Assembly (NCBI GenBank): GCA_020629835.1
Contig: JAHDCO010000004.1
Location: 1-64,000, forward strand
DNA length: 64,000 bases
Direction: 5' to 3'
From: Granulosicoccaceae bacterium
Lineage (GTDB): Bacteria; Pseudomonadota; Gammaproteobacteria; Granulosicoccales; Granulosicoccaceae
The notes under the pieces were generated by a model. The model saw only the letters and a list, made by a program, of their open reading frames with translations, was not told the DNA's origin and searched no databases. The translations under genes and the position numbers were made by a program. Below, piece after piece: positions 1 to 64,000 of this stretch; position 1 is the first letter of the stretch, and each line of letters opens with the position of its first letter.

Positions 1-2700
1 TCGCAACATCAACACCAAGCTCCACGGTGTCTGTTATACCGTCGTTATCCGAATCTGTATCGCGGTGGTTGGGTAGGCCATCGTTATCAGAGTCTGCTCG
101 CAGCTCAGCTTCGTCGGGAAGTCCATCATTGTCCGAATCGGCATCCTGGAAGTCGCGCAGCCCATCTCCGTCTGAGTCTATCGGTAAGGCTTTATTACTG
201 CCAGCTTCATCGGCATCGCTGTAGCCGTCGTTATCGGCATCAAGATCCAGGTAATCTGGTGTGCCATCACTGTCTGTGTCATCCGCACCCTCCATGGCAT
301 CTGGTATTCCATCCGCATCTGAATCTATGTCCAGATAGTTGGGGATACCATCGCTGTCAGCATCACCATCGGCTTCCACAGTGTCATTAATGCCGTCGTT
401 ATCGGCGTCGTTATCCAGATAATCCGCAATCCCGTCGGCATCACTGTCGGACAGTGATTCTTGCTGGTCTAATACGCCGTCATTGTCAGAGTCCGTATCC
501 TGCGCGTTAGGTACGCCATCGTTGTCAGTATCAAGCGAACCTTCATCCTGATCACTGATCCCATCGGCATCAGAATCCAGATCCAGATAGTTGGGTTGGC
601 CGTCATTGTCGGTATCGGATGCCCCTTCGAACTGATCATTAAGACCATCGTTGTCGCTATCGGTGTCTAAATAATTTAGCTGTCCATCATTGTCAGTATC
701 GTCTCTACCTTCTATGACGTCGGGAATAGCATCACCATCGGAATCCGTATCTATGTAATCGGGCGTTCCGTCGCTATCGGTATCGCGTGGATCGCCAGCG
801 ATATTGCCGCCTTCCTCGGCGTCAGATACCTGATCGTTATCAGAATCCGCATCTAAATAATCAGGTGTACCATCGCGGTCCGTATCGACGGGAACGCTCG
901 GAGTTGAACCGGCTTCGATTGCATCGGGTAACCCGTCGTTGTCGGCATCCGTATCATAAGCATCGGCCCTGCCGTCACTGTCGGTGTCCGTGCCGCTTTC
1001 GAGAAAATCGGGTATCCCATCCCCATCAGAATCGGTGTCTCTGTAATTGCTTACACCGTCGAAATCGAGATCGTCAACGGTTTCAACAGCATCTTTTAAA
1101 CCATCGTTATCGGAGTCGGTATCTACAAAATCGGGTTGTCCGTCGGCATCGGTATCTAACGGGTTACCGGTTATGGCCCCGACTTCTTCGGCATCGGGAA
1201 TACCGTCATCATCTGAGTCTGTATCACGATACTCGGGTAAGCCGTCGGCATCCACATCCCCAATACCGTCCACACCGTCGCTGATGGAATCATTATCTGA
1301 ATCCACATCTATGTAGTCGGGTAAGCCGTCGTTGTCGGTATCGATCGGGTTACTTGGATCTGCACCCACTTCAAACGTATCGCTCAGTGAGTCGTTATCG
1401 GCATCCAAATCCAGGTAATCGGGTAGGCCGTCGTTATCTGTGTCAGTGGGTCCATCAGCGGTGATTCTTGCCTCAATGGCATCGCTGATGCTATCGCCAT
1501 CGGAATCCAAATCGAGTACATCAATCGCACCATCGGAATCGGTATCCACCGGCGCTGCTGAGTTTGCTCCAGCCTCTACCGAATCGGATATACCATCGTT
1601 ATCCGAATCTGCATCCAGGTAATTAGCAGCACCATCGGCATCAAAATCCAGCGCGCCTTCTAACGCATCACTAAGACCATCATTATCTGAATCTGTGTCT
1701 TGAAAATTTGCAATGCCGTCGGCGTCAAAGTCTGCGGCAAGCTCCATCGCGTCATTGATGCCATCACCGTCCGCGTCGAGATCTAAAAAGTCGGCAGTGC
1801 CGTCGGCATCGGTGTCGGTTGGGGCTGTCGCTATTGGACCGCGTTCTTCAGCATCGGTTAAACCATCGCCATCAGAATCTGCGTCCAGGTAGTTAGCTAC
1901 GCCATCGTTATCCGGATCGCTAGCACCTTCAACCGAATCGGGTATGCGATCCCCGTCCGAGTCGTAGTCGCGGTAATTCAACACACCGTCGTTGTCGGTA
2001 TCCACTGTCGATTCATCAGCATCGCTTATGCCGTCATTATCAGAATCTAAATCCTGATAATCCAATGCACCGTCTAAATCCGAATCGATTGGGTTAGTTG
2101 GATCAGCGCCTGCCTCCACGCTATCTGGAACGCCATCGCCATCGGAATCCACGTCAGTGTAGTTGGGGATTCCGTCGTTATCTAAATCCTGTGTGCCTTC
2201 AAGTTGATCAGACATCCCATCGTTGTCCGAATCGTCGTCAAGCGCATCGGGAACACCATCATTGTCTGTGTCTGTGTTGCCTTCTACGATATCGGGAACG
2301 CCATCCCCATCAGAGTCATCATCGAGATAGTTGGGCGTGCCATCTGAATCGATGTCGTCTTCACCTTCGGTAGCATCGGGTATCGAGTCGCCATCCGAAT
2401 CGGTGTCGATGTAGTTTGCCACGCCGTCCATATCGGAATCGATCGCTCCTTCGTTCACATCAAGGATGCCATCCGCATCGGAGTCTGTATCCTTAAAGTC
2501 AGGTGCGCCATCCAAATCCGTATCAACGGGGTTGTTAGGATCGGGACCGGCTTCGTCGGAATCTAAAATGCCGTCGTCGTCACTGTCCAGGTCTCTAAAA
2601 TCCGGCTTTGCGCCGCCATCGGACGAACTACTTAGCTCAACGGCGTCGGGTATTGTGTCGTTATCCGTGTCCAAATCGAGATAGTCTGGCGTACCGTCCT
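1..2700 (-). repeat. Long tandem array encoding DxDxDG calcium-binding repeats
   Basis: About 900 codons of recurring units alternating a short form (DxDxDGxxNYxD) and a long form (DSDxDGxxDxxEGxxD or with an added ADPxNPxDTD segment). At DNA level this appears as recurrent cgtcgttatcgg- and gcatcgg-like words on the plus strand. Unit length varies at roughly 25-40 residues per pair, so the array is degenerate and protein-driven, not a simple satellite. The array continues past the left edge. Confidence 0.85.
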
Positions 2701-5377
2701 TATCCCTATCGGGTATTACAACTTCTATGCGAAGATCATCAATCCCAAAATCGTTTCCTTCTCCAGGCCCACCAACGTTGTTTTCAATTTCTAATGTAAT
2801 GTCCCGGGCGTTGTTCGTTTGAAAATAAACGATACCTTCAGTCCATGTTTTCTCTAGTTGTACATCAACGATGCTTTCTGCCAGCGTTATGCCGCTTGCA
2901 TCTTTGAGGCGAAAAGTCAGATTTGGATTTAAGGATCCGTCGTGCGTATCGATAACCCAGCCACTGAATTTGTACAGTGTGTTTGGAGATAATCCGCCTA
3001 TGGGTCGACGATAGATAACACCTTCGGTTTCTGACGAATCCATACTGAGCCAACGACCATCGGTATCGGCAACGGTGTGGTCCTCTGTTATCTGCCCGTT
3101 GTAGTTTGACCATGCGCCAACGGGTTCGCTTGGATGAATAACGGCGTAATGACCCGAAGGAATTGCGTCTTGTGTGTCGTAGTAGTACAGCGTGAAAGGA
3201 TCCGCAGAACGACCCAAGCCGGTTCCAAAATCTTCGTGAAATACTTCCGCAGTGTTGTAGTTCGGAACAAAGGTTCCACTAACAGTAAAACTTGGCTTGC
3301 CTTCGAGTTCGTCTAATAACGTATCGCCATCGGAATCGGAATCGAGGTAGTTAAACTGACCATCGCTGTCTGAATCAAGCGGAGCTAGTGGATTAGGACC
3401 GACTTCTACGAAATCTGGCAGGCCGTCATTGTCTGAGTCAGCATCAAGAAAATCGAATACGCCATCAGCGTCAAAATCATCGGGGGAAGTCGGGTCTGCA
3501 CCGGTTTCATCAACATCAACAATTCCGTCGTTATCTGAATCGGCGTCTCGATAATTAGGTATGTCATCGCCGTCACGATCTGGAAATACGACGTCCAAAC
3601 GCATGTCGTCTATGGCGATTTCGTTTCCATTTTCATCAACGGTAACGTTGGTACGAATCTGAAGGGTTACATCATCGTCGGTGGCTGCGGTAAAAAATAC
3701 TTCGGTATAGTTCCATGTAGGGCCTTCGACTACAGCCATGGGTGCCGAGGCGATTATCGTATTCGAACTATCAACTATTTCAAAATTGACATCGGAATTT
3801 AATGGGCGCCCGTGGGTATCAACGCCCCATGCGCTGAATCGGTACGTTGTGCCCGACGTTAATCCTGTTATCGGTTGAGAGTAAACAACGTCTGCGGTGG
3901 GTAAAAAGTTAATACCCAACCATCGGCCATCCGTATCGCCTTCAGTGTGATCTTCAGGGAGCTGCCCGTTGTAGTTCATCCATATGCCAGACATCTGATC
4001 TGGCTTGGCAATGGCGTACTCACCATCATAAATACTACCGGTGTTCTTGAACGTATACGACATATAGGGGCTGGATACTCGCGTAGTTCCTGTCCCAAAG
4101 TCTTCAGTGAAGAGTGCTCTTAACCCGTAGTGACTGTACAACTTTCCATTCGGTTGGATATTAGGTTGAGCTTCCAGCGCGTCCAGTAAGCCATCGTCAT
4201 CTGAATCGGTATCGATATAATCCGGCGTACCATCCGAGTCGGTATCTAGCGGTGCAGATCCGTTAAAACCGGCTTCAGCAAAGTCTGGCAATCCGTCATC
4301 ATCTGAATCTTTATCCAGGTAGTTGGGGTTGCCATCACTGTCTGTATCTACTGGTGCCGTTGGATTAGCACCGGCCTCCAGACTGTCGGGTATGCTGTCA
4401 CCGTCGGAGTCGGTGTCCAGGTTATTGGGTGTTCCATCACCATCGATGTCTGCAGTGCCTTCGATTGAATCGGGTATACCATCAGAATCACTGTCGCCGC
4501 CACTGCTGTCGCTGTCACGGTAATCAGGAATGCCATCGCTATCGACGTCCCCCGTGCCATCGATATCATCGCTGACGCCATCGCCGTCACTGTCATTATC
4601 CAGATAATCGGGTGTCCCATCGCCGTCCATGTCCGGGTAGAACACTTCAATCTTTATGTCGTCTAATCCAAAGTCCGCACCTTCCCCGGACGAATCGCCG
4701 CTGATACGGGTTCTAAAGCGCAGGGTGATATCGTTAGCATTCGGCGCTACCCAGGTGGTATTAGTACTTTGCCAGGTTTTTTCAGCGGTCAGAGAAAGCG
4801 TATCGACATCAAAAATGTTTCCATCCGAATCCAGAATCTCCACATCGATAATGGCATTCGCCCCGTTTTCATCGGTATCGATTGCCCAGAACGACATGAC
4901 GTATTTCGCACCATCTCTGATATTTCCCAACGTGCGCTCGTAGAAAATACTGTTCGGGTCCCCGGAGTTGATACCTAAATACCGTCCATCCGTGTCGCCT
5001 GGCGTATGGTCGGCGGTGATGTTGCCGTCATAGTTCATCCACTCACCTTCAAGGCTTTGTGGTCTACCGATGGCGTACTCGCTTTCCTTTATATCGTCGC
5101 CATCTTTTTCATACTTGTAATCAGCGGGTACATAGGGTGAGGTGGCACGACCGGTTCCTGATCCAAAGTCTTCGAACAAATACAGGTCACGAAAGTCCGG
5201 CCCAATCTGATCCCCCATCGCATCAGTGGTGAATGTCTGTTCGTCCATATCCAGAATTCCGTCGCTATCGGAATCAATATGGTGGGCGAGCAAGGGGGTG
5301 GCCACTAACGCGCACGCAGTTGCTGACACGCAGAAGCATGCTTTTGCAAACCGTTTAAGCAGTGGCGATAACGTCAT
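1..5377 (-). CDS. Giant secreted calcium-binding repeat protein (thrombospondin type-3-like), C-terminus beyond window
   Basis: The frame starts at an ATG at 5377 and was followed to the left edge without a stop, giving about 1792 residues in view. A signal peptide is likely: two lysine-flanked basic residues, a hydrophobic stretch, then PLLA before HHIDSDSDG. From about residue 60 three copies of a ~180-residue domain alternate with acidic repeats: about 61-242, 416-596 and 707-887. Each copy opens with EDFGxGxGR, contains DHTxxDTDGRxL and ends with FGxDDxxxEV(V/F)xPD. The rest is DxDxDG repeats of thrombospondin type-3 type (for example DTDSDGTPDYLD, DSDNDGISD), unbroken from about residue 890. 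Such repeats bind calcium in known families, so this is probably an exported or surface adhesin-like protein; no anchor domain is visible. The 218-bp upstream gap follows the sensor kinase gene on the same strand. Confidence 0.85.
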   Translation of the reverse strand, partial: MTLSPLLKRFAKACFCVSATACALVATPLLAHHIDSDSDGILDMDEQTFTTDAMGDQIGPDFRDLYLFEDFGSGTGRATSPYVPADYKYEKDGDDIKESEYAIGRPQSLEGEWMNYDGNITADHTPGDTDGRYLGINSGDPNSIFYERTLGNIRDGAKYVMSFWAIDTDENGANAIIDVEILDSDGNIFDVDTLSLTAEKTWQSTNTTWVAPNANDITLRFRTRISGDSSGEGADFGLDDIKIEVFYPDMDGDGTPDYLDNDSDGDGVSDDIDGTGDVDSDGIPDYRDSDSSGGDSDSDGIPDSIEGTADIDGDGTPNNLDTDSDGDSIPDSLEAGANPTAPVDTDSDGNPNYLDKDSDDDGLPDFAEAGFNGSAPLDTDSDGTPDYIDTDSDDDGLLDALEAQPNIQPNGKLYSHYGLRALFTEDFGTGTTRVSSPYMSYTFKNTGSIYDGEYAIAKPDQMSGIWMNYNGQLPEDHTEGDTDGRWLGINFLPTADVVYSQPITGLTSGTTYRFSAWGVDTHGRPLNSDVNFEIVDSSNTIIASAPMAVVEGPTWNYTEVFFTAATDDDVTLQIRTNVTVDENGNEIAIDDMRLDVVFPDRDGDDIPNYRDADSDNDGIVDVDETGADPTSPDDFDADGVFDFLDADSDNDGLPDFVEVGPNPLAPLDSDSDGQFNYLDSDSDGDTLLDELEGKPSFTVSGTFVPNYNTAEVFHEDFGTGLGRSADPFTLYYYDTQDAIPSGHYAVIHPSEPVGAWSNYNGQITEDHTVADTDGRWLSMDSSETEGVIYRRPIGGLSPNTLYKFSGWVIDTHDGSLNPNLTFRLKDASGITLAESIVDVQLEKTWTEGIVYFQTNNARDITLEIENNVGGPGEGNDFGIDDLRIEVVIPDRDKDGTPDYLDLDTDNDTIPDAVELSSSSDGGAKPDFRDLDSDDDGILDSDEAGPDPNNPVDTDLDGAPDFKDTDSDADGILDVNEGAIDSDMDGVANYIDTDSDGDSIPDATEGEDDIDSDGTPNYLDDDSDGDGVPDIVEGNTDTDNDGVPDALDDDSDNDGMSDQLEGTQDLDNDGIPNYTDVDSDGDGVPDSVEAGADPTNPIDSDLDGALDYQDLDSDNDGISDADESTVDTDNDGVLNYRDYDSDGDRIPDSVEGASDPDNDGVANYLDADSDGDGLTDAEERGPIATAPTDTDADGTADFLDLDADGDGINDAMELAADFDADGIANFQDTDSDNDGLSDALEGALDFDADGAANYLDADSDNDGISDSVEAGANSAAPVDTDSDGAIDVLDLDSDGDSISDAIEARITADGPTDTDNDGLPDYLDLDADNDSLSDTFEVGADPSNPIDTDNDGLPDYIDVDSDNDSISDGVDGIGDVDADGLPEYRDTDSDDDGIPDAEEVGAITGNPLDTDADGQPDFVDTDSDNDGLKDAVETVDDLDFDGVSNYRDTDSDGDGIPDFLESGTDTDSDGRADAYDTDADNDGLPDAIEAGSTPSVPVDTDRDGTPDYLDADSDNDQVSDAEEGGNIAGDPRDTDSDGTPDYIDTDSDGDAIPDVIEGRDDTDNDGQLNYLDTDSDNDGLNDQFEGASDTDNDGQPNYLDLDSDADGISDQDEGSLDTDNDGVPNAQDTDSDNDGVLDQQESLSDSDADGIADYLDNDADNDGINDTVEADGDADSDGIPNYLDIDSDADGIPDAMEGADDTDSDGTPDYLDLDADNDGYSDADEAGSNKALPIDSDGDGLRDFQDADSDNDGLPDEAELRADSDNDGLPNHRDTDSDNDGITDTVELGVDVA

Positions 5378-5595
5378 AGGGGTTTACACAGATGCGAAGC
5401 AGGGAACAGGCAGGCCCTATCGGATATGACGGCGGATTGACATGCAGTCTTTCGCATGAACACGGTTTTTGACGCCTATTTGTGACATTGTTCGCCATCG
5501 ATGTGCGTAGCGCCGACCGCTAGCGCTTTTTGCGTATCGCCTGTAAAAGTTCAGCGCCGAGTGGTCGACACGCCGCCACATGAGCCAGATCTTTA

Positions 5596-8500
5596 CTAGG
5601 CGGCTTTATCCTGAACAGACAAGGCTGAGATCAGGTTGGTATATTCGGCACGTACGCAGTCATATAGGCTTCTAGCAGGTGTTAAATCACCTTGCTTTCC
5701 GGTGACTTCCAATGCCTGGCAGTACGCTGCCATGCGCTGACCACCCCAGTTCGCTGTGCCGGATTTCAAGCGGTGCGCACTACTGCTTACTGCGCTGGCA
5801 TCGTTTTGTTCTATGGCATTCAGGATACTGTCCAAATCACTTTGAGCACTTTGCGTGTACTTCTTATACAAGCGTTCGTAAAAGCCGGGTGAGGCTTGCT
5901 CACACATCGTGCAGAGTTCCTGGTACACCACCTCATCCAGGGTTGGCAGGTGTGAGAAATCCTCTATCGCTGCAACGGCCTTTGTCGATGAACCAGCATC
6001 GGTGGGCGACTGTATTGTTGCTTGCTGTGATGCAGAAGACGGGCGCGTATCAACGGGTGTGCCGCCTGGTTGCGATTGTGATGGCGCGCAGTTTGCCTTA
6101 GGGGAGGTGATGAACTGAGTCAGCGCCGCTTTTAAATTTTCAGAGCCGATGGGTTTGGTTAAGTATTCGTCCATCCCGGCATCCAAGCATCGCTCGCGAT
6201 CACCCTCCATGGCATTTGCGGTTAACGCAATAATTGGAATTCTCTCAGAGCCGCAAGCCTGTTCATGCGCCCGTATCGTTGCTGTTGCTTCAAAGCCATC
6301 GAGAACCGGCATTTGGCAATCCATCAAAACCAAATCAAACGAGGAATCTTGCTGCAACGTTTCTACAGCAATCTGACCGTTTTCGGCTAAAACAGAATCA
6401 ATTCCAATGATCGCTAAGAGCTCGGTCATAAACTCCTGGTTTACGGGATTGTCTTCGGCGAGCAACACTCTGCCAGACAACTGTGATTCGATTTTGGTGC
6501 TTTGCACAACTGACTCACTGGTGTTCTGCTCAGCTACACCGGTGGTTATTGAAGCTAAGCAACGGAAGAGTTCACCCTGACGAACGGGTTTGGTAAGAAA
6601 TACTTCAATACCATGGTTCTTAAACGCTTCTACATTTGGTTCATTGCAAACTGAACTCATAATGACGAGCTGACTACCGCGTGTTAACGGATTGTTTTTC
6701 AGCGCTTTAGCCACCTCTAACCCGTTAAGATCTGTGATGTTCATATCCAACAGAACGATATCGGGGTGCTGATCGGTTTGGCTGAACTTGTTTATCAGTT
6801 TAAGACCGGTTAACGCGTTGGGAGCACAGATCGCTTTTGCGCCCCAGTACTGAATGTGGGCTTTTAAAATTTCAACATTGGTGCTGTTGTCGTCGATGAC
6901 GGCAATACACGCGCCGTTCAGGCAGGCAGTGTCTTTCCACCGCAGGTTGTGTTCCTCGGGCAGTTTTTCAACCAGCGCGGAGAACGAGAAAGTCGAGCCT
7001 TCGCCGATCTCGCTTTCCACACGAATTTTGCCTCCCATCAACTCAACTAACTGGGATGAGATTGCTAAGCCTAAACCGGTGCCACCGAACTGGCGTGTGG
7101 TTGAGCCATCCGCCTGAACAAACGATTCAAATATACGGGTTTGAGCTTCTTGCGAGATACCGACCCCCGTATCCTTTATTTGAAACCCAATGGATGGATG
7201 CCCTTGCGTGCTGGCGCTGACTGATACGGTAAGTGTAACTTCTCCGTCGTCGGTAAATTTTATGGCATTACCCAACAGGTTGAGCAGCACTTGCTGAAGA
7301 CGGCTGGCATCACCTAAAAAAGCGGTATGCGCGGTTGGCGCCATAACTAAATGCAGTTGCACGTTCTTTTTGTGAGCCGATTCGGCGACTAACTCAACGA
7401 TGTCTTCAACCAGGTCCCGCAGATCAAACGGGCTATTGTGTAGTGCTAGCTTGCCAGCTTCTATTTTCGAAAAGTCCAGGATATCGTTGATGACGCTAAG
7501 CAGGGATTGACCGGATCTTGATATCGTGGAGGCGTAGCGGTGTTGGGTAGGGTTAAGTTCAGTGTTTAAAATAAGCTCGGTCATGCCGAGCACACCATTA
7601 ATGGGGGTGCGTACTTCATGACTCATGTTAGCCAGAAATTCGCCTTTGGCTTTAGCTGCTTGCTGAGCGACTTCACTCTCGTGCACCAACTCGCGCTGTT
7701 TTGTTTGTATGGAATCGCGCATGGTTTCGAAGCTTCGAGCCAGTTGTCCGATTTCATCGCGCCGCGTGGTTTCAATAGGGTGCTCAAAGTCGCCTGATGC
7801 AATTCGCTCAGCACCCTGTACCAAGGTTTTTACCGGCATGACGATGGATCGAGCGAGGATCAGACCCAGTACCGTTATCAGCAACATGGACACCGTCGCT
7901 GCAAGCAGGAAGTAGCGTTTGGTGCCATTAACCATTGAGTAGGCTTTTTCTGAATCCAGCAACACATACAAACGCCACTGTGGATCACGAAAACCATCGA
8001 TTGCCATTGAGTCGGCGGTTGCCACAACAAATTCGCGCTCGTTATGGTTAATTTTGTAGAAGTCTCCGGCGCTTTCGTTCAGCAGTAAGTCATCGGCCGT
8101 AATGGTCGAACCATCCGGTGCGTATAAAATAGTCCCGTCCTGAAGAGATTTTAAAATGAGCTGGCCGGTCTCATCCTGAGCGTTACCGAATAACGTTCGA
8201 TTGGCCAATAAACTTTGAATAGATGACCAATCAATTGAACCTATTAAGGTTCCGATAATTTCTTTCGGATTACGTTCGTCGTATATCGGTAGGCTTTGTG
8301 TGGCAATGGGGCTGCCTAATCGCATAGATTTGACCACTGGGCCATCGAATACGATGCCAAGCCTTGGCGCTTCATACTCCCAGGTTGACTCAAGGCTCGT
8401 GTACCGCATTTCAGGTACCGTGCTGGCAATCGCAATACCCGTATCGTTGGTAACGGCAAGCTCTAGAAACGTGGGGTATTTTTCGGCGAACTCTTCGAGG

Positions 8501-8778
8501 TCGTGTTGAATACGCCGATTGCCCTCGACGGTATTGATGTCCTGCATGATAGACATCGCGCCCAGAGTATTAAGCTGGTACTTCGCATCTTTTAGCGCTT
8601 CCTGGACGGCCAATACTTCCTGTGAAGCTTGAGTAGTGACCGTTCTTTTTACAATGCCTTCCAACGAATCACTGACTTTGTTATAAATCAACGAACTGGT
8701 GATGACGAGCGGAAGAACAGCGCTGGCGAGTGTAAAGCCTGTAATTTTATATTTCAGTGACACCGCATTTACTTCCAC
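5596..8778 (-). CDS. Hybrid sensor histidine kinase with two receiver domains and Hpt (BarA-like architecture)
   Basis: A 1060-residue inner-membrane phosphorelay protein. Order: TM helix about 10-32; periplasmic Cache-like sensor region to about 285; TM about 289-310; HAMP to about 362; HisKA with phospho-acceptor His387 in ANMSHEVRTP; HATPase with LLNLLGNAIKF, DTGVGIS and GGTGLGLAI boxes; receiver 1 with Asp678 (LLDMNITDLNG) and LTKPV lysine; receiver 2 with Asp820 (LMDCQMPVLDG) and LTKPI; C-terminal Hpt with His1002 (SAHRLKSG). All catalytic residues needed for a complete His-Asp-His-Asp relay are present. Between receiver 2 and Hpt lies a low-complexity Ser/Pro/Ala linker. No response regulator gene adjoins it, so the output partner is unknown. 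It lies upstream of and co-oriented with the giant repeat protein gene, but co-regulation is only a guess. Confidence 0.93.
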   Translation of the reverse strand: MEVNAVSLKYKITGFTLASAVLPLVITSSLIYNKVSDSLEGIVKRTVTTQASQEVLAVQEALKDAKYQLNTLGAMSIMQDINTVEGNRRIQHDLEEFAEKYPTFLELAVTNDTGIAIASTVPEMRYTSLESTWEYEAPRLGIVFDGPVVKSMRLGSPIATQSLPIYDERNPKEIIGTLIGSIDWSSIQSLLANRTLFGNAQDETGQLILKSLQDGTILYAPDGSTITADDLLLNESAGDFYKINHNEREFVVATADSMAIDGFRDPQWRLYVLLDSEKAYSMVNGTKRYFLLAATVSMLLITVLGLILARSIVMPVKTLVQGAERIASGDFEHPIETTRRDEIGQLARSFETMRDSIQTKQRELVHESEVAQQAAKAKGEFLANMSHEVRTPINGVLGMTELILNTELNPTQHRYASTISRSGQSLLSVINDILDFSKIEAGKLALHNSPFDLRDLVEDIVELVAESAHKKNVQLHLVMAPTAHTAFLGDASRLQQVLLNLLGNAIKFTDDGEVTLTVSVSASTQGHPSIGFQIKDTGVGISQEAQTRIFESFVQADGSTTRQFGGTGLGLAISSQLVELMGGKIRVESEIGEGSTFSFSALVEKLPEEHNLRWKDTACLNGACIAVIDDNSTNVEILKAHIQYWGAKAICAPNALTGLKLINKFSQTDQHPDIVLLDMNITDLNGLEVAKALKNNPLTRGSQLVIMSSVCNEPNVEAFKNHGIEVFLTKPVRQGELFRCLASITTGVAEQNTSESVVQSTKIESQLSGRVLLAEDNPVNQEFMTELLAIIGIDSVLAENGQIAVETLQQDSSFDLVLMDCQMPVLDGFEATATIRAHEQACGSERIPIIALTANAMEGDRERCLDAGMDEYLTKPIGSENLKAALTQFITSPKANCAPSQSQPGGTPVDTRPSSASQQATIQSPTDAGSSTKAVAAIEDFSHLPTLDEVVYQELCTMCEQASPGFYERLYKKYTQSAQSDLDSILNAIEQNDASAVSSSAHRLKSGTANWGGQRMAAYCQALEVTGKQGDLTPARSLYDCVRAEYTNLISALSVQDKAA

Positions 8779-9087
8779 TTACCAATGAACCCTGAGAGAG
8801 GCACCGATGTTCCGGAGCCTGCTTGACTGGACTCGGTGTATACAAGCTACAGCGCTTGTTCTGCAGGCGGGGCTATGGAAAAAATCCGGCCGCGCTTTGA
8901 TAAAAAGTCGGCGAGAGGTGTATGAACTGAAGGGAAGGGCGTGTTGACCTGGACTGGAAGGTACCCGAGCAGGGTAAATCAGGCGGTTGCGCACATTCTG
9001 GGCCGTGCTCTGCGTTTCCAACGCATGCAAAGGGCACAAGTTTCATACCGAAAGCGCAAATATAGGAAAAGATCAAATAGAGAAATC
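8779..9087. other. Intergenic region upstream of the sensor kinase gene
   Basis: A 309-bp stretch between the lacI-type gene end and the sensor kinase start. Short open frames here have no recognisable domain and lack convincing ribosome sites. It presumably holds the kinase promoter; I see no clear repeat, terminator or operator. Confidence 0.5.
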
Positions 9088-10125
9088 TTAGCTCTTAGAC
9101 CGATATCCAGCAGCCGGTGCTGCGAGTGAATGTCTGCGAATTATCTGGGTCGGGACTTCCACACTGAGCGCTGGTTTAGTATCCGACAGCTGCGTCAATA
9201 GCAGCTCAGCGGCGGCTCGTCCCATGGCTATTTGTGGAACCTGTACCGTGGTGAGAGTGGGCTGAACAACGCGAGACAAATCAATATCATCGAACCCGGT
9301 AATAGAAACCTCGCAAGGCACCTTAACGTTTTGCTGATTTGCCCGAACAATAGCGCCTGCGGCTAAAACATCGTTTCCACACACTATCGCTGTGGTCTGA
9401 GGGGCATGACGCATTATGTCTGCAAACGCATCGCCTCCATCGGTCAGTGAATACCCAGCTTCAATAACGCCGGTTACCTTCGCACCATCTCCAAATGCAT
9501 CAATCGTATCTTTGAAGCCATTAATGCGTTCGCGTGCGCGGTCATTATCAGTAGACACACCACCCAATATGCCAATGTGACGATGCCCCATATCCAGCAC
9601 TGTTGTGGCCATGTTGGCTGCTGCCTGATAGTTATCAAACCCCGCGAAAATAAGGTCGGTACCCGACCGATAACTCCATGAAATCACATAGGGGATAGCA
9701 CGTGTTTTAAGGAAGTCTTGTGCTTCGGGTGTGCGAGACTCACCGATCAACAATAAGCCGTCAACGCCTTGAGCAATCAGAGCGCGTATCTGATGCCATT
9801 CGGATTCACTGTCGTAGCCAGTACTCGCAACCAGCATGGTCATGTCGGATTCGGCCAATCGCTCCTGGAAAGCCTGTAAACCGCTTGCAAACATGGAATT
9901 GGCCATCGTCGGAATGATGGCCCCTATGGTGTTACTGCGCTTCGAGGCTAACACCCGACTCCAGTGGTTTGGCGTGTAGCCCATCTCCTGAATCAGGGCC
10001 TCAATTCGCTCGCGCGTGGGCTTGGCAACTTTGGATGGGGTATTGATCGCACGCGATATCGTCGCGGTGGACACGTTAGCGGCGCGTGCCACATCGTCGA
10101 TGGTGGGATAACCGGGTTTTGTCAT
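9088..10125 (-). CDS. LacI family transcriptional regulator
   Basis: 345 residues from the ATG at 10125, where the HTH starts almost at once: PTIDDVARAANVSTATISRA, followed by the hinge region. The frame is open 27 codons further upstream, but family members begin right before this helix, so the inner start is chosen. The rest is a periplasmic-binding-protein-like effector domain (IIPTMANSMFASGLQ, GFDNYQAA, GFDDIDLSRVVQPTLTTV). Such proteins repress catabolic operons and release DNA on binding a small ligand. It is transcribed away from the hpsN operon, and a pair of TGTAA-N4-TTACA palindromes lies between them. The likely job is control of sulfonate catabolism, with DHPS or a metabolite as effector; that is inferred from position. 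Confidence 0.9.
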   Translation of the reverse strand: MTKPGYPTIDDVARAANVSTATISRAINTPSKVAKPTRERIEALIQEMGYTPNHWSRVLASKRSNTIGAIIPTMANSMFASGLQAFQERLAESDMTMLVASTGYDSESEWHQIRALIAQGVDGLLLIGESRTPEAQDFLKTRAIPYVISWSYRSGTDLIFAGFDNYQAAANMATTVLDMGHRHIGILGGVSTDNDRARERINGFKDTIDAFGDGAKVTGVIEAGYSLTDGGDAFADIMRHAPQTTAIVCGNDVLAAGAIVRANQQNVKVPCEVSITGFDDIDLSRVVQPTLTTVQVPQIAMGRAAAELLLTQLSDTKPALSVEVPTQIIRRHSLAAPAAGYRSKS

Positions 10126-10242
10126 AGAAAATCCACTGATCACCTGGGTATTGTGTGCTGTGCTTTTCGCATCTGAGCGCAGGAACCGGGCTCTTGCCCT
10201 CTGCAATCAACGCTCAGGTAATGCAGCGCTTGCAGCACACGA

Positions 10243-10279
10243 TGTAATAGCTTACACTAATCGAATGTAAGCTGTTACA
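10243..10279. promoter_or_regulatory. Paired palindromic operator, TGTAA-N4-TTACA twice
   Basis: TGTAATAGCTTACA at 10243-10256 and TGTAAGCTGTTACA at 10266-10279. Each has 5-bp inverted arms; the second extends to AATGTAA/TTACATT. The second site is the reverse complement of the first except for one base, and their starts are 23 bp apart, close to two helical turns. The position between the divergent LacI gene and hpsN makes this the best candidate LacI-family operator. It lacks the central CG often seen in that family, so another regulator is possible. Confidence 0.65.
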
Positions 10280-10312
10280 TTGAATGGAAATCGGTGGTTT
10301 GATGAGGTAAGT

Positions 10313-10381
10313 ATGAATCTCAGATCAGCGAGAGTACTGAGTAACCTCGTTTATTCAGACCTTATTAAGACTGTTTGGTAA
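10313..10381 (+). CDS. Possible 22-residue leader peptide ORF ahead of hpsN
   Basis: An ATG at 10313 follows GAGGTAAG, a plausible Shine-Dalgarno at about the right distance, and the frame ends at TAA 10379-10381, 29 bp before the hpsN start. The peptide begins MNLRSARVLS and ends in KTVW. It has no known domain. It may be a translated leader affecting the operon or a chance frame; only its ribosome site and placement support it. Confidence 0.3.
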   Translation: MNLRSARVLSNLVYSDLIKTVW

Positions 10382-10410
10382 CGGCACAAATTTAAAGACT
10401 ACAGAGCTTG

Positions 10411-11712
10411 ATGATGACCCGAACGTATTTAAAGAAATCGACAAAAACTGCCAGCACTGACGCCACAGACGTGCGTGAAACGGTGCAGGGCATTCTGAAC
10501 GAGATCGAAGCTGGCGGTGATGAGGCTGCGCTTCGTTACGCGGCCAAGTTTGATCAGTACGAAGGCAACATCATTCTGACTGATGAAGAAATCGAAGCTG
10601 CGTGCGCTGCGGTACCGCAGGCCTTGAAAGATGACATAGCGTTCGCGCACGACAACGTAAAACGTTTCGCTGAAGTGCAAAAGCAAACCATTTCAGATGT
10701 GGAACTGGAAGTGGTTCCGGGTTTTACGCTGGGGCAAAAAAGCATCCCGTGTAATTCCGTTGGGTGTTACATACCCGGTGGTCGTTATTCGCATGTGGCC
10801 AGCGCCATCATGACGGTTACCACCGCAAAGGTAGCCGGATGTGGTCATATCGTTGCGTGTTCGCCACCACAGAAAGAAGGTGGTGTAACCCCTGCCATTG
10901 TGTACGCTGCGAAACTGTGTGGTGCCGATAAAATCATGGCTATGGGCGGTGTACAGGGTGTGGCGTCTATGGTGTTCGGCTTATTCGATTTACCGGCTGC
11001 TGACATTATCGTCGGCCCTGGCAATCAGTTTGTCGCTGAAGCCAAGCGAATCCTGTACGGCCGTGTGGGTATCGATATGATTGCCGGGCCTACCGACAGC
11101 CTGATCCTCGCGGATGAAACAGCAGATCCTATGGTGGTTGCGGCTGATCTGGTTGGTCAGGCAGAACACGGCTACAACTCACCGGTTTGGTTAGTCACTG
11201 ACAACCAACCGCTAGCGGAGAAAGTGATTGAATTGGTGCCTGGTTTAATTGCTGATTTACCCGAGGTTAATCGAGTCAACGCAGAAGCTGCGTGGCGCGA
11301 TTACGCGGAAGTGATCTTGTGCGATGACCGAGAAGAGATGGCACAAACATCCGATGAATACGCACCGGAGCACTTAACGGTACAAGCTGATGATATCCCG
11401 TGGTGGAAAGACCGTTTAACGTGCTACGGCTCGGTATTTTTAGGTGAAGAAACGACGGTAGCCTTCGGAGACAAAGCGTCAGGCACCAACCATGTGCTAC
11501 CAACAAACCGATCGGCAAAGTACACCGGCGGCTTGTCGGTTCATAAGTACATGAAAATCGTCACGTTCCAACAGGCCACGCGCGAAGGGTGCAAACCTGT
11601 GGCAGAAGCGACAGCCAGAATATCCCGTCTGGAAGGTATGGAAGGACATGCCAGAACCGCAGACATTCGACTGGCAAAGTATTTTCCCGATGAAGAATTC
11701 CAACTCAAGTGA
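10411..11712 (+). CDS. hpsN: Sulfopropanediol 3-dehydrogenase, histidinol-dehydrogenase family
   Basis: 433 residues of the zinc-dependent histidinol dehydrogenase fold (GCYIPGGRY, IVGPGNQFVAEAK, IAGPTDS, EHGYNSP, EHLTVQ). There is no his operon here, and the next genes encode sulfopyruvate decarboxylase subunits. That context matches HpsN, which oxidises (R)-2,3-dihydroxypropane-1-sulfonate to (R)-3-sulfolactate in two NAD-dependent steps in known bacteria. TTG 10408 and ATG 10414 are alternative starts; ATG 10411 is chosen. It heads a four-gene plus-strand operon, and the palindromes at 10243-10279 suggest LacI-type control. A true histidinol dehydrogenase is less likely, but sequence alone does not fix the substrate. 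Confidence 0.85.
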   Translation: MMTRTYLKKSTKTASTDATDVRETVQGILNEIEAGGDEAALRYAAKFDQYEGNIILTDEEIEAACAAVPQALKDDIAFAHDNVKRFAEVQKQTISDVELEVVPGFTLGQKSIPCNSVGCYIPGGRYSHVASAIMTVTTAKVAGCGHIVACSPPQKEGGVTPAIVYAAKLCGADKIMAMGGVQGVASMVFGLFDLPAADIIVGPGNQFVAEAKRILYGRVGIDMIAGPTDSLILADETADPMVVAADLVGQAEHGYNSPVWLVTDNQPLAEKVIELVPGLIADLPEVNRVNAEAAWRDYAEVILCDDREEMAQTSDEYAPEHLTVQADDIPWWKDRLTCYGSVFLGEETTVAFGDKASGTNHVLPTNRSAKYTGGLSVHKYMKIVTFQQATREGCKPVAEATARISRLEGMEGHARTADIRLAKYFPDEEFQLK

Positions 11713-11760
11713 ATGAACTCAAGTAATTAACGGGCAAAACCCGAACAAGGAAACCGTATT

Positions 11761-12258
11761 GTGTCTGTAAGCGAGAAGATAGTTCAGGATTTTAAAGCGA
11801 ACGATATTAGTTTTGTTACTACCGTTCCGTGTAAACAGTTAGCCGGCGTTATCGATGCCATAGAGGCTGACGAATCGATTTATCACATTCCTTCTAACAA
11901 AGAAGATGAAGGTATGGGGCTGTGCGCTGGTGCGTTCATGGGCGGTAAACGACCTGCGATCATTATGCAAAACACAGCCATTGGGGTGACGATTAACACA
12001 CTGGTTACACTGACTCAGTACTATCGCATGCCGTTGCCGATGTTGATCAGCTACCGAGGCGAACTCGGTGAACCAGTAGCTTGTCAGGTTGAGATGGCGG
12101 TTCATACCAAAGCTCTGTTAGCGCAGCTCAACATTCCCACCTATCACTTTCATAAAGAGTCTGATGTAGAAGAGCTCGATAGTATTTTGAAGTACACGTT
12201 CATGTGTAACAAACCTGTTGCCGTGTTAACTGATGCCAGCTTTTGGAACGGTTATTAA
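11761..12258 (+). CDS. comD: Sulfopyruvate decarboxylase alpha subunit
   Basis: 165 residues, starting with GTG after AAGGAAACC. It is the N-terminal (pyrimidine-binding) half of a thiamine-diphosphate enzyme: SNKEDEGMGL contains the conserved activating glutamate, followed by QNTAIG and ISYRGE. ComD/ComE-type proteins form a split decarboxylase converting sulfopyruvate to sulfoacetaldehyde and CO2. Related proteins act on phosphonopyruvate, but the HpsN neighbour argues for the sulfonate. The gene lies 48 bp after hpsN and 49 bp before the beta subunit. Confidence 0.85.
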   Translation: MSVSEKIVQDFKANDISFVTTVPCKQLAGVIDAIEADESIYHIPSNKEDEGMGLCAGAFMGGKRPAIIMQNTAIGVTINTLVTLTQYYRMPLPMLISYRGELGEPVACQVEMAVHTKALLAQLNIPTYHFHKESDVEELDSILKYTFMCNKPVAVLTDASFWNGY

Positions 12259-12307
12259 GCGGTTACAGCCTTTGGCAATCCACTAACGATTTTAAGGAAA
12301 TGCAAAC

Positions 12308-12868
12308 ATGATACGTTCAGAAATTTTAAAAGAAATTGCCCCCATTCTTAGAGATCAATTGGTCATCTGCAACATTGGCTTACCCAGTCAGGAGTTGCAC
12401 ATGATTGACGATCAGCCCACCAATTTCTATATGCTGGGTACGATGGGCCTGGCGTCGTCCATTGGTTTAGGGGTTGCTTTAGCTCAAGACAAAAAAGTCA
12501 TCTCAATTGATGGTGACGGTTCTGTGCTGACAAATTTTGGAACCCTGCCAACCATCGCTAACAACGTGGCGAATAACTTCATTCTGCTTATTGTTGACAA
12601 CGGCAGTTATGGATCCACTGGCGATCAGCCCACTTACAGCGGCAAGAAGACCTCACTCACGGCCGTTGCCAAAGCGTGTGGATGCGAAAATGTGGTTGAG
12701 TGTCAGGCGGAAGATACGCCGGCGGTGCTGCAAGCAGCGATAGACAGCGATCAAATGACCATCATCGTTTGCAAATGTGAGTCTGGTAACGTCAAGGTGC
12801 CAGTGATTACGATGGATCCCGTCGTCATTCGTGATCGTTTCATGAAATCCATCGCTACACAGGCATAA
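12308..12868 (+). CDS. comE: Sulfopyruvate decarboxylase beta subunit
   Basis: 186 residues forming the C-terminal (pyrophosphate-binding) half of a ThDP enzyme. The ThDP motif is visible as GDGSVLTNFG followed by NNFILLIVDN, and the SYGSTGDQP loop follows. It starts with ATG after AAGGAAATGCAAAC. With the alpha subunit it would decarboxylate sulfopyruvate in the cytoplasm. The next gene's family-conserved N-terminus appears in frame immediately after this stop, so the two are tightly linked. Confidence 0.85.
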   Translation: MIRSEILKEIAPILRDQLVICNIGLPSQELHMIDDQPTNFYMLGTMGLASSIGLGVALAQDKKVISIDGDGSVLTNFGTLPTIANNVANNFILLIVDNGSYGSTGDQPTYSGKKTSLTAVAKACGCENVVECQAEDTPAVLQAAIDSDQMTIIVCKCESGNVKVPVITMDPVVIRDRFMKSIATQA

Positions 12869-12942
12869 GCGGCATCATTCCTTCAACTTCGATTCATTGC
12901 ACCGACGACGCTCGGCGCCTTGCAAAAAAACGCCTGCCGTGG

Positions 12943-13998
12943 ATGGTGTTTGATTACATCGATGGTGCCGCGGGTGAAGGTTACGGCGAAGCGTTAAATC
13001 GTCAGGTATTGCAGTCGGTTCGTTTGCAACCGGCTGCCCTGGTTAACGTTGAACAACGTGACCTTAATGTGGATGTGTTTGGCAACACGTCGTCCATACC
13101 CTTTGGTGTGAGCCCCATGGGTATGTGCAACTTGTCCTCACCTGGCGCCGATTTAATGTTGGCCCGAGCGGCTGCGAAACATGCATCACCGGTAGGGGTG
13201 TCTACCGTTGCATCAACGTCTATGGAACGCATGATCGAAGTGGCTCAGGGTCACGCGTGGTTTCAGCTGTACTTTAGTGGGGATGGCCGCACAGCGGGCA
13301 GTTTGATTGACCGAGCGGAAGCGTCCGGTTATCAGACGCTGGTAATTACCGTAGATGTTCCCGAGATTGGCCGTCGACCACGAGAGCTTGCTCACGGGTT
13401 CAAGATGCCGTTTCGGATTGGGCTGCGACAGTTTATTGATTTCGCATGTCATCCGCGCTGGTCGTTATCAACACTCAGGCACGGAAAACCCGAGATGGCC
13501 AATTTCGGCGGTGTAAACGGCGAATTTGATCGTACTGAGACTCGAGCGCGTGCCGATTGGACCGATCTGCAACGCATCCGTGATCGCTGGCGCGGCAAAT
13601 TGGTGGTGAAAGGCGTACTTAACGTGGCGGATGCAAAACGCTTACAAGCGGCCGGCGTCGACGCCATCCAGATTTCAAGTCATGGCGGGCGCCAGCTGGA
13701 TGGTTCACCACCCGCCATTACGATGTTACAGAGAATTCGCCAGGCGTTAGGGCCGGATTACCCGTTGTTCTATGATTCGGGTATTCGGTCGGGTGAAGAT
13801 ATGGTTAAAGCGTACGCGTTAGGCGCTAACTTTGTATTCATTGGGCGCGCGGCGCTGTTTGCAATGGCTGCTCAGGGCGAAGAAGGGCTGCATACGTTGT
13901 ACAACGTACTGTGCGATGAAGCGAGCATAACGATGGCGCAACTGGGCAAACGCACATTAAGTGAGATTGGGGACGACGTTTTGTGGGAATCGCAATAG
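12943..13998 (+). CDS. FMN-dependent alpha-hydroxyacid dehydrogenase (LldD family), candidate sulfolactate dehydrogenase
   Basis: 351 residues from the first usual start. FMN enzyme signatures: MVFDYIDGAAGEGYGE, SPMGMCNLSSPGADL, LVVKGVLNVADAKRL, the catalytic His247 in SSHGGRQLDG, and DSGIRSGEDMVKAYALGA. The expected family N-terminus (DDARRLAKKRLPW) is encoded in frame just upstream, between the comE stop and 12943, where no ATG, GTG or TTG occurs; true initiation may be at an ATC or ATT near 12874-12877. In known members the enzyme oxidises L-2-hydroxyacids and passes electrons to quinone or oxygen. Here it sits between the enzymes that make and consume the sulfolactate/sulfopyruvate pair, so sulfolactate is the likely substrate (inference). 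Confidence 0.82.
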   Translation: MVFDYIDGAAGEGYGEALNRQVLQSVRLQPAALVNVEQRDLNVDVFGNTSSIPFGVSPMGMCNLSSPGADLMLARAAAKHASPVGVSTVASTSMERMIEVAQGHAWFQLYFSGDGRTAGSLIDRAEASGYQTLVITVDVPEIGRRPRELAHGFKMPFRIGLRQFIDFACHPRWSLSTLRHGKPEMANFGGVNGEFDRTETRARADWTDLQRIRDRWRGKLVVKGVLNVADAKRLQAAGVDAIQISSHGGRQLDGSPPAITMLQRIRQALGPDYPLFYDSGIRSGEDMVKAYALGANFVFIGRAALFAMAAQGEEGLHTLYNVLCDEASITMAQLGKRTLSEIGDDVLWESQ

Positions 13999-14009
13999 CT
14001 CGATAAAAC

Positions 14010-14774
14010 TCATTGTGGTCTTTCGGCGATAACGCCGAAGATCATCTCCCCCACATACGATGCCTGCTTATCCTTACGTTCCTGCTTGAGTCGTTCGTCC
14101 AGCGTTGCAATATCGAGTGACTCCATTTCCTCATCAGAGGCAACACCGGCTGCCACAATGCGCTCACGCATGGCTTGAAGAATCATTTGAGTGGGGGATG
14201 CCTGATCGGGTGTCTGCACCACCGCTTCGGCTCTGATCGATGGACGTTTGCCTCCTGCAGCGATAATCAGGTCGTGTAACTTCAAGCCTACTTTGGTGTC
14301 TGCGCCCTCTGCCCGGACGGTGTCCCAAATCAGCCTATGTGCATTTTCTGTTTCTGGCAATGACGCTGAGCTAATCGAAACACTGGCATCATGCTCTTGC
14401 AGTACTAGACGTCCGCCCGGTTTTAATGATTCAAAAAGGCACCTTAGCGCGGCCACTTTATCCGGTAAATACATAAGCACTCGACGGCAAGTAACAACAT
14501 CAAAGTGGGGCTGCCTTATGGATTCGGGTAACGTGTGTAGATTGGCTTGTAAAAACGACACGTTGGTAATACCACGTTCCAGCGCTTGTGCCTCGGCACG
14601 CTCCAACGCATCATTGTTCAAATCGATGCCAATAACTCGTCCTGCAGAACCGACACGCTCTGCAAGTCTGAAACTGATATCACCTGAGCCGCAACCCACA
14701 TCCAAGGCTAATTGCCCAGATCGTATCTGTGCGTCGTCGAGTAATCGATCCGTAAACGCGCCACCATTATCCAT
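14010..14774 (-). CDS. SAM-dependent methyltransferase (class I)
   Basis: 254 residues. Motif I is LALDVGCGSGDIS, the acidic loop is VIGIDLNNDALE, and the post-motifs FDVVTCRRVLMYLPDK and LKPGGRLVLQEHD are typical of Methyltransf_25/31 folds. The C-terminal helix-rich segment resembles ubiquinone/menaquinone-type methyltransferases, but nothing fixes the acceptor. It converges with the hydroxyacid dehydrogenase gene with only 11 bp between stops, so it is not part of that operon. The isoprenylcysteine-methyltransferase-like gene lies just upstream on the same strand. Confidence 0.85.
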   Translation of the reverse strand: MDNGGAFTDRLLDDAQIRSGQLALDVGCGSGDISFRLAERVGSAGRVIGIDLNNDALERAEAQALERGITNVSFLQANLHTLPESIRQPHFDVVTCRRVLMYLPDKVAALRCLFESLKPGGRLVLQEHDASVSISSASLPETENAHRLIWDTVRAEGADTKVGLKLHDLIIAAGGKRPSIRAEAVVQTPDQASPTQMILQAMRERIVAAGVASDEEMESLDIATLDERLKQERKDKQASYVGEMIFGVIAERPQ

Positions 14775-14842
14775 GGGTTATCTCTGCCTTAAATTTAAGA
14801 ATCCGGATATTCACTTCACGCTGAATTACCGATGTTAGTGTT

Positions 14843-15337
14843 TTACAACCAGCGACGGACCGATTGTTGGTACTGCCGATAGTCATCACCAAACAGGTTC
14901 TGGAGTATGGCTTCTTCTGGCTTGATCTGGAATTCGGTGATATACGCCCAAAATACGCCCAGCGATACGATGCCAAGTGGGTTGCCAAGCCAAAGGGCCA
15001 GGCCGCATAACATCAGAAGCATTCCCACATACATTGGGTTACGAGTAAAGCGGTACAGGCCGTCAGTCACCAATTGTTGGGTGCGTTGGGGTGTAAACGG
15101 ATTAACGGTTGTCTTCTTTCGAAAAAAAAGACTCACGCTGAATAGTTCTATGGCTAGCCCAGCTAAGACAAATGCGATTGCAACTGGCTTTATCCACGAT
15201 GAGGTAAAGCTCCATTCGTTGAATATGTGGTTAGTGGCGAACAACAAAACAACGCACACCAAACCCACGGCGGGCGGAGGGATTTTTAACTTGAGCAAGG
15301 TGCGACCTGTCTGTTTTTGTTTTCTAGATAGTAGCAC
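14843..15337 (-). CDS. Isoprenylcysteine carboxyl methyltransferase-like membrane protein (PEMT/ICMT family)
   Basis: 164 residues with about four membrane segments (VGLVCVVLLFAT, WIKPVAIAFVLAGLAIEL, MLLMLCGLALWLGN, LGVFWAYITEF). The C-terminal family signature is present: GLYRFTRNPMYVGMLL, then the EEAILQNLFGDDYRQYQQSVRRWL end where the conserved E and Y sit. Bacterial members are integral membrane methyltransferases of uncertain substrate. It is 68 bp upstream of the soluble methyltransferase gene and may be co-transcribed with it. Confidence 0.85.
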   Translation of the reverse strand: MLLSRKQKQTGRTLLKLKIPPPAVGLVCVVLLFATNHIFNEWSFTSSWIKPVAIAFVLAGLAIELFSVSLFFRKKTTVNPFTPQRTQQLVTDGLYRFTRNPMYVGMLLMLCGLALWLGNPLGIVSLGVFWAYITEFQIKPEEAILQNLFGDDYRQYQQSVRRWL

Positions 15338-15562
15338 CTTGGCAACATGGGTTTCGTGCTTTCGAATTGGCTTTGTGCACGAATAAAAGAGGGATAAGAA
15401 CGCTTAATGATGGTGTATTCGGTGAACGGTGCGTTACGAAAAATTAAGTCTTTAATTCGGTTGAAAATCCCACGCCTTCCCTTATCTCCCTCAGGTTTAG
15501 CTCCGACGGCAGCTGTGCCCAGCTGCCTCTCCGAATAAATACCATCCTGCAGAGAGTACGTA

Positions 15563-16489
15563 ATGCGTCACGTCAATTACAGCCATTTGTTTTATTTCTG
15601 GAACGTTGCAGAAGCAGGTTCAATTGCGGCCGCGTCGAAGCGCCTTTACTTAACGCCACAAACAATCAGTACACAAATCAAGTTACTTGAGGAGGCCACG
15701 GGTACTAATTTACTGCGCAAATCCGGTCGCCAGCTCGTGCTGACTGACGAAGGTGTGACGGTTAAGCAATACGCAGACGGTATTTTCTCACTGGGTGCTG
15801 AGCTATCCGATTACTTAAGAGGCGGCGATACGCAAAGCGTTTCTGAACTCACCATTGGCATCGTTGAGACCGTACCAAAAGTCGCGGTGGAAAAACTGCT
15901 GGAACCGGCATTCGATTTGGGAACACGCCTGGTTTGTCTGGAGGGTCGTCTACCAGACTTACTCTCAGACCTAAACCAGCACAAACTGGATTTAGTGTTG
16001 TCTGATCGTACGTTATCGACAGCAGAATCGAAGGGTATGGTGATCGACTTTCTGGGTGTCAGCGGACTCGCCTTGTATGCCCCTGATGCAATCAGTCAAA
16101 AACTTGCTAACAAACTGCCAGAGGCCTTGGAGGGGGCACCTTTGATATTCGCTACCGATAACAGCCCAATAAGACGCGCAGCTGAGGAGTGGTTTCTACA
16201 ACACGGAATCAGCCCGAAGGTTGTGGCGGAGTGCAGTGACAGTGGTTTGATCAAATCCATGGCAGCCGCCGGTCGAGGGATTTTCGTTGCACCGCTCAAC
16301 ATAAAAGCCGAGCTGGAGCGGGCCACAGGCTGCAAGTTGTTAATCGAGCTGGAGGGTTTTGACGAGCGTTACTACGCCATCACATTAGACAAACAACGAA
16401 AAAATACAACAGCGGAAGCGATCTCTGAAGCCGCTCGAACTTCTCTCTCATTGGATCGAAGCCTTCACCCAGGGTACGACAACTATTGA
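15563..16489 (+). CDS. LysR-family transcriptional regulator, NhaR-like
   Basis: 308 residues. The N-terminal winged helix (NYSHLFYFWNVAEAGSIAAA, LYLTPQTISTQIKLLE) and the effector-domain phrases LNQHKLDLVLSDR and GRGIFVAP closely follow NhaR, the LysR-type activator of the sodium/proton antiporter gene in enterobacteria. No antiporter gene is adjacent: the next gene encodes a fasciclin protein. The regulon therefore cannot be read from context. It starts 225 bp from the divergent membrane protein gene, giving room for a divergent promoter. Confidence 0.88.
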   Translation: MRHVNYSHLFYFWNVAEAGSIAAASKRLYLTPQTISTQIKLLEEATGTNLLRKSGRQLVLTDEGVTVKQYADGIFSLGAELSDYLRGGDTQSVSELTIGIVETVPKVAVEKLLEPAFDLGTRLVCLEGRLPDLLSDLNQHKLDLVLSDRTLSTAESKGMVIDFLGVSGLALYAPDAISQKLANKLPEALEGAPLIFATDNSPIRRAAEEWFLQHGISPKVVAECSDSGLIKSMAAAGRGIFVAPLNIKAELERATGCKLLIELEGFDERYYAITLDKQRKNTTAEAISEAARTSLSLDRSLHPGYDNY

Positions 16490-16617
16490 TTCGTTTTTTT
16501 TGAAGTATCACGAAGAAAAAATTTGATTTAAATCTTGCCGGTGCACCCTAGCTTCTATCGCGTTGGCATAGCCGACTTCTTTTATTCACAAAACGTTTAG
16601 AAGGTTTAGGAGATATT

Positions 16618-17109
16618 ATGAAGAAGGTACTTGGTTTAGTTGCAGCACTTGGCTTATCGACTGCAGCATTTGCGGGTAGCTATAAGAAAGATCTTGTTGA
16701 TACTGCATCGGCTGCGGGTGATTTCGATACGCTGGTTACCGCTATTGAAGCTGCTGATTTAGGAAGCACGCTGAAAGGTGAAGGGCCGTTCACCGTATTC
16801 GCTCCCAGCGATGCAGCGTTTAGTGCGCTTCCCGAAGGCAAAGTAGAAGACTTACTCAAGCCAGAGAATCGGGAAATGTTGGTTGAGCTGCTGAGTTATC
16901 ACGTCGTTCCAGGAAAAGTGCTGGCAGAAGACATCACTGAGGGTATGGAGTCAGTCGAAAATCTCGCAGGCAGTGAGCTGAATGTTGAAATAAATGAGGG
17001 TGTATTAATAAACACCGCTTCAGTAACGAAAACGGACATCGAAGCATCTAACGGCGTCATTCATGTTATTGACAGCGTGATCATGCCTTCGGATTGGCCT
17101 TCGTCATAA
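16618..17109 (+). CDS. Secreted fasciclin (FAS1) domain protein
   Basis: 163 residues. Signal peptide MKKVLGLVAALGLSTAAFA with cleavage likely after AFA, then one FAS1 domain: GPFTVFAPSDAAFSALP (H1 box), LLSYHVVPGKV, and the H2-type end NGVIHVIDSVIMP. FAS1 domains mediate adhesion in many bacterial exported proteins. A good ribosome site (AGGAGATATT) precedes the ATG. It follows the NhaR-like gene by 128 bp and is closed by a hairpin at 17129-17155, so it looks like an independent transcription unit. Confidence 0.92.
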   Translation: MKKVLGLVAALGLSTAAFAGSYKKDLVDTASAAGDFDTLVTAIEAADLGSTLKGEGPFTVFAPSDAAFSALPEGKVEDLLKPENREMLVELLSYHVVPGKVLAEDITEGMESVENLAGSELNVEINEGVLINTASVTKTDIEASNGVIHVIDSVIMPSDWPSS

Positions 17110-17128
17110 AGCGTTTTGTAAACTGCTG

Positions 17129-17155
17129 CCGCCATCCGACACTGTCGGGTGGCGG
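17129..17155 (+). terminator. Strong hairpin after the fasciclin gene
   Basis: CCGCCATCCGACA and TGTCGGGTGGCGG form a 13-bp stem with one wobble pair and a very tight loop, 20 bp after the fasciclin stop. There is no T-run after it, so it is either a weak intrinsic terminator or a transcript-stabilising structure. Confidence 0.55.
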
Positions 17156-17350
17156 TCTACTGGCCCCGATCGCTTACCCCTGTATTTGCAATGAGTCGGA
17201 GTTCACATTTCGGGCTATTACGTTTCACAAATGTTTATGTAGTTGCTGGACGAATTCCGTGTTTTTGCGCTGGTGTCCTGTAACCTCGAATTAGGTTGAG
17301 GCTCGAGGTGTTTCTTGCGTGTCCAAACCACCGAAACGATAAGGACAATT

Positions 17351-18646
17351 GTGGCCACTCAAATCCAATCCAAGCGCTTAGAGTCAAAAGTCAGAAGTTA
17401 CTGTCGCCGTTTGAATGATGAGTTCAGCACGGCATCGGGTGCACTGATTTCAACAAAACAAGGCCGGACTTTGATTGATTTTCTCTCGGGGTGTGGCTCA
17501 TTGAACTACGGCCACAACGACCGGGATATGAAAGAGGCGTTGGTTGACTACGTTACCGGCGACGGCGTGACACTGAGTCTCGATTTTCATTCTGTGGCCA
17601 AAACCGCTTTCATGCGAAGCTTTCAAGAGCGTGTTTTACAACCGAGATCATTGGACTACGTCATGCAGTTCACTGGTCCAACCGGCACCAATGCAGTGGA
17701 AGCAGCGATTAAGCTTGCGCGTAAAAAAACCGGACGAAACACTGTCGTTGCATTCAGCAATGGGTTTCATGGTTGTACGCTTGGCGCGCTGAGCCTGACC
17801 GCAAACGATTACTATCGACAGTCTTCTCGTGAGCTGTTGGTCGGCGTAGAACGAATGTCTTACGACGGAGATTCCGGTTCTTCTGATTACTCTGCAGACT
17901 CCATTGAGGCACTGTTTGATAACCCGTCCAGCGGCGTAGAACCGCCGGCGGCCTTTGTGTTTGAGTGCGTGCAGGGTGAAGGCGGTTTGAACACGGCCTC
18001 AGCTGAATGGGCACAAAAAATTCAGGCGATTGCTCGTAAATACCAGGCACTGGTCATTGTTGACGAGATTCAAACCGGATGTGGCAGAACCGGCTCTTTC
18101 TTCGCATTTGAACAGCTGGGCATTGAGCCGGATATGGTGACTCTGGCTAAATCCCTATCGGGTTATGGTTTGCCGATGGCCATGCTACTGTTAAAGCCTG
18201 AGCTCGACGTGTGGGCAACGGGTGAACACAACGGCACATTTCGCGGCAACAACCATGCATTTGTTACCGCAGCAGTAGCTCTTGAGAAGTTTTGGTCAGA
18301 CAGCACTTTTGAGCGATCTGTCCGAAATAAATCTGAGCAAATTACCTATGTACTCAATTCCTTAAGCGAACAATTCGATTTGCAGGTGAAAGGCCGCGGT
18401 ATGATGATGGGCTTGAGTTTTGATGAACCTGAGCTTTGCGCAAAATCCATTGCACAGTGTTATGAGCAAGGCGTTGTGGTGGAATCGTCTGGCCCTAACG
18501 ATGAAGTGTTGAAAGTTATGCCACCCTTAACGATCGACCAGAATGAACTTGCAAAAGGGTTAGAGATCATCTCGCGATCGGTTGGGCTTGCAATGACAGA
18601 GGCACTGTCAGCTGCCGAAACAAAAGCGTGTGCTCAGGTCAGGTAA
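17351..18646 (+). CDS. ectB: Diaminobutyrate--2-oxoglutarate aminotransferase, EctB-like
   Basis: 432 residues of a class III PLP aminotransferase. EctB-like phrases: FLSGCGSLNYGHN, FTGPTGTNAVEAAIKLAR, SNGFHGCTLGALS, ECVQGEGGLN, DEIQTGCGRTG, Lys267 in AKSLSGYGLPM as the PLP lysine, and GTFRGNNHAF. EctB makes L-2,4-diaminobutyrate from aspartate semialdehyde in ectoine synthesis. GTG 17351 is chosen because AAGGA sits six bases upstream and the EctB N-terminus (RLESKVRSYCR) follows closely; the frame is open to a TTG at 17315. No ectA or ectC is adjacent, so its use in ectoine synthesis or another diamine pathway is unresolved. Confidence 0.8.
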   Translation: MATQIQSKRLESKVRSYCRRLNDEFSTASGALISTKQGRTLIDFLSGCGSLNYGHNDRDMKEALVDYVTGDGVTLSLDFHSVAKTAFMRSFQERVLQPRSLDYVMQFTGPTGTNAVEAAIKLARKKTGRNTVVAFSNGFHGCTLGALSLTANDYYRQSSRELLVGVERMSYDGDSGSSDYSADSIEALFDNPSSGVEPPAAFVFECVQGEGGLNTASAEWAQKIQAIARKYQALVIVDEIQTGCGRTGSFFAFEQLGIEPDMVTLAKSLSGYGLPMAMLLLKPELDVWATGEHNGTFRGNNHAFVTAAVALEKFWSDSTFERSVRNKSEQITYVLNSLSEQFDLQVKGRGMMMGLSFDEPELCAKSIAQCYEQGVVVESSGPNDEVLKVMPPLTIDQNELAKGLEIISRSVGLAMTEALSAAETKACAQVR

Positions 18647-18671
18647 TGCACCTCGTTTTGATCAACAAACA

Positions 18672-18712
18672 GCGCTTGAGAGCTCGTTGATGGGCAAAAA
18701 ACACTCAAGCGC
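18672..18712. terminator. Inverted repeat between convergent genes
   Basis: GCGCTTGAG at 18672-18680 and CTCAAGCGC at 18704-18712 form a perfect 9-bp stem around a 23-base loop containing an A-run. It lies between the convergent aminotransferase and SDR genes and could act as a terminator in either direction. Confidence 0.4.
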
Positions 18713-18728
18713 ACTGAGTTACATAAGG

Positions 18729-19529
18729 TTAATCGCTGGCCAGTAACTCATCCAGAACCTTTACAAGTTCTGCATTTTTATTTGAGTCAAGCGCATCGGG
18801 GTGAGGGTTTGCAAACTGTCTACGATCATTGTCGTAGTACGTGCCACTGGCGTTGTTAAATTCTTCGCTGGTAGCGGCTCTAACCAAAATATCCGCCCCG
18901 ATGGATAAGTCGTGACCCGAAACGCCATAGGCTTCCTTCACCATTTTGCTACCGAGAAAAGACGCGGGATTAACCGCCACGATGACTGGGCTTTGACTCA
19001 ACGTCTGTGCTAAATGGAAAGACCACATGGTGATAGCGAGTTTACTCTGCGCGTAGGCTTGATCATCGCCGAGTTTTTTGCCACCCGTTAATGCTTGTAG
19101 ATCAACCGGTGCCTGAGCGGCGGAGGAAAGATTGATAACACGTGAGGCCTCAGTAAGACAAGGCAGTAATTGGCGGGTCAGCAAATAGGGTGCGAGCGTA
19201 TTAACCACGAAACGAATATCTAAGCCATTGGGTGTGAGCGTTTGTGGCACTTTATACACACCCGCGTTGTTGATGACCGCATCAATGTGAGTGTGTTTAC
19301 TGATCAGTTCGTCAGCCAGTGTCTTAACTTGCGTTAAATCCGACAGATCGGCACAGTACTTTTCTACAGAAGCGTTGCCATGGGCGGCAACGAATTTGTC
19401 GTAGGTGCTCTGTAATTTTTCTTCATTGCGTCCGTGCAACAGAACCGTGTGTCCTTGGTCCAGCAGTTTTTCGGCTGTTTTTAAACCGATACCATCGGTG
19501 GAACCGGTGATCAAAATGGTTTTACTCAT
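18729..19529 (-). CDS. Short-chain dehydrogenase/reductase
   Basis: 266 residues. Cofactor loop TGSTDGIG at about residues 8-15, HGRN after the second strand (favouring NADP), NNAGVY, and the catalytic YAQSK tyrosine and lysine. The extended C-terminus resembles retinol-dehydrogenase/WW-oxidoreductase-like SDRs. Its ATG is 4 bp past the stop of the upstream LLM-type monooxygenase gene, so the two are almost certainly co-transcribed. The substrate is unknown. Confidence 0.88.
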   Translation of the reverse strand: MSKTILITGSTDGIGLKTAEKLLDQGHTVLLHGRNEEKLQSTYDKFVAAHGNASVEKYCADLSDLTQVKTLADELISKHTHIDAVINNAGVYKVPQTLTPNGLDIRFVVNTLAPYLLTRQLLPCLTEASRVINLSSAAQAPVDLQALTGGKKLGDDQAYAQSKLAITMWSFHLAQTLSQSPVIVAVNPASFLGSKMVKEAYGVSGHDLSIGADILVRAATSEEFNNASGTYYDNDRRQFANPHPDALDSNKNAELVKVLDELLASD

Positions 19530-19532
19530 GAA

Positions 19533-20498
19533 TTAAACCTGGTGTAGAGAGAAATGAGGAAGAATGTGTTGCGCCAATTCGTTAAGTGTGTGTTCGATAC
19601 CCACGCGGTTAAACCTGAGATTGATGGCGATGTGATTAACACCGATGCGCTCTCGTGTTTTTAGGTACGTTAGTAACGAATTGACGCCAGTGTGGATGCC
19701 TAAATGAATGGGGCGGGGCGGTGTTTTGAGATCCGGAGCTAAATCTACGTACAGCGGTTCTATAACTGGTTTGTTAGACGTGTTTTTACTGTCTGACCTT
19801 AACGTTTGAATAAGTGACTGTTGCTGATTGGCTGGTCTGGGGTAGGTGATCCAACCATCACCGTGAGCACTGACCCAGTCCAAAGACTGTTGGCTGAATC
19901 CGGTAAGCAATAACGGTAGCCGCCCGGAGGTTGGTTTGGGCAGAAGATCGATCCCTCCAGCTACGTGTCCGAATGGGTTCTGCAAATCTGGCGTGGTACC
20001 GGCCATACTGCGTATGTAGTGATAACTGTCGCGAAAGCGTTGCCCTCGATCATCGTAGGGAACGTTCAGTGCGGGGAATTCTTCCGGTCGGTCACCTGAC
20101 GCGATACCCAGCAGTAACCTGCCATCAGATAAAACATCGGCCGTTGCAGCCGCTTTTGCCACGTGTGCGGGGTGTCTCAACGGCAAGATAAGACTGGCCA
20201 CTCCGAGAGCGATAGTGCTGGTTGTGGCGGCTAGGGCACCCAGGTATACAAAAGGGTCGTATGTTTGCCCTGCGTCTCCAAACGACGGTACGTTAAAGGG
20301 TACGTCGCGCAACCAAACAGCAGCAAAGTTAAGCGATTCAGCCAGCTTGACCCGTTGAATGTGATCGTTCATCTCTGGCACGGCAGAGTGCGGATACGCT
20401 TCAATGGGTACCACCAATCCAAGGCTTAAATGATTGGGCTGAAAAGTGCGTTTATAAGCCGCATTAATTGGCTCAAAGGGTGTTGCTTCGGTTGGCAA
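19533..20498 (-). CDS. LLM-class (luciferase-like) flavin oxidoreductase
   Basis: 321 residues of bacterial-luciferase-like TIM barrel: LGLVVPIEAYPHSAVPEM, FAAVWLRDVPFN, DPFVYLGALAATTSTIALG, LRHPAHVAKAAATADVLSDGRLLLGIASGDRPEE and DGWITYPRP. Members use FMNH2 or F420; the sequence does not decide which. Alkanesulfonate monooxygenases belong to this superfamily, but no sulfonate transporter or flavin reductase accompanies it. First gene of a two-gene operon with the SDR at 18729. The start is backed by a GGAGGA-like site (AGTTCCTCCTTTTT read on the minus strand as AAAAAGGAGGAAC lies upstream). Confidence 0.87.
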   Translation of the reverse strand: MPTEATPFEPINAAYKRTFQPNHLSLGLVVPIEAYPHSAVPEMNDHIQRVKLAESLNFAAVWLRDVPFNVPSFGDAGQTYDPFVYLGALAATTSTIALGVASLILPLRHPAHVAKAAATADVLSDGRLLLGIASGDRPEEFPALNVPYDDRGQRFRDSYHYIRSMAGTTPDLQNPFGHVAGGIDLLPKPTSGRLPLLLTGFSQQSLDWVSAHGDGWITYPRPANQQQSLIQTLRSDSKNTSNKPVIEPLYVDLAPDLKTPPRPIHLGIHTGVNSLLTYLKTRERIGVNHIAINLRFNRVGIEHTLNELAQHILPHFSLHQV

Positions 20499-20762
20499 AA
20501 AGGAGGAACTCCACAGGGGTGACTGTAGAGTGTAAGTGCAGAGGCCTGCCTTAAAAACAAATGATCAATGAAATCAGAATTTAGATTTTGAATATAATCG
20601 CAGGTAAGGGTGCAGCTTGGTTGAATGCTGGCGATGTTTACGCCGCGTAACGCTGCGATTGAAAGCTGGGTGTCATTAGCGACCTGTCGACCCGCAATGA
20701 TTCAGCGCTACCTATAACCAATCAGTGACCGGTTATAAGCAGCGCATTGATAGGGCGTGATA

Positions 20763-21176
20763 TTACGACGAAACTAAAGCGAGTTCGAGTAGTGCTTGTA
20801 TGTCTTCGGTCCGAGTTCCTGCCACCAGTCGGCCGAGCTCTTCATCGCCTCTGAGTAAAATGAGTGTGGAACGCCTTGGCACCTGTCGAGAGGTAGTGAC
20901 TTCGTGTGAACGATAGGTATCCCAATCCACCCGAACAAAACTGATGTTCTCATCAAAGCTGGGGTTAGCGGCCCGCAATTCGTTAATAACCCGTTCCTGG
21001 CGTTTGCAGGTGCTGCACCACGACGCGGCATAGTCTATTAAGACGGTTTCCCCCGCGAGTAACTTTTGTTTGATTAATCCGGGCGTGTAGTCAACAGTTT
21101 TATTTTCAGCCGCCAGAATGACGCCGGGTACGACCGCTAAAGCCGTACCCATGCTTAGAAAGTGTCGTCTGTTCAT
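20763..21176 (-). CDS. Exported thioredoxin-like protein
   Basis: 137 residues. The N-terminus MNRRHFLSMGTALAVVPGVILAA has a twin-arginine-like RRHFL motif and a hydrophobic core, so export is likely, possibly by Tat. The thioredoxin active site is Cys54-Ser-Thr-Cys57 in ASWCSTCKRQ, and a cis-proline-like RQVPRRSTLILL follows. It lies 49 bp after the CcdA-like gene on the same strand; the pair resembles the two halves of DsbD, with the membrane protein passing electrons to this periplasmic thioredoxin. Confidence 0.88.
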   Translation of the reverse strand: MNRRHFLSMGTALAVVPGVILAAENKTVDYTPGLIKQKLLAGETVLIDYAASWCSTCKRQERVINELRAANPSFDENISFVRVDWDTYRSHEVTTSRQVPRRSTLILLRGDEELGRLVAGTRTEDIQALLELALVSS

Positions 21177-21225
21177 AGTTAAATTCTCATGCTCATGTCG
21201 AATGGAGTTGTTCAGTGGCGTGTCG

Positions 21226-21966
21226 TTAAAAGTAGGTAGATAAATCCTGGAACCAGTAGGGCAAAACAGTAATCAGCCAGGCTTCAATCAGATGATGGAC
21301 TTTAAAAAATATCATGAGCCCAACCAGTAAAAAAATGAAACCCATAATCGGTTTTGCCCGGTTGGCTAAACCTCCCATGCTGAGTTGACGTCGCCTTATC
21401 GCTTCCTGCGTTCCGTAGCCTAGCGTAACGATGACAGTGGAAATTCCTAATCCAAAACTCAACATGATGAAAAATGCCCACAGTAAATTCTCACCCTGAC
21501 TGGCCAGTGAGATCGCCCCGCCGAGTGTGGGGCCGACACAAGGCGACCAAACTGCACCAAGCAATACGCCGCCCATGAAATGCGTTTTCAATTGGGTGAT
21601 GGGCATTTGTGCCAGATTGCTATCTGCACGACTGCTGAATGAGGTTGTCGCCGTGGCAAACGCCGTATTCAGTTGTGGCACCAGGAGCACAAGCCCGAAC
21701 AGCATCATCATGACTGCGCCGATTTGTGCCAACGTCTGGTCATCCAGGCCGATGCTGTGACCGAACACGGCGATGAGCATCCCGAGGCTGACAAATGAAA
21801 TACACATACCCGCAGCGATGGCCAGCGGTCCGTATCGGCCAGCCTGCATAGCCGAGGCCAGGATGATCGGTAGCACCGGCAAAACGCACGGGTTTATCAG
21901 TGTTAAGAGGCCTGCCAGGTAGCCAAATACAAGTTCCATTTCGGTATAGAAACTGGCATTCAGCAA
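21226..21966 (-). CDS. ccdA: CcdA/DsbD-type thiol-disulfide transmembrane protein
   Basis: 246 residues with six predicted membrane segments. The two redox cysteines sit in the conserved contexts LINPCVLPVLP and WSPCVGPTLGG. The family carries reducing equivalents from cytoplasmic thioredoxin across the membrane for cytochrome c maturation or periplasmic disulfide reduction. It is followed by an exported thioredoxin-like gene. An alternative start is the internal ATG at 21939 (MELVFGYLAG), which matches shorter family members. No cytochrome c maturation genes are adjacent. Confidence 0.9.
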   Translation of the reverse strand: MLNASFYTEMELVFGYLAGLLTLINPCVLPVLPIILASAMQAGRYGPLAIAAGMCISFVSLGMLIAVFGHSIGLDDQTLAQIGAVMMMLFGLVLLVPQLNTAFATATTSFSSRADSNLAQMPITQLKTHFMGGVLLGAVWSPCVGPTLGGAISLASQGENLLWAFFIMLSFGLGISTVIVTLGYGTQEAIRRRQLSMGGLANRAKPIMGFIFLLVGLMIFFKVHHLIEAWLITVLPYWFQDLSTYF

Positions 21967-22044
21967 AAGTTCACTGGCGAATACAGATTCTGAATTGCGG
22001 ACGGTGTACGGGGTGTTTGGCGGTGTCGTTTGCTGCGTCCGGCG

Positions 22045-22935
22045 TCACGGTTTACGCAGGAACCTAAGTACCGTGTTGGCGGTACGTTCAGGGCAAAGCA
22101 ACATAACCCCATTGTCGATTTTTTTGTGCGGTAATTCTGAGCGATCGATAAAACTGCATAGCTTCTCTGGATCTTCTACCGAGAGATCCATCCCTGCAAT
22201 AAACGGTGATGAATCACCAGCAACCGCTTCAGGTAATGGGCCAATGTGCTCTAGAAAAGCGTGTTTTGTACGCACCTGCACGATGCCGTTTGCTGTTGTA
22301 CAGCTGAAGCCATGTTGCTGCATTCGAGTGCTGCTGTATAGATTCGCGAAGAGCTTGTTCAGCTCATCGTGGTGCTCAGTTGCTGCAACAATATGCACGC
22401 CGCAAATACCGTGAACCGTATTGGGGTGCGCAAGCCATTCAGGCACATAAATCAACTCTGGTCGGTGCTGTTGACACAGGAAAAACGATAACCGAGGGAA
22501 GCGCGTGTTCGGAAGTAGGGCAAGCGTCGTTTTGGTGTGGTCCGTTGCACCATTGGGCAAGGTTACCGTGCGGCCAAATTCCAAATGCCCGGCAACATTT
22601 AACCCCGCACGCTCGGCATGTTCTGCATCGGTAACGCTATCAAGGCTGTGTAGCGCGGTGAGGGCTACACCCTCTCGCTGTTGAAGATGTTCGTAAACAT
22701 GACGACCAAAGCGAAAGTCACCGGCAGGTACCTCGTCAATGAGACTGGCATCGTAGATACCCATAATCTCGAGCAAGCAGCCTTCGAACATGGCAAGGCT
22801 GGTACTGGTGCCCCAGGGGTGTTCGCCGATGGGCGTCATCGTAAAGCCCAAATCACTAAGCAACTTTCTCAGCGCGTTGATATCGTGGGTGGCCAGTAAT
22901 GGGTGGTCGATTCCAAATGATGCGTTCATAACCAT
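22045..22935 (-). CDS. VOC-superfamily protein with glyoxalase-like domain
   Basis: 296 residues. The N-terminal IDHPLLATHDINALRKLLSDLGF and GTSTSLAMFEGCLLEIMG match the Glyoxalase_3-like type of the vicinal oxygen chelate fold, with a second half around GICGVHIVAA. The catalysed reaction is unknown. It is the last gene of a minus-strand operon after a beta-hydroxyacid dehydrogenase and an aldehyde dehydrogenase, so a role in the same small-molecule degradation is likely. Start could be 22935 or the second Met at 22929. Confidence 0.82.
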   Translation of the reverse strand: MVMNASFGIDHPLLATHDINALRKLLSDLGFTMTPIGEHPWGTSTSLAMFEGCLLEIMGIYDASLIDEVPAGDFRFGRHVYEHLQQREGVALTALHSLDSVTDAEHAERAGLNVAGHLEFGRTVTLPNGATDHTKTTLALLPNTRFPRLSFFLCQQHRPELIYVPEWLAHPNTVHGICGVHIVAATEHHDELNKLFANLYSSTRMQQHGFSCTTANGIVQVRTKHAFLEHIGPLPEAVAGDSSPFIAGMDLSVEDPEKLCSFIDRSELPHKKIDNGVMLLCPERTANTVLRFLRKP

Positions 22936-22953
22936 GACTCGACTGAGTGTGTC

Positions 22954-24459
22954 CTAGACGTATCCGAAAGCGATTTGTGGTGTTTCCCCGGTATCCACCC
23001 AAACACTCTTGGCCATGGTGTATTCCATAAGCGCATCGGTACCACTGGAACGTCCAAAACCAGAATTGAGTGAACCACCAAACGGAGAAGACACATGAAT
23101 GGCCTTGTAACTGTTTATCCAAAAGGTGCCAGCTCTTACCGCATTGGCTATACGATGTGCACGCCCCACATCCGCGGTCCATACGGCACCGGCTAAGCCA
23201 AAGTGCGTATCGTTGGCTAAGGCAATCGCTTCGGCTTCGGTTTCAAACGTCAGTGCGGTAACCACCGGGCCGAAGATTTCTTTCTGTGCCGCATCTGCTT
23301 TGCTGGACGCTCCGTCAATTACCGTGGGAGGCACAAAGAATCCTTGGTCGGTATCAGACTGTCTTGTCCGGATGGATGCACCCTGGTCTTTCGCTTGGCT
23401 GATCATCTGTGTGACGTGTTCGTACTGTCGTCGATTACTGATAGGCCCAACTTCCGTCGAATCATCTAACGGATCGCCTAACTTTATGCGGTTCATGCCA
23501 TTGGCCAGCAACTCAAGCAGCTCATCTTTAATTGATGCATGAACCAGTAAGCGCGAACCGGCTACACAGCTTTGTCCTGCGCCAGAAAAAATAGCGGCTT
23601 GTGCGCCCAAGCACGCGTGTTTTAAGTTCGCATCGCTGTAAATGATGTTGGCGGATTTGCCGCCCAACTCGAGCACCGCAGGTTTTAGCTGTGCTGCCGC
23701 CGCTGTTGCTACGATGCGCCCGGTTTCTGGAGAGCCTACAAATATCACTTTGCGTACTGCCGGGTGTTCGATAGCGGCTTGCCCTGCTGTAGGTCCTAGT
23801 CCACACAGTACATTTACAAGGCCCTTGGGTAATCCCACGGATTCGGCTAACTTAACTAAGGCTACGGTGGTGATTGGTGTGAGTTCGCTGGGTTTGATGA
23901 CGACCGCATTTCCCGTTGCGATGGCCGGTGCAATCTGCCAGCCGGCGGTAAACAGTGGCGCGTTCCAAGGGGTAATCTGAAAGACCACGCCTACCGGTTC
24001 CCGCATGGTGTAGTTCAAATGGCCTGACGGAACGGGGATGACATCACCGTGCATTTTGTCGCACCAGCCGGCGTAGTAGGCCATCATTTCCGCCACCTTG
24101 GCCACTTCGACTCGGCAGTCCCGGATGGGTTTTCCTGCCACGATAGCTTCTATCGTGGCCAGCGATTCCGAATGTTCCAACACGGTTTGAGCAATGGCTT
24201 GCATGACCTGACCTCTTGCCGCGCCTGTGAGGTCTTTGTACCAATGCGATTGGGCGCTACTCGCCGCATCACAGGCGAGGTTAGCTAGTGAGGCATTCGC
24301 GTCATGATAAGTGAACAAACGCTCCTCACTGTATGGATCAATCAGTTCAATCGTCTCACCGTCACCATCAAGTAATTGGCCGTTTACAAAGCTCTGCGGC
24401 AGTGGGTTTAAACCAACGGACTGCATAGCCTGGTGCAAGGTTAGGGCGCGTTCAGACAT
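22954..24459 (-). CDS. NAD(P)-dependent aldehyde dehydrogenase
   Basis: 501 residues of the ALDH superfamily: QITPWNAPLF (cofactor site), FVGSPETGR, the general base in LELGGKSAN, nucleophile Cys298 in GAGQSCVAGS, and EIFGPVV. The ATG at 24459 lies inside the end of the upstream dehydrogenase gene with an 8-base overlap (ATGTCTGA), which implies translational coupling; an in-frame ATG 15 bases earlier is less likely. The type is broad (betaine-aldehyde/aldehyde dehydrogenase-like). With its two neighbours it may oxidise an aldehyde formed from a hydroxyacid. Confidence 0.9.
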   Translation of the reverse strand: MSERALTLHQAMQSVGLNPLPQSFVNGQLLDGDGETIELIDPYSEERLFTYHDANASLANLACDAASSAQSHWYKDLTGAARGQVMQAIAQTVLEHSESLATIEAIVAGKPIRDCRVEVAKVAEMMAYYAGWCDKMHGDVIPVPSGHLNYTMREPVGVVFQITPWNAPLFTAGWQIAPAIATGNAVVIKPSELTPITTVALVKLAESVGLPKGLVNVLCGLGPTAGQAAIEHPAVRKVIFVGSPETGRIVATAAAAQLKPAVLELGGKSANIIYSDANLKHACLGAQAAIFSGAGQSCVAGSRLLVHASIKDELLELLANGMNRIKLGDPLDDSTEVGPISNRRQYEHVTQMISQAKDQGASIRTRQSDTDQGFFVPPTVIDGASSKADAAQKEIFGPVVTALTFETEAEAIALANDTHFGLAGAVWTADVGRAHRIANAVRAGTFWINSYKAIHVSSPFGGSLNSGFGRSSGTDALMEYTMAKSVWVDTGETPQIAFGYV

Positions 24460-25324
24460 TATTGGCTGTCTCATTAGTCGTGCGAGTAATTTCGTTAAAG
24501 TCAGCGTTGTCGGGCAAGTGGCTGGACTCGGTTAACCAGAGCTTTGCAATGTTGTCAAAGCCAGGCAGGCTCACACCTGTTGACTCGGCAAGTTTTATAG
24601 CAAGACCGACGTCTTTTCGCATCAAGCCCATAGTGAACCCGGAATCGAACGCGTTGTTTAGTACCCATTTGGGAAAGTTGACTTCGCTAACACCGCTTCG
24701 CCCAGAACCTGCGTTAATTCCCTCCAGTAAGTCTTGCGCGTTTACACCCGACGCTTGCCCAAGGCGAACCGCCTCAGCAACGAGTACGAGGTTGGCCGCA
24801 CAGAGCATGTTGTTTGCGATTTTTGCCGCGTGACCAGCGCCGGAACCACCCACGATTACGGTTTTAGCGGTTAAGACAGAAAGTAGTGGTTGCAATGACT
24901 CAATTGCGTCGTGTGCTCCGCCTAGTAGCATGGTCATAGTCCCGGCGTTAGACGCGGCCGGGCCGCCACTGACCGGTGCGTCGATAAACGTGTAGCGACC
25001 TTGCGCTTCTCCCTGGGCTGCGAGCCGCTGTGAAGTTGTAGGCTCAGACGTAGACGTATCTAAGATAATCGTTCCATCGACAAGATGGGGTGAAAGTGCC
25101 TGCATAACGGACTCAACAATGCGGGCATTGGGTAGTGACAGAATGAGGGTAGAGGCGGCAGTTGCCATCGCGTCGAGTGAGGGTGCGACGCTGGCACCAG
25201 CGGCCTGCATCTGCTGTTGTATCTCAGTGCTCGGGTCGTAGCAGACAACGGAATAACCAGCGGTTAACAAACGCCTCGCCATACCGCCACCCATATTCCC
25301 GCAGCCGATGATTCCGATTTGCAC
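24452..25324 (-). CDS. NAD-binding beta-hydroxyacid dehydrogenase (3-hydroxyisobutyrate dehydrogenase/GarR family)
   Basis: 290 residues from a GTG at 25324. The Rossmann loop IGIIGCGNMGGGMARRLL starts at the N-terminus, DAPVSGGPAAS is the substrate loop, and the catalytic lysine is in GAGHAAKIANNML. The frame is open another 21 codons upstream, but the family starts right at the Rossmann strand. Members interconvert 3-hydroxyisobutyrate, tartronate semialdehyde or similar. First gene of the operon with the aldehyde dehydrogenase (8-base overlap) and VOC protein. Confidence 0.88.
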   Translation of the reverse strand: MQIGIIGCGNMGGGMARRLLTAGYSVVCYDPSTEIQQQMQAAGASVAPSLDAMATAASTLILSLPNARIVESVMQALSPHLVDGTIILDTSTSEPTTSQRLAAQGEAQGRYTFIDAPVSGGPAASNAGTMTMLLGGAHDAIESLQPLLSVLTAKTVIVGGSGAGHAAKIANNMLCAANLVLVAEAVRLGQASGVNAQDLLEGINAGSGRSGVSEVNFPKWVLNNAFDSGFTMGLMRKDVGLAIKLAESTGVSLPGFDNIAKLWLTESSHLPDNADFNEITRTTNETANNV

Positions 25325-25531
25325 GATAGCTATACCAAAGTCTAGATTAACGGTGCGAGTATGACGGACACGGGAAGGTAATGCCAATGGTTTACAAAGT
25401 AAATCAGTAGCTACGCCTATTTCACGGACCTATTCGGTTATCGAGTGTCTATACGAATGTCTAGCTGTAGTTGCTTTGTCTGCCAGCCGATACATCAAAC
25501 AGGCAAATAACAAAAAGAAGTTGTACGAACT

Positions 25532-26131
25532 ATGTCAACTGCAACACTAACGCCGGATACGCATAACCCCTACGAAACACCCAAGGCAGATCTTATAGAG
25601 AGACGAACGAAAGAGGGTGCTTTGCCTTTGTTTGTTGTTTCAACAAACAAGCTATTGCTTATGTACATTCTCACCGCAGGATTGTACGGAGTGGTCTGGT
25701 ATTACCAACACTACAGAGCCATTAAGCAAAGCACGGGCGAGTCTTTATGGCCAGTGGCAAGAGCTATTTTTGTCGTATTTTTCACCCACAATTTATTCAA
25801 GCGAATACACAACGAGGCAACAGCCCAACAGGTGAACGTGGGCTGGAACCACTCAATGTTGGCAACGGTGCTAGTTGGTATCTATCTTATTAGCTACGTA
25901 GCTGGAGAGATTTCGCCGTGGCTCTACCTTGCTTCCCTCGCGTTGTATATCGTAATGGCCGCAATACTCGTAAAGGTACAAAAAACAGCAAATGCAATTC
26001 AGAACGATGAGCACGGTTCTCACAACTCGCGCATTACACTGCTGAATGTTTTTTGGATTATTGTGGGCTTGTTTCTTTGGTTGGGACTGGTTACACAAGC
26101 CCTGTTCCTGTCAGGTGTAATCACACTGTAA
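25532..26131 (+). CDS. Multi-spanning membrane protein, DUF4234-like
   Basis: 199 residues. After a soluble N-terminus (NPYETPKADL, a phrase common in small bacterial membrane proteins) come about four membrane helices: LLLMYILTAGLYGVVWYY, AIFVVFFTHNLF, TVLVGIYLISYVAG/LYLASLALYIVMAAILV, and VFWIIVGLFLWLGLVTQALF. The FVVSTNKLLLMYILTAGLY-WYYQHYRAIK pattern recalls DUF4234 proteins. Function unknown. It stands alone, convergent with the ArsR gene. Confidence 0.8.
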   Translation: MSTATLTPDTHNPYETPKADLIERRTKEGALPLFVVSTNKLLLMYILTAGLYGVVWYYQHYRAIKQSTGESLWPVARAIFVVFFTHNLFKRIHNEATAQQVNVGWNHSMLATVLVGIYLISYVAGEISPWLYLASLALYIVMAAILVKVQKTANAIQNDEHGSHNSRITLLNVFWIIVGLFLWLGLVTQALFLSGVITL

Positions 26132-26163
26132 GCTAGTAGTCCGGGACGAAGTGGTAGCAAAGA

Positions 26164-26469
26164 CTAGTCCTTCCTCCGACGTTGTTTCTTCAACGAACGC
26201 GAGGGAGGGCAAACTTGCTGCATGTAACCAGCCAGCGTTCCCGACAACGTATCCTTTCTCATGACGTAGTAGATAAATTGCCCGTCTCTTGACTTATCGA
26301 GTAGCTCAGCATTCTCAAGAATTTTTAAATGCTTAGAGACTGCAGGTTGACTCATCTCAAATTTATCGGCGATATCACCCGCAGAGAGCGGAGTATCTGA
26401 AACATAAGCCAGAATTTTTCTTCTTACCGCAGACGATAGCGCTTCAAATACTTTGTCAACGTTAGACAT
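26164..26469 (-). CDS. ArsR/SmtB-family transcriptional regulator
   Basis: 101 residues: winged helix with FEALSSAVRRKILAYVS, LSAGDIADKFEMSQPAVSKH and LKILENAELLDKSRDGQFIYY. No metal-binding cysteine pair is seen in the recognition helix, so it belongs to the non-metal (SdpR/MbhA-like) group. The tail SRSLKKQRRRKD is strongly basic. It is divergent from the desaturase gene, and the palindrome at 26482 between them suggests it controls itself and the desaturase. Confidence 0.9.
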   Translation of the reverse strand: MSNVDKVFEALSSAVRRKILAYVSDTPLSAGDIADKFEMSQPAVSKHLKILENAELLDKSRDGQFIYYVMRKDTLSGTLAGYMQQVCPPSRSLKKQRRRKD

Positions 26470-26481
26470 AGTTCTCTATTT

Positions 26482-26493
26482 AACTAAATAGTT
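26482..26493. promoter_or_regulatory. Candidate ArsR operator, AACTA-AA-TAGTT
   Basis: A 12-bp inverted repeat 12 bp upstream of the arsR-type start and 45 bp before the desaturase start. AT-rich palindromes of this kind are usual ArsR-family targets. Confidence 0.45.
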
Positions 26494-26537
26494 ATATGGT
26501 AATTTGATTATACAGGTTATCGGCTGGAAATAGAAAA

Positions 26538-27443
26538 ATGTTAGCAAGCAAGCTTGAGTCAACGGAGCGAGTAAAGGTTCTCTCAACGACGGATGATCAG
26601 TTGGGTGAGATTCGATGGAATCCTCAAAAGTCATTGTTCTTCTTTGCGATGACAGTCACAGGGCTACTTGCATTACCGTACACCAACACCAAGGAATGGC
26701 TTATCTTTACAGGCTTATCCGGTCTTACCATTATGGCAGGGCACTCGGTAGGGATGCACCGTTTACTGATCCATAAATCATTTAAAACAGCAAAATGGGT
26801 TGAACACACGTTGGTTTACTTGGGTGTGTTGGTAGGAATGGCAGGCCCTTTTGGCATGATTCGATTGCATGATATGCGCGATTGGCATCAACGACAAAGT
26901 CAGTGTCCTGCGTATCCATCGCACTCAGCAGGGTTTTGGAAAGATGCATGGTGGCAGCTGCATTGTTCGTATCACCTGCAACACCCCCCGGAGTTTGTCT
27001 TAGAATATACGGTGGCTAATGACCGGTACTACCAATGGCTTGAGCGAACCTGGATGTGGCAACAATTGCCATTGGCCGTTGTTTTGTTTGCAGTCGGAGG
27101 TTGGAGCCTTGTCGGGCTTGGCGTAGGGTTTCGAGTATTCGTTTCGCTGACCGGTCATTGGGTAGTTGGCCACTACGCTCATAGAACAGGCAAACAGCGG
27201 TGGGTGATTGGCAGTCTGCCTGTTCAAGGTTATAACCTGCCATACCTGAGCTGGTTAGCGTTTGGCGAGAACTGGCATGGAAACCATCATGCATTTCCCG
27301 AATCTGCCAAAATGGGAGTGGAAACAGGGCAAAGCGATCCGGGGTTTCAATTGATTCAGGGATTAGAAAAATTAGGCTTGGTTTGGGATGTGAACTTACC
27401 TGAGCACTGTATACCTCGAGAAGGTCTCGTCAGACTTCATTAG
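26538..27443 (+). CDS. Fatty-acid (acyl-CoA-like) desaturase, divergent histidine box 2
   Basis: 301 residues with four membrane segments. Histidine box 1 is His74-RLLI-His79 and box 3 is His247-GN-His250-His251 in GENWHGNHHAFPES, both typical of membrane di-iron desaturases. Box 2, expected as HxxHH, reads HDMRDWHQRQ (His111, His117), as in a subgroup of bacterial desaturase-like proteins. Such enzymes put double bonds into acyl chains at the membrane. Divergent from the ArsR gene, which may regulate it. Substrate and activity are not certain because of the altered box. Confidence 0.83.
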   Translation: MLASKLESTERVKVLSTTDDQLGEIRWNPQKSLFFFAMTVTGLLALPYTNTKEWLIFTGLSGLTIMAGHSVGMHRLLIHKSFKTAKWVEHTLVYLGVLVGMAGPFGMIRLHDMRDWHQRQSQCPAYPSHSAGFWKDAWWQLHCSYHLQHPPEFVLEYTVANDRYYQWLERTWMWQQLPLAVVLFAVGGWSLVGLGVGFRVFVSLTGHWVVGHYAHRTGKQRWVIGSLPVQGYNLPYLSWLAFGENWHGNHHAFPESAKMGVETGQSDPGFQLIQGLEKLGLVWDVNLPEHCIPREGLVRLH

Positions 27444-27511
27444 CTGTCTGCTTAAGCACACAGGGAAACGCCAAATCCATAGCTTTGTTTTGGTTAAATC
27501 CAACACCAGGT

Positions 27512-28132
27512 CTATCGGGTTGCGGCCATAAAAGCGCTACCGCCTAATAAACACCCACCGCCAACGTAGCCGAACCGCTGGTGCGCTTTGTCACTAGAAA
27601 AAACCCGTCGGGCCTGAACAGCCAGCAACCCATAACCGCTTAGAACGCTAGCAACGATAACTGTTGAACTCAGTACAACAACAGTTAATTGCCTAAATAA
27701 ACTGCGTGTAGAATCGAGAAATTGCGAAAGAAACGCCAGATAAAACACAATCGCTTTTGGATTAAATAGGGCAGTGAGAAATCCGGCATGAAAGCTAGGC
27801 ATAGCGTTTTGGGCCGCGGGTTCTTTGTTACCGGTTGCTTCACTAGTGTGTGCACTTAGAATTTTCGAAAAGCCAAGGAACGCCATGTATGTTACGCCAA
27901 CCCATTTTATTACTTGAAAGCCTATAGAAGACGCAGCCAGAATTGCGCCCACACCGAACAGGGATAGCGTAATGATGACCAAACCGCCAACGAGCTCACC
28001 AAGGATGGAAACGAAAGCTGCTCTTGGTCCATTTGCGAGTGCTTGGCTGACAACCATCAGTACGCTAGGGCCAGGAACCAGCGATAAAACGGTATAGCTC
28101 ACTACAAATGTCAGCCAAGCATCAACGTTCAT
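27512..28132 (-). CDS. LysE/RhtB family amino-acid exporter
   Basis: 206 residues from ATG 28132 (the frame is open to a TTG at 28150). N-terminal VSYTVLSLVPGPSVLMVVSQALANGPRAAF is the family signature, with six hydrophobic segments and FNPKAIVFYLAFLSQFLD in the middle. The family exports amino acids or derivatives such as homoserine and threonine from the cytoplasm. Monocistronic; convergent with the desaturase gene. Substrate not predictable. Confidence 0.9.
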   Translation of the reverse strand: MNVDAWLTFVVSYTVLSLVPGPSVLMVVSQALANGPRAAFVSILGELVGGLVIITLSLFGVGAILAASSIGFQVIKWVGVTYMAFLGFSKILSAHTSEATGNKEPAAQNAMPSFHAGFLTALFNPKAIVFYLAFLSQFLDSTRSLFRQLTVVVLSSTVIVASVLSGYGLLAVQARRVFSSDKAHQRFGYVGGGCLLGGSAFMAATR

Positions 28133-28216
28133 AACGTATATCCGGCACAAGCTGTGCGCATGCTATATCAATTCAGATAGTAATTTCGGTTAACCTAAAT
28201 TTTATTCACGCAGTGT

Positions 28217-28615
28217 TTAATCGTTACTCGAGAAATCAGATGGACGTAATATGCAAATAAATTCGACCAACAGCAAGACGAAAATCGAAACCACTATGAT
28301 CTGCGACCCGGTTGGAGGTGTCCCAGCAGCCCATTGAGGTACTACGAAGCTGATAATCCAAATCGTTTTGTAGATGAATTGAATCAAAAATAACGGTAAA
28401 AACTTTATTGGTTGCTTTAGACCGAATAATGAAACAACTCCAATGGCCAGCCAAATACTTCCAAGGATGGCCATGGTCGCGGGATCTTGCTTCGGCCAAA
28501 GCACAAACTGTTCAGAGAACTTAGGGAAGAGCACGATCAAAACCCCTGGAATACCAGCCCCTAAAACGTTGATTGCATACATCGCACGCAGTAGGTTTAG
28601 TCTTTTGCGGTTCAT
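28217..28615 (-). CDS. Four-helix membrane protein of unknown function
   Basis: 132 residues, four hydrophobic segments: LRAMYAINVLGAGIPGVLIVLFP, AILGSIWLAIGVVSLFG, LPLFLIQFIYKTIWIISFVVP and IIVVSIFVLLLVEFICIL. I recognise no family. Its ATG overlaps the stop of the upstream membrane protein gene by four bases (ATGA), so the two are translated together and probably form a complex or act in the same process. The interrupted Crp/Fnr gene lies upstream on the same strand. Confidence 0.75.
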   Translation of the reverse strand: MNRKRLNLLRAMYAINVLGAGIPGVLIVLFPKFSEQFVLWPKQDPATMAILGSIWLAIGVVSLFGLKQPIKFLPLFLIQFIYKTIWIISFVVPQWAAGTPPTGSQIIVVSIFVLLLVEFICILRPSDFSSND

Positions 28616-29061
28616 TGTGATACTCCGTTCTTATCTGTACTTTGTGCGTGTGTTCGGAGTAAACCGAAAGCTAATGCAAGCGAACTTGCCGCTAGTACTG
28701 CTGCCCCGATGTGGATCAGGGCAATCAAAGCATTTGGTTGGGTCAGTTGGCTGCCGATGGCCGACAGAAAGAACCCGGCGCTGATTAAGACGGACGCTGC
28801 TGGAAACCCAGTACAAATAACCCAATAAAGCCAACTCTTAATATTGAATGCATTGAGTAGAATCAAGGCCACAAGAGCCAATACGACTAAAACGCCGGCG
28901 TGTGCGTGTCCCGCTCTAAACATGCTTTCTTGAAAAGCGGTAAGACCAAGTTCTGCTTCTCTACCTGACAGAATATTGAACAGAAAGTAACCACCAAATT
29001 CAATGGTGGGTAGCGTTAACACAGTAAGTCCCGCTGTGATTCGGGTTGATTTTTTCATCAT
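28612..29061 (-). CDS. Four-helix membrane protein of unknown function
   Basis: 149 residues with a likely uncleaved first helix (ITAGLTVLTLPTIEFGGYFLF), then FRAGHAHAGVLVVLALVALILL, WVICTGFPAASVLISAGFFLSAIG and ALIHIGAAVLAASSLALAFGLL. Histidines in RAGHAHAG lie at the membrane edge. No family is recognised. First of a two-gene operon with the 28217 gene (ATGA overlap), 68 bp from the broken Crp/Fnr gene. Confidence 0.75.
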   Translation of the reverse strand: MMKKSTRITAGLTVLTLPTIEFGGYFLFNILSGREAELGLTAFQESMFRAGHAHAGVLVVLALVALILLNAFNIKSWLYWVICTGFPAASVLISAGFFLSAIGSQLTQPNALIALIHIGAAVLAASSLALAFGLLRTHAQSTDKNGVSQ

Positions 29062-29129
29062 AAAGCCGCCTGTTGCGTAATCGGTTCGGAGATGATCGCC
29101 GCAGGTGGGAATAGGTGCATTGACCTAGG

Positions 29130-29484
29130 TCAATTTGAACCGGAACCCAGTTTTCGTTTCAGCCGGCTGAGGCTCTCGGGTTTAACGCTTAGGTAAGACG
29201 CCACGTGATATTGAGGAACGCGCTCGAGCAAGCTTGGAAATTGTTCGATGAGCCAGCGGTAGCGCGCTTCAAGGTCCGCGGTGTGCAACAGGCGCATGCG
29301 AGCTTCGATTTCCACAAACGCCGACTCGGCCAGAACCCGAAGAAAATTCGCAATCTGAGGATTTTTATTGCTGGCGTACAGAATCGTTTCGCGATCTATG
29401 AAAGCTAATTGCGTGGCTTCGATGGCGTCGAGAAAGAATTCGGTAGGTTAATCAGAAAATAGTGCGGCAAAATCTCCCGCAAAC
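29130..29484 (-). pseudogene. 3' part of a Crp/Fnr-family regulator, split by the IS66-type insertion
   Basis: Reading down from 29484 the frame gives FAGDFAALFSD, a TAA stop, then PTEFFLDAIEAT and the full C-terminal part with HTH: YRWLIEQFPSLLERVPQYHVASYLSVKPESLSRLKRKL. This is the end of the cyclic-nucleotide-like domain and the DNA-binding domain of a Crp/Fnr regulator. The beginning of the same gene is at 34053-34304. Joining them across one copy of the 8-bp duplication restores EGQFAGDF, so one ancestral gene was cut. The in-frame TAA is a separate inactivating change. Confidence 0.88.
29477..29484. repeat. Target-site duplication, left copy
   Basis: The octamer ccgcaaac directly before the GTAAGCGG end; the identical octamer is at 34053-34060. 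Eight bases is the duplication length known for IS66-family elements. Confidence 0.9.
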
Positions 29485-29563
29485 GTAAGCGGCTTATTAA
29501 CGGCGTCTAGCGTAATCACCGTCAATCAACCATGCTTGTCTCCAGCCACAACGGAGAACATGC

Positions 29564-29830
29564 ATGCCTCAAACCCAGATTACCGAACGCCAGCAGTATT
29601 GGCGAGACCATGTATTAGCCGCAGCACAATATGAAGGCTCGATTGTCGAATACGCAGCAGCCAATAATTTAAAAACCAAAGACCTCTATCAGTGGAAAAC
29701 AGCGCTGACCAAGCGCGGGTTTCTTCCTTTGGAAAAAACCAAACCGGCTACTGACTTCGCTGAGGTTAAACTCGACTCGGCCTCAACGGCAAAACATCAA
29801 CTGATACTTCACCTGTACAGTGTCGGCTGA
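29564..29830 (+). CDS. tnpA: IS66 accessory protein TnpA, frame interrupted near the C-terminus
   Basis: 88 residues of the small IS66 ORF1 protein, with an HTH-like start (QQYWRDHVLAAAQYEGSIVEYAAANNLKTKDLYQWK). The expected C-terminus (CRLTLPCGSTLEYFN, then IAQLLAGLRS) is encoded in the -1 frame at about 29821-29916, ending five bases from tnpB start. So either a frameshift mutation truncated it or the last part is made by ribosomal frameshifting. GGAG 5' of the ATG gives a usable ribosome site. TnpA is an accessory factor for IS66 transposition. Confidence 0.82.
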   Translation: MPQTQITERQQYWRDHVLAAAQYEGSIVEYAAANNLKTKDLYQWKTALTKRGFLPLEKTKPATDFAEVKLDSASTAKHQLILHLYSVG

Positions 29831-29918
29831 CACTGCCCTGCGGTTCGACCCTAGAATATTTTAACCCAGTTGATCCAGAATCCATCGCTCAGTTGCTTGC
29901 TGGACTTCGATCCTAAAT

Positions 29919-30278
29919 ATGCTTCGGCCCCAGAGTGATTCCGGCACGATCTACTTGTACAGAAAGCCTGTGGACATGAGGAAGGCCATCAATGGCTTGG
30001 TCGCCATCGTCGAAACGGAGATGAAGCTAGACCCGTTCAGTTCGCGTCTGTTCGTTTTTTGCAATAACAACCGCACTATCGTGAAGTGCGTGTATTGGGA
30101 AGGCAATGGTTTTGCACTGTGGATGAAGCGCATGGAGAAAAATCGATTCCAGTGGCCTCACCAGTTACACCTGGACGTGATTGACCTGAATGCACAACAA
30201 GTTAATTGGCTGTTTGACGGTTATGATTTAACGTTGATGCAAGGTCATGCATCGTTGCCACACCACACAGTTTTATAG
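29919..30278 (+). CDS. tnpB: IS66 accessory protein TnpB
   Basis: 119 residues with the IS66 ORF2 signature IYLYRKPVDMRKAINGLVAI, LFVFCNNNRTIVKCVYWEGNGFALW and KRMEKNRFQWP. Full length for the family (about 115-120). It begins shortly after the end of the complete tnpA reading and precedes tnpC by 36 bp, the standard IS66 order. It supports transposition; its molecular role is poorly defined. Confidence 0.93.
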   Translation: MLRPQSDSGTIYLYRKPVDMRKAINGLVAIVETEMKLDPFSSRLFVFCNNNRTIVKCVYWEGNGFALWMKRMEKNRFQWPHQLHLDVIDLNAQQVNWLFDGYDLTLMQGHASLPHHTVL

Positions 30279-30314
30279 TGAGTGTACGGTGTTTACGCGC
30301 TATAATAATCGCCC

Positions 30315-31832
30315 ATGAGTAGCGCAAAGACATTGCCGGTTTCTGTTGATGACTTAACGGCATTGGTCATCGAACAACAGAAAAAGCTCGACCATCAATC
30401 GTTGTTTATTGAACAACTGCTCGAACAAATTAAGCTGGCGCAGCACAACCGCTTCGGTGTCAAGAGTGAGGCGATATCGCCCGATCAACTACGACTGCTG
30501 CTCGACGAGAAGCCAGCCGCAGAGCCCATTGCTGATGATGAGGCAGACAATCCTGTTGAACCAGCCTCACAAGCCCCGATTGCCAAAGCCAAGCGTGGAC
30601 GCCGCGCACTACCGGCACACTTGCCCCGTATTGAGATTAATCACACGCTCGATGATGAGCGTTGTCAGTGCGAGCACTGCAATGAGCGAATGGTGCCGTT
30701 GAGTGAGAAAATCACCGAGCAGCTCGACATTATCCCGGCCAAAGTCCGGGTGCTTCGACATCACCGCACGACGTATCACTGCCCGGGATGCAAAGACGCA
30801 TTAAAAACAGCACCACTGCCACCACAGCCGATTCCAAAGATTAACGCGACACCGAGTCTGTTGGCCTGGTTGATTATCGCAAAGTATCTGGATGGAATGC
30901 CGCTGTACAGAATCGAAAGAAAACTTGCGCGCTACGGCATGCCATTAAACCGCTCTACTCAGGCAAGCTATATGATCCAGTGTGGTCAGTTAATACAGCC
31001 TTTAATAAACCTGATGCGAGACGGGTTATTAAGCTACGACATCATTGCGATGGACGAGTCACGCTATCAGGTATTGAAAGAAGACGGTAAAACACCGCAG
31101 AGCCAATCGTATATCTGGGTTCAACGAGGCGGGCCACCTGAGTCACCGGTGATCCTGTACGACTATGATCCAACGCGATCCCAATCCGTGCCGCTTCGAC
31201 TGCTCGATGGGTTCAGCGGTTATCTGCAAACCGATGCGTATGAAGGTTACGGTGCGGTGTGCCGAGAAAATAAACTGACGTCAGTTGGTTGTATGGCCCA
31301 CGCTCGCCGTAAGTTCGATGAAGCGTTGAAAGCCCAGCGCAGTGTGGATCCGAACAAACAAAAAAGCACACTGGCGGCCAGCGCGTTAAAACAGATCCAA
31401 GCGCTGTACAAAATCGAACGAGACATCAAGCATCTCAGTGCTAATGAGAAATACGCCATTCGACAAGAACAAGCAGTGCCGCTACTGACCGAGCTAAGAG
31501 AGTGGTTGGACACCAATATGCTTGTTGTGCCGCCACGTTCCACGCTGGGTAAAGCGATGAACTATTTGCATAAGCAATGGGATAAGCTCACCGTATACAC
31601 CACCGATGGTCGACTGCGAATAGACAATAACTTGTGCGAAAATGCAGTGAGACCCTTTGTGATGGGCAGAAAAGCCTGGTTGTTTGCAGCGTCCGTTGAT
31701 GGCGCTAAAACCAGTGCCAATTTATACAGCTTGGTGGAAACCGCCAAAGCCAATGGACATGAGCCTCACAGCTATATCCAGCATGTGTTAAGCAAACTAC
31801 CTGCCGCTCAATCGCTGGAGGATCATATTTGA
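30315..31832 (+). CDS. tnpC: IS66 transposase TnpC
   Basis: 505 residues. N-terminal coiled-coil (LDHQSLFIEQLLEQIKLAQH), zinc-finger-like cysteines (CQCEHC, YHCPGC), then a DDE core with Asp247 (IIAMDESRYQ), Asp307 (LQTDAYEGYG) and Glu442 (NNLCENAVRP), plus VGCMAHARRKFDEAL. The core appears intact. The C-terminus stops at SLEDHI, short of the usual EALLPW-like tail, and the cargo gene begins inside the stop codon, suggesting that the original 3' end of the IS was replaced by cargo DNA. Confidence 0.93.
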   Translation: MSSAKTLPVSVDDLTALVIEQQKKLDHQSLFIEQLLEQIKLAQHNRFGVKSEAISPDQLRLLLDEKPAAEPIADDEADNPVEPASQAPIAKAKRGRRALPAHLPRIEINHTLDDERCQCEHCNERMVPLSEKITEQLDIIPAKVRVLRHHRTTYHCPGCKDALKTAPLPPQPIPKINATPSLLAWLIIAKYLDGMPLYRIERKLARYGMPLNRSTQASYMIQCGQLIQPLINLMRDGLLSYDIIAMDESRYQVLKEDGKTPQSQSYIWVQRGGPPESPVILYDYDPTRSQSVPLRLLDGFSGYLQTDAYEGYGAVCRENKLTSVGCMAHARRKFDEALKAQRSVDPNKQKSTLAASALKQIQALYKIERDIKHLSANEKYAIRQEQAVPLLTELREWLDTNMLVVPPRSTLGKAMNYLHKQWDKLTVYTTDGRLRIDNNLCENAVRPFVMGRKAWLFAASVDGAKTSANLYSLVETAKANGHEPHSYIQHVLSKLPAAQSLEDHI

Positions 31833-33154
31833 AATTAGCAAGATCTACTTTATTTCAGTTCAATGCTATTGGCGTGGATAGACTATTAGAGGTTGATTCA
31901 GACTTACAGATTATATTAGTCAACCTAAGTGCCAAGGAAATAAATGACGTTATCGAAAATACACAGAACGTCATCGACCGGATAGAGCAGTACGAAAAAC
32001 CAGAAGATTCAATTACACCGGCTATGCAATGGTCTGAAATCTGGAGTCACGCAAGATTCGGGCAACACCAAGGAAACGGCATCGCTATTTGGCAAACCGA
32101 AAACGGATGTCCTCCAAATACATTCATGGCAAACTACAACAGGGTTGCAGGTGCCAATACCCAACATTCCAGAGACATGGCGACAATCATACGCTCGGTC
32201 TCTCCATTAGCAAATATTCAATGCCGAGGAGGCCCGATTTTTCCAACAAATGCGCAAGCTAATACTCCCAACCCGCAAGTGCAAATAGTCAGTAGATCTA
32301 ATAACAATGGGATTAACCCTAATGCATATAATAACCAAGATCAAACATGGGACGATAGGATTTATAACTCCCTACTAACAGCTACTCAATCATCTGGAAA
32401 TACACAAAACGCAGTCATCAGCCCCGGTAAAGCGCTTAATGCTATTACCGTTGGAAATGTTGATATAGATGCAAATCCTGATGTCATCTGGTTTACGTCT
32501 GGCTGGCAAGACAGCGTGCTTGGAACCGAAAAACCAGATGTCGGAGCTCCGGGTGAGGGCACAGCGTTACCCGCTCCAAACGGACCGACCGGTGGTACTA
32601 GTGCCGCGACCGCTCATACAGCCGGATTTATTGCGAATTTGATGGACTTCGACGCCAGTTTGATTCGCAATCCTCAGCGCACAAAAGCTCTTTTACTTTC
32701 TGGTGCCACCACCTCTGTAATCGGTGGGACAAGTAAAGTTGGGGCTGGGGGTATCGACTACAGAAACACATCTCAGCACTATCAGACTTATGATTTTGAT
32801 GGGCCAAATATTAATTGGAACGCATTTGACGCCGCTGATGGCAATTTAGATGGCTGGATAACAGTTACCAAATGGCTGCAGAATAATAAGCCTAACGTAC
32901 GAGCTGCGATAGCGTGGATGAGTAGAGGCGTTTTTGTTAATACAAATGCCGTGCCTTCTACTGACTACGACATTGAGGTATATGATCCAAATGGGAACTA
33001 CGTCGGCGGTAGTCACAGCAGAGTTAATACCTTTGAACTAGTCGATGTTACGGTGAGTATCTCTGGCAATTATCAATTTAAGATAAATAGATTTGCGAAT
33101 CCAGATCCCGCTTCTCGCGTCGCTCTCGCATTATCTGTAAATTTCGATAATTAA
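31829..33154 (+). CDS. Cargo gene: diverged subtilase-like (S8 family) protein
   Basis: 441 residues. The subtilase core is visible: GNGIAIWQTENG (Asp motif, with Glu91 at the expected Asp position), QHSRDMATII (His113), KPDVGAPGEG, and GGTSAATAHTAGF (Ser258). The C-terminal ~120 residues look like a beta-rich domain (YDIEVYDPNGNYVGGSHSRV, VTVSISGNYQFKI). No signal peptide is seen. It starts with TTG in TTGA, overlapping the tnpC stop by four bases, so translation may be coupled to the transposase. AT-richer than the neighbourhood. Whether Glu91 supports catalysis, or the protein is a binding relic, is open. Confidence 0.75.
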   Translation: MKLARSTLFQFNAIGVDRLLEVDSDLQIILVNLSAKEINDVIENTQNVIDRIEQYEKPEDSITPAMQWSEIWSHARFGQHQGNGIAIWQTENGCPPNTFMANYNRVAGANTQHSRDMATIIRSVSPLANIQCRGGPIFPTNAQANTPNPQVQIVSRSNNNGINPNAYNNQDQTWDDRIYNSLLTATQSSGNTQNAVISPGKALNAITVGNVDIDANPDVIWFTSGWQDSVLGTEKPDVGAPGEGTALPAPNGPTGGTSAATAHTAGFIANLMDFDASLIRNPQRTKALLLSGATTSVIGGTSKVGAGGIDYRNTSQHYQTYDFDGPNINWNAFDAADGNLDGWITVTKWLQNNKPNVRAAIAWMSRGVFVNTNAVPSTDYDIEVYDPNGNYVGGSHSRVNTFELVDVTVSISGNYQFKINRFANPDPASRVALALSVNFDN

Positions 33155-33158
33155 TCAC

Positions 33159-33707
33159 ATGTCCATATACACAATAGTCTTCAAAGCACTGTTAGTGTTT
33201 GGTCTTCTACTGCAATATGGCTGCAATAACACAGAGCCAAATAATCAGACATCACCGCAGGCTCAGGATGACTCAGCGGTGAAGTCTGATAAACGCTGGT
33301 CCCTAGCATCATATTCTATCGAAGGTGATGAACATACATCTGCTCTTCGTAATATTAACGTCACGATTGCATTTACAAGCTCAGATCAAGGGACAATAAC
33401 CGGATTTACTGGATTTGATGGCTGTAACGTATTTGTATCAGATCAGGTAATGTTGGTTGGAGAAAATGTGTTGCAAGTTAATGGAGTAAATGTAGATGCA
33501 GGATTCTGCGCTGAATTGCAAACCACTGACTACCTGCAACAAAATGACTTCTTTTACTCTGTTATCACATCATCATTTACTTATGTGAATTCTGATGAGC
33601 AGATAATTTTACAAACGCCAACAAAACGAACTTTACGATTCGAACCGTGTATTCCTATTGATCCCGATTCACTTGATTCTGGATGCGGTTCTATCCCACA
33701 AGGTTAG
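33159..33707 (+). CDS. Cargo gene: META/HslJ-like lipoprotein
   Basis: 182 residues. Lipoprotein signal: hydrophobic helix ending LLLQYGC with Cys22 as the probable lipidated residue. After a low-complexity linker, the META-like pattern follows: RWSLASYSIEG, VTIAFTSSDQGTITGF, GCN at 88-90 and a later Cys117, ending TLRFEPC. META-domain lipoproteins are periplasmic or outer-membrane linked; their molecular function is not well known. Four bases after the subtilase-like gene, so the two form one operon inside the mobile element. The call is from pattern only. Confidence 0.65.
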   Translation: MSIYTIVFKALLVFGLLLQYGCNNTEPNNQTSPQAQDDSAVKSDKRWSLASYSIEGDEHTSALRNINVTIAFTSSDQGTITGFTGFDGCNVFVSDQVMLVGENVLQVNGVNVDAGFCAELQTTDYLQQNDFFYSVITSSFTYVNSDEQIILQTPTKRTLRFEPCIPIDPDSLDSGCGSIPQG

Positions 33708-33811
33708 TTCTGGAAAAATGAGTATTGCTTGAGGCCTCAGATGTATTGTGTTTAACCATGAGAAAAATATAGTACTTAATGTACTGAAAATGATCAGCGA
33801 TCGTATCCCGA

Positions 33812-34052
33812 GTAAGCGTTTTAGGTGGCCTGATATTCCGCCGGCCGCAAGTAAAAAGGCAATAGTGCTTCGATGTCTTTTAGTGTCTGCGCTGCGGAAA
33901 ATTCTGCCAATACCCGTTTGCTGTAGACATAGGGTTCATGTCCGTTAGCTTTAGTCGTTACTACTAGGCAGTGTTAGTTTGCGCTTGCATCGGCTCCAAC
34001 CACCTAATAGGCAAGGAGCTACGATTTTTTACCCATAACAAAAGGCTCTTAC
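33812..34052 (-). mobile_element. Internally deleted IS66 remnant, inverted relative to the tnpABC copy
   Basis: On the minus strand the 241 bp run from GTAAGAGCCTTTTG to a CGCTTAC end at 33812. Between them the frame ending at 33821-33823 reads KANGHEPYVYSKRVLAEF, then TLKDIEALLPFYLRPA, which is the C-terminus of an IS66 TnpC (compare KANGHEPHSYIQHVLSKL in the intact copy). Everything between the left end and this tail is gone. No 8-bp duplication flanks this piece by itself, so it did not insert alone here; its outer end serves the composite. Confidence 0.82.
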
Positions 34053-34060
34053 CCGCAAAC
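34053..34060. repeat. Target-site duplication, right copy
   Basis: ccgcaaac, identical to 29477-29484 and abutting the right end of the element. Confidence 0.9.
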
Positions 34061-34304
34061 TGACCTTCAATAAAAAATAATCGGTTTTATCCTCACCATT
34101 GATAATTTCATAAGACCGCACGATTCCAGACTCAACAAATAAAATCGCGTTTTGCGTATCGCCAGGCTTTGCGATGATTTCGCCGGGTTCATACCCGCGC
34201 ACAACAGATGCTTTCGCTATCTGCTCACAGGCCAACTCGCTGAGTCCAGTTGCTAATAGATAACTTCGTAGGTCTGATGCCATACCGGGCTGGATCGTCT
34301 TCAA
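34053..34304 (-). pseudogene. 5' part of the interrupted Crp/Fnr-family regulator
   Basis: Starts at TTG 34304 or ATG 34283 and reads a cyclic-nucleotide-binding-like fold: ASVVRGYEPGEIIAKPGDTQ, ILFVESGIVRSYEIINGEDKTDYF. After DYF a run of six T appears to have lost one base; restoring it gives FIEGQFAG, which continues in the fragment at 29130-29484. So the gene carries a frameshift, a nonsense codon and the transposon insertion. The intact protein would have been an activator or repressor of about 200 residues. Confidence 0.85.
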
Positions 34305-34660
34305 CTGATTTCATTGGTGGGCTGTGGGCAGATGATTGATCTGAACTGGTTCTGCCAAACGTCCGAACACAGACTATGCAACAAAAACTGAGATTAATGC
34401 GGGTGCTGCCAGCAACGCATCAGACCGGTTATGTAAATCGCAGCACGGCTCATAGTGCTTCAAAACGGGAGCAAAGAGGGTTCTGGTTACGGCCTAGCGG
34501 ATATTCCCAGCAGATATTGTATTTAACATAATATAGATTATGCGCACATATGGATTTAAGCATCAATGGGTTAGCGTACCGAAATGGTCATAATTCGAGC
34601 ACTGCCTAGTCATATTCACAAAGCAAACTCACTGGATGAATCGGTTCGTTCAATGAGCTT
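34305..34660. other. Non-coding gap upstream of the radical SAM gene
   Basis: 356 bp between the broken Crp/Fnr start and the radical SAM start. An AT-rich patch around 34515-34545 (tatttaacataatatagatt) may be part of a promoter. No ORF, repeat or RNA is recognised. Confidence 0.4.
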
Positions 34661-36133
34661 ATGAAAATCAAAATGATACTGCCAGCGTTACTTGAAGCAG
34701 AAAGTCCAGCTTGGCGTCCCGTTAAGTATTCGTTATTCCCGCCCTTAGGTCTAGCCACCCTGGCAGCCCATTGTGCACCCGATGATGAAGTGACCATCGT
34801 GGATCAGCATGTGGAGCCGTTGTCTTTAGATGATGAGCCGGATTTGGTAGTCATTCAGGTTTACATTACAAATGCCTACCGGGCCTACGCTATTGCTGAC
34901 GAGTATCGCGCACGCGGTATCTATGTTGTCCTCGGCGGGCTTCATGTCACATCAATACCCGCAGAGGCTTCCGTTCACGCAGACACAATCTTTCTTGGTC
35001 CTGGAGATTGCTCATTTCCTAAATTCTTAGCGGACTTTAGACGTTTAAAGCCTAAACCGCAGTATCAGGCCGACGCTAGGAGCCTTGTCGGTATTCCTCC
35101 GATACGCAGAGATTTGATTAAGCGGAAACTCTATCTCGTACCCAATTCGATTGTGGTTACACGTGGTTGTCCATTTCATTGTTCATTTTGTTACAAGGAT
35201 GCATTCTTTAAAGGTGGAAAGTCGTTTTACACACAGCAAGTTGACGAAGCGTTAAGAGAAATAGATCGCTTACCGGGTAAGCATTTGTATTTTTTAGATG
35301 ATCATCTACTCGGGCATCGCAAGTTTGCAGCAGAACTCTTCGCGGGCATGCAAGGTATGAATCGTTTGTTTCAAGGTGCGGCTACCGTTGATTCCATACT
35401 GCGTGGAAACTTAATTGAACAAGCTGCCAACGCTGGATTGCGAAGCCTTTTTGTGGGGTTCGAATCGATAAATTCTCAGAACCACTTAGCCACCGGAAAA
35501 ACACAAAACGTAAATCGAGACTACGAGAAAGTTGTTAAACGTCTCGATGATTTGGGCATTATGATTAACGGCAGTTTCGTATTTGGGCTTGATCATGATA
35601 AGCCAGACGTTTTTGATAAAACAGTTGACTGGGCGGTTGAACAAGGAATAACTACAGCAACCTTTCATATTGCAACACCGTACCCGGGTACGGACTATTA
35701 TGCGCAATTGCGTAAAACAAACAGAATTGTGACTAGTAACTGGGATAAATACGATACGCGACATGTCGTGTTTAAACCCAAACATATGGATAAATCAGTG
35801 CTGGAAAATGGCTACCACCGAGCATACAAGAACTTTTACAGCTGGCGGAACATTGGACGTGCCAGTTTGCAGCATCGATCGGTAAAACACCGAGTGAAAC
35901 ACTTTGCGTACACAACCGGCTGGCGTAAGTTTGAGCCGCTTTGGGATGTCGTCATTCGTGCGAAACAACTTAAGTTAATGACACCCATGTTGGAAGGTGT
36001 TTTATCTAAGGTAACAACACCAAAATCTGCCGTGAGCGACAGCAGTTCAGCATCGTGCTCTGAATCGATTGTTCATTTCAAAGAACGCAATCTCCCTACC
36101 CCAGTCAGCTCATTTAAGCCACCCGAATATTAA
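34661..36133 (+). CDS. B12-binding-domain radical SAM protein
   Basis: 490 residues. N-terminal cobalamin-binding-like Rossmann region (FPPLGLATLAAHC, VTIVDQHVEPL, VVLGGLHVTSIP), then the radical SAM site Cys170-x3-Cys174-x2-Cys177 in RGCPFHCSFCYKD, followed by the barrel (KHLYFLDDHLLGH, SLFVGFESI, INGSFVFGLDHD, FHIATPYPGT). The order matches class B/BchE-HpnJ-like enzymes, which methylate or rearrange unactivated carbons. The usual B12-contact DxHxxG motif is not obvious; the nearest phrase is VDQHVEP. It stands alone, so the substrate cannot be inferred. The C-terminal ~60 residues are Ser-rich and probably disordered. Confidence 0.88.
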   Translation: MKIKMILPALLEAESPAWRPVKYSLFPPLGLATLAAHCAPDDEVTIVDQHVEPLSLDDEPDLVVIQVYITNAYRAYAIADEYRARGIYVVLGGLHVTSIPAEASVHADTIFLGPGDCSFPKFLADFRRLKPKPQYQADARSLVGIPPIRRDLIKRKLYLVPNSIVVTRGCPFHCSFCYKDAFFKGGKSFYTQQVDEALREIDRLPGKHLYFLDDHLLGHRKFAAELFAGMQGMNRLFQGAATVDSILRGNLIEQAANAGLRSLFVGFESINSQNHLATGKTQNVNRDYEKVVKRLDDLGIMINGSFVFGLDHDKPDVFDKTVDWAVEQGITTATFHIATPYPGTDYYAQLRKTNRIVTSNWDKYDTRHVVFKPKHMDKSVLENGYHRAYKNFYSWRNIGRASLQHRSVKHRVKHFAYTTGWRKFEPLWDVVIRAKQLKLMTPMLEGVLSKVTTPKSAVSDSSSASCSESIVHFKERNLPTPVSSFKPPEY

Positions 36134-36306
36134 TAATCCAATTTTACGCGGCCAAAATTGCCTTTCAGTTCGGCCCTGGCCTGTTGGGTGCCGTCCGATG
36201 CAAAAGTCCCATTGTTGCTGTCGGAGTTAAGCTCTAGTTCAATGTGCGCAGTGGTAATCAAGCCATTGTTAAACTCTTGCTCTCCTTTACATTGATGCTT
36301 AAGCAA
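36130..36306 (-). pseudogene. Possible remnant: C-terminal fragment of an unknown protein
   Basis: A 58-codon frame from TTG 36306 to a TAA overlapping the radical SAM stop on the other strand. It reads QEFNNGLITTAHIELELNSD, then GTFASDGTQQARAELKGNFG, a beta-strand-like pattern such as ends a surface or lipoprotein domain. It has no good start signal, and a stop precedes it upstream. Either a short gene or the tail of a lost one; low confidence. Confidence 0.3.
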
Positions 36307-36364
36307 ACGTTTCGAATGGCAGAGTCTGTATCAGTATTGTCGTGATAGACAATCGTCGGATCAA

Positions 36365-38380
36365 TTATGCCGCTTTAGACCCTGAATACGAAGTAACGAA
36401 TGCAAAAAACTCATCCGCAGGCATAGGCTTCCCAAGCCAAAACCCTTGCAGTCGCTGACAACCGTAATCCTTCAGTACGCGCACTTGGGCTTCTGTTTCC
36501 ACGCCTTCTGCAACCGCGGTAATTCCCATGGAATTGGCAATATCCAGAATCGCTTTCAGTAATTCTCGCGCGGATGCGTCATCGGCGATGGGTTCAATGA
36601 TCTGTTGATCAATTTTGAGTCCGTTAGGCGAGATCTTGCTCAGGCTGACGATGCTGCTATGGCCTGTGCCAAAGTCATCTATTTCGGTTGCGATGCCGAG
36701 TCTCTTGACCTCATCAAGTATTTTGAAGAACTGCTCATCTTGTTGTTCGAAGAATATTGACTCTACCAGCTCTAGTACCAGATTTTCTGGGGGTATTGTG
36801 CAATAACGCAGTGACGTTATAAAGTCTGGATGATGTAATCTTTTCGCTGAGACATTAACCGAGATTAAAGGAACGGTTAGCCCTTGGTCACGCCACTGAC
36901 CGAAGTCGTTTGCTGCTTGCTCTAACATGACGCGGTCAATGTCTGGAATGGCACCGATTACTTCAGCGACTGGCAGAAACTTCTCCGGCTCTAGCAAACC
37001 TTCTTCGCTCTGCCAACGCACGAGCACTTCCGCACCAGCAAGTTCCATGGTTTCGGTATCAAATTGAGGTTGATAATAAGGAATAAAATCACCGTTGTTT
37101 AGCGCCTCGCGTATGTTATCGGTGATCTTCTTGCCCTCATCCACCTGTTGTTGCATATCTGGTGTGAAGAAAACATGACAGCCTCGGCCTTGTTCTTTCG
37201 CACGGTATAACGCGATATCTGCGTTAACCATTAATTTGTCAGGATCAATCTGCAGACCTTCTGCCTGTGCGATTCCGATTCCTATACTTGCTCCAAAGTG
37301 GCAAAGGCTATCACCAAATTTTATTGGCTTCGAAAGCTCGTAGATCAACTCGCGAGAAATGCCGCTGAGTTTCTCAGTGCTAGCCTCTCCACTGCATGCG
37401 ATGACAAATTCGTCGCCGCCGACACGAGCCACGAAATCATCGCCTGAAACAACCTTGCGTAAAACGCTGGCAACGTGTTCTAGAACATGATCCCCAGCGG
37501 CATGGCCCAAGGAATCGTTTATCTGTTTGAAGCGATCAAGGTCAATATGCAGTAGTGCAAGCTTACCTCCGGAGCTGGACAACTCTTCAGCTCGGGCCGA
37601 AAGCTCGGTATCCAGATATCTTCGGTTAGCCAGACCGGTTAGCGCATCATGGCGTGATTCGTGATGCAGGTGCGATCGCGTTTCTTCTAATTCTTTATTT
37701 CGATCTACCGCATCGGTGTGCGCTTTTTCTAATTCAGATTGCTTTTTTTCAAGCTTGAGTAACGTTGAAATAGTTATTTTGTGGGCTGGCCAAAAAATGA
37801 ATAACGCCTCTAGAAATAAAATTATGACAGCGCTTGCAATCGAAAGACTTTGCAGAAAAGACAACTCATCTACTTTCTTTTGAGCGTAATTCTCAAATTC
37901 CTGAACCGCAGTATTGAGCCTTTGCAATAAGTGGTAAGGACCCACTTCCTGCATTCTGGCCAGTGCATCTGCTGCCTGTGGGGACCTTTCTAGAACACTT
38001 CGAGCGTCTTTTATGTAGTTGATACTCAGGGTGTTGACCGCGATAGATTCATCATCAGAAAAATAAATTTCTTTCAAATCGTCGCTGCGGTTGCTCGCGA
38101 TAAGCAGGCCGATATGTGCAGTTTCGAAACTGTCAATTGCGGCTGTGAGATCTTCCGCGAACGCGTTATCCTGTGCTTTTGCATGTTCGGTTGCAAAATA
38201 CAGTATGCGCTGGCTTAACATACGTTGCCGGCCACTATTGTCGATATCGCTCGCCGTACTGTGGGTGCCCGAGATCGTAAGCACTGCAGATAAATGCGAA
38301 CCCATGAGAAACAGAAATATCAGCCCCAGGGCTACAACATAGCGTCGCCAAAGTTTCTTTGGATCTGGCACCCCAAACAT
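36365..38380 (-). CDS. GGDEF/EAL protein with PilJ-type sensor
   Basis: 671 residues in the inner membrane. TM about 12-33, periplasmic helical sensor with SGRQRMLSQRILYFATEHAK (type IV pili methyl-accepting N-domain type), TM about 180-200, a coiled-coil linker, GGDEF domain with intact GGDEF at 321-325 (RVGGDEFVIAC), and EAL domain with EVL at 451-453, DDFGTG starting at 568, and the end QGFWLGKPMP. The diguanylate cyclase site looks intact; the phosphodiesterase has EVL instead of EAL, a frequent substitution that can retain activity. It would adjust cyclic di-GMP, in response to a small periplasmic ligand (in relatives nitrate-like; not shown here). Confidence 0.92.
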   Translation of the reverse strand: MFGVPDPKKLWRRYVVALGLIFLFLMGSHLSAVLTISGTHSTASDIDNSGRQRMLSQRILYFATEHAKAQDNAFAEDLTAAIDSFETAHIGLLIASNRSDDLKEIYFSDDESIAVNTLSINYIKDARSVLERSPQAADALARMQEVGPYHLLQRLNTAVQEFENYAQKKVDELSFLQSLSIASAVIILFLEALFIFWPAHKITISTLLKLEKKQSELEKAHTDAVDRNKELEETRSHLHHESRHDALTGLANRRYLDTELSARAEELSSSGGKLALLHIDLDRFKQINDSLGHAAGDHVLEHVASVLRKVVSGDDFVARVGGDEFVIACSGEASTEKLSGISRELIYELSKPIKFGDSLCHFGASIGIGIAQAEGLQIDPDKLMVNADIALYRAKEQGRGCHVFFTPDMQQQVDEGKKITDNIREALNNGDFIPYYQPQFDTETMELAGAEVLVRWQSEEGLLEPEKFLPVAEVIGAIPDIDRVMLEQAANDFGQWRDQGLTVPLISVNVSAKRLHHPDFITSLRYCTIPPENLVLELVESIFFEQQDEQFFKILDEVKRLGIATEIDDFGTGHSSIVSLSKISPNGLKIDQQIIEPIADDASARELLKAILDIANSMGITAVAEGVETEAQVRVLKDYGCQRLQGFWLGKPMPADEFFAFVTSYSGSKAA

Positions 38381-38721
38381 GGAGTTTCTCCTCGAAAGGT
38401 CTGTATCAGATTGGGTGGTCGGATTCTAACTGGCCTATTCGCTAGGTAGTTTCACCGGGCGAAAATCCGTCAAGTCGGATCTTAAAAACTACCCAACTGT
38501 AAGTCGAAGCGGCACAATGCAAAATATCCTTATCGGTATTTGGCAGCGCCTACAGTTCATGCGACACAAGGCACACTACGGGTCAACAACCCATGAGACT
38601 GTAAGGTGTTGTTCCAACTCAAGACAAATGAAATCCGCGCAAGTCCGGATCTTGTTATGTAGCTAGCGCTACTATTATTTGAGACTGGTGGTAACGTGTA
38701 GATGCGTTTAGGGGAAATTGA
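38381..38721. other. Divergent intergenic region, GGDEF/EAL gene and TetR gene
   Basis: 341 bp. It must contain promoters for both genes. AGGGGAAATTGA before ATG 38722 is a good ribosome site for the TetR gene. No copy of the palindrome seen upstream of paaA is visible, and no other clear operator. Confidence 0.5.
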
Positions 38722-39309
38722 ATGGCTAGAACTCGCTCTGAAGACTACGAAGACAAGCAGCGTCACATACTGGATTCTGCGGCGGCCGTGTTTTCTGAGA
38801 TGGGCATGGATAAAGCGTCGATGTCACAAATTGCTAAGCGCGCATCCGTTTCCAAAGCGTCCCTTTATCACTACTACGACAGTAAGTCGACGTTACTGTT
38901 TGACATTATCCACGAACATTTGCTGGAGTTGGATCAAGCCTTGTCGGCTGTAGAAAAAGACGAGGTGAGTGCCGAAGATTATCTGCGCTCGCTGATAAAG
39001 GCTTTGCTAGAGCAATATCGTGATGCGGATGATCGACATCAAATTCAGCTAACGTCGTTAAATGCAGTCACCGATGAACATCGTGCCATTATTCGTGAGG
39101 TGGAACGAAGAATTGTTGAACGCTTTGAGAACACCTTGCTGCGAATTAACCCGGCACTGGAAGGAGCAAAGCTCACTCCTATGACGCTCTCGTTGTTTGG
39201 CAGCTTAAACTGGACTTATCTTTGGTTTCGGGATGATGGTGCCATTAGCCGAGAGGCCTATGCGGATATGGTTGCTTCATTGATGCTTAACGGCCTGCAG
39301 GGTGTATAA
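38722..39309 (+). CDS. paaR: TetR-family regulator, candidate PaaR
   Basis: 195 residues. N-terminal HTH: RHILDSAAAVFSEMGMDKASMSQIAKRASVSKASLYHYYDSKSTLL, then a helical ligand domain of TetR_C type (LLRINPALEGAKLTPM, SLFGSLNWTYLWFRDDG). TetR proteins of this type (PaaR) sit beside phenylacetate clusters in several proteobacteria and respond to phenylacetyl-CoA. Convergent with the paa genes, 86 bp from paaZ. The inverted repeat in the paaA promoter at 45336-45351 is a likely target. The assignment is from position and family. Confidence 0.8.
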   Translation: MARTRSEDYEDKQRHILDSAAAVFSEMGMDKASMSQIAKRASVSKASLYHYYDSKSTLLFDIIHEHLLELDQALSAVEKDEVSAEDYLRSLIKALLEQYRDADDRHQIQLTSLNAVTDEHRAIIREVERRIVERFENTLLRINPALEGAKLTPMTLSLFGSLNWTYLWFRDDGAISREAYADMVASLMLNGLQGV

Positions 39310-39395
39310 CCTTCGAGTGTTAAATACAGCGCTACAACCGTTATGTGATTGAAAAGATGGAGCTCACTAATTAGAACGAATTTTGCGAGCGGATT

Positions 39396-41456
39396 TTAGT
39401 GTAGCGTTTTTGCTACCAGTGTTAGCACATCATAGTGCGCCACAATTTGTTCATCCTGGTTTCGTACGGTGCAATCCCAACGTACCTCCCCATAATCCTC
39501 ATTTTCCCTTGGGTTTATTTCTTTGCATACCAACATGACTTGCAAGCTATCGTCAGGGTTTACCGGGGCCATAAAACGTAAGTTATCAACGCCGTAGTTG
39601 GCAAGCACTGGCCCAACGTCGGGGTCAACAAACAAGCCTGCGGCGAATGACACAATCAGATAGCCGTGTGCGACACGGCCTTCAAAAAACGGGTTAGCCT
39701 TTGCCGCGGCTTCATCCATGTGCGCATAAAACGTATCGCCGGTGAAATGCGCAAAATGTTCAATATCGTCGAGGGTGACGGTTCGTCGCTCGGTCAGTAC
39801 CGCATCCCCTATTTCCAGTTCAGCAAGCGATTTTCTGAACGGATGACGCTTCGCATCGGTTTTTGTGCTTGCGCCACTTATCCAGCGCCCCGCAACGGCA
39901 CTGAGCATGTCGGGGGTACCCTGAATGGCGGTTCGTTGCAGATAGTGCTTTACCGCTCGAATACCGCCAAGCTCTTCGCCGCCACCTGCACGCCCCGGGC
40001 CGCCATGTGTCAGCATGGGTAAAGGCGAGCCATGGCCAGTTGAGGTTTTAGCGCTACGCCGGTTACCAATGAGCACTCGTCCATGCCACGGTGCCAGCCG
40101 GGTGACCAGCTCACGCGCAACCTCAGTGTCATTGGTGAATACTGACGCAACCAAACTGCCTTCCCCGCGACGTACGAGTGAGGCGGCATCATCTAAGTGT
40201 TCATATGGCATAACGGTGCACACAGGGCCAAAGGCTTCAACAGCATGTACCTTAGTGGCTTCTTGTGGTTTTTCACAATGCAGTAAAACCGGTTTTAAAA
40301 ATGCACCGTCTGCTGCGTTACCCGAAACTAACGGAACAGCTTCTGGGTTTGCGGTCACAACTCGGGCTTCGGTCTTTAGGGCTTCGATATTCTCCAGCAC
40401 TTCCTGACGTTGTGCAAGGGATGCAACTGGCCCCATCTTGACGTTCTCATCATTCGGTAACCCAATGGGTACGGCTTCCAGTTTCTGAACAACGGCTTGC
40501 ATCAATTCCTCAACGCGGTCGGCTGGCGCCAGCACACGGCGTATGGCGGTGCATTTCTGTCCCGTTTTACTGGTCATTTCGCGCACGATCTCACGCACAC
40601 ATAATTCAAATTCTTCTGAGCCTGCGTTTACATCGGTACCGAGAATCGTGGCGTTTAAGCTATCGGCTTCCATTGTGAAACGCGTGGCGTTAGCAATGAT
40701 GTTACGGTTACTTTTTAAGTGATGCCCAGTCGCCGCTGACCCGGTAAAGGTGACGGTGTCTTGTGGGCCAACGTGATCCAACAAATCCCCAGTTGAACCA
40801 CAAATAAGCTGCAAAGAACCTTCAGGTAAAATGCCGGACTCGATGATATGGCGAACCATTAATTCCGTCAGGTAGGCTGTTTGACTGGCAGGTTTTATGA
40901 TTGCTGGTAATCCTGCGAGCAGTGTGGGTGCCAGTTTTTCGAGCATGCCCCAGCAAGGAAAGTTATACGCATTAATGTGTACCGCCACGCCTTCCATAGG
41001 TGAAAGCAAATGCAGGGCTGCAAAACTATTGTCTTTAGAAAGCGGCTCGACATCACCGTCCATTAATAGTTGTGTGTTGGGTAACTCTCGCCGCCCTTTT
41101 GAGCCATAAGATAACAACGTGGAGATACCACCTTCAATGTCTATCCAGCTGTCGGTGCGTGTTGCACCTGTGGCAGTGGATAGCGCATAAAACGCTTCTT
41201 TATTTGCCATCAAATGCAGACCGAGCGACTTAAGCAGTAGCGCTCTTTGATGGAAGGTCATGGCTCTGAGCGCGGGCCCGCCTTTGTCCCTGGCATACCC
41301 CAGCATAGCTTGATAGTCTAAGCCCGTGGCATCGATCGTCGCGACGGCCTGGCCGGTTGATGCGTCTTGCAGAATGATACCGTCACCCTTTCCCGCATAC
41401 CATTGACCATAAGCGTAACTGTTCAGTGCCGTGGCTGTGGTGCGAGATGTGGGCAT
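39396..41456 (-). CDS. paaZ: Bifunctional oxepin-CoA hydrolase / 3-oxo-5,6-dehydrosuberyl-CoA semialdehyde dehydrogenase
   Basis: 686 residues, the usual PaaZ length. Residues ~1-520 are an aldehyde dehydrogenase with YNFPCWGMLEKL, a FTGSAATG cofactor loop and nucleophile Cys302 in SKTGQKCTAIRR. Residues ~540-686 are a MaoC-like R-hydratase hot-dog with GDTFYAHMDEAAA and EGRVAHGYL, carrying the Asp/His dyad. It opens the oxepin ring and oxidises the aldehyde in phenylacetate degradation. Separated by 11 bp from paaE, hence the end of the paaABCDEZ operon. Confidence 0.95.
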   Translation of the reverse strand: MPTSRTTATALNSYAYGQWYAGKGDGIILQDASTGQAVATIDATGLDYQAMLGYARDKGGPALRAMTFHQRALLLKSLGLHLMANKEAFYALSTATGATRTDSWIDIEGGISTLLSYGSKGRRELPNTQLLMDGDVEPLSKDNSFAALHLLSPMEGVAVHINAYNFPCWGMLEKLAPTLLAGLPAIIKPASQTAYLTELMVRHIIESGILPEGSLQLICGSTGDLLDHVGPQDTVTFTGSAATGHHLKSNRNIIANATRFTMEADSLNATILGTDVNAGSEEFELCVREIVREMTSKTGQKCTAIRRVLAPADRVEELMQAVVQKLEAVPIGLPNDENVKMGPVASLAQRQEVLENIEALKTEARVVTANPEAVPLVSGNAADGAFLKPVLLHCEKPQEATKVHAVEAFGPVCTVMPYEHLDDAASLVRRGEGSLVASVFTNDTEVARELVTRLAPWHGRVLIGNRRSAKTSTGHGSPLPMLTHGGPGRAGGGEELGGIRAVKHYLQRTAIQGTPDMLSAVAGRWISGASTKTDAKRHPFRKSLAELEIGDAVLTERRTVTLDDIEHFAHFTGDTFYAHMDEAAAKANPFFEGRVAHGYLIVSFAAGLFVDPDVGPVLANYGVDNLRFMAPVNPDDSLQVMLVCKEINPRENEDYGEVRWDCTVRNQDEQIVAHYDVLTLVAKTLH

Positions 41457-41467
41457 ATCGAAATACC

Positions 41468-42538
41468 TTATTGGTCGTAGCTAATGACAACGTGTTTTGA
41501 TACTGGGTAGCATTGGCAAGTAAGCACATAGCCACGCTCAACTTCGTAGTCTTCCAACGCGTGATTTTTTACCATCTCAACCTCACCTTCTTTCACCATG
41601 GCTCGGCAGGTAGAACAAACACCGGCTTTACAAGCGTAAGGCGCATCAATGTCGGCGGCGAGTGCAGCGTCCAGCAGCGACTGTTCGCCGTTGTTCCAGT
41701 TAATATCCTGAGCGGTTCCGTCTACGACGACTGTAGCCGTTGTGTTGATACGCTGCGCCGTTGAGCTTTTGGTTTTTGACGGTGCCCGTCCGGGTTGATT
41801 GGAGGCGAACAATTCAAATTTAATCTGCGCATCGCTCTTACCGTGTTCCCTTAAAGATTCAGCAATGGCTAGCATCATGGGTTCGGGTCCGCAAATGTAG
41901 GTCATATCGATTGCGGCAATATTCACCCAGCGTTCAAACAGTTCACGGCATTTTTCCTTACCTATACGCCCTGAAAATAACTCGACATCCTGCGCTCCGT
42001 TCTCAAGTACATGCAGTACGCTGAACCGCCCCATGAAAGTATTTTTTAAATCTTCCAGTGCTTCGCGAAACATAATCGAATGAACGGATCGGTTGCCGTA
42101 GATCAACGTAAAGCGTGAATGCGGTTCGCGGCTTAATGTTGTTTTGATAAGACTTAACACCGGTGTGATACCACTGCCACCGGCAAAGGCCAGATAGTTT
42201 CGCTGCGCTGTGGGTTCAAGTTCTGTATGGAATCGACCCATAGGAGGCATGGCGTCGATGATTTCACCCGGTGTCAATGTTTGATTTGCCCAGCTGGAAA
42301 ACGCACCACCTTCTACGTGTTTTATACCCACACATAACTTGCCCTCATCAACACCGGTGCAAATGGAGTAGGAACGACGAAGTTCATGGCCATCAAACTC
42401 ACGGCGAAACGTTAAGTACTGTCCTTGAGTGAAAGTGAATTTGTCTGCGTCTTCTGGCCTGGGAGTCAGAGTAAGTACCACCGCATCGCGGGTTTCCTGT
42501 TGACGATCGGTTACTTCCAGGGGATAGAACTTAGCCAT
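41468..42538 (-). CDS. paaE: Phenylacetyl-CoA epoxidase reductase subunit
   Basis: 356 residues. Flavodoxin-reductase-like FAD domain (LRRSYSICTG), NAD domain (FAGGSGITPVLSLI, YGNRSVHSIMFREAL, YICGPEPMM), then a plant-type 2Fe-2S domain with CKAGVCSTCRA and LTCQCYP cysteines. It transfers electrons from NADPH to the PaaAC oxygenase core. 18 bp after paaD. Confidence 0.95.
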   Translation of the reverse strand: MAKFYPLEVTDRQQETRDAVVLTLTPRPEDADKFTFTQGQYLTFRREFDGHELRRSYSICTGVDEGKLCVGIKHVEGGAFSSWANQTLTPGEIIDAMPPMGRFHTELEPTAQRNYLAFAGGSGITPVLSLIKTTLSREPHSRFTLIYGNRSVHSIMFREALEDLKNTFMGRFSVLHVLENGAQDVELFSGRIGKEKCRELFERWVNIAAIDMTYICGPEPMMLAIAESLREHGKSDAQIKFELFASNQPGRAPSKTKSSTAQRINTTATVVVDGTAQDINWNNGEQSLLDAALAADIDAPYACKAGVCSTCRAMVKEGEVEMVKNHALEDYEVERGYVLTCQCYPVSKHVVISYDQ

Positions 42539-42556
42539 GGTGGGAAGCCTTGATAA

Positions 42557-43090
42557 TCAAATGCACTTGAAATAATCGAACGGCTCTAAGCAATCCAGGC
42601 AGCGATAACTCGATTTGCAGGGAGTAGAACCAAACTGGCTGACCATCTCAGTATTGAACGATTGACAACGCGGGCAGCTCACAGCAGCTGCTACCGTAAT
42701 AAAGCCGTTTGCCAATGTTGAAGGCGTTTTCGAAGGCGGTGCAATGCCATATTCTTTTAGTTTGTCCCGACCTTCCTCGGTTAACCAATCGGTTGTCCAT
42801 GCAGGGGATAAACGCCGCTCAAACCGAATCGAGTCGATGCCGCACGCGGTTAAGTGCGTTCGTATATCGTCGTTAATCACACGAGTGGCGGGGCATCCTG
42901 TGTAGGTGGGTGTAACCGTAACCACCAAGGTGGCATCGTCCCATTCCAATTCACGCACAATGCCGAGGTCGATGACTGAAATCACTGGAATTTCAGGATC
43001 TGGAACGTCGGCTAACCATTGCCAAACAGTGTCCAGGCTTGGCTTAGTGCTGGATGATGAAGTGTTGCTTGCCATGATCACAAGATGCAC
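42557..43090 (-). CDS. paaD: Phenylacetyl-CoA epoxidase assembly protein
   Basis: 177 residues from GTG 43090, with ATG 43075 as the other choice. N-terminal MIP18/DUF59 domain (LADVPDPEIPVISVIDLGIV, VTVTPTYTGCPA) and a C-terminal zinc-ribbon-like part with cysteines in CPRC, PCKSSYRCLDC and KCI. In phenylacetate systems PaaD is needed for maturation of the epoxidase iron centres. It starts 3 bp after the paaC stop. Confidence 0.93.
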   Translation of the reverse strand: MHLVIMASNTSSSSTKPSLDTVWQWLADVPDPEIPVISVIDLGIVRELEWDDATLVVTVTPTYTGCPATRVINDDIRTHLTACGIDSIRFERRLSPAWTTDWLTEEGRDKLKEYGIAPPSKTPSTLANGFITVAAAVSCPRCQSFNTEMVSQFGSTPCKSSYRCLDCLEPFDYFKCI

Positions 43091-43093
43091 CCG

Positions 43094-43882
43094 CTACCAC
43101 GTCGCGTCGGGATAGGCTCGTTGCAAAAACTGCAGATCGGCCAACAGGTATCCCAAATGCTCAGTATGCCGGCCACGTCGTCCGCCACCTGGAGCGGCGG
43201 GTGAGTTAGGTCGACTTAACGTGGCTAATGCAAGCACGCTGTTCACCTGTTCTTCCCACTGCGCAGTGACGGAGGTAATGTCGCCAATGACACCTTCTGA
43301 AATCAACAACGCATCGCCGTCGGTAATCTGAAGTAGCTCATAAGCGTGTGGCATCAGCGCATCCAATGCACGTTGCATACGCCTATGACTTTCCTCTGAT
43401 CCATCGCCTAAACGAATCACTAAGTCGCTGCTGCGTTCCAGGTGATAACGCACTTCTTTGCTGATTTTTTCTGCAATATCGGCGATGCGATTATCAGGTG
43501 ATTTCGTTAACGCAAGCAGTAGGGGTAAGTGCCAGGCATCGAACAAGAACTGCCGCATCAACGTTTGCCCAAAGTCACCATTAGGCTGTTCCACTAAGTG
43601 CGCGTTACGAAAATCAAATGCATCACGGTGATAGGCCAATGCATCTGCACTACGGCCCTGCCCTTCAACATCACCTGCCAGCTCTAACCAAAGTTGGGTT
43701 TGACCGATCAGGTCCAGGGCAACGTTCGCAAGTGCGATGTCTTCTTCCAACGCCGGGCCATGACCGCACCAGGCAGACAATCGTTGCCCCAGTATCAAGC
43801 TGTTATCGCCTAGATGGGTGAGTAACTCGAACAGTGCACCGTCAATGGTTAACGCTGGGTTGGCCGCGTGCAGTGCATTCAT
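43094..43882 (-). CDS. paaC: Phenylacetyl-CoA epoxidase structural subunit
   Basis: 262 residues, all-helical ferritin-like fold: LGQRLSAWCGHGPALEEDIALANVALDLIGQ, DFGQTLMRQFLFDAW, EVRYHLERSSDLVIRLGDG. In the complex PaaC pairs with the catalytic PaaA and lacks a working iron site. The ATG overlaps the paaB stop (TAATG), so translation is coupled. Confidence 0.95.
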   Translation of the reverse strand: MNALHAANPALTIDGALFELLTHLGDNSLILGQRLSAWCGHGPALEEDIALANVALDLIGQTQLWLELAGDVEGQGRSADALAYHRDAFDFRNAHLVEQPNGDFGQTLMRQFLFDAWHLPLLLALTKSPDNRIADIAEKISKEVRYHLERSSDLVIRLGDGSEESHRRMQRALDALMPHAYELLQITDGDALLISEGVIGDITSVTAQWEEQVNSVLALATLSRPNSPAAPGGGRRGRHTEHLGYLLADLQFLQRAYPDATW

Positions 43883-44232
43883 TACATGTGCCCCACATCG
43901 TCTGGTATGTCGAAGAATGTGGGGTGTCGATACACCTTGGAATTAGACGGCTCATACAGTGGCCCTTTATCCGACGGTGAACTGGCTGCAATCTGACTGG
44001 ATGGAACCGCCCAAATGCTTACACCTTCGTTACGCCGCGTGTATACATCGCGCGCGTTATTGATAGCCATTTGCGCATCAGGGGCATGCAAGCTGCCCAT
44101 ATGCCGGTGGCTTAATCCATGCTGGCCCCGAATGAAGATTTCCCACAAAGGCCACTCGTTGCTGGACTCTTTGGCTTCAGTCGCCTGTTCGTCAGACACG
44201 GCTTTTTTCTCGTTATCAGAGGTTGCATTCAT
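43882..44232 (-). CDS. paaB: Phenylacetyl-CoA epoxidase subunit B
   Basis: 116 residues, with the PaaB signature [40 protein letters not shown] and [14 protein letters not shown] ~25-residue charged extension precedes the conserved part. The small subunit bridges the PaaAC heterotetramers. ATGA overlap with paaA upstream and TAATG overlap with paaC downstream. Confidence 0.95.
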
Positions 44233-45221
44233 GCGGCGTCACTCGCAATGGCTGCGCGTTTTTTGCTGTGCGCAAGTAAACCCTCACGAAACCACTTACC
44301 GTCTTCCCAGGCGGTGACTCGCGCACCCAGGCGCTCTTTGTTGCACGGGCCGTTTCCAGCCAGTACCGCATGAAACTCATCCCAGTCAGGGTCGGCAAAA
44401 TCGTAACCTTGCTTCTCCTCATTCCATGCCAGGGTGTCATCGGGTACGGTTAAGCCTAAGTACTCGGCCTGTGGCACCGTTTGATCAACGAACTTCTGTC
44501 GAAGTTCGTCGTTGGTATTCATTTTTATTTTCCACGCCATGGACTGCGCGGAATGCACCGAATTTTTATCGGACGGACCGAACATCATCAGTGATGGGCC
44601 CCAAAAACGATTGAGCGCATCTTGCGCCATGCGTTTCTGTGCGGCCGTACCTTTCGCCATTTTCATCATGATGTGAAAGCCTTGGCGTTGGTGAAAACTC
44701 TCTTCCTTGCAGATACGCACCATGGCTCGCGCGTACGGGCCATAGGAGGTGCGTTGCAGTGGCACCTGGTTCATGATGGCGGCGCCGTCCACTAACCAAC
44801 CCACGGCGCCTATGTCCGCCCAGGTTAATGTGGGGTAGTTGAAGATAGATGAGTATTTGGCTTTACCGCTGTGCAGTTGGTCGAACATTTCATCGCGGCT
44901 GATCCCTAAGGTTTCGGCTGCGCAGTACAGGTACAAGCCGTGTCCGGCTTCGTCTTGAACCTTGGCTAGCAAGATGGCTTTTCGTTCCAACGTCGGCGCT
45001 CGGCTTATCCAATTGCCTTCTGGCAGTTGGCCAACGATCTCTGAATGGGCGTGTTGGCTGATTTGCCGAATCAGGGTTTTGCGGTAGTTGTCCGGCATCC
45101 ATTCCTTAGGTTCGATTTTCTCATCGCGATCGATTCGAGCCTGAAATGCGGCCTCCTGCTCGGACATGTCATCAATCGATTTGACACCGGTTGAGTCGGT
45201 CTTGACCATTTGCGCGTACAT
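44229..45221 (-). CDS. paaA: Phenylacetyl-CoA epoxidase catalytic subunit
   Basis: 330 residues of the di-iron monooxygenase subunit: [20 protein letters not shown] carries the E-x-x-H iron motif, and [18 protein letters not shown] supplies the second. It epoxidises the ring of phenylacetyl-CoA. It heads the paaABCDEZ operon; the promoter at 45325-45353 gives a leader of roughly 95 bases. An alternative start is MVKTDSTG, four codons in. Confidence 0.96.
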
Positions 45222-45324
45222 GACGTCCCCTGGTAGCTGGTTCGCTGAAAATCCATCCTGAGCAGCGGCTGCGATACCTTGCTACCGCGCGCATGAAAGG
45301 ATCTACCTGCAATTTCTAATCACA

Positions 45325-45353
45325 AGCATATCATCGACCAATCGGTCGGTCAA
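45325..45353 (-). promoter_or_regulatory. paaA promoter with an inverted-repeat operator in the spacer
   Basis: On the minus strand TTGACC (-35), 17 bases, TATGCT (-10). The imperfect palindrome GACCGACCGATTGGTC (45336-45351, 12 of 16 positions symmetric) covers the end of the -35 and most of the spacer. The placement is classic for a TetR-type repressor, and the GACCG-type arms resemble reported PaaR sites. Confidence 0.65.
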
Positions 45354-45370
45354 TTAATGGCGTGGGTTTT

Positions 45371-46669
45371 TTAGCCGTCTGATCTTTGATCGATCACGCG
45401 CTTTGCTTTGCCCTGAGAACGTTCCACACCGCCCGGTGCTCTCACATCAATGCGCGTTGATACCCCCACCTGAGCTTTGATCCGCGCCTGTAAAGCATCG
45501 GCCATAGCCGCGCCGTCGCTATCTGAGGTGCCTTCACGCCGTTCAACCGACACCGAGAGCCTGTCCATATGTCCGTCGCGATCAACCACCAATTGGTAGT
45601 GCGGTGCAAGACCCTCCACTTTCAGAACCAGCTCTTCGATTTGGCTCGGAAAGACATTCACGCCCCGTATGATCAGCATGTCGTCCGAGCGCCCGGTGAT
45701 TTTGTCGATACGGCGCATTGAACGGCTGGTTGGTGGTAGCAGTCGCGTCAGGTCTCGTGTGCGGTATCGAATCATTGGCAAGGCTTCTTTGGTTAAGGTG
45801 GTGAAAACCAATTCACCGTATTCGCCTTCAGGCAATACCTCACCGGTTACCGGGTCAATGATTTCCGGGTAAAAATGATCTTCCCAAATGACGGGGCCAT
45901 CTTTGGATTCAATGCATTCGTTGGCAACACCTGGCCCACCGATTTCAGATAAGCCATAGATATCCACGGCGTGCATACCACCACGGGTTTCGATTTCCTC
46001 GCGCATGCTGTCAGTCCACGGTTCAGCGCCGAAGATGCCGATTTCCAATGAAGAGGTTTTCGGATCCATGCCTTCACGTTCCATCTGGTCGAGCACGTTC
46101 AGCATGTAAGACGGGGTGACCATGATGATGCGCGGTTTAAAGTCGCGTATGAGTTGGACTTGTTTTTCGGTTTGACCGCCACTGATCGGTACCACGGTAC
46201 AACCTAATTTCTCCGCGCCATAGTGAGCGCCAAGCCCGCCGGTAAATAAACCGTAGCCGTAGGCGATCTGAATGATGTCGTTTCGCGTTCCGCCGCTGGC
46301 GTGAATGCTGCGCGCCACTAGATGCGCCCAGTTATCAATATCATTTTGGGTATAGGTTACGACCGTAGGCTTACCCGTGGTGCCGCTGGATGCGTGGATA
46401 CGAACCACATCTTCCATCGGAACAGCGGTTAATCCGAACGGGTAGTTAGCTCGCAAGTCATCCTTTAAGGTAAACGGAAAACGTGCAATGTCTTCCAGGT
46501 GTTGCAAGTCGTTTGGCGTTACGCCTATGGCTTTGCACTTATCCTGGAATGGCTGCACACGATCAAAGGCGTGCTGCACTGTTTGTTTTAAGCGCGTGAG
46601 TTGCAGCGCACGAATCTCATCCGTGCTGGCGGTTTCGATGGGGTCAAGCCCTGCGGATGGATTCGTCAT
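45371..46669 (-). CDS. paaK: Phenylacetate--CoA ligase
   Basis: 432 residues, standard PaaK length. AMP loop IHASSGTTGKPTVV at about 91-104, DIYGLSEIGGPGVA, RYRTRDLTRLL and the C-terminal RSDDMLIIRGVNVFPSQIEE. It activates phenylacetate with ATP and CoA, the entry step. It follows paaJ by 17 bp and precedes the paaA promoter, so it closes the upstream paaH-G-J-K operon. Confidence 0.95.
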   Translation of the reverse strand: MTNPSAGLDPIETASTDEIRALQLTRLKQTVQHAFDRVQPFQDKCKAIGVTPNDLQHLEDIARFPFTLKDDLRANYPFGLTAVPMEDVVRIHASSGTTGKPTVVTYTQNDIDNWAHLVARSIHASGGTRNDIIQIAYGYGLFTGGLGAHYGAEKLGCTVVPISGGQTEKQVQLIRDFKPRIIMVTPSYMLNVLDQMEREGMDPKTSSLEIGIFGAEPWTDSMREEIETRGGMHAVDIYGLSEIGGPGVANECIESKDGPVIWEDHFYPEIIDPVTGEVLPEGEYGELVFTTLTKEALPMIRYRTRDLTRLLPPTSRSMRRIDKITGRSDDMLIIRGVNVFPSQIEELVLKVEGLAPHYQLVVDRDGHMDRLSVSVERREGTSDSDGAAMADALQARIKAQVGVSTRIDVRAPGGVERSQGKAKRVIDQRSDG

Positions 46670-46686
46670 GGCGTTTGTCCTTACTG

Positions 46687-47892
46687 TTAAACACGCTCAA
46701 GAAGTAGAGCAACACCCTGCCCGACTCCTACGCACATGGTGCACAGTGCGTAGCGTAACGTGTGGCGTTGCAATTGTGCAGTGGCTGTTAAGGCCAGCCT
46801 CGCACCGCTCATTCCCAACGGGTGTCCCAACGCAATGGCACCGCCCTGAGGGTTTACAAAGGGTGCATCGTCGTCAATACCCAAGGCCCTGAGCACCGCT
46901 AAGCCTTGTGCGGCAAACGCTTCGTTTAATTCGATGAGGTCAATATCACTAAGCGATAACCCCGTTCGTGCTAATACCTTGCGGGTTGCCGGCTCTGGCC
47001 CGATGCCCATAATCCGCGGTTCCACACCCGCGCTGGCCATTGACAAGATTCTCGCTCTGGGTGTCAATCCATGGCGTTGCACGGCGGCATCGGACGCTAC
47101 AATTAACGCACAAGCACCATCGTTAACACCGGATGCATTGCCAGCGGTGACGGATAAATCCGGCCCGTTAATACCGCGAAGTTTTGCTAACGATTCCAGG
47201 GTGGTGCTGGCCCTCGGGTGTTCATCAGTGTCTACCACTAGGTCTTCTTTGCGTTTTTGCGGCACGCGAACCGGCACGATTTCATCGTTGAAATAGCCAG
47301 CATGAGTCGCTTCCGCACAGCGCTGTTGACTGCGTAACGCAAACAGATCCTGATCCTCTCGACTGATGTGAAATTGTTCGGCCACATTGTCAGCGGTTTC
47401 AGGCATAGAGTCGCAACCAAACTTTGATTGAATAGCTGGGTTAATAAATCGCCAGCCGATGGTGGTATCAAAAATAACGGCGTTGCGAGAAAAAGCGGTG
47501 TCACTTTTTCCTTGTACAAAGGGTGCCCGTGACATGCTTTCCACACCACCGGCAATCATTAAATCGGCATCACCGGCCTTAATAGCACGGGCGGCCATGC
47601 CAACGGCATCAAGCCCTGAACCACACAAGCGATTGATGGTGGTTCCCGCCACGGTATCGGGCAGGCCGGACAAGAGCGCAGCCATTCGGGCCACGTTGCG
47701 GTTATCTTCACCGGCCTGGTTGGCACAGCCGTAAATAACATCGTCCACACTCGCCCAATCGACCCCGCCGTTACGGCGTACGAGCTCCGCTATTGGAATA
47801 GCGGCTAAATCGTCGGTGCGTACCGACGATAGCGCGCCAGCGTAGCGACCAATCGGGGTTCTCACCGCATCACAGATAAAGGCATCAGTCAT
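46687..47892 (-). CDS. paaJ: 3-oxoadipyl-CoA/3-oxo-5,6-dehydrosuberyl-CoA thiolase
   Basis: 401 residues of a degradative thiolase: nucleophile Cys90 in NRLCGSGLDAV, His357 in IALGHPLGMSG, Cys387 in CTMCVGVGQG, and the N-terminal DAFICDAVRTPIGRYAGAL typical of PaaJ/PcaF. It cleaves 3-oxoadipyl-CoA to succinyl-CoA and acetyl-CoA, a step shared by the paa and box routes. 24 bp after paaG. Confidence 0.94.
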   Translation of the reverse strand: MTDAFICDAVRTPIGRYAGALSSVRTDDLAAIPIAELVRRNGGVDWASVDDVIYGCANQAGEDNRNVARMAALLSGLPDTVAGTTINRLCGSGLDAVGMAARAIKAGDADLMIAGGVESMSRAPFVQGKSDTAFSRNAVIFDTTIGWRFINPAIQSKFGCDSMPETADNVAEQFHISREDQDLFALRSQQRCAEATHAGYFNDEIVPVRVPQKRKEDLVVDTDEHPRASTTLESLAKLRGINGPDLSVTAGNASGVNDGACALIVASDAAVQRHGLTPRARILSMASAGVEPRIMGIGPEPATRKVLARTGLSLSDIDLIELNEAFAAQGLAVLRALGIDDDAPFVNPQGGAIALGHPLGMSGARLALTATAQLQRHTLRYALCTMCVGVGQGVALLLERV

Positions 47893-47916
47893 GGTTCATT
47901 GTCTCGCTACGGTGTG

Positions 47917-48708
47917 TCATTTGCCTGAAAAGTTCGGCGAACGTTTCTCCATAAACGCCGCTACCCCTTCTCGGTAATCGCTTGATTTGCCGGCTTCGCG
48001 TTGAAGAGAACATTCGAGCGCCATTTGTTCTTCAAGCGTATGGTTCGCAGAAGCATAAATGGCGTGCTTGATCTTTGCGAGCCCGCTGGTCGGTTGTCGA
48101 GCCAAATGTTCTGCTAATGTACGAACACTCTCTGACAGAGCATCATCGTTAACCACTTGCCAGATCATGCCCCAACTGGCGGCTTGTTCAGCGCTGATTT
48201 TATCCCCCAGCATCGCAAGGCCCATGGCTCTTGGGGTTCCCACGGCGCGAGGTAGATGCCAGGTACCTCCCGAATCGGGCACCAGGCCCAAACGGCAGAA
48301 TGCCTGTACGAAGCTAGCGCTGCGCGCTGCCATGACTAAATCACACGCCAAGGCGATGTTCGCTCCGGCGCCTGCGGCGACACCATTCACGGCACAGACT
48401 ACTGGCAAGGGCAACGCTTTTAAGCGCGCGATCATCGGGTTGTACCACTGCTCTAACGACTCGCCTAAATCGGGCGCTTCCGCATTTGCTGAGACGTGAC
48501 GGTCAGACAAATCCTGGCCGGCGCAGAACGCACGACCTGAGCCGGTGATGACCAACACGCGAGCGCTTGAATCCGGTTTCTCGAGTTCGTCTAACAATGC
48601 ACTCATGCGCTGATGCATCGCTACGTTAAAGCTGTTTAATTTGTCAGGCCGGTTAAAGGTCAGTGTCGCAACATTTCCTGTGAGGTCGAAAAGAATGGAT
48701 TCAGACAT
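47917..48708 (-). CDS. paaG: Enoyl-CoA isomerase/hydratase (1,2-epoxyphenylacetyl-CoA isomerase)
   Basis: 263 residues of the crotonase family: LTFNRPDKLNSFNVAMHQRM, GRAFCAGQDLSDR (oxyanion loop), AVNGVAAGAGANIALACD and GLVPDSGGTWHLPR. The aspartate in LVPDSGG is where PaaG-type isomerases keep an acid in place of the hydratase glutamate. It converts the ring epoxide to oxepin-CoA and also shifts double bonds. Located between the fused hydratase/dehydrogenase and paaJ. Confidence 0.93.
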   Translation of the reverse strand: MSESILFDLTGNVATLTFNRPDKLNSFNVAMHQRMSALLDELEKPDSSARVLVITGSGRAFCAGQDLSDRHVSANAEAPDLGESLEQWYNPMIARLKALPLPVVCAVNGVAAGAGANIALACDLVMAARSASFVQAFCRLGLVPDSGGTWHLPRAVGTPRAMGLAMLGDKISAEQAASWGMIWQVVNDDALSESVRTLAEHLARQPTSGLAKIKHAIYASANHTLEEQMALECSLQREAGKSSDYREGVAAFMEKRSPNFSGK

Positions 48709-48727
48709 GGTTTGCGATTCTCAGAAG

Positions 48728-50782
48728 CTATTGATCAGCAATGGATGCATCGGACTCAGCGCAGCGCAATAGCCATGGGGATACTTTCCAGGCAACCGGA
48801 TCCTCGGTTTCCAATTGCTGCAGTTGGCTTACTATTGCCTCCGCGCCCAGACTGTCGGCGTAGTGCATTAACCCGCCGCGCCAACGTGGAAAGCCATAGC
48901 CATTCACCGTAACCAAATCGATATCGGATGCCGATTGCGCAATGCCTTCATCCAGTATATCCGCCGCTTCATTGATCATCGCCAGCACCAGGCGACGACG
49001 AATCTCATCGGCTGAGTATTCCGTTCGAGTCACTCCGGCGAAATGCGCTTCTTCTAACGCTAAGTCGGCAACGATAGGGTCTTCAATCTTGTTCTTGCCA
49101 TCGGGGTAACGATACCAACCGGCACCGGTTTTACGACCAAGTTTGCCAAGTTCTATCATCCGGTCGGCGATGGGGATGTAACGTCGGTTCGGATCGCGCG
49201 TGGCGTCTTGACGTCGGCGGTTGGCGAATGCGATATCTAATCCGGATAAGTCTTGCGCCTCATAAGGCCCCATCGCGTACCCAAATTCCACCATGGCTTC
49301 ATCAACTTCCCAGGGTGTTGAGCCATCCATAAACACGGTGTCGGCTGCTTCGCGATAGCGTGCAAGCAGTCTATTGCCAATAAAACCATCACAAACCCCC
49401 GCAAGCACAGGAATTTTGCGAAGTGTTTTCGCCAGTGCGTAACCGGTAGCCAGAGCGGTGTCGCTGGTATGCTCGCCACGCACGATTTCCAGCAGTTTCA
49501 TAATGTGTGCAGGTGCGAAGAAATGCAGACCCATCAGCCGGCTCGGGTCTTTAAGGCAATCTGCCATTTCATTGATGTTGAGATAGGACGTATTCGTACT
49601 GAGTATGGCTGAGTCGTCCAAAACGGCTTCAAGTTGGGTGAGTACGTCTCGCTTGACCGCCATATCCTCAAACGCCGCTTCTATGGCAAGACTTGCACCG
49701 GCTGCCTGCGTGTATTCATCACTGGCATTGAAGCGTTGCCTGCAAGCGATAGCCTCGGCGTCGGTAATTAATCCTCTGGTATTACTTGCGTTAATGAGGT
49801 TCTCTACGCGCTCTGTTGCACCTTTGACTGCTGCATCGTCTGTTTCAATTAAGGTGACTGCGTAATGTTTATTTAATAAAGCGTAAGCTATGCCCGCGCC
49901 CATGGTGCCGCCACCAACGACCGCAATATGTTCTAAAGGCAGCGGTGCAGCGCTTAGGCTGGCCGGTGCTTTAGCTGCACGTTCATTGAAAAAACAGTGG
50001 CGTAACGCTTTGGCCTGCGGCCCGGATTTGAGCGATAGGAACGCTGCGCGTTCGTCTGTCAGTGCGTCGTGAAAGTCTCGGTTCAAACCCTCGCGAATAC
50101 AGTTTATAGCGACGATAGGCGCGACTTGTTGTGGCATTTTGCGGGCAACAGTTTTTTCTGTTGCTTCAAACAGTTCAGTATCAATCGCGGGTGATGGCAA
50201 TTCCCAAGTGGGTACCATGCAGCCGAGCTCTTCTGTGTTTACCATGTACGCAGCCTCTATCGGGTCATCGTCGACTGCGTGTATCCAGTGCGCATCCAGT
50301 GCTGCATGAGCGTTCATCGGTTTGCCGCCAGTGATTAACGCTAAGGCGGTTTCAAGACCCACCAATCGAGGTAAACGCAAGGTTCCCCCGGCACCCGGAA
50401 TTACACCTAACGTAACTTCAGGTAATCCTAATGCCGCCTGTGGTGAGGCGATGCGCATTCGGCAGGCCATGGCGATTTCTGCACCGCCGCCAAGCGCTAC
50501 CCCGTTAATGGCAGCAATCCAAGGCACAAAGCTCTCATCAATGGCGTTCAACACATCCGGTAAATGCGGTTCCATCGGTGCCGCGTCGAATTCTTTCGCA
50601 TCAGCACCGGCGGCAAACGTGCGCCCCTTGCCGGTAACGATGACCCGAGTCAGCATAGCCGCTTCTGCCCAGTCCACCGCCTCCAATAACCCTTGGCGAA
50701 CCGCTTGGTTGATGGCGTTAACGGGTGGATTATCTATTTCAACGTAACCTACGTTGTCTTCAATGCGTCGTAATACGCTCAT
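48728..50782 (-). CDS. paaH: Fused enoyl-CoA hydratase / 3-hydroxyacyl-CoA dehydrogenase
   Basis: 684 residues. N-terminal crotonase domain ~1-190 (GRTFAAGADAKEFD, INGVALGGGAEIAMACRM, LGVIPGAGGTLRLPR), linker, Rossmann domain from ~300 (IAVVGGGTMGAGIAYALL), SNTSYLNINEM, LHFFAPAHIMKLLEIVRG, then two 3HCDH C-terminal domains (NRLLARYREAA, GYAMGPYEAQDLSG). The order is that of FadB/FadJ-like proteins. As no separate paaF is present, this one protein could hydrate 2,3-dehydroadipyl-CoA and oxidise the resulting alcohol. Heads the lower-pathway block paaH-G-J-K. Confidence 0.9.
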   Translation of the reverse strand: MSVLRRIEDNVGYVEIDNPPVNAINQAVRQGLLEAVDWAEAAMLTRVIVTGKGRTFAAGADAKEFDAAPMEPHLPDVLNAIDESFVPWIAAINGVALGGGAEIAMACRMRIASPQAALGLPEVTLGVIPGAGGTLRLPRLVGLETALALITGGKPMNAHAALDAHWIHAVDDDPIEAAYMVNTEELGCMVPTWELPSPAIDTELFEATEKTVARKMPQQVAPIVAINCIREGLNRDFHDALTDERAAFLSLKSGPQAKALRHCFFNERAAKAPASLSAAPLPLEHIAVVGGGTMGAGIAYALLNKHYAVTLIETDDAAVKGATERVENLINASNTRGLITDAEAIACRQRFNASDEYTQAAGASLAIEAAFEDMAVKRDVLTQLEAVLDDSAILSTNTSYLNINEMADCLKDPSRLMGLHFFAPAHIMKLLEIVRGEHTSDTALATGYALAKTLRKIPVLAGVCDGFIGNRLLARYREAADTVFMDGSTPWEVDEAMVEFGYAMGPYEAQDLSGLDIAFANRRRQDATRDPNRRYIPIADRMIELGKLGRKTGAGWYRYPDGKNKIEDPIVADLALEEAHFAGVTRTEYSADEIRRRLVLAMINEAADILDEGIAQSASDIDLVTVNGYGFPRWRGGLMHYADSLGAEAIVSQLQQLETEDPVAWKVSPWLLRCAESDASIADQ

Positions 50783-50873
50783 ACAGGGTTACCTTAAGAG
50801 AGTGCGATGCCTGAGTGATACGTCTTTTGAATAAAGCGTTCATCAGTAAAACGTCCATCACGATAGGCTATTG

Positions 50874-51770
50874 CTACGACGCATTCAATAACTGATGCGT
50901 TTCGATAAGTTTTGAAAGCTCAGATACGCTGGTCTCTACACCTTTGTGGCTTGTGTCCAGTGAATAATCGGCTTGTGCATAGAGTGCCTCACGCGTTTTT
51001 AATAAGTGCTTAAGCTGAGTCATGGCTTGCGGGTTACCGGCCATGGGACGAAGGTCGCCTTGCGCACGCACGCGATCCATATGTTCGTTGGATGACGCTT
51101 TTACCCATACAGTATGAAATCGCCGCAGAACCGTATTGAAGGTTTCCTTTTCAGAAACTAAACCACCGGCAACAGCGAATACGGCACGCTGGTGTGCGGC
51201 GATGAGAGTGAACAGTGTATCGGCTTCAAGCTGCCGGTAACCATCATGACCGTACAACGCAATGATTTCACCAACGGGCATCCCCGCGCCTTTGGCAATT
51301 TCTTCGTTTAACTCTATAAACGGTGCATCGAAATGATCACCAATGCGCGCACCTAAGGTGGATTTACCCGCACCGCGCAAGCCAACTAAGCACAAACGAC
51401 AGGCTTTTTCTTTCCGTTTTTCGGCCGGGTCTAGAAGCTGCAGGGCACGTGCTCGTGTTTGTGCATCGGCTTTATAAAACAGGGTAATCAGTTGGCGTAA
51501 CTCGCGAGCGTCTACGTCTCGTTCGTCTAAAAAGTAATCGATGGGTGTTTTAAGTGCGTTGGATAGTTTTTTTAACAAACCAATCGAAATGTTGCCATCG
51601 CCACCTTCTAACGTGGCTAAATACCGTGGCGATACGCCCGAGCGTTCCGATAACTCACGACGCGATAAGCGCTGTGCTTTGCGCGTATCCATCACTCGAA
51701 CACCCACTTGACGGTTAAGCTCCGTGACAACGCTGTCGGCTTCGTCTTTGGTGTGTTTGCGCTGCTCCAT
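50874..51770 (-). CDS. boxR: BzdR/BoxR-type regulator: HTH fused to shikimate-kinase-like domain
   Basis: 298 residues. XRE-type HTH at ~25-80 (RLSRRELSERSGVSPRYLATLEGGDGNISIGLLKKLSNAL), a short linker, then a P-loop shikimate-kinase-like domain from ~125 (GLRGAGKSTLG at 130-140, PFIELNEEIAKGAGM, AVAGGLVSEKETF). This pairing is specific to BzdR/BoxR regulators, which repress benzoate-degradation genes and respond to benzoyl-CoA via the kinase-like domain. It starts one base after the boxA stop, so it is co-transcribed with the genes it probably controls. Confidence 0.93.
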   Translation of the reverse strand: MEQRKHTKDEADSVVTELNRQVGVRVMDTRKAQRLSRRELSERSGVSPRYLATLEGGDGNISIGLLKKLSNALKTPIDYFLDERDVDARELRQLITLFYKADAQTRARALQLLDPAEKRKEKACRLCLVGLRGAGKSTLGARIGDHFDAPFIELNEEIAKGAGMPVGEIIALYGHDGYRQLEADTLFTLIAAHQRAVFAVAGGLVSEKETFNTVLRRFHTVWVKASSNEHMDRVRAQGDLRPMAGNPQAMTQLKHLLKTREALYAQADYSLDTSHKGVETSVSELSKLIETHQLLNAS

Positions 51771-51771
51771 G

Positions 51772-52977
51772 TTAGTAGGTCTCTACATGGTATCGGCCTT
51801 CCTCTCGCAATGTGTCACGTAAGGACGGCCATGATTGCCCCATGGAATCGCTAATTGCCGTAAAGGCTTCTTCAACGCCTGCTTCCATGGCTTTCAATCC
51901 ACAGATGTACACATAGGTGTTTGGGTCTTGAAGCATATCCGCCACTAACGCGTGCTGCTGCCGCATTCGATGTTGCACGTACTCTTTTTCGCCCGCTCCG
52001 GTTCGACTAAACACCAGATGTTTATCCAGAATATTGTCGGGCACTTTGTTGAGCGGTCCAAAGTAAGGCAGGCTGTCAGGCGTGCGAGCACCGAAGAACA
52101 TCACCATCGTGGGAGCTGTTGCCGCAACAGTGCGTTGTCTTGCCATGGTAAACGCACGCATTGGGGCAGCACCGGTGCCTGTGCAAATCATCAATAACCG
52201 AGCTTGTTCATGGGTAGGCATTAGGAAGGTTGCGCCAAACGGGCCGGTTACATTGACTTCGTCACCAATGTTCAGGTCACACAGGTAGTTTGAACAAACG
52301 CCCGCTTCCTCACGTTTAACCGTGAGTGACACGTTGTGATAACCCGCACGTTCACCGTCTTTCGGGCTAGAGACTGAATATAACCTCGGTAAATGCGCTT
52401 TGCCTGCAGCGTCTACACCGGGTGCCAGGATGCCGACCGACTGCCCTTCCAACACAGGAAAAGGTGTGCCCTGAAAGTCGAGCACAATGTGTCGCACATC
52501 AGAATCGGACTGCTCGTCGGTGATTCGGTAGTTGCCCTGCACCACGGCGGTTGCGGGGGCGCCCAGGTTGTGTAAATTGATGGTGGGTTTGGCTGCGGTG
52601 TCGGGTGCGCGTGACGCGCCGCCGGCACCCTTATGTGCCTCAGCGAGTAAGGCAGCAACCGGATCAAGCTCATCAGCGCCGGTTGAATCCTCACTGGCCG
52701 CTTCAGTGTTTGATAGGGCTATGTCTTCTTGTTCCGGAAGCTCAAGCCATTCAAATTGTTCTTCCAATGAATACGGGGTGTTGACCACGCGCCATTCATC
52801 AATCGATCCCGTCGGGCATACCGGTATGCAATCCATACAGTGATTACATTTGTCCGCGTTCACAACCACGTTGTTGTCGTCGTGTTCAATCGCCTCTATC
52901 GGGCAGGTCATTTCACAGGTGTAACACCGAATACAGATCTCAGGATCAATAAGGTGCTGCTTTAGCGGGCTGTTCAT
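51772..52977 (-). CDS. boxA: Benzoyl-CoA 2,3-epoxidase reductase subunit
   Basis: 401 residues from ATG 52977, chosen because GGAG lies seven bases upstream; the frame is open nine codons further. Two 4Fe-4S clusters at the N-terminus (CIRCYTCEMTCP, CNHCMDCIPVCP), a ~100-residue linker, then a ferredoxin-NADP-reductase-like part (RLYSVSSP, CSNYLCDL, MICTGTGAAPMRAF, YICGLKAME). It delivers electrons from NADPH to BoxB. 61 bp after boxB. Confidence 0.95.
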   Translation of the reverse strand: MNSPLKQHLIDPEICIRCYTCEMTCPIEAIEHDDNNVVVNADKCNHCMDCIPVCPTGSIDEWRVVNTPYSLEEQFEWLELPEQEDIALSNTEAASEDSTGADELDPVAALLAEAHKGAGGASRAPDTAAKPTINLHNLGAPATAVVQGNYRITDEQSDSDVRHIVLDFQGTPFPVLEGQSVGILAPGVDAAGKAHLPRLYSVSSPKDGERAGYHNVSLTVKREEAGVCSNYLCDLNIGDEVNVTGPFGATFLMPTHEQARLLMICTGTGAAPMRAFTMARQRTVAATAPTMVMFFGARTPDSLPYFGPLNKVPDNILDKHLVFSRTGAGEKEYVQHRMRQQHALVADMLQDPNTYVYICGLKAMEAGVEEAFTAISDSMGQSWPSLRDTLREEGRYHVETY

Positions 52978-53038
52978 GCGGTCTCCGAGCGGCGAATAAT
53001 GCAAAGGTTGGTGGGGGGGGTTACCCTCCCCGAACCGT

Positions 53039-54490
53039 TTAGGCCATGTGAAGTTTTACAAACTCAAAATCGCCGGGTTTGTTATCAATACTCACCTTGG
53101 GTGCAGCAATCCAGGATGCAAATTCACCCGGTTCATAACAAGCCACCATGAGGGATTCGATAAACGCGCCGTCCTGTTTAGTGGGTAGCCAGTTCTCAAC
53201 TTCGTTAGCCCACGCTTCGCTGGTGATGATGTCACCTGCTGGGCTGGCTTTTATCGCGGAGAACACCCCGATTTGTCGATGAAACGCTTCGTGCGGCAGC
53301 GCGAGTTCAAATTCAATATTCGCTTTTTGAATGACTTTATTCCATCGACCGATTCCACCGGATGCATCGCGAATGTAGTCGTCACGTAAGCGCATGTTGA
53401 TGGCAGTTAATGCGGGCACTTCTTCGGCTACGATTTTTCCATCAACAACGTTTCGCACCACGTAAGTGTCGTTCTGCAGCTTGTGATCGTCCTTGATGCG
53501 CATCTCCATGTAACGCCCTTTCACGCCTGCGTTAAACGCGTTGGCTGCGTTGGTTGATACTTCCTGACCGAATAAATCTAACGACAGGGAGTAATGCAGG
53601 TTCAGCTTTTTTTGTATGGTGGGAAGATCGATAACGCCCAAGTCTCTGATGCGACCAATATCATAAGGGTCACTGATGCCGGCTTTGTTCATGGCTTCGC
53701 AGGTCGCCTGCACCACACGGCTAACGCCTGATTCCCCCACGAACATATGATGCGCTTCTTCAGTCAACATAAAGCGGCACGTACGTGACAACGGATCAAA
53801 ACCCGACTGAGCCAGTGACTCAAGCTGCATCTTACCGTCGCGATCAGTGAAGTAGGTAAACATAAAAAACGACAGCCAATCGGGCGTTTCCTCATTGAAA
53901 GCGCCCAGCATACGTGGCGCATCGTCAGAGCCGGATGAGCGACGCAATAGATCATCGGCCTCCTCGCGTCCGTCTTTGCCAAAGTACTTTTGCAGTAAGT
54001 ACACCATGGCCCAAAGATGCCGTCCCTCTTCTACATTGACCTGAAACAAATTGCGCAAGTCGTACAATGACGGCGCAGTTAAACCTAAGAAGCGTTGTTG
54101 CTCAACCGAACCGGGTTCCGTATCGCCTTGAATAATGATTAAGCGCTTGAGCATGTTGCGATATTCGCCAGGTACCTCTTGCCATGCTGGTTCACCCGCG
54201 TGCTCCCCCATGGGGATCCGACGATCTTCCACTTGCGGCGCTAACAAAATTCCCCACCGGTATTCCGGCATTTTTACGTAGTCGAATTTCGCCCAACCTT
54301 TCGGATCAACCGATACGGCCGTGCGCAAATACACCATCGATTCCTGAAAGTTTTGCGGGATGAGTTTATTCCACCAGTCGATGTATCCCGGATGCCATTT
54401 TTCCAGTGCTTTAAGCACTTTCCTATCCGAACTTAAGCCAACGTTATTCGGAATTTGCGTGTCATAACTTACGTCCATCGCGTTTAGCAT
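53039..54490 (-). CDS. boxB: Benzoyl-CoA 2,3-epoxidase oxygenase subunit
   Basis: 483 residues from ATG 54490, preceded by AGGAGAGATC (a strong ribosome site); the frame is open 12 codons upstream. Di-iron ligand motifs: VNVEEGRHLWAMVYLL and FMLTEEAHHMFVGESG. Conserved RWGILLAPQVEDRRIP and the HPGYIDWWN start follow known BoxB. It adds one oxygen atom to benzoyl-CoA to give the 2,3-epoxide. Sits between boxC and boxA. Confidence 0.96.
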   Translation of the reverse strand: MLNAMDVSYDTQIPNNVGLSSDRKVLKALEKWHPGYIDWWNKLIPQNFQESMVYLRTAVSVDPKGWAKFDYVKMPEYRWGILLAPQVEDRRIPMGEHAGEPAWQEVPGEYRNMLKRLIIIQGDTEPGSVEQQRFLGLTAPSLYDLRNLFQVNVEEGRHLWAMVYLLQKYFGKDGREEADDLLRRSSGSDDAPRMLGAFNEETPDWLSFFMFTYFTDRDGKMQLESLAQSGFDPLSRTCRFMLTEEAHHMFVGESGVSRVVQATCEAMNKAGISDPYDIGRIRDLGVIDLPTIQKKLNLHYSLSLDLFGQEVSTNAANAFNAGVKGRYMEMRIKDDHKLQNDTYVVRNVVDGKIVAEEVPALTAINMRLRDDYIRDASGGIGRWNKVIQKANIEFELALPHEAFHRQIGVFSAIKASPAGDIITSEAWANEVENWLPTKQDGAFIESLMVACYEPGEFASWIAAPKVSIDNKPGDFEFVKLHMA

Positions 54491-54592
54491 GATCTCTCCT
54501 GACAGTTGGGTCGGGTTGCTTTGCAACCCTAAAGGTTAAAAATGAAATTCAATGATGAGTGGTTGAGTTCGGACAATGGCGGGTTTGGGCCG

Positions 54593-56248
54593 TCACACCC
54601 GTTCCATTTCAAAGTGGCCTCGTACACCGGTTCCGTAACGTTGCAACGCGCCGTCTGAACCGACCGCATTGGGCCGGTTGAAGATCCAATTTTGCCAAGC
54701 CGTTAAGCGCCCAAAGATGCGGGTCTCCATGGTTTCAGGGCCTGCGAAGCGTAAGTTAGCTTCCATGCCGGTCATCGCATCGGGTGAAAAGCTTGTTCGC
54801 TCTTCGACAAACATGCGCACCTCATCGTCCCAGTCGATATCGTCCAAAATCATGGTGACAAGGCCAAGCGCATCGGCCGCTTCAGCCTCAAGTGGTTTGC
54901 CCTGCGCGGCCTCTGCTGCCGCCACTTTCTCCGGTTGTCCTAAAAATCGCGTTTGTAAACGGGTCAGTGCATTACTCATGGGGTAATGACCAAAATTAGC
55001 TGTGGTTAACATCACGGCAGCTTCTGCTCGCTCATCGTCTTCGAATTCCCCTTCCATCATGTAGCTGCGATCAACGGCGAATAGGAGTTCAGCCAGAACA
55101 CCGGTGAAGCAAGACCCGTTTTCAACAAACGCCACCAATGATCGAGAGGTGACGTCAATGCGCTTTAACGTGCGTTTCCAGTAGTGACGAACTTCGGCGG
55201 CGAGCCAATGGTTCTCGTCAAAACACACCGCTTCATGTTCAGCAAACAGCCGTGCATCCCCTGCGGTTTTAAAAACCCAAAGACCAATCTCCATTTCATT
55301 CATGCGTAAATGCAAAATCGCGTCTTCGAGCTCACGACACACTTTCAGAAAATACGCTTCATCGCCTTGAGCCTCGAATTCGGCCATATCTTCAGGCGCG
55401 GCTTCGGTTGGCGCTTGAATGGTTAGGGTTGCACAGCGCTTGTCACGTTCCATATCGATTTGCACAAATTCGTACTGCACTGAATCTTCGGCAATCGTAC
55501 GGTTGAGGGCATGCAACGCGATCCCCGAAGCAATATCCGCCTTGGTGGATGCCGCGGCAAACTCTGCTGCGCGTTGTTGTACGGTTTCATCAAATGTGGA
55601 ATTTGGGATTACCTCATCCACCAATCCCCATTCGGCAGCGCGCTGACCTTTTATGCCCTCTTCCATGGAACAAAACACATCGGCTAAGTCTCGACGAACT
55701 TTGCGTTTATCGGTAACCCGAGTTAATCCACCGGTTCCTGGCAACACGGCGAGTAATGGAACTTCGGGAAGTCCCACAGCCGACGTTCTGTCGTCGGTTA
55801 ACAGGATGTGGTTGCACGCTAAAGCAAGCTCATAACCACCACCTGCGCAAGCACCTTTGACCGCGGCTATGTATTTTTGACCACTGTCTGCTTCAGCCGC
55901 TTCAAACGCGTTGCGGGTTTCGTTGGTGAATTTACAAAATCCCACTTTGTGGCTGTGAGCTGCCCCACCCAACATTCGAATGTTAGCGCCTGCGCAAAAG
56001 ACGCCGGGTTTTGCTGACTGCATAACAACCACTTTTACCTCGGGGTGCTCGAAACGCATGCGCTGCACGATATCGTTGAGTTCGATATCCACACCGAGGT
56101 CATAGGAATTTAGTTTGAGTTCATAGCCGTCGAACAAGCCGCCGGCTTCATCGACATCCATAAACAGATTGGCCACGGGCCCATCGTATTCAACACGCCA
56201 GTGTCGGTAACGGGACGGATCAGTTTGGAAATCGATTGTCTGGCTCAT
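54593..56248 (-). CDS. boxC: 2,3-epoxybenzoyl-CoA dihydrolase (ring opening)
   Basis: 551 residues from ATG 56248 (the frame is open to TTG 56263). Two crotonase-type parts: GVFCAGANIRMLGG and KGACAGGGYELALAC in the first, and a diverged second with AFVENGSCFTGVLAELLFA. The N-terminal DFQTDPSRYRHWRVEYDGP is the BoxC signature. It hydrolyses the epoxide with loss of C2 as formate, giving 3,4-dehydroadipyl-CoA semialdehyde. The promoter at 56291-56319 lies directly upstream. Confidence 0.95.
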   Translation of the reverse strand: MSQTIDFQTDPSRYRHWRVEYDGPVANLFMDVDEAGGLFDGYELKLNSYDLGVDIELNDIVQRMRFEHPEVKVVVMQSAKPGVFCAGANIRMLGGAAHSHKVGFCKFTNETRNAFEAAEADSGQKYIAAVKGACAGGGYELALACNHILLTDDRTSAVGLPEVPLLAVLPGTGGLTRVTDKRKVRRDLADVFCSMEEGIKGQRAAEWGLVDEVIPNSTFDETVQQRAAEFAAASTKADIASGIALHALNRTIAEDSVQYEFVQIDMERDKRCATLTIQAPTEAAPEDMAEFEAQGDEAYFLKVCRELEDAILHLRMNEMEIGLWVFKTAGDARLFAEHEAVCFDENHWLAAEVRHYWKRTLKRIDVTSRSLVAFVENGSCFTGVLAELLFAVDRSYMMEGEFEDDERAEAAVMLTTANFGHYPMSNALTRLQTRFLGQPEKVAAAEAAQGKPLEAEAADALGLVTMILDDIDWDDEVRMFVEERTSFSPDAMTGMEANLRFAGPETMETRIFGRLTAWQNWIFNRPNAVGSDGALQRYGTGVRGHFEMERV

Positions 56249-56290
56249 ACGCGTTTTCGACAAACACCCTAAAACCCTGTGGGGCCTAAG

Positions 56291-56319
56291 GTTATACCGG
56301 TATAGGTATTACAGAGCAA
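56291..56319 (-). promoter_or_regulatory. boxC promoter with a palindrome over the -10
   Basis: On the minus strand TTGCTC, 17 bases, TATAAC. The perfect 12-bp palindrome TATACCGGTATA (56293-56304) overlaps the -10, a placement expected for a repressor such as the BoxR-type protein. Transcription would begin about 35 bases before boxC. Confidence 0.55.
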
Positions 56320-56434
56320 TAAAATCGGAAAAACGGCCTATATTTTGGACAATATTGGTTGGTTTGGATGAGTAATAGGCTCTGTAGAGCAAAATTAGAC
56401 TACTGAGTAAACTCAATCAGGAAGGCGGTGATTG

Positions 56435-57751
56435 TTAGGGCACCGAAATGCCCTGTTCAATCTGTCGCACCTGCTGGCGCAGGCCCTCGACGTCGATAGA
56501 CATGAGCATGGGGGATGTCACCGCGTCTGCCACTGCGTCTGCGACCGCGTCTGCCACCGCGTCTGCCACCGCGTCGAGAATCCCATCGACCAAAGCGCAC
56601 AGCCGTAATGCGGCTTTGGGTCTTTGCATGCGTATTTTTAACTGTGCGTTCGATAACTGAATTAAGGCTTGTACTAAGCGCCTTTCTTCTGCGCCTTCTG
56701 GCATAGCCAGCCATACCGCTTCCAGCACCTCGTGGGCTTCCCAATAAAACCCCAGTTGCCTGTATTTAATGCCGGCTCTAAACGCGAGCGTATCGCTCAT
56801 TGCCGATGGAGTAAGACACAGGAAAACGGATGCGCGTATGTCGTCAAACGCACCTTCGGCGTGACGTGCATTAACACCGGGTATGTAGGCATGGCCTGGT
56901 AGAGTTAACGCCAGCGAATCGCAAAGCACTTGGGGCGGTTTTAACGCTTGCCTTATCGAGTCGAGACTTAAACAGTGTTTGACGACAAGCTCCACAACGA
57001 TGTCGGGTTGATCAAACTGTGGCGAGTGGCGGCAGTCAGGCAGTAAGTGTGTTGTGACCGGTTGCGTACAACGTTCTTTCATGACTTTTATCTGTGCGTC
57101 GGTGCCGTATTGATCGGCATCACCTTGAATCGCCAGTACAGGGACTTGCACAGACGCTAAAACGTTACTGACATTCCAGTGCTTAAAGTCTTCATGTAGC
57201 CAACTATCGCACCAGCCGTTAAACGCGTTTTCAGGGTGTTTATGATAGTGCGCAAGTCGAGTCTTCAGTTCACCCGAATCAAACCAATCGCGCGCTTTCG
57301 CGATCTCGTCTGTCGCGATTTTTTCTGTAAAAAAATGCGGTGCCATGACGATCAAACCACGGATTCGTTCATCAGCGTAAACACCTGCATGAATCGCCGC
57401 AATGGTCGCTCCATCACTGTGGCCGAGTAATACGCCCTGCTGAATACCCATGGCATCCAGAACCTCGGGTAAAACGTCGCGTGCCTCCAACGTCATGTAG
57501 TTAAGTGGCCTGGGCAGTGACACGGGATCAGAGTGTCCGTAGCCTGCACGCGAATACGCCAACACGCCAAGGCCCGTCGAGTGCATAAGTTGCTCGGGAA
57601 AGTCGCGCCATAGTTCAATGCACCCTAAACCTTCGTGCAACAACACCAGTGTTGGCGCGGCTTTGGGTGGCGGGCCCCAGCAGGCGTATTCCAACCTATA
57701 ACCGTTGGCGGTTAGTGTGCCCTGGGTTTGCCAGGGCACGGTGTGGGTCAT
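56435..57751 (-). CDS. Alpha/beta hydrolase fused to a DUF309 domain
   Basis: 438 residues. Residues ~1-270 are an alpha/beta hydrolase: LVLLHEGLGCIELW, nucleophile Ser112 in LLGHSDGATIAA, an acid in IQGDADQYGT and a histidine in DCRHSPQF. Residues ~310-400 are DUF309-like (GIKYRQLGFYWEAHEVLEAVWLAMPEG). Near the end is a repeat of VADA units encoded by a 12-bp minisatellite, then a short tail. The ATG overlaps the ligase stop (ATGA). In the box cluster it may be a thioesterase or lactone hydrolase, but no activity can be assigned. The fusion is unusual to me. Confidence 0.85.
   Translation of the reverse strand: MTHTVPWQTQGTLTANGYRLEYACWGPPPKAAPTLVLLHEGLGCIELWRDFPEQLMHSTGLGVLAYSRAGYGHSDPVSLPRPLNYMTLEARDVLPEVLDAMGIQQGVLLGHSDGATIAAIHAGVYADERIRGLIVMAPHFFTEKIATDEIAKARDWFDSGELKTRLAHYHKHPENAFNGWCDSWLHEDFKHWNVSNVLASVQVPVLAIQGDADQYGTDAQIKVMKERCTQPVTTHLLPDCRHSPQFDQPDIVVELVVKHCLSLDSIRQALKPPQVLCDSLALTLPGHAYIPGVNARHAEGAFDDIRASVFLCLTPSAMSDTLAFRAGIKYRQLGFYWEAHEVLEAVWLAMPEGAEERRLVQALIQLSNAQLKIRMQRPKAALRLCALVDGILDAVADAVADAVADAVADAVTSPMLMSIDVEGLRQQVRQIEQGISVP
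56520..56575 (-). repeat. 12-bp in-frame minisatellite encoding VADA repeats
   Basis: Four 12-bp units (accgcgtctgcc, actgcgtctgcg, accgcgtctgcc, accgcgtctgcc) plus a partial fifth, inside the hydrolase/DUF309 gene. Because the unit is a multiple of three, copy-number changes would not shift the frame. Confidence 0.9.
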
Positions 57752-59286
57752 GCGAGTTGCCGAAGTTTGAAGCGCTGAATTTTTCCGGTTGCGGTTTTGG
57801 GTAAATCATCAACCGACTCGATCCAGCGCGGGTATTTCCACTTGCCAATTTTTTCTTTGATGAAGTGTTTGATGTCTTCCAGGTTATCGCTATCGTGGTC
57901 ATCTTTGAAGACCACAAATGCCTTGGGCTTTTCCAGATTATCTTCATCCCGCTGGGCGACCACCGCAGCTTCCAAAACGGCTGGGTGTTCAATTAACGCT
58001 TGTTCAATTTCAAATGGGCTAACCCAAATCCCCGACACTTTAAACATATCGTCTGTTCGGCCACAGTAGATGTATCGGCCGTTGTCGGTCAGTTCGTATT
58101 TGTCACCGGTTCGAGTCCATTCGCCTTCAAACGTACGGCGAGTTTTATCACGCTGGTTCCAATAGTCGGACGCGGCAGATTTTCCGCACACCAGCAGTTC
58201 ACCAATCTCGCCGACACGTACGGGCACCCCGTGTTCATCCACAAGTTTCACATCGTAGCCAGGCACAGCCGTACCGGAAGTGCCGTACTGCACATCGCCT
58301 GGGCGGTTGGACAGAAAGATATGCAGCATCTCTGTGGACCCCACGCCATCGATAATGTCGATGCCCCAGAGTGCCTGCCATTTGCGACCTATTTCTGCCG
58401 GTAACGCTTCGCCTGCGGATGTGGCAAGCCGCAGCGGGAACTCGGGGCGGTTATCGTTAGCGTCCCAGTAATGAATCATGGCAGCGAACAAAGTGGGTAC
58501 CCCATAAAAGACGGTTGGCTTATGTTGTGTAAACACGTCGCTTACCGACTCAGGGGTTGGACGGCTGTTTAACAACAGACTGGTCGCACCGGCTGATAAG
58601 GGAAAGGACATCCCGTTACCCAGACCGTACGCAAAGAAAAGCTTCGCGGCTGAAAAAACCACATCGGTTTCTTTAATACCCAGCACTTGGTCTGCAAATG
58701 TAGTGCAAGTGACTTGCAAGGATTCGTGCACGTGGCGTACACCCTTGGGCGCACCGGTTGAGCCCGATGAATAGAGCCAAAACGCCACTTCATCTGGCGA
58801 ACACTCAACCGGTGTGATCGGTTCAGCGTCCTTAATAAAGTCGGACCAGGAAACGGTACCTTCCGGTGCCCGTCCTCCAATAACGACGGTTTGGCGAATG
58901 TGGGGGCTGCGTTGAATGGCAGGTAGCACCGTATCCAGTAGTTCCACTGATACAAATGCGATAGACGCACGGCTATCGTTAAGCATCGCGGCGTAAACAT
59001 CGGTCGCTAACAGCGTGTTAAGCGGTACCGGGGCAACACCGGCTTTTATTGCTCCCCAAAACAGCAATGGAAATTCAATTTGATCAAGTACGCACATCGC
59101 CGCGCGTTCTTCGCGATGAATGCCCGCTCGTAACAGCGCGTGGCCCACCTGCCCTGACTGTTCAGCTAAGGCCCCGTATGTGAGTTCCCGACCATCATTA
59201 AAGGCTTCTCTAAACGCGACTTTCTCGCTGCGCCCTGCTTCTATGTGCCGATCAACAAACCAGCTAGCTGCGTTTCCTGTCATCAC
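57748..59286 (-). CDS. bclA: Benzoate--CoA ligase
   Basis: 512 residues of the ANL superfamily, BCL type: N-terminal NAASWFVDRHIEAGRSEKVAF, AMP loop WLYSSGSTGAPKGVRH, YGLGNGMSFPL, GVGSTEMLHIFLSN (which resembles benzoate-CoA ligases), WTRTGDKYEL and the catalytic lysine in LPKTATGKIQRFKLRQLA. It activates benzoate with ATP and CoA, the entry step for the box route. First gene of the cluster in transcription order; related acids such as hydroxybenzoates cannot be excluded. Confidence 0.92.
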   Translation of the reverse strand: MMTGNAASWFVDRHIEAGRSEKVAFREAFNDGRELTYGALAEQSGQVGHALLRAGIHREERAAMCVLDQIEFPLLFWGAIKAGVAPVPLNTLLATDVYAAMLNDSRASIAFVSVELLDTVLPAIQRSPHIRQTVVIGGRAPEGTVSWSDFIKDAEPITPVECSPDEVAFWLYSSGSTGAPKGVRHVHESLQVTCTTFADQVLGIKETDVVFSAAKLFFAYGLGNGMSFPLSAGATSLLLNSRPTPESVSDVFTQHKPTVFYGVPTLFAAMIHYWDANDNRPEFPLRLATSAGEALPAEIGRKWQALWGIDIIDGVGSTEMLHIFLSNRPGDVQYGTSGTAVPGYDVKLVDEHGVPVRVGEIGELLVCGKSAASDYWNQRDKTRRTFEGEWTRTGDKYELTDNGRYIYCGRTDDMFKVSGIWVSPFEIEQALIEHPAVLEAAVVAQRDEDNLEKPKAFVVFKDDHDSDNLEDIKHFIKEKIGKWKYPRWIESVDDLPKTATGKIQRFKLRQLA

Positions 59287-59487
59287 GTGTCCGAACTGTC
59301 AAACTTGCCCCAAGGCTAGCATGAGCGCGTAACAACCCAAAATTTGGTTGGGTTTTGTTGCCGGCTAGCGCAAACTTTTGGCGTTACACTGCATAAATTT
59401 GAACGCCCGAGTTTCTGTGCGCTTTGAAGCGTGGACGGAAGGTGCGGTTGTTGTTATGTACGACGAGAGCACGGCGTCTTAACCCGC

Positions 59488-60252
59488 TTAGCTTCGCGGC
59501 AAACGTACCCCAGCATCAAGCCGAATAACCGTACCGTTCAGATAAGGATTTCCGACAATGTCGCTTGCCAATTTGGCATATTCGAGCGCATCGCCCAGGC
59601 GTTGTGGAAACGGAATCGCTTGCGTAATGCCTTCAATGGTTTCCGCTGGTAAGGTCTCCATCATGGGTGTGTGAAATAAGCCCGGTGCAATGGTCATCAC
59701 TCGTATCCCCAAAGGCGCGAATTCTCGTGCAGCGGGCAAGCACATGGATGCCACGGCACCCTTAGACGCTGCATAAGCGCACTGTCCGACCTGGCCATCT
59801 TCATAGGCCACCGAAGCGGTGTTGATGATGACACCACGTTCGCCATTATCTAACACCGGCACGTCCATCAAAGCCTGTGCTGCGTAGCTCATGGCGTTAT
59901 ACGTTCCTATTACGTTCACATCCATAACGCGTCGAAATCGATTGATCGACACTTCGCCGTCGCGGTTGATTATGCGAGCGCCCACCGCAATGCCCGCGCA
60001 ATTCACAGTGATTCTTGGCGCTTGACCAAACCGCGCCATAGCCGCGGTAACGCCAGCGGCTACCGATTCAGAGTCGCATACATCGCATTGCTGCGAATAC
60101 CCGCCGATATCGGCAGCAACTTCTGCAGCGGCTTCACCGTTGATATCAAGGATGGACACATCAGCACCCAGCTCTGCAAAGTGCCGTGCCGTTGCTTCTC
60201 CTAAACCGCTGGCACCACCAACCACTAGCGCGCTATGCCCTTCTATCTGCAT
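59488..60252 (-). CDS. SDR, 3-hydroxyacyl-CoA dehydrogenase type-2-like
   Basis: 254 residues. VVGGASGLGEATARHF cofactor loop, ILDINGE aspartate (NAD preference), NCAGIA, NTASVAYEDGQVGQCAYAASKGAV with the Ser/Tyr/Lys set, and IAPGLFHTPMM. The pattern is close to HSD17B10/type-2 3-hydroxyacyl-CoA dehydrogenases. It is 28 bp after dctM and probably in the transporter operon. It may oxidise a hydroxyacyl-CoA from a side-chain-bearing substrate. Confidence 0.88.
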   Translation of the reverse strand: MQIEGHSALVVGGASGLGEATARHFAELGADVSILDINGEAAAEVAADIGGYSQQCDVCDSESVAAGVTAAMARFGQAPRITVNCAGIAVGARIINRDGEVSINRFRRVMDVNVIGTYNAMSYAAQALMDVPVLDNGERGVIINTASVAYEDGQVGQCAYAASKGAVASMCLPAAREFAPLGIRVMTIAPGLFHTPMMETLPAETIEGITQAIPFPQRLGDALEYAKLASDIVGNPYLNGTVIRLDAGVRLPRS

Positions 60253-60280
60253 AGTGATGACCGAGTTAAGCCGCGTAAAC

Positions 60281-61777
60281 TCACCAAGGTAACAGCGCTA
60301 GGGTAATAAACGGAAAAGCAATCAGTATGGCCACGCGGATGATGTCTGACGCAACAAAGTACAACACCGCTTTATAAGTCTCCACCATGGGCGTGCTGCG
60401 ATCCATTGCGTTAATCACAAAAAGATTCATACCGACCGGTGGTGTGATGAGCCCTACCTCCACCACGATTAGCACCAATATGCCAAACCAGATAGCGGTG
60501 TGTTCAAGATTAACCCGGTTAAGTGCACCCTTGGTTACACCTCGCAATCCAAGCTCTTTTGTTATTTCCCGGCTGAGTTCCTGCCCACTTGCGAGTAGCG
60601 CTTGAGCCTCATTAAGCACCGCTGCAGGCAGCTCTGCCCCACTGGCAATTAATGCCTCGAGTTTTGCGCTTTGTAATTCGACCATAGACACCAAACCAAA
60701 ATCCAGGCCTTGAACGATGGGCCAAAAAATAGGAATGGTTAGAAGAATCATGCTGAGGCTGTCCATCAGGCAACCGAGCAATAAATAGAACACCAGAATG
60801 ACAATGAGTATGGTTAGCGGACTGAAACCGCTGTCGGCCACCCACGCTGCCGTTTCCTGAGGTAATTGCGTTAGCGCTAAAAAGCCATTGTAAAACGCAG
60901 CGCCTAACACAATAAAAAATATCATCGCTGAGGCTCGGGCGGTAACGTAAAAGCTTTCGGATAAGGTATGACGATTTAACCCACCGGAAAACCAAGCAAT
61001 CAGTGCTGTACCTAAAGCACCCACGGATGCACCTTCTGTGGGTGTAAACCAACCTAAGTAAATGCCACCGACGACCAATAAAAACACCAACAGCACCGGC
61101 CATACTTTCATCAAAGCGGTGAGTCGCTCCTGGTAAGGCACTCTAGGGCGAGTACCAGCAGAATTAGGATGCACCCGCACATAAATAGAGATCGCGACGA
61201 TGTAACCTAGGGCCGCCAAGACCCCTGGAATAAATGCAGCCAAAAAGAGTTTGGCAATGTTCTGCTCAGTCAATATGGCGTAAATAACCAGAACCACCGA
61301 TGGTGGTATTAAAATCCCCAGGGTGCCGCCTGCGGCAAGGGTTGCGGTAGAAAAACCACCCGCGTATCCGTACGCTTTCAGTTCTGGCAGCGCAACGCGA
61401 CTCATGGTGGCCGCTGTAGCTAGCGAAGAACCACAAATGGAACCGAATCCTGCGCACGCGCCCACTGAAGCCATCGCCACCCCACCTTTACGATGACCTA
61501 ACCAGCTTTCCGCGGCTTTAAACAGCGCTTGACTCATCCCGCCCAGGGTTGCGAAGTGCCCCATCAATAGAAACATGGGTACGATCGATAGGGAATAATT
61601 CGAAAACGTACTGTACGTTTCTGACTTGAGTCGCCCGAAGGGCACAGTGGTATCGCCAGTGACGATCACAAGCCCAACAAGACCCACCACAAACATAGCC
61701 AGGCCAATCGGAACTCGTAAAAAGATCAGAACCAGCAACGTTGGGAACGACGCTAAGCCGATCATTAAATCGCTCAA
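60281..61777 (-). CDS. dctM: TRAP transporter large membrane subunit
   Basis: 498 residues, twelve-plus helices of the DctM family: FLRVPIGLAMFVVGLVGL, GVAMASVGACAGFGSICGSS, AAGGTLGILIPPSVVLVIYA, LGCLMDSLSMILLTIPIFWP and EVGLITPPVGMNLFVI. About 60 extra hydrophilic residues (from MVELQSAKLEALIASG to TKGALNR) are inserted before the last conserved block, making it longer than the usual ~430. ATGA overlap with dctQ. It forms the channel of a sodium-driven uptake system for organic acids. Confidence 0.94.
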   Translation of the reverse strand: MSDLMIGLASFPTLLVLIFLRVPIGLAMFVVGLVGLVIVTGDTTVPFGRLKSETYSTFSNYSLSIVPMFLLMGHFATLGGMSQALFKAAESWLGHRKGGVAMASVGACAGFGSICGSSLATAATMSRVALPELKAYGYAGGFSTATLAAGGTLGILIPPSVVLVIYAILTEQNIAKLFLAAFIPGVLAALGYIVAISIYVRVHPNSAGTRPRVPYQERLTALMKVWPVLLVFLLVVGGIYLGWFTPTEGASVGALGTALIAWFSGGLNRHTLSESFYVTARASAMIFFIVLGAAFYNGFLALTQLPQETAAWVADSGFSPLTILIVILVFYLLLGCLMDSLSMILLTIPIFWPIVQGLDFGLVSMVELQSAKLEALIASGAELPAAVLNEAQALLASGQELSREITKELGLRGVTKGALNRVNLEHTAIWFGILVLIVVEVGLITPPVGMNLFVINAMDRSTPMVETYKAVLYFVASDIIRVAILIAFPFITLALLPW

Positions 61778-62358
61778 TGCTCAGCCCCTAATTCGGCTGG
61801 CAAAATTTGTCGCCCAGTTACACATTCGGCAATGCGGGTTGCTGCAACAAACACCGACAATGCGGCGGCAACAACAGCGCCAGTGAGAGAAAGCGCATAC
61901 GCCCACCACAAAGGAAAACCCAGTATGAATGTGGTTTGACCTGAATTTCGTTTGCTTAGGGTACCTTCAAACAACTGCCACGCAATCAGCAGCAGGACGG
62001 CTGCGAATAACGTATCGATAACCGCACTTAATAAACGATCACTACGTGGTGGTAGGCGTGAGGTAAAGATATCTACTGCAGCATGGGCACCGCGTAATTG
62101 ACATAAGGGCAGAAACGCAAATATGGCAAACGCCATACCGGCTTCCACCAACTCGAAATCCCCATTAATTGGCCCGATGCCCACGGCAAGAAGCGATTCG
62201 CTGATTGAAGGTAAGGTTGTTGAAAACCAGTCGCTATGCAAGAGCCCGTTGAGCAAACGTCCCGCAATGGATAAGCAAGTGAGCAATATAAGCGCGGACA
62301 AAACCAGCCCGCCCAGCTGCGCAAAGAGTCGCGCAATACGATCAAAAAATCGGTACAT
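61774..62358 (-). CDS. dctQ: TRAP transporter small membrane subunit
   Basis: 194 residues with four helices: LGGLVLSALILLTCLSIAGRLL, AGMAFAIFAFLPLCQLRGAHAAVDIF (family signature), LLSAVIDTLFAAVLLLIAWQLF and LWWAYALSLTGAVVAAALSVFVA. Its stop overlaps the dctM start by four bases. Pairs with DctM in the membrane. Confidence 0.93.
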   Translation of the reverse strand: MYRFFDRIARLFAQLGGLVLSALILLTCLSIAGRLLNGLLHSDWFSTTLPSISESLLAVGIGPINGDFELVEAGMAFAIFAFLPLCQLRGAHAAVDIFTSRLPPRSDRLLSAVIDTLFAAVLLLIAWQLFEGTLSKRNSGQTTFILGFPLWWAYALSLTGAVVAAALSVFVAATRIAECVTGRQILPAELGAEH

Positions 62359-62426
62359 GAGGTGTCGGTTACGGTTGTTATAACCGCCCGCTGATGCGAG
62401 CGGCTACATAACCAGTCAGTGGTTTG

Positions 62427-63473
62427 TTAATAGCTGGACGTAGCGCCCATGCAATCACCACCCATCAACGCTTTCGCCTGATCGATACGCGCCTGGCCAT
62501 CGATGCCTTTCTCGTTCATCTCGGCTACCCATTCAGCGTAAATGGGTTGCACGACAGAGCTCCACTCAGCGGTATCGCTTACTGTGACGATGTTGTTTCC
62601 GTTATCAACGGCGATCGCTCGTGCCGGGCCATCCGCGTCAGCTTGAGTGCCACCAGCGAAAATAGAGAATTCCAAACCTGAGTTGGCGTCGACGACGGCC
62701 TTTAAGTCATCAGGCATAGAATTGTATTTCGCTTCGTTCATCGCCAGCACGAAGGTCAGGGTATATAAGGCGGGTCCTTCGAATTCAGTGTGGTTTTCAA
62801 CCAGTTCGGGAATCTTTAACGCTGCCGTCACTTCCCAAGGGATGGTTGTGCCGTCGATAACCCCTTTAGACAATCCTTCAGGAACAGCCGGTACCGGCAT
62901 ACCAACAGGTGTTGCACCAGTGAGTTCGAGCAGTTTGTTCACAAGTCGTGAACCACCACGAATCTTCATACCTTCTAAGTCAGCTGGTGTTTCAACAGGG
63001 TCAGCGGTATGGAACATACCTGGGCCGTGAACCCAAGTACCCAGAATCTTTACGCCTTTGAATTCACCGGCTTCCATGTGCTCTTCGAACATGTTCCAGT
63101 AAGCACACGAAGCGGCGCGCGCATCATCCACCATGAATGGAAGTTCAAACACTTCGGTGGTGGGGAAACGACCGGGTGTATAGCCAACGACTGTCCAGAC
63201 CACATCGGCTACACCGTCGATGGCTTGATCCATGAGTTCTGGTGGTGAGCCGCCCAATTGCATTGACGGAAAGCGATCGACTTTGATACGACCTTCTGAA
63301 GCTTCTTCAACTTTGTCTGCCCAAACATCCAACACCAATTTGGGTACGTTGGCTTGTGCTGGCAGGAACTGATGCAGCTTTAAAGTGACTTCCTGAGCCG
63401 AAGCCTGGCTAGCGAGAACGGCTGCTCCTGCAACGCCGATAAGCGCGCGGCACAGCGTTTTTTTGACGGTCAT
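62427..63473 (-). CDS. dctP: TRAP transporter substrate-binding protein
   Basis: 348 residues. Signal peptide MTVKKTLCRALIGVAGAAVLASQASA, then the DctP fold: TLKLHQFLPAQANVPKLVLD, WADKVEEASEGRIKVDRFPSMQLGG, the binding region GMKIRGGSRLVNKLLELTGA and PVGMPVPAVPEGLSKGVIDG. The conserved arginine of the IRG-type motif would hold a carboxylate. GGAGGA precedes the ATG. First gene of dctPQM plus SDR. Adjacent to the benzoate cluster, so an aromatic or related acid is possible but unproven. Confidence 0.93.
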   Translation of the reverse strand: MTVKKTLCRALIGVAGAAVLASQASAQEVTLKLHQFLPAQANVPKLVLDVWADKVEEASEGRIKVDRFPSMQLGGSPPELMDQAIDGVADVVWTVVGYTPGRFPTTEVFELPFMVDDARAASCAYWNMFEEHMEAGEFKGVKILGTWVHGPGMFHTADPVETPADLEGMKIRGGSRLVNKLLELTGATPVGMPVPAVPEGLSKGVIDGTTIPWEVTAALKIPELVENHTEFEGPALYTLTFVLAMNEAKYNSMPDDLKAVVDANSGLEFSIFAGGTQADADGPARAIAVDNGNNIVTVSDTAEWSSVVQPIYAEWVAEMNEKGIDGQARIDQAKALMGGDCMGATSSY

Positions 63474-63872
63474 AGATATTCCTCCGTTAGGTGCTTTCAG
63501 GTTTTTTGTTTTATTTGGACTGACGAATTTGTACTACTCATCTCAATATGACACACCCTGCCGGGTTTGTCGTGCAGTGAACGCCAAGACGTTGATCCGT
63601 GGGCTTGTCGGCGCCCGTAACCCCATCGGCTTTGCATTGAGGTGCACAAATTAAACGTTGCACAAACACGCGTTGAATCTTCAAGTACGCCCGCGGGGTG
63701 GGTTGCTCCGCACTCATCGTTTCAAGCGGTGCACCCGCTTGGTCTTGCTCAGAGCGGCATTGGCTTACAGATGCAGGTGCCCTACTCGTATCGGGCGGTT
63801 TTACCCGCCAGGACCAGGGTGCTGGCGAGAACGGGTACTTGACATTACGTAAGCTGTCACTTACGGTAAGTC
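63474..63872. other. Divergent intergenic region, dctP and arsR-type gene
   Basis: 399 bp. It holds the dctP ribosome site next to 63473 and, at the right end, a TTGACA box (63839-63844) and GTAA palindromes belonging to the ArsR-type gene. Short open frames in 63640-63890 have no domain and are not called. The middle shows nothing else. Confidence 0.5.
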
Positions 63873-63888
63873 ATGACTTACGGTAAAG
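63845..63888. promoter_or_regulatory. Three phased TTAC(G)GTAA palindromes at the arsR-type start
   Basis: TTACGTAA at 63845, TTACGGTAA at 63861 and TTACGGTAA at 63878, spaced 16-17 bp. The last two share ACTTACGGTAA. They follow TTGACA at 63839 and run across the start codon at 63873. This looks like an autoregulatory operator array. Confidence 0.6.
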
Positions 63889-64000
63889 ATCTGAACATCA
63901 CGCTGTTGGCATTGGCTGATCCAACCCGCAGAGAAATCATCAATAGACTTCGTCACGGTGAACTGGCCGTGGGCGAAATTGCCGCGGGTATGTCTATTAG
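63873..64000 (+). CDS. ArsR-family transcriptional regulator, truncated by the window edge
   Basis: The first 42 codons from ATG 63873: ITLLALADPTRREIINRLRH, then GELAVGEIAAGMSIS, the start of a winged helix typical of ArsR-family proteins. It is cut in the recognition region. There is no Shine-Dalgarno; the GTAA palindromes occupy that position, so a very short or absent leader is possible. It is divergent from the TRAP operon. Confidence 0.85.
   Translation, partial: MTYGKDLNITLLALADPTRREIINRLRHGELAVGEIAAGMSI

What the first reader, a model, noticed from the sequence alone, without database searches (positions are those of the whole stretch)
29477..34060. IS66-type composite carrying a protease and a lipoprotein, bounded by an 8-bp duplication
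ccgcaaac flanks a 4568-bp unit with GTAAG ends. The host gene frame joins perfectly across it, which proves the borders. IS66 elements usually carry only tnpABC; this one carries two linked, AT-richer cargo genes between an intact tnpC and an inverted IS66 relic. It may be a new cargo-bearing element class.
Basis: seen in the sequence. Interest (0 to 1): 0.8.

Follow-up and report, generated by a model that had tools for sequence, protein, structure and literature searches.

The report
IS66 element carrying neighbouring gene fragments
A jumping gene of the common IS66 family landed in a regulator gene together with a stretch of neighbouring DNA (a beheaded protease gene and a lipoprotein gene), apparently because its right end is a look-alike sequence inside the wreck of another IS66 element; cargo-carrying IS66 elements are already known, so this looks like an accident rather than a new class.

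Summary
Borders confirmed: 29485-34052 (4568 bp), GTAAG at both ends, flanked by an exact 8-bp repeat ccgcaaac, inside a Crp/Fnr-like gene whose frame resumes at the join. The rest needs correction. (1) The right "end" is not a normal IS66 terminus: it lies on the V-R-P-F codons of an inverted, decayed tnpC fragment, whose true IRR sits inward at 33812. (2) tnpC is not fully intact: it lacks its last ~16 codons and the adjoining IRR present in three relatives; tnpA is frameshifted. (3) The S8 protease is 5'-truncated at the tnpC junction (~175 residues, signal peptide included, missing against its best homologue). (4) The cargo is not an IS66-linked pair: single copy here, protease in no other examined relative, META-like lipoprotein in two relatives without IS66 nearby. 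(5) The host gene also has a frameshift and a stop, so it does not join "perfectly". Best reading: single-IS mobilisation of adjacent DNA (transposable module / tIS66) using a cryptic end in a neighbouring IS66 wreck. Main rival: a composite transposon later shortened by a deletion at a 5-bp microhomology. Passenger-carrying IS66 elements are already described (PMC12888890). New member of a known kind, low to moderate interest.

The parts
29477..29484 (.). target-site duplication, left copy (ccgcaaac)
   Evidence: exact copy at 34053-34060
29485..29508 (+). left terminal inverted repeat (IRL), GTAAGCGGCTTATTAACGGCGTCT
   Evidence: near-identical to the IRL of L011 and L024 (GTAACCGGCTTATTAACGGCGTCT)
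29564..29830 (+). tnpA, shortened by a frameshift to 88 codons (relatives 117-121); the missing C-terminal part is still readable in another frame to about 29917
   Evidence: (NF047593 TnpA), alignment
29919..30278 (+). tnpB, intact
   Evidence: PF05717 E=1.7e-36
30315..31832 (+). tnpC (DDE transposase), last ~16 codons replaced at the cargo junction
   Evidence: PF03050 E=6.5e-95; comparison with L011-L013
31819..31832 (+). approximate junction between tnpC and the truncated protease gene; native C-terminus and IRR of this IS66 missing
31829..33154 (+). S8 (subtilase) peptidase gene, 5'-truncated (about 175 N-terminal residues including signal peptide missing relative to WP_160182256.1)
   Evidence: PF00082 E=7.5e-11
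33159..33707 (+). lipoprotein gene related to META-domain lipoproteins
   Evidence: lipobox-like LLLQYGC in sequence; homologues L041 (45-46%) and L042 (36%) match PF03724 META
33812..33835 (-). true right end (IRR) of the inverted IS66 relic, facing inward
   Evidence: GTAAGCG directly after the stop codon of the relic tnpC tail, as in L011-L013
33812..34052 (-). inverted relic of a different IS66: C-terminal tail of tnpC from the VRPF codons to its IRR; in-frame stops and one frameshift
   Evidence: (54% aa identity)
34038..34052 (-). right terminus of the inserted unit, GTAAGAGCCTTTTGT: a cryptic end lying on the V-R-P-F codons of the relic
   Evidence: scores 10.7 bits against an IR matrix, 22 sites as good in 128 kb scanned
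34053..34060 (.). target-site duplication, right copy
29130..29484 (-). C-terminal part of the interrupted Crp/Fnr-like gene (contains a TAA stop)
34061..34304 (-). N-terminal part of the interrupted Crp/Fnr-like gene (1-nt frameshift near 34080)

Best explanation
An IS66 copy that had lost its own right end (IRR and the last tnpC codons, apparently together with the 5' part of a protease gene) lay next to a lipoprotein gene and a decayed, inverted piece of another IS66. Its transposase paired the intact left end with a GTAAGAG sequence that happens to occur on the conserved VRPF codons of the neighbouring tnpC wreck, and moved everything in between into a Crp/Fnr-like gene, duplicating 8 bp. 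It therefore works like a transposable module (single-IS mobilisation of adjacent DNA by misrecognition of an end), or seen statically like a tIS66. The cargo is a passenger with no sign of being maintained: the protease lacks its export signal, and tnpA is now frameshifted, so the unit is probably immobile. Shown: borders, TSD, truncation of tnpC and protease, identity of the right terminus with tnpC codons. Inferred: order of events and use of the cryptic end by the transposase.
For: Exact 8-bp duplication outside GTAAG on both sides and homologue-supported continuity of the host gene at the join; genus copies obey the same 8-bp/GTAAGCG rule. The relic aligns with tnpC of L011-L013 from the first base of the right end, GTA AGA (G)CC TTT = V R P F, so no piece of a native IRR is needed to explain it. 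That site scores 10.7 bits against the IR matrix, reached by only 22 of ~128,000 positions in the window. The relic is a different IS66 from the main one (56.8% nt identity, against 78.4% between the main copy and L011) and its own IRR points inward. tnpC tail and IRR are missing in the main copy; the protease is truncated at the same junction. Literature precedent for single-IS modules by end misrecognition: PMC9330008.
Against: Only one copy exists, so the use of the cryptic end is inferred from a single insertion. The match to the IR beyond GTAAG is weak (5 of the next 10 bases), and in intact tnpC genes the VRPF site is not a strong IR look-alike (rank 12-765 of about 3,000 positions), so the mimicry is not a general property. 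No donor site was found.
Confidence: 0.55

Rival explanations
1. It arrived as an ordinary composite transposon with two inverted IS66 copies (GTAAG outer ends), and the right copy was later shortened by a deletion between the 5-bp repeat GTAAG in its outer end and GTAAG(A) in its tnpC, leaving the TSD and a GTAAG end in place.
For: GTAAG is shared by IS66 ends and by the relic's V-R codons; truncated and internally deleted IS66 copies are common in the genus and family (L024, L066, L071).
Against: Needs an extra event with one breakpoint within 5 bp of the IS end. The two IS66 arms are quite different elements (56.8% nt identity), unlike typical composites. The relic carries several stops and a frameshift while tnpB and tnpC are open, so the relic was probably old before the move, although only its outer end, not its tnpC, would have had to work.
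Confidence: 0.25
2. A true tIS66 class in which protease plus lipoprotein is a maintained cargo module with a function for element or host.
For: Two open reading frames directly downstream of tnpC, protease start overlapping the tnpC stop; tIS66 elements carry passengers at this position (PMC12888890). The best protease homologue, on a Paraglaciecola plasmid, is also followed by a lipoprotein gene and has a deleted IS66 about 300 bp further downstream.
Against: Protease lacks ~175 N-terminal residues and a signal peptide. The protease was found in no other genome of the genus or family examined apart from generic subtilase matches, and lipoprotein homologues have no IS66 within the fetched flanks. 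The Paraglaciecola lipoprotein is an unrelated PKD-type protein and that IS66 does not enclose the pair.
Confidence: 0.06
3. The unit was built in place: an IS66 inserted into the Crp/Fnr gene and later rearrangements put cargo and relic between tnpC and the original IRR.
For: An IS66 insertion alone would give the TSD; later insertion of other DNA is possible in principle.
Against: The relic reaches the last base of the unit, so the original IRR would have to be replaced exactly up to its GTAAG.
Confidence: 0.08

Closest known systems
tIS66 elements (for example ISPa75 carrying fosZ; PMC12888890)
   Same: tnpA-tnpB-tnpC followed by a passenger downstream of the DDE transposase, GTAAG/GTAAC ends; ISPa75 too has left and right ends related to different IS66 elements.
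   Different: Here the right terminus is not a genuine IRR but a stretch of a tnpC relic, the passenger protease is truncated, and only one copy is known.
Transposable modules (TMos) of ISPme1 and ISEcp1 (IS1380 family; PMC9330008, PMC3281130)
   Same: One IS copy plus adjacent genomic DNA ending at a misrecognised, weakly matching end, inserted as one unit.
   Different: IS66 transposase instead of IS1380; PMC9330008 names IS1380 members and possibly one IS3 member; the surrogate end lies inside another IS of the same family.
IS composite transposon
   Same: Cargo lies between two IS66-derived sequences in inverted orientation.
   Different: The right arm is a 241-bp wreck of a different IS66 with only its inward-facing end preserved.

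Membership tests
IS66 family element | tnpA, tnpB and DDE tnpC with IS66 signatures | tested here: met
   but tnpA frameshifted and tnpC tail missing
IS66 family element | 8-bp target duplication | tested here: met
   genus copies the same; IS66 entries of PMC3281130 list 8 bp
IS66 family element | genuine inverted repeats at both ends | tested here: not met
   left end met; right end is tnpC coding sequence with a GTAAG start
tIS66 (IS66 with passenger genes) | passenger gene(s) between tnpC and IRR | tested here: inconclusive
   genes are there, but the native IRR is missing and the protease is truncated
tIS66 (IS66 with passenger genes) | same element with the same cargo at several sites | tested here: not met
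   one copy only in own genome and 57 relatives
Transposable module (TMo) | single IS with one native end, adjacent DNA, surrogate distal end, TSD around the whole | tested here: met
Transposable module (TMo) | variable endpoints or donor site showing mobilisation from a genomic location | tested here: inconclusive
   no second copy and no donor site found in the own genome or relatives; the donor genome may simply not be sampled
Composite transposon | two IS copies of the same kind, outer ends intact | tested here: not met
   right arm is a 241-bp wreck of a different IS66

The most novel reading that the evidence does not exclude
IS66 transposases can generate transposable modules by accepting a GTAAG-type cryptic end, here one lying on the catalytic-E (VRPF) codons of a neighbouring tnpC wreck, so that IS66 graveyards act as surrogate ends that mobilise the DNA between them.
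Probability: 0.4. Interest if true: 0.4.

Novelty: new member of a known kind. Interest (0 to 1): 0.27.

Why it matters
If the cryptic-end reading is right, it extends single-IS gene mobilisation, described for IS1380 elements such as ISEcp1, to the IS66 family and shows how tIS66 elements with unlike ends can arise: the right end comes from another IS66 next door. It is also a caution that an 8-bp TSD and two GTAAG ends do not by themselves show a mature element class.

Tried and rejected
Conserved cargo class: searched protease and lipoprotein in own genome, relatives and a class-wide sample of 369 genomes, all species genomes by peptide pattern (one spurious 50-residue hit), plasmids, phages and viral contigs; nothing linked to IS66 except the Paraglaciecola plasmid, where a deleted IS66 lies downstream of an S8 protease but does not enclose it. 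Empty-site allele: no Crp/Fnr orthologue in relatives or the class sample. General mimicry of IS66 ends by tnpC VRPF codons: tested on nine other tnpC genes plus the window's own, not general. Short left-end-only matches in relatives turned out to be truncated or miniature IS66 derivatives without cargo. The promoter scan gave fewer sites than shuffles and was not used.

Full report
Borders. The unit 29485-34052 (4568 bp) starts GTAAGCGGCTTATTAACGG and, read from the other side, GTAAGAGCCTTTTGTTATGGG; ccgcaaac stands directly outside both. Chance identity of two given 8-mers is about 1.5e-5. In the same genus, IS66 copies with intact ends are flanked by exact 8-bp repeats (CCTTTGGT in L026, ATTACATT in L029; read), so the rule fits. 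The flanking gene on the minus strand is a Crp/Fnr-type regulator; removing the unit and one repeat gives ...EGQFAGDFAALF..., which aligns without gap to L035 and L036 across the join, and the cNMP-binding match rises above the Pfam cut-off only after joining. But the gene also carries a 1-nt frameshift in a T run near 34080 and a TAA near 29448, so it is decayed independently of the insertion, or these are sequence errors.

The IS66. tnpB and the tnpC DDE domain are complete. Close relatives exist in the genus and family: 91% (L011), 75% (L012), 71% (L013) TnpC identity, and a 94% identical but truncated copy (L024). In L011, L012 and L013 tnpC continues past ...LED for about 16 more codons and the IRR (CGCTTAC) follows within about 30 bp; in the window tnpC breaks off after ...QSLED and runs into HI-stop, and neither the last ~16 codons nor the IRR exist. 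tnpA is cut to 88 codons by a frameshift; its C-terminal CRLTLPCGS..EYF is readable in another frame.

The cargo. The first cargo gene starts with TTG over the tnpC stop. It matches Peptidase_S8. Its only extended homologue found, on a Paraglaciecola mesophila plasmid (WP_160182256.1, 628 aa), is 25% identical and has about 175 additional N-terminal residues including a signal-peptide-like start; the window protein begins to align near residue 176-204 of it. The simplest reading is a gene beheaded at the tnpC junction, by the same event that removed the IRR. The second gene has a lipobox-like segment; its homologues L041 (45-46%) and L042 (36%) match META, and no IS66 tnpB/tnpC is found in their fetched flanks. 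Neither gene was found again in the own genome, and neither gave a match in the class-wide samples beyond generic subtilase hits.

The right end. A tnpC relic on the minus strand covers 33812-34052 (54% aa identity over residues 445-503). Its own IRR, GTAAGCG directly after its stop codon, is at 33812 and faces inward. Outward, the relic aligns with tnpC of L011-L013 from the very first base of the unit: GTA AGA (G)CC TTT corresponds to V R P F. So the right terminus of the unit is tnpC coding sequence, not an IS66 end. It nevertheless resembles the ends: 10.7 bits against a matrix of known ends, a value reached by 22 of about 128,000 positions in the window. In nine other tnpC genes and the window's own, the same codons do not score highly, so this relic's version was a chance look-alike. 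The relic belongs to a different IS66 lineage from the main copy (56.8% nt identity, against 63.8-68.8% to L011-L013).

Mechanism. The most economical account is that a one-ended IS66 used its IRL and this look-alike as ends and carried the DNA in between into the regulator gene. This is how transposable modules of ISPme1 and ISEcp1 are explained (PMC9330008: terminal structure misrecognition). A composite transposon shortened afterwards through the 5-bp repeat GTAAG is the main rival and cannot be excluded with one copy. Both make the cargo incidental.

Known context. Passenger-carrying IS66 elements (tIS66) are documented: 7 of 25 Pseudomonas entries in ISfinder according to PMC12888890, with ISPa75-fosZ described in detail and having unlike left and right ends. 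Thus cargo on IS66 is not new. What is unusual is the right terminus. I file it as a new member of a known kind, with a possible small extension (IS66-made transposable module).

Noticed in passing
L066 2300-2409; L071 3003-3180; L067 3528-3581; L069 4308-4411: Short sequences in sister species that share only the left 54-104 bp of this IS66, some with a GCTTAC right end within about 110-180 bp: probable IS66-derived miniature elements (MITE-like) in this genus.
   Followed up: partly
L039 6260-7000 (NZ_CP047657.1, Paraglaciecola mesophila plasmid): A deleted IS66 (tnpA start fused to the tnpC C-terminal half, ending in CGCTTAC) lies about 300 bp downstream of an S8 protease plus lipoprotein pair; coincidence or a recurring neighbourhood.
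   Followed up: partly
L024 1-3214 (G027:C36): A 94% identical IS66 copy truncated after about residue 291 of TnpC, with no right end: one-ended IS66 copies recur in this family.
   Followed up: no
window 34661-36133: Intact gene with a CxxxxC-C type cysteine motif and B12-binding-like N-terminus (radical SAM type) directly beyond the interrupted regulator gene; seen in the ORF list only.
   Followed up: no
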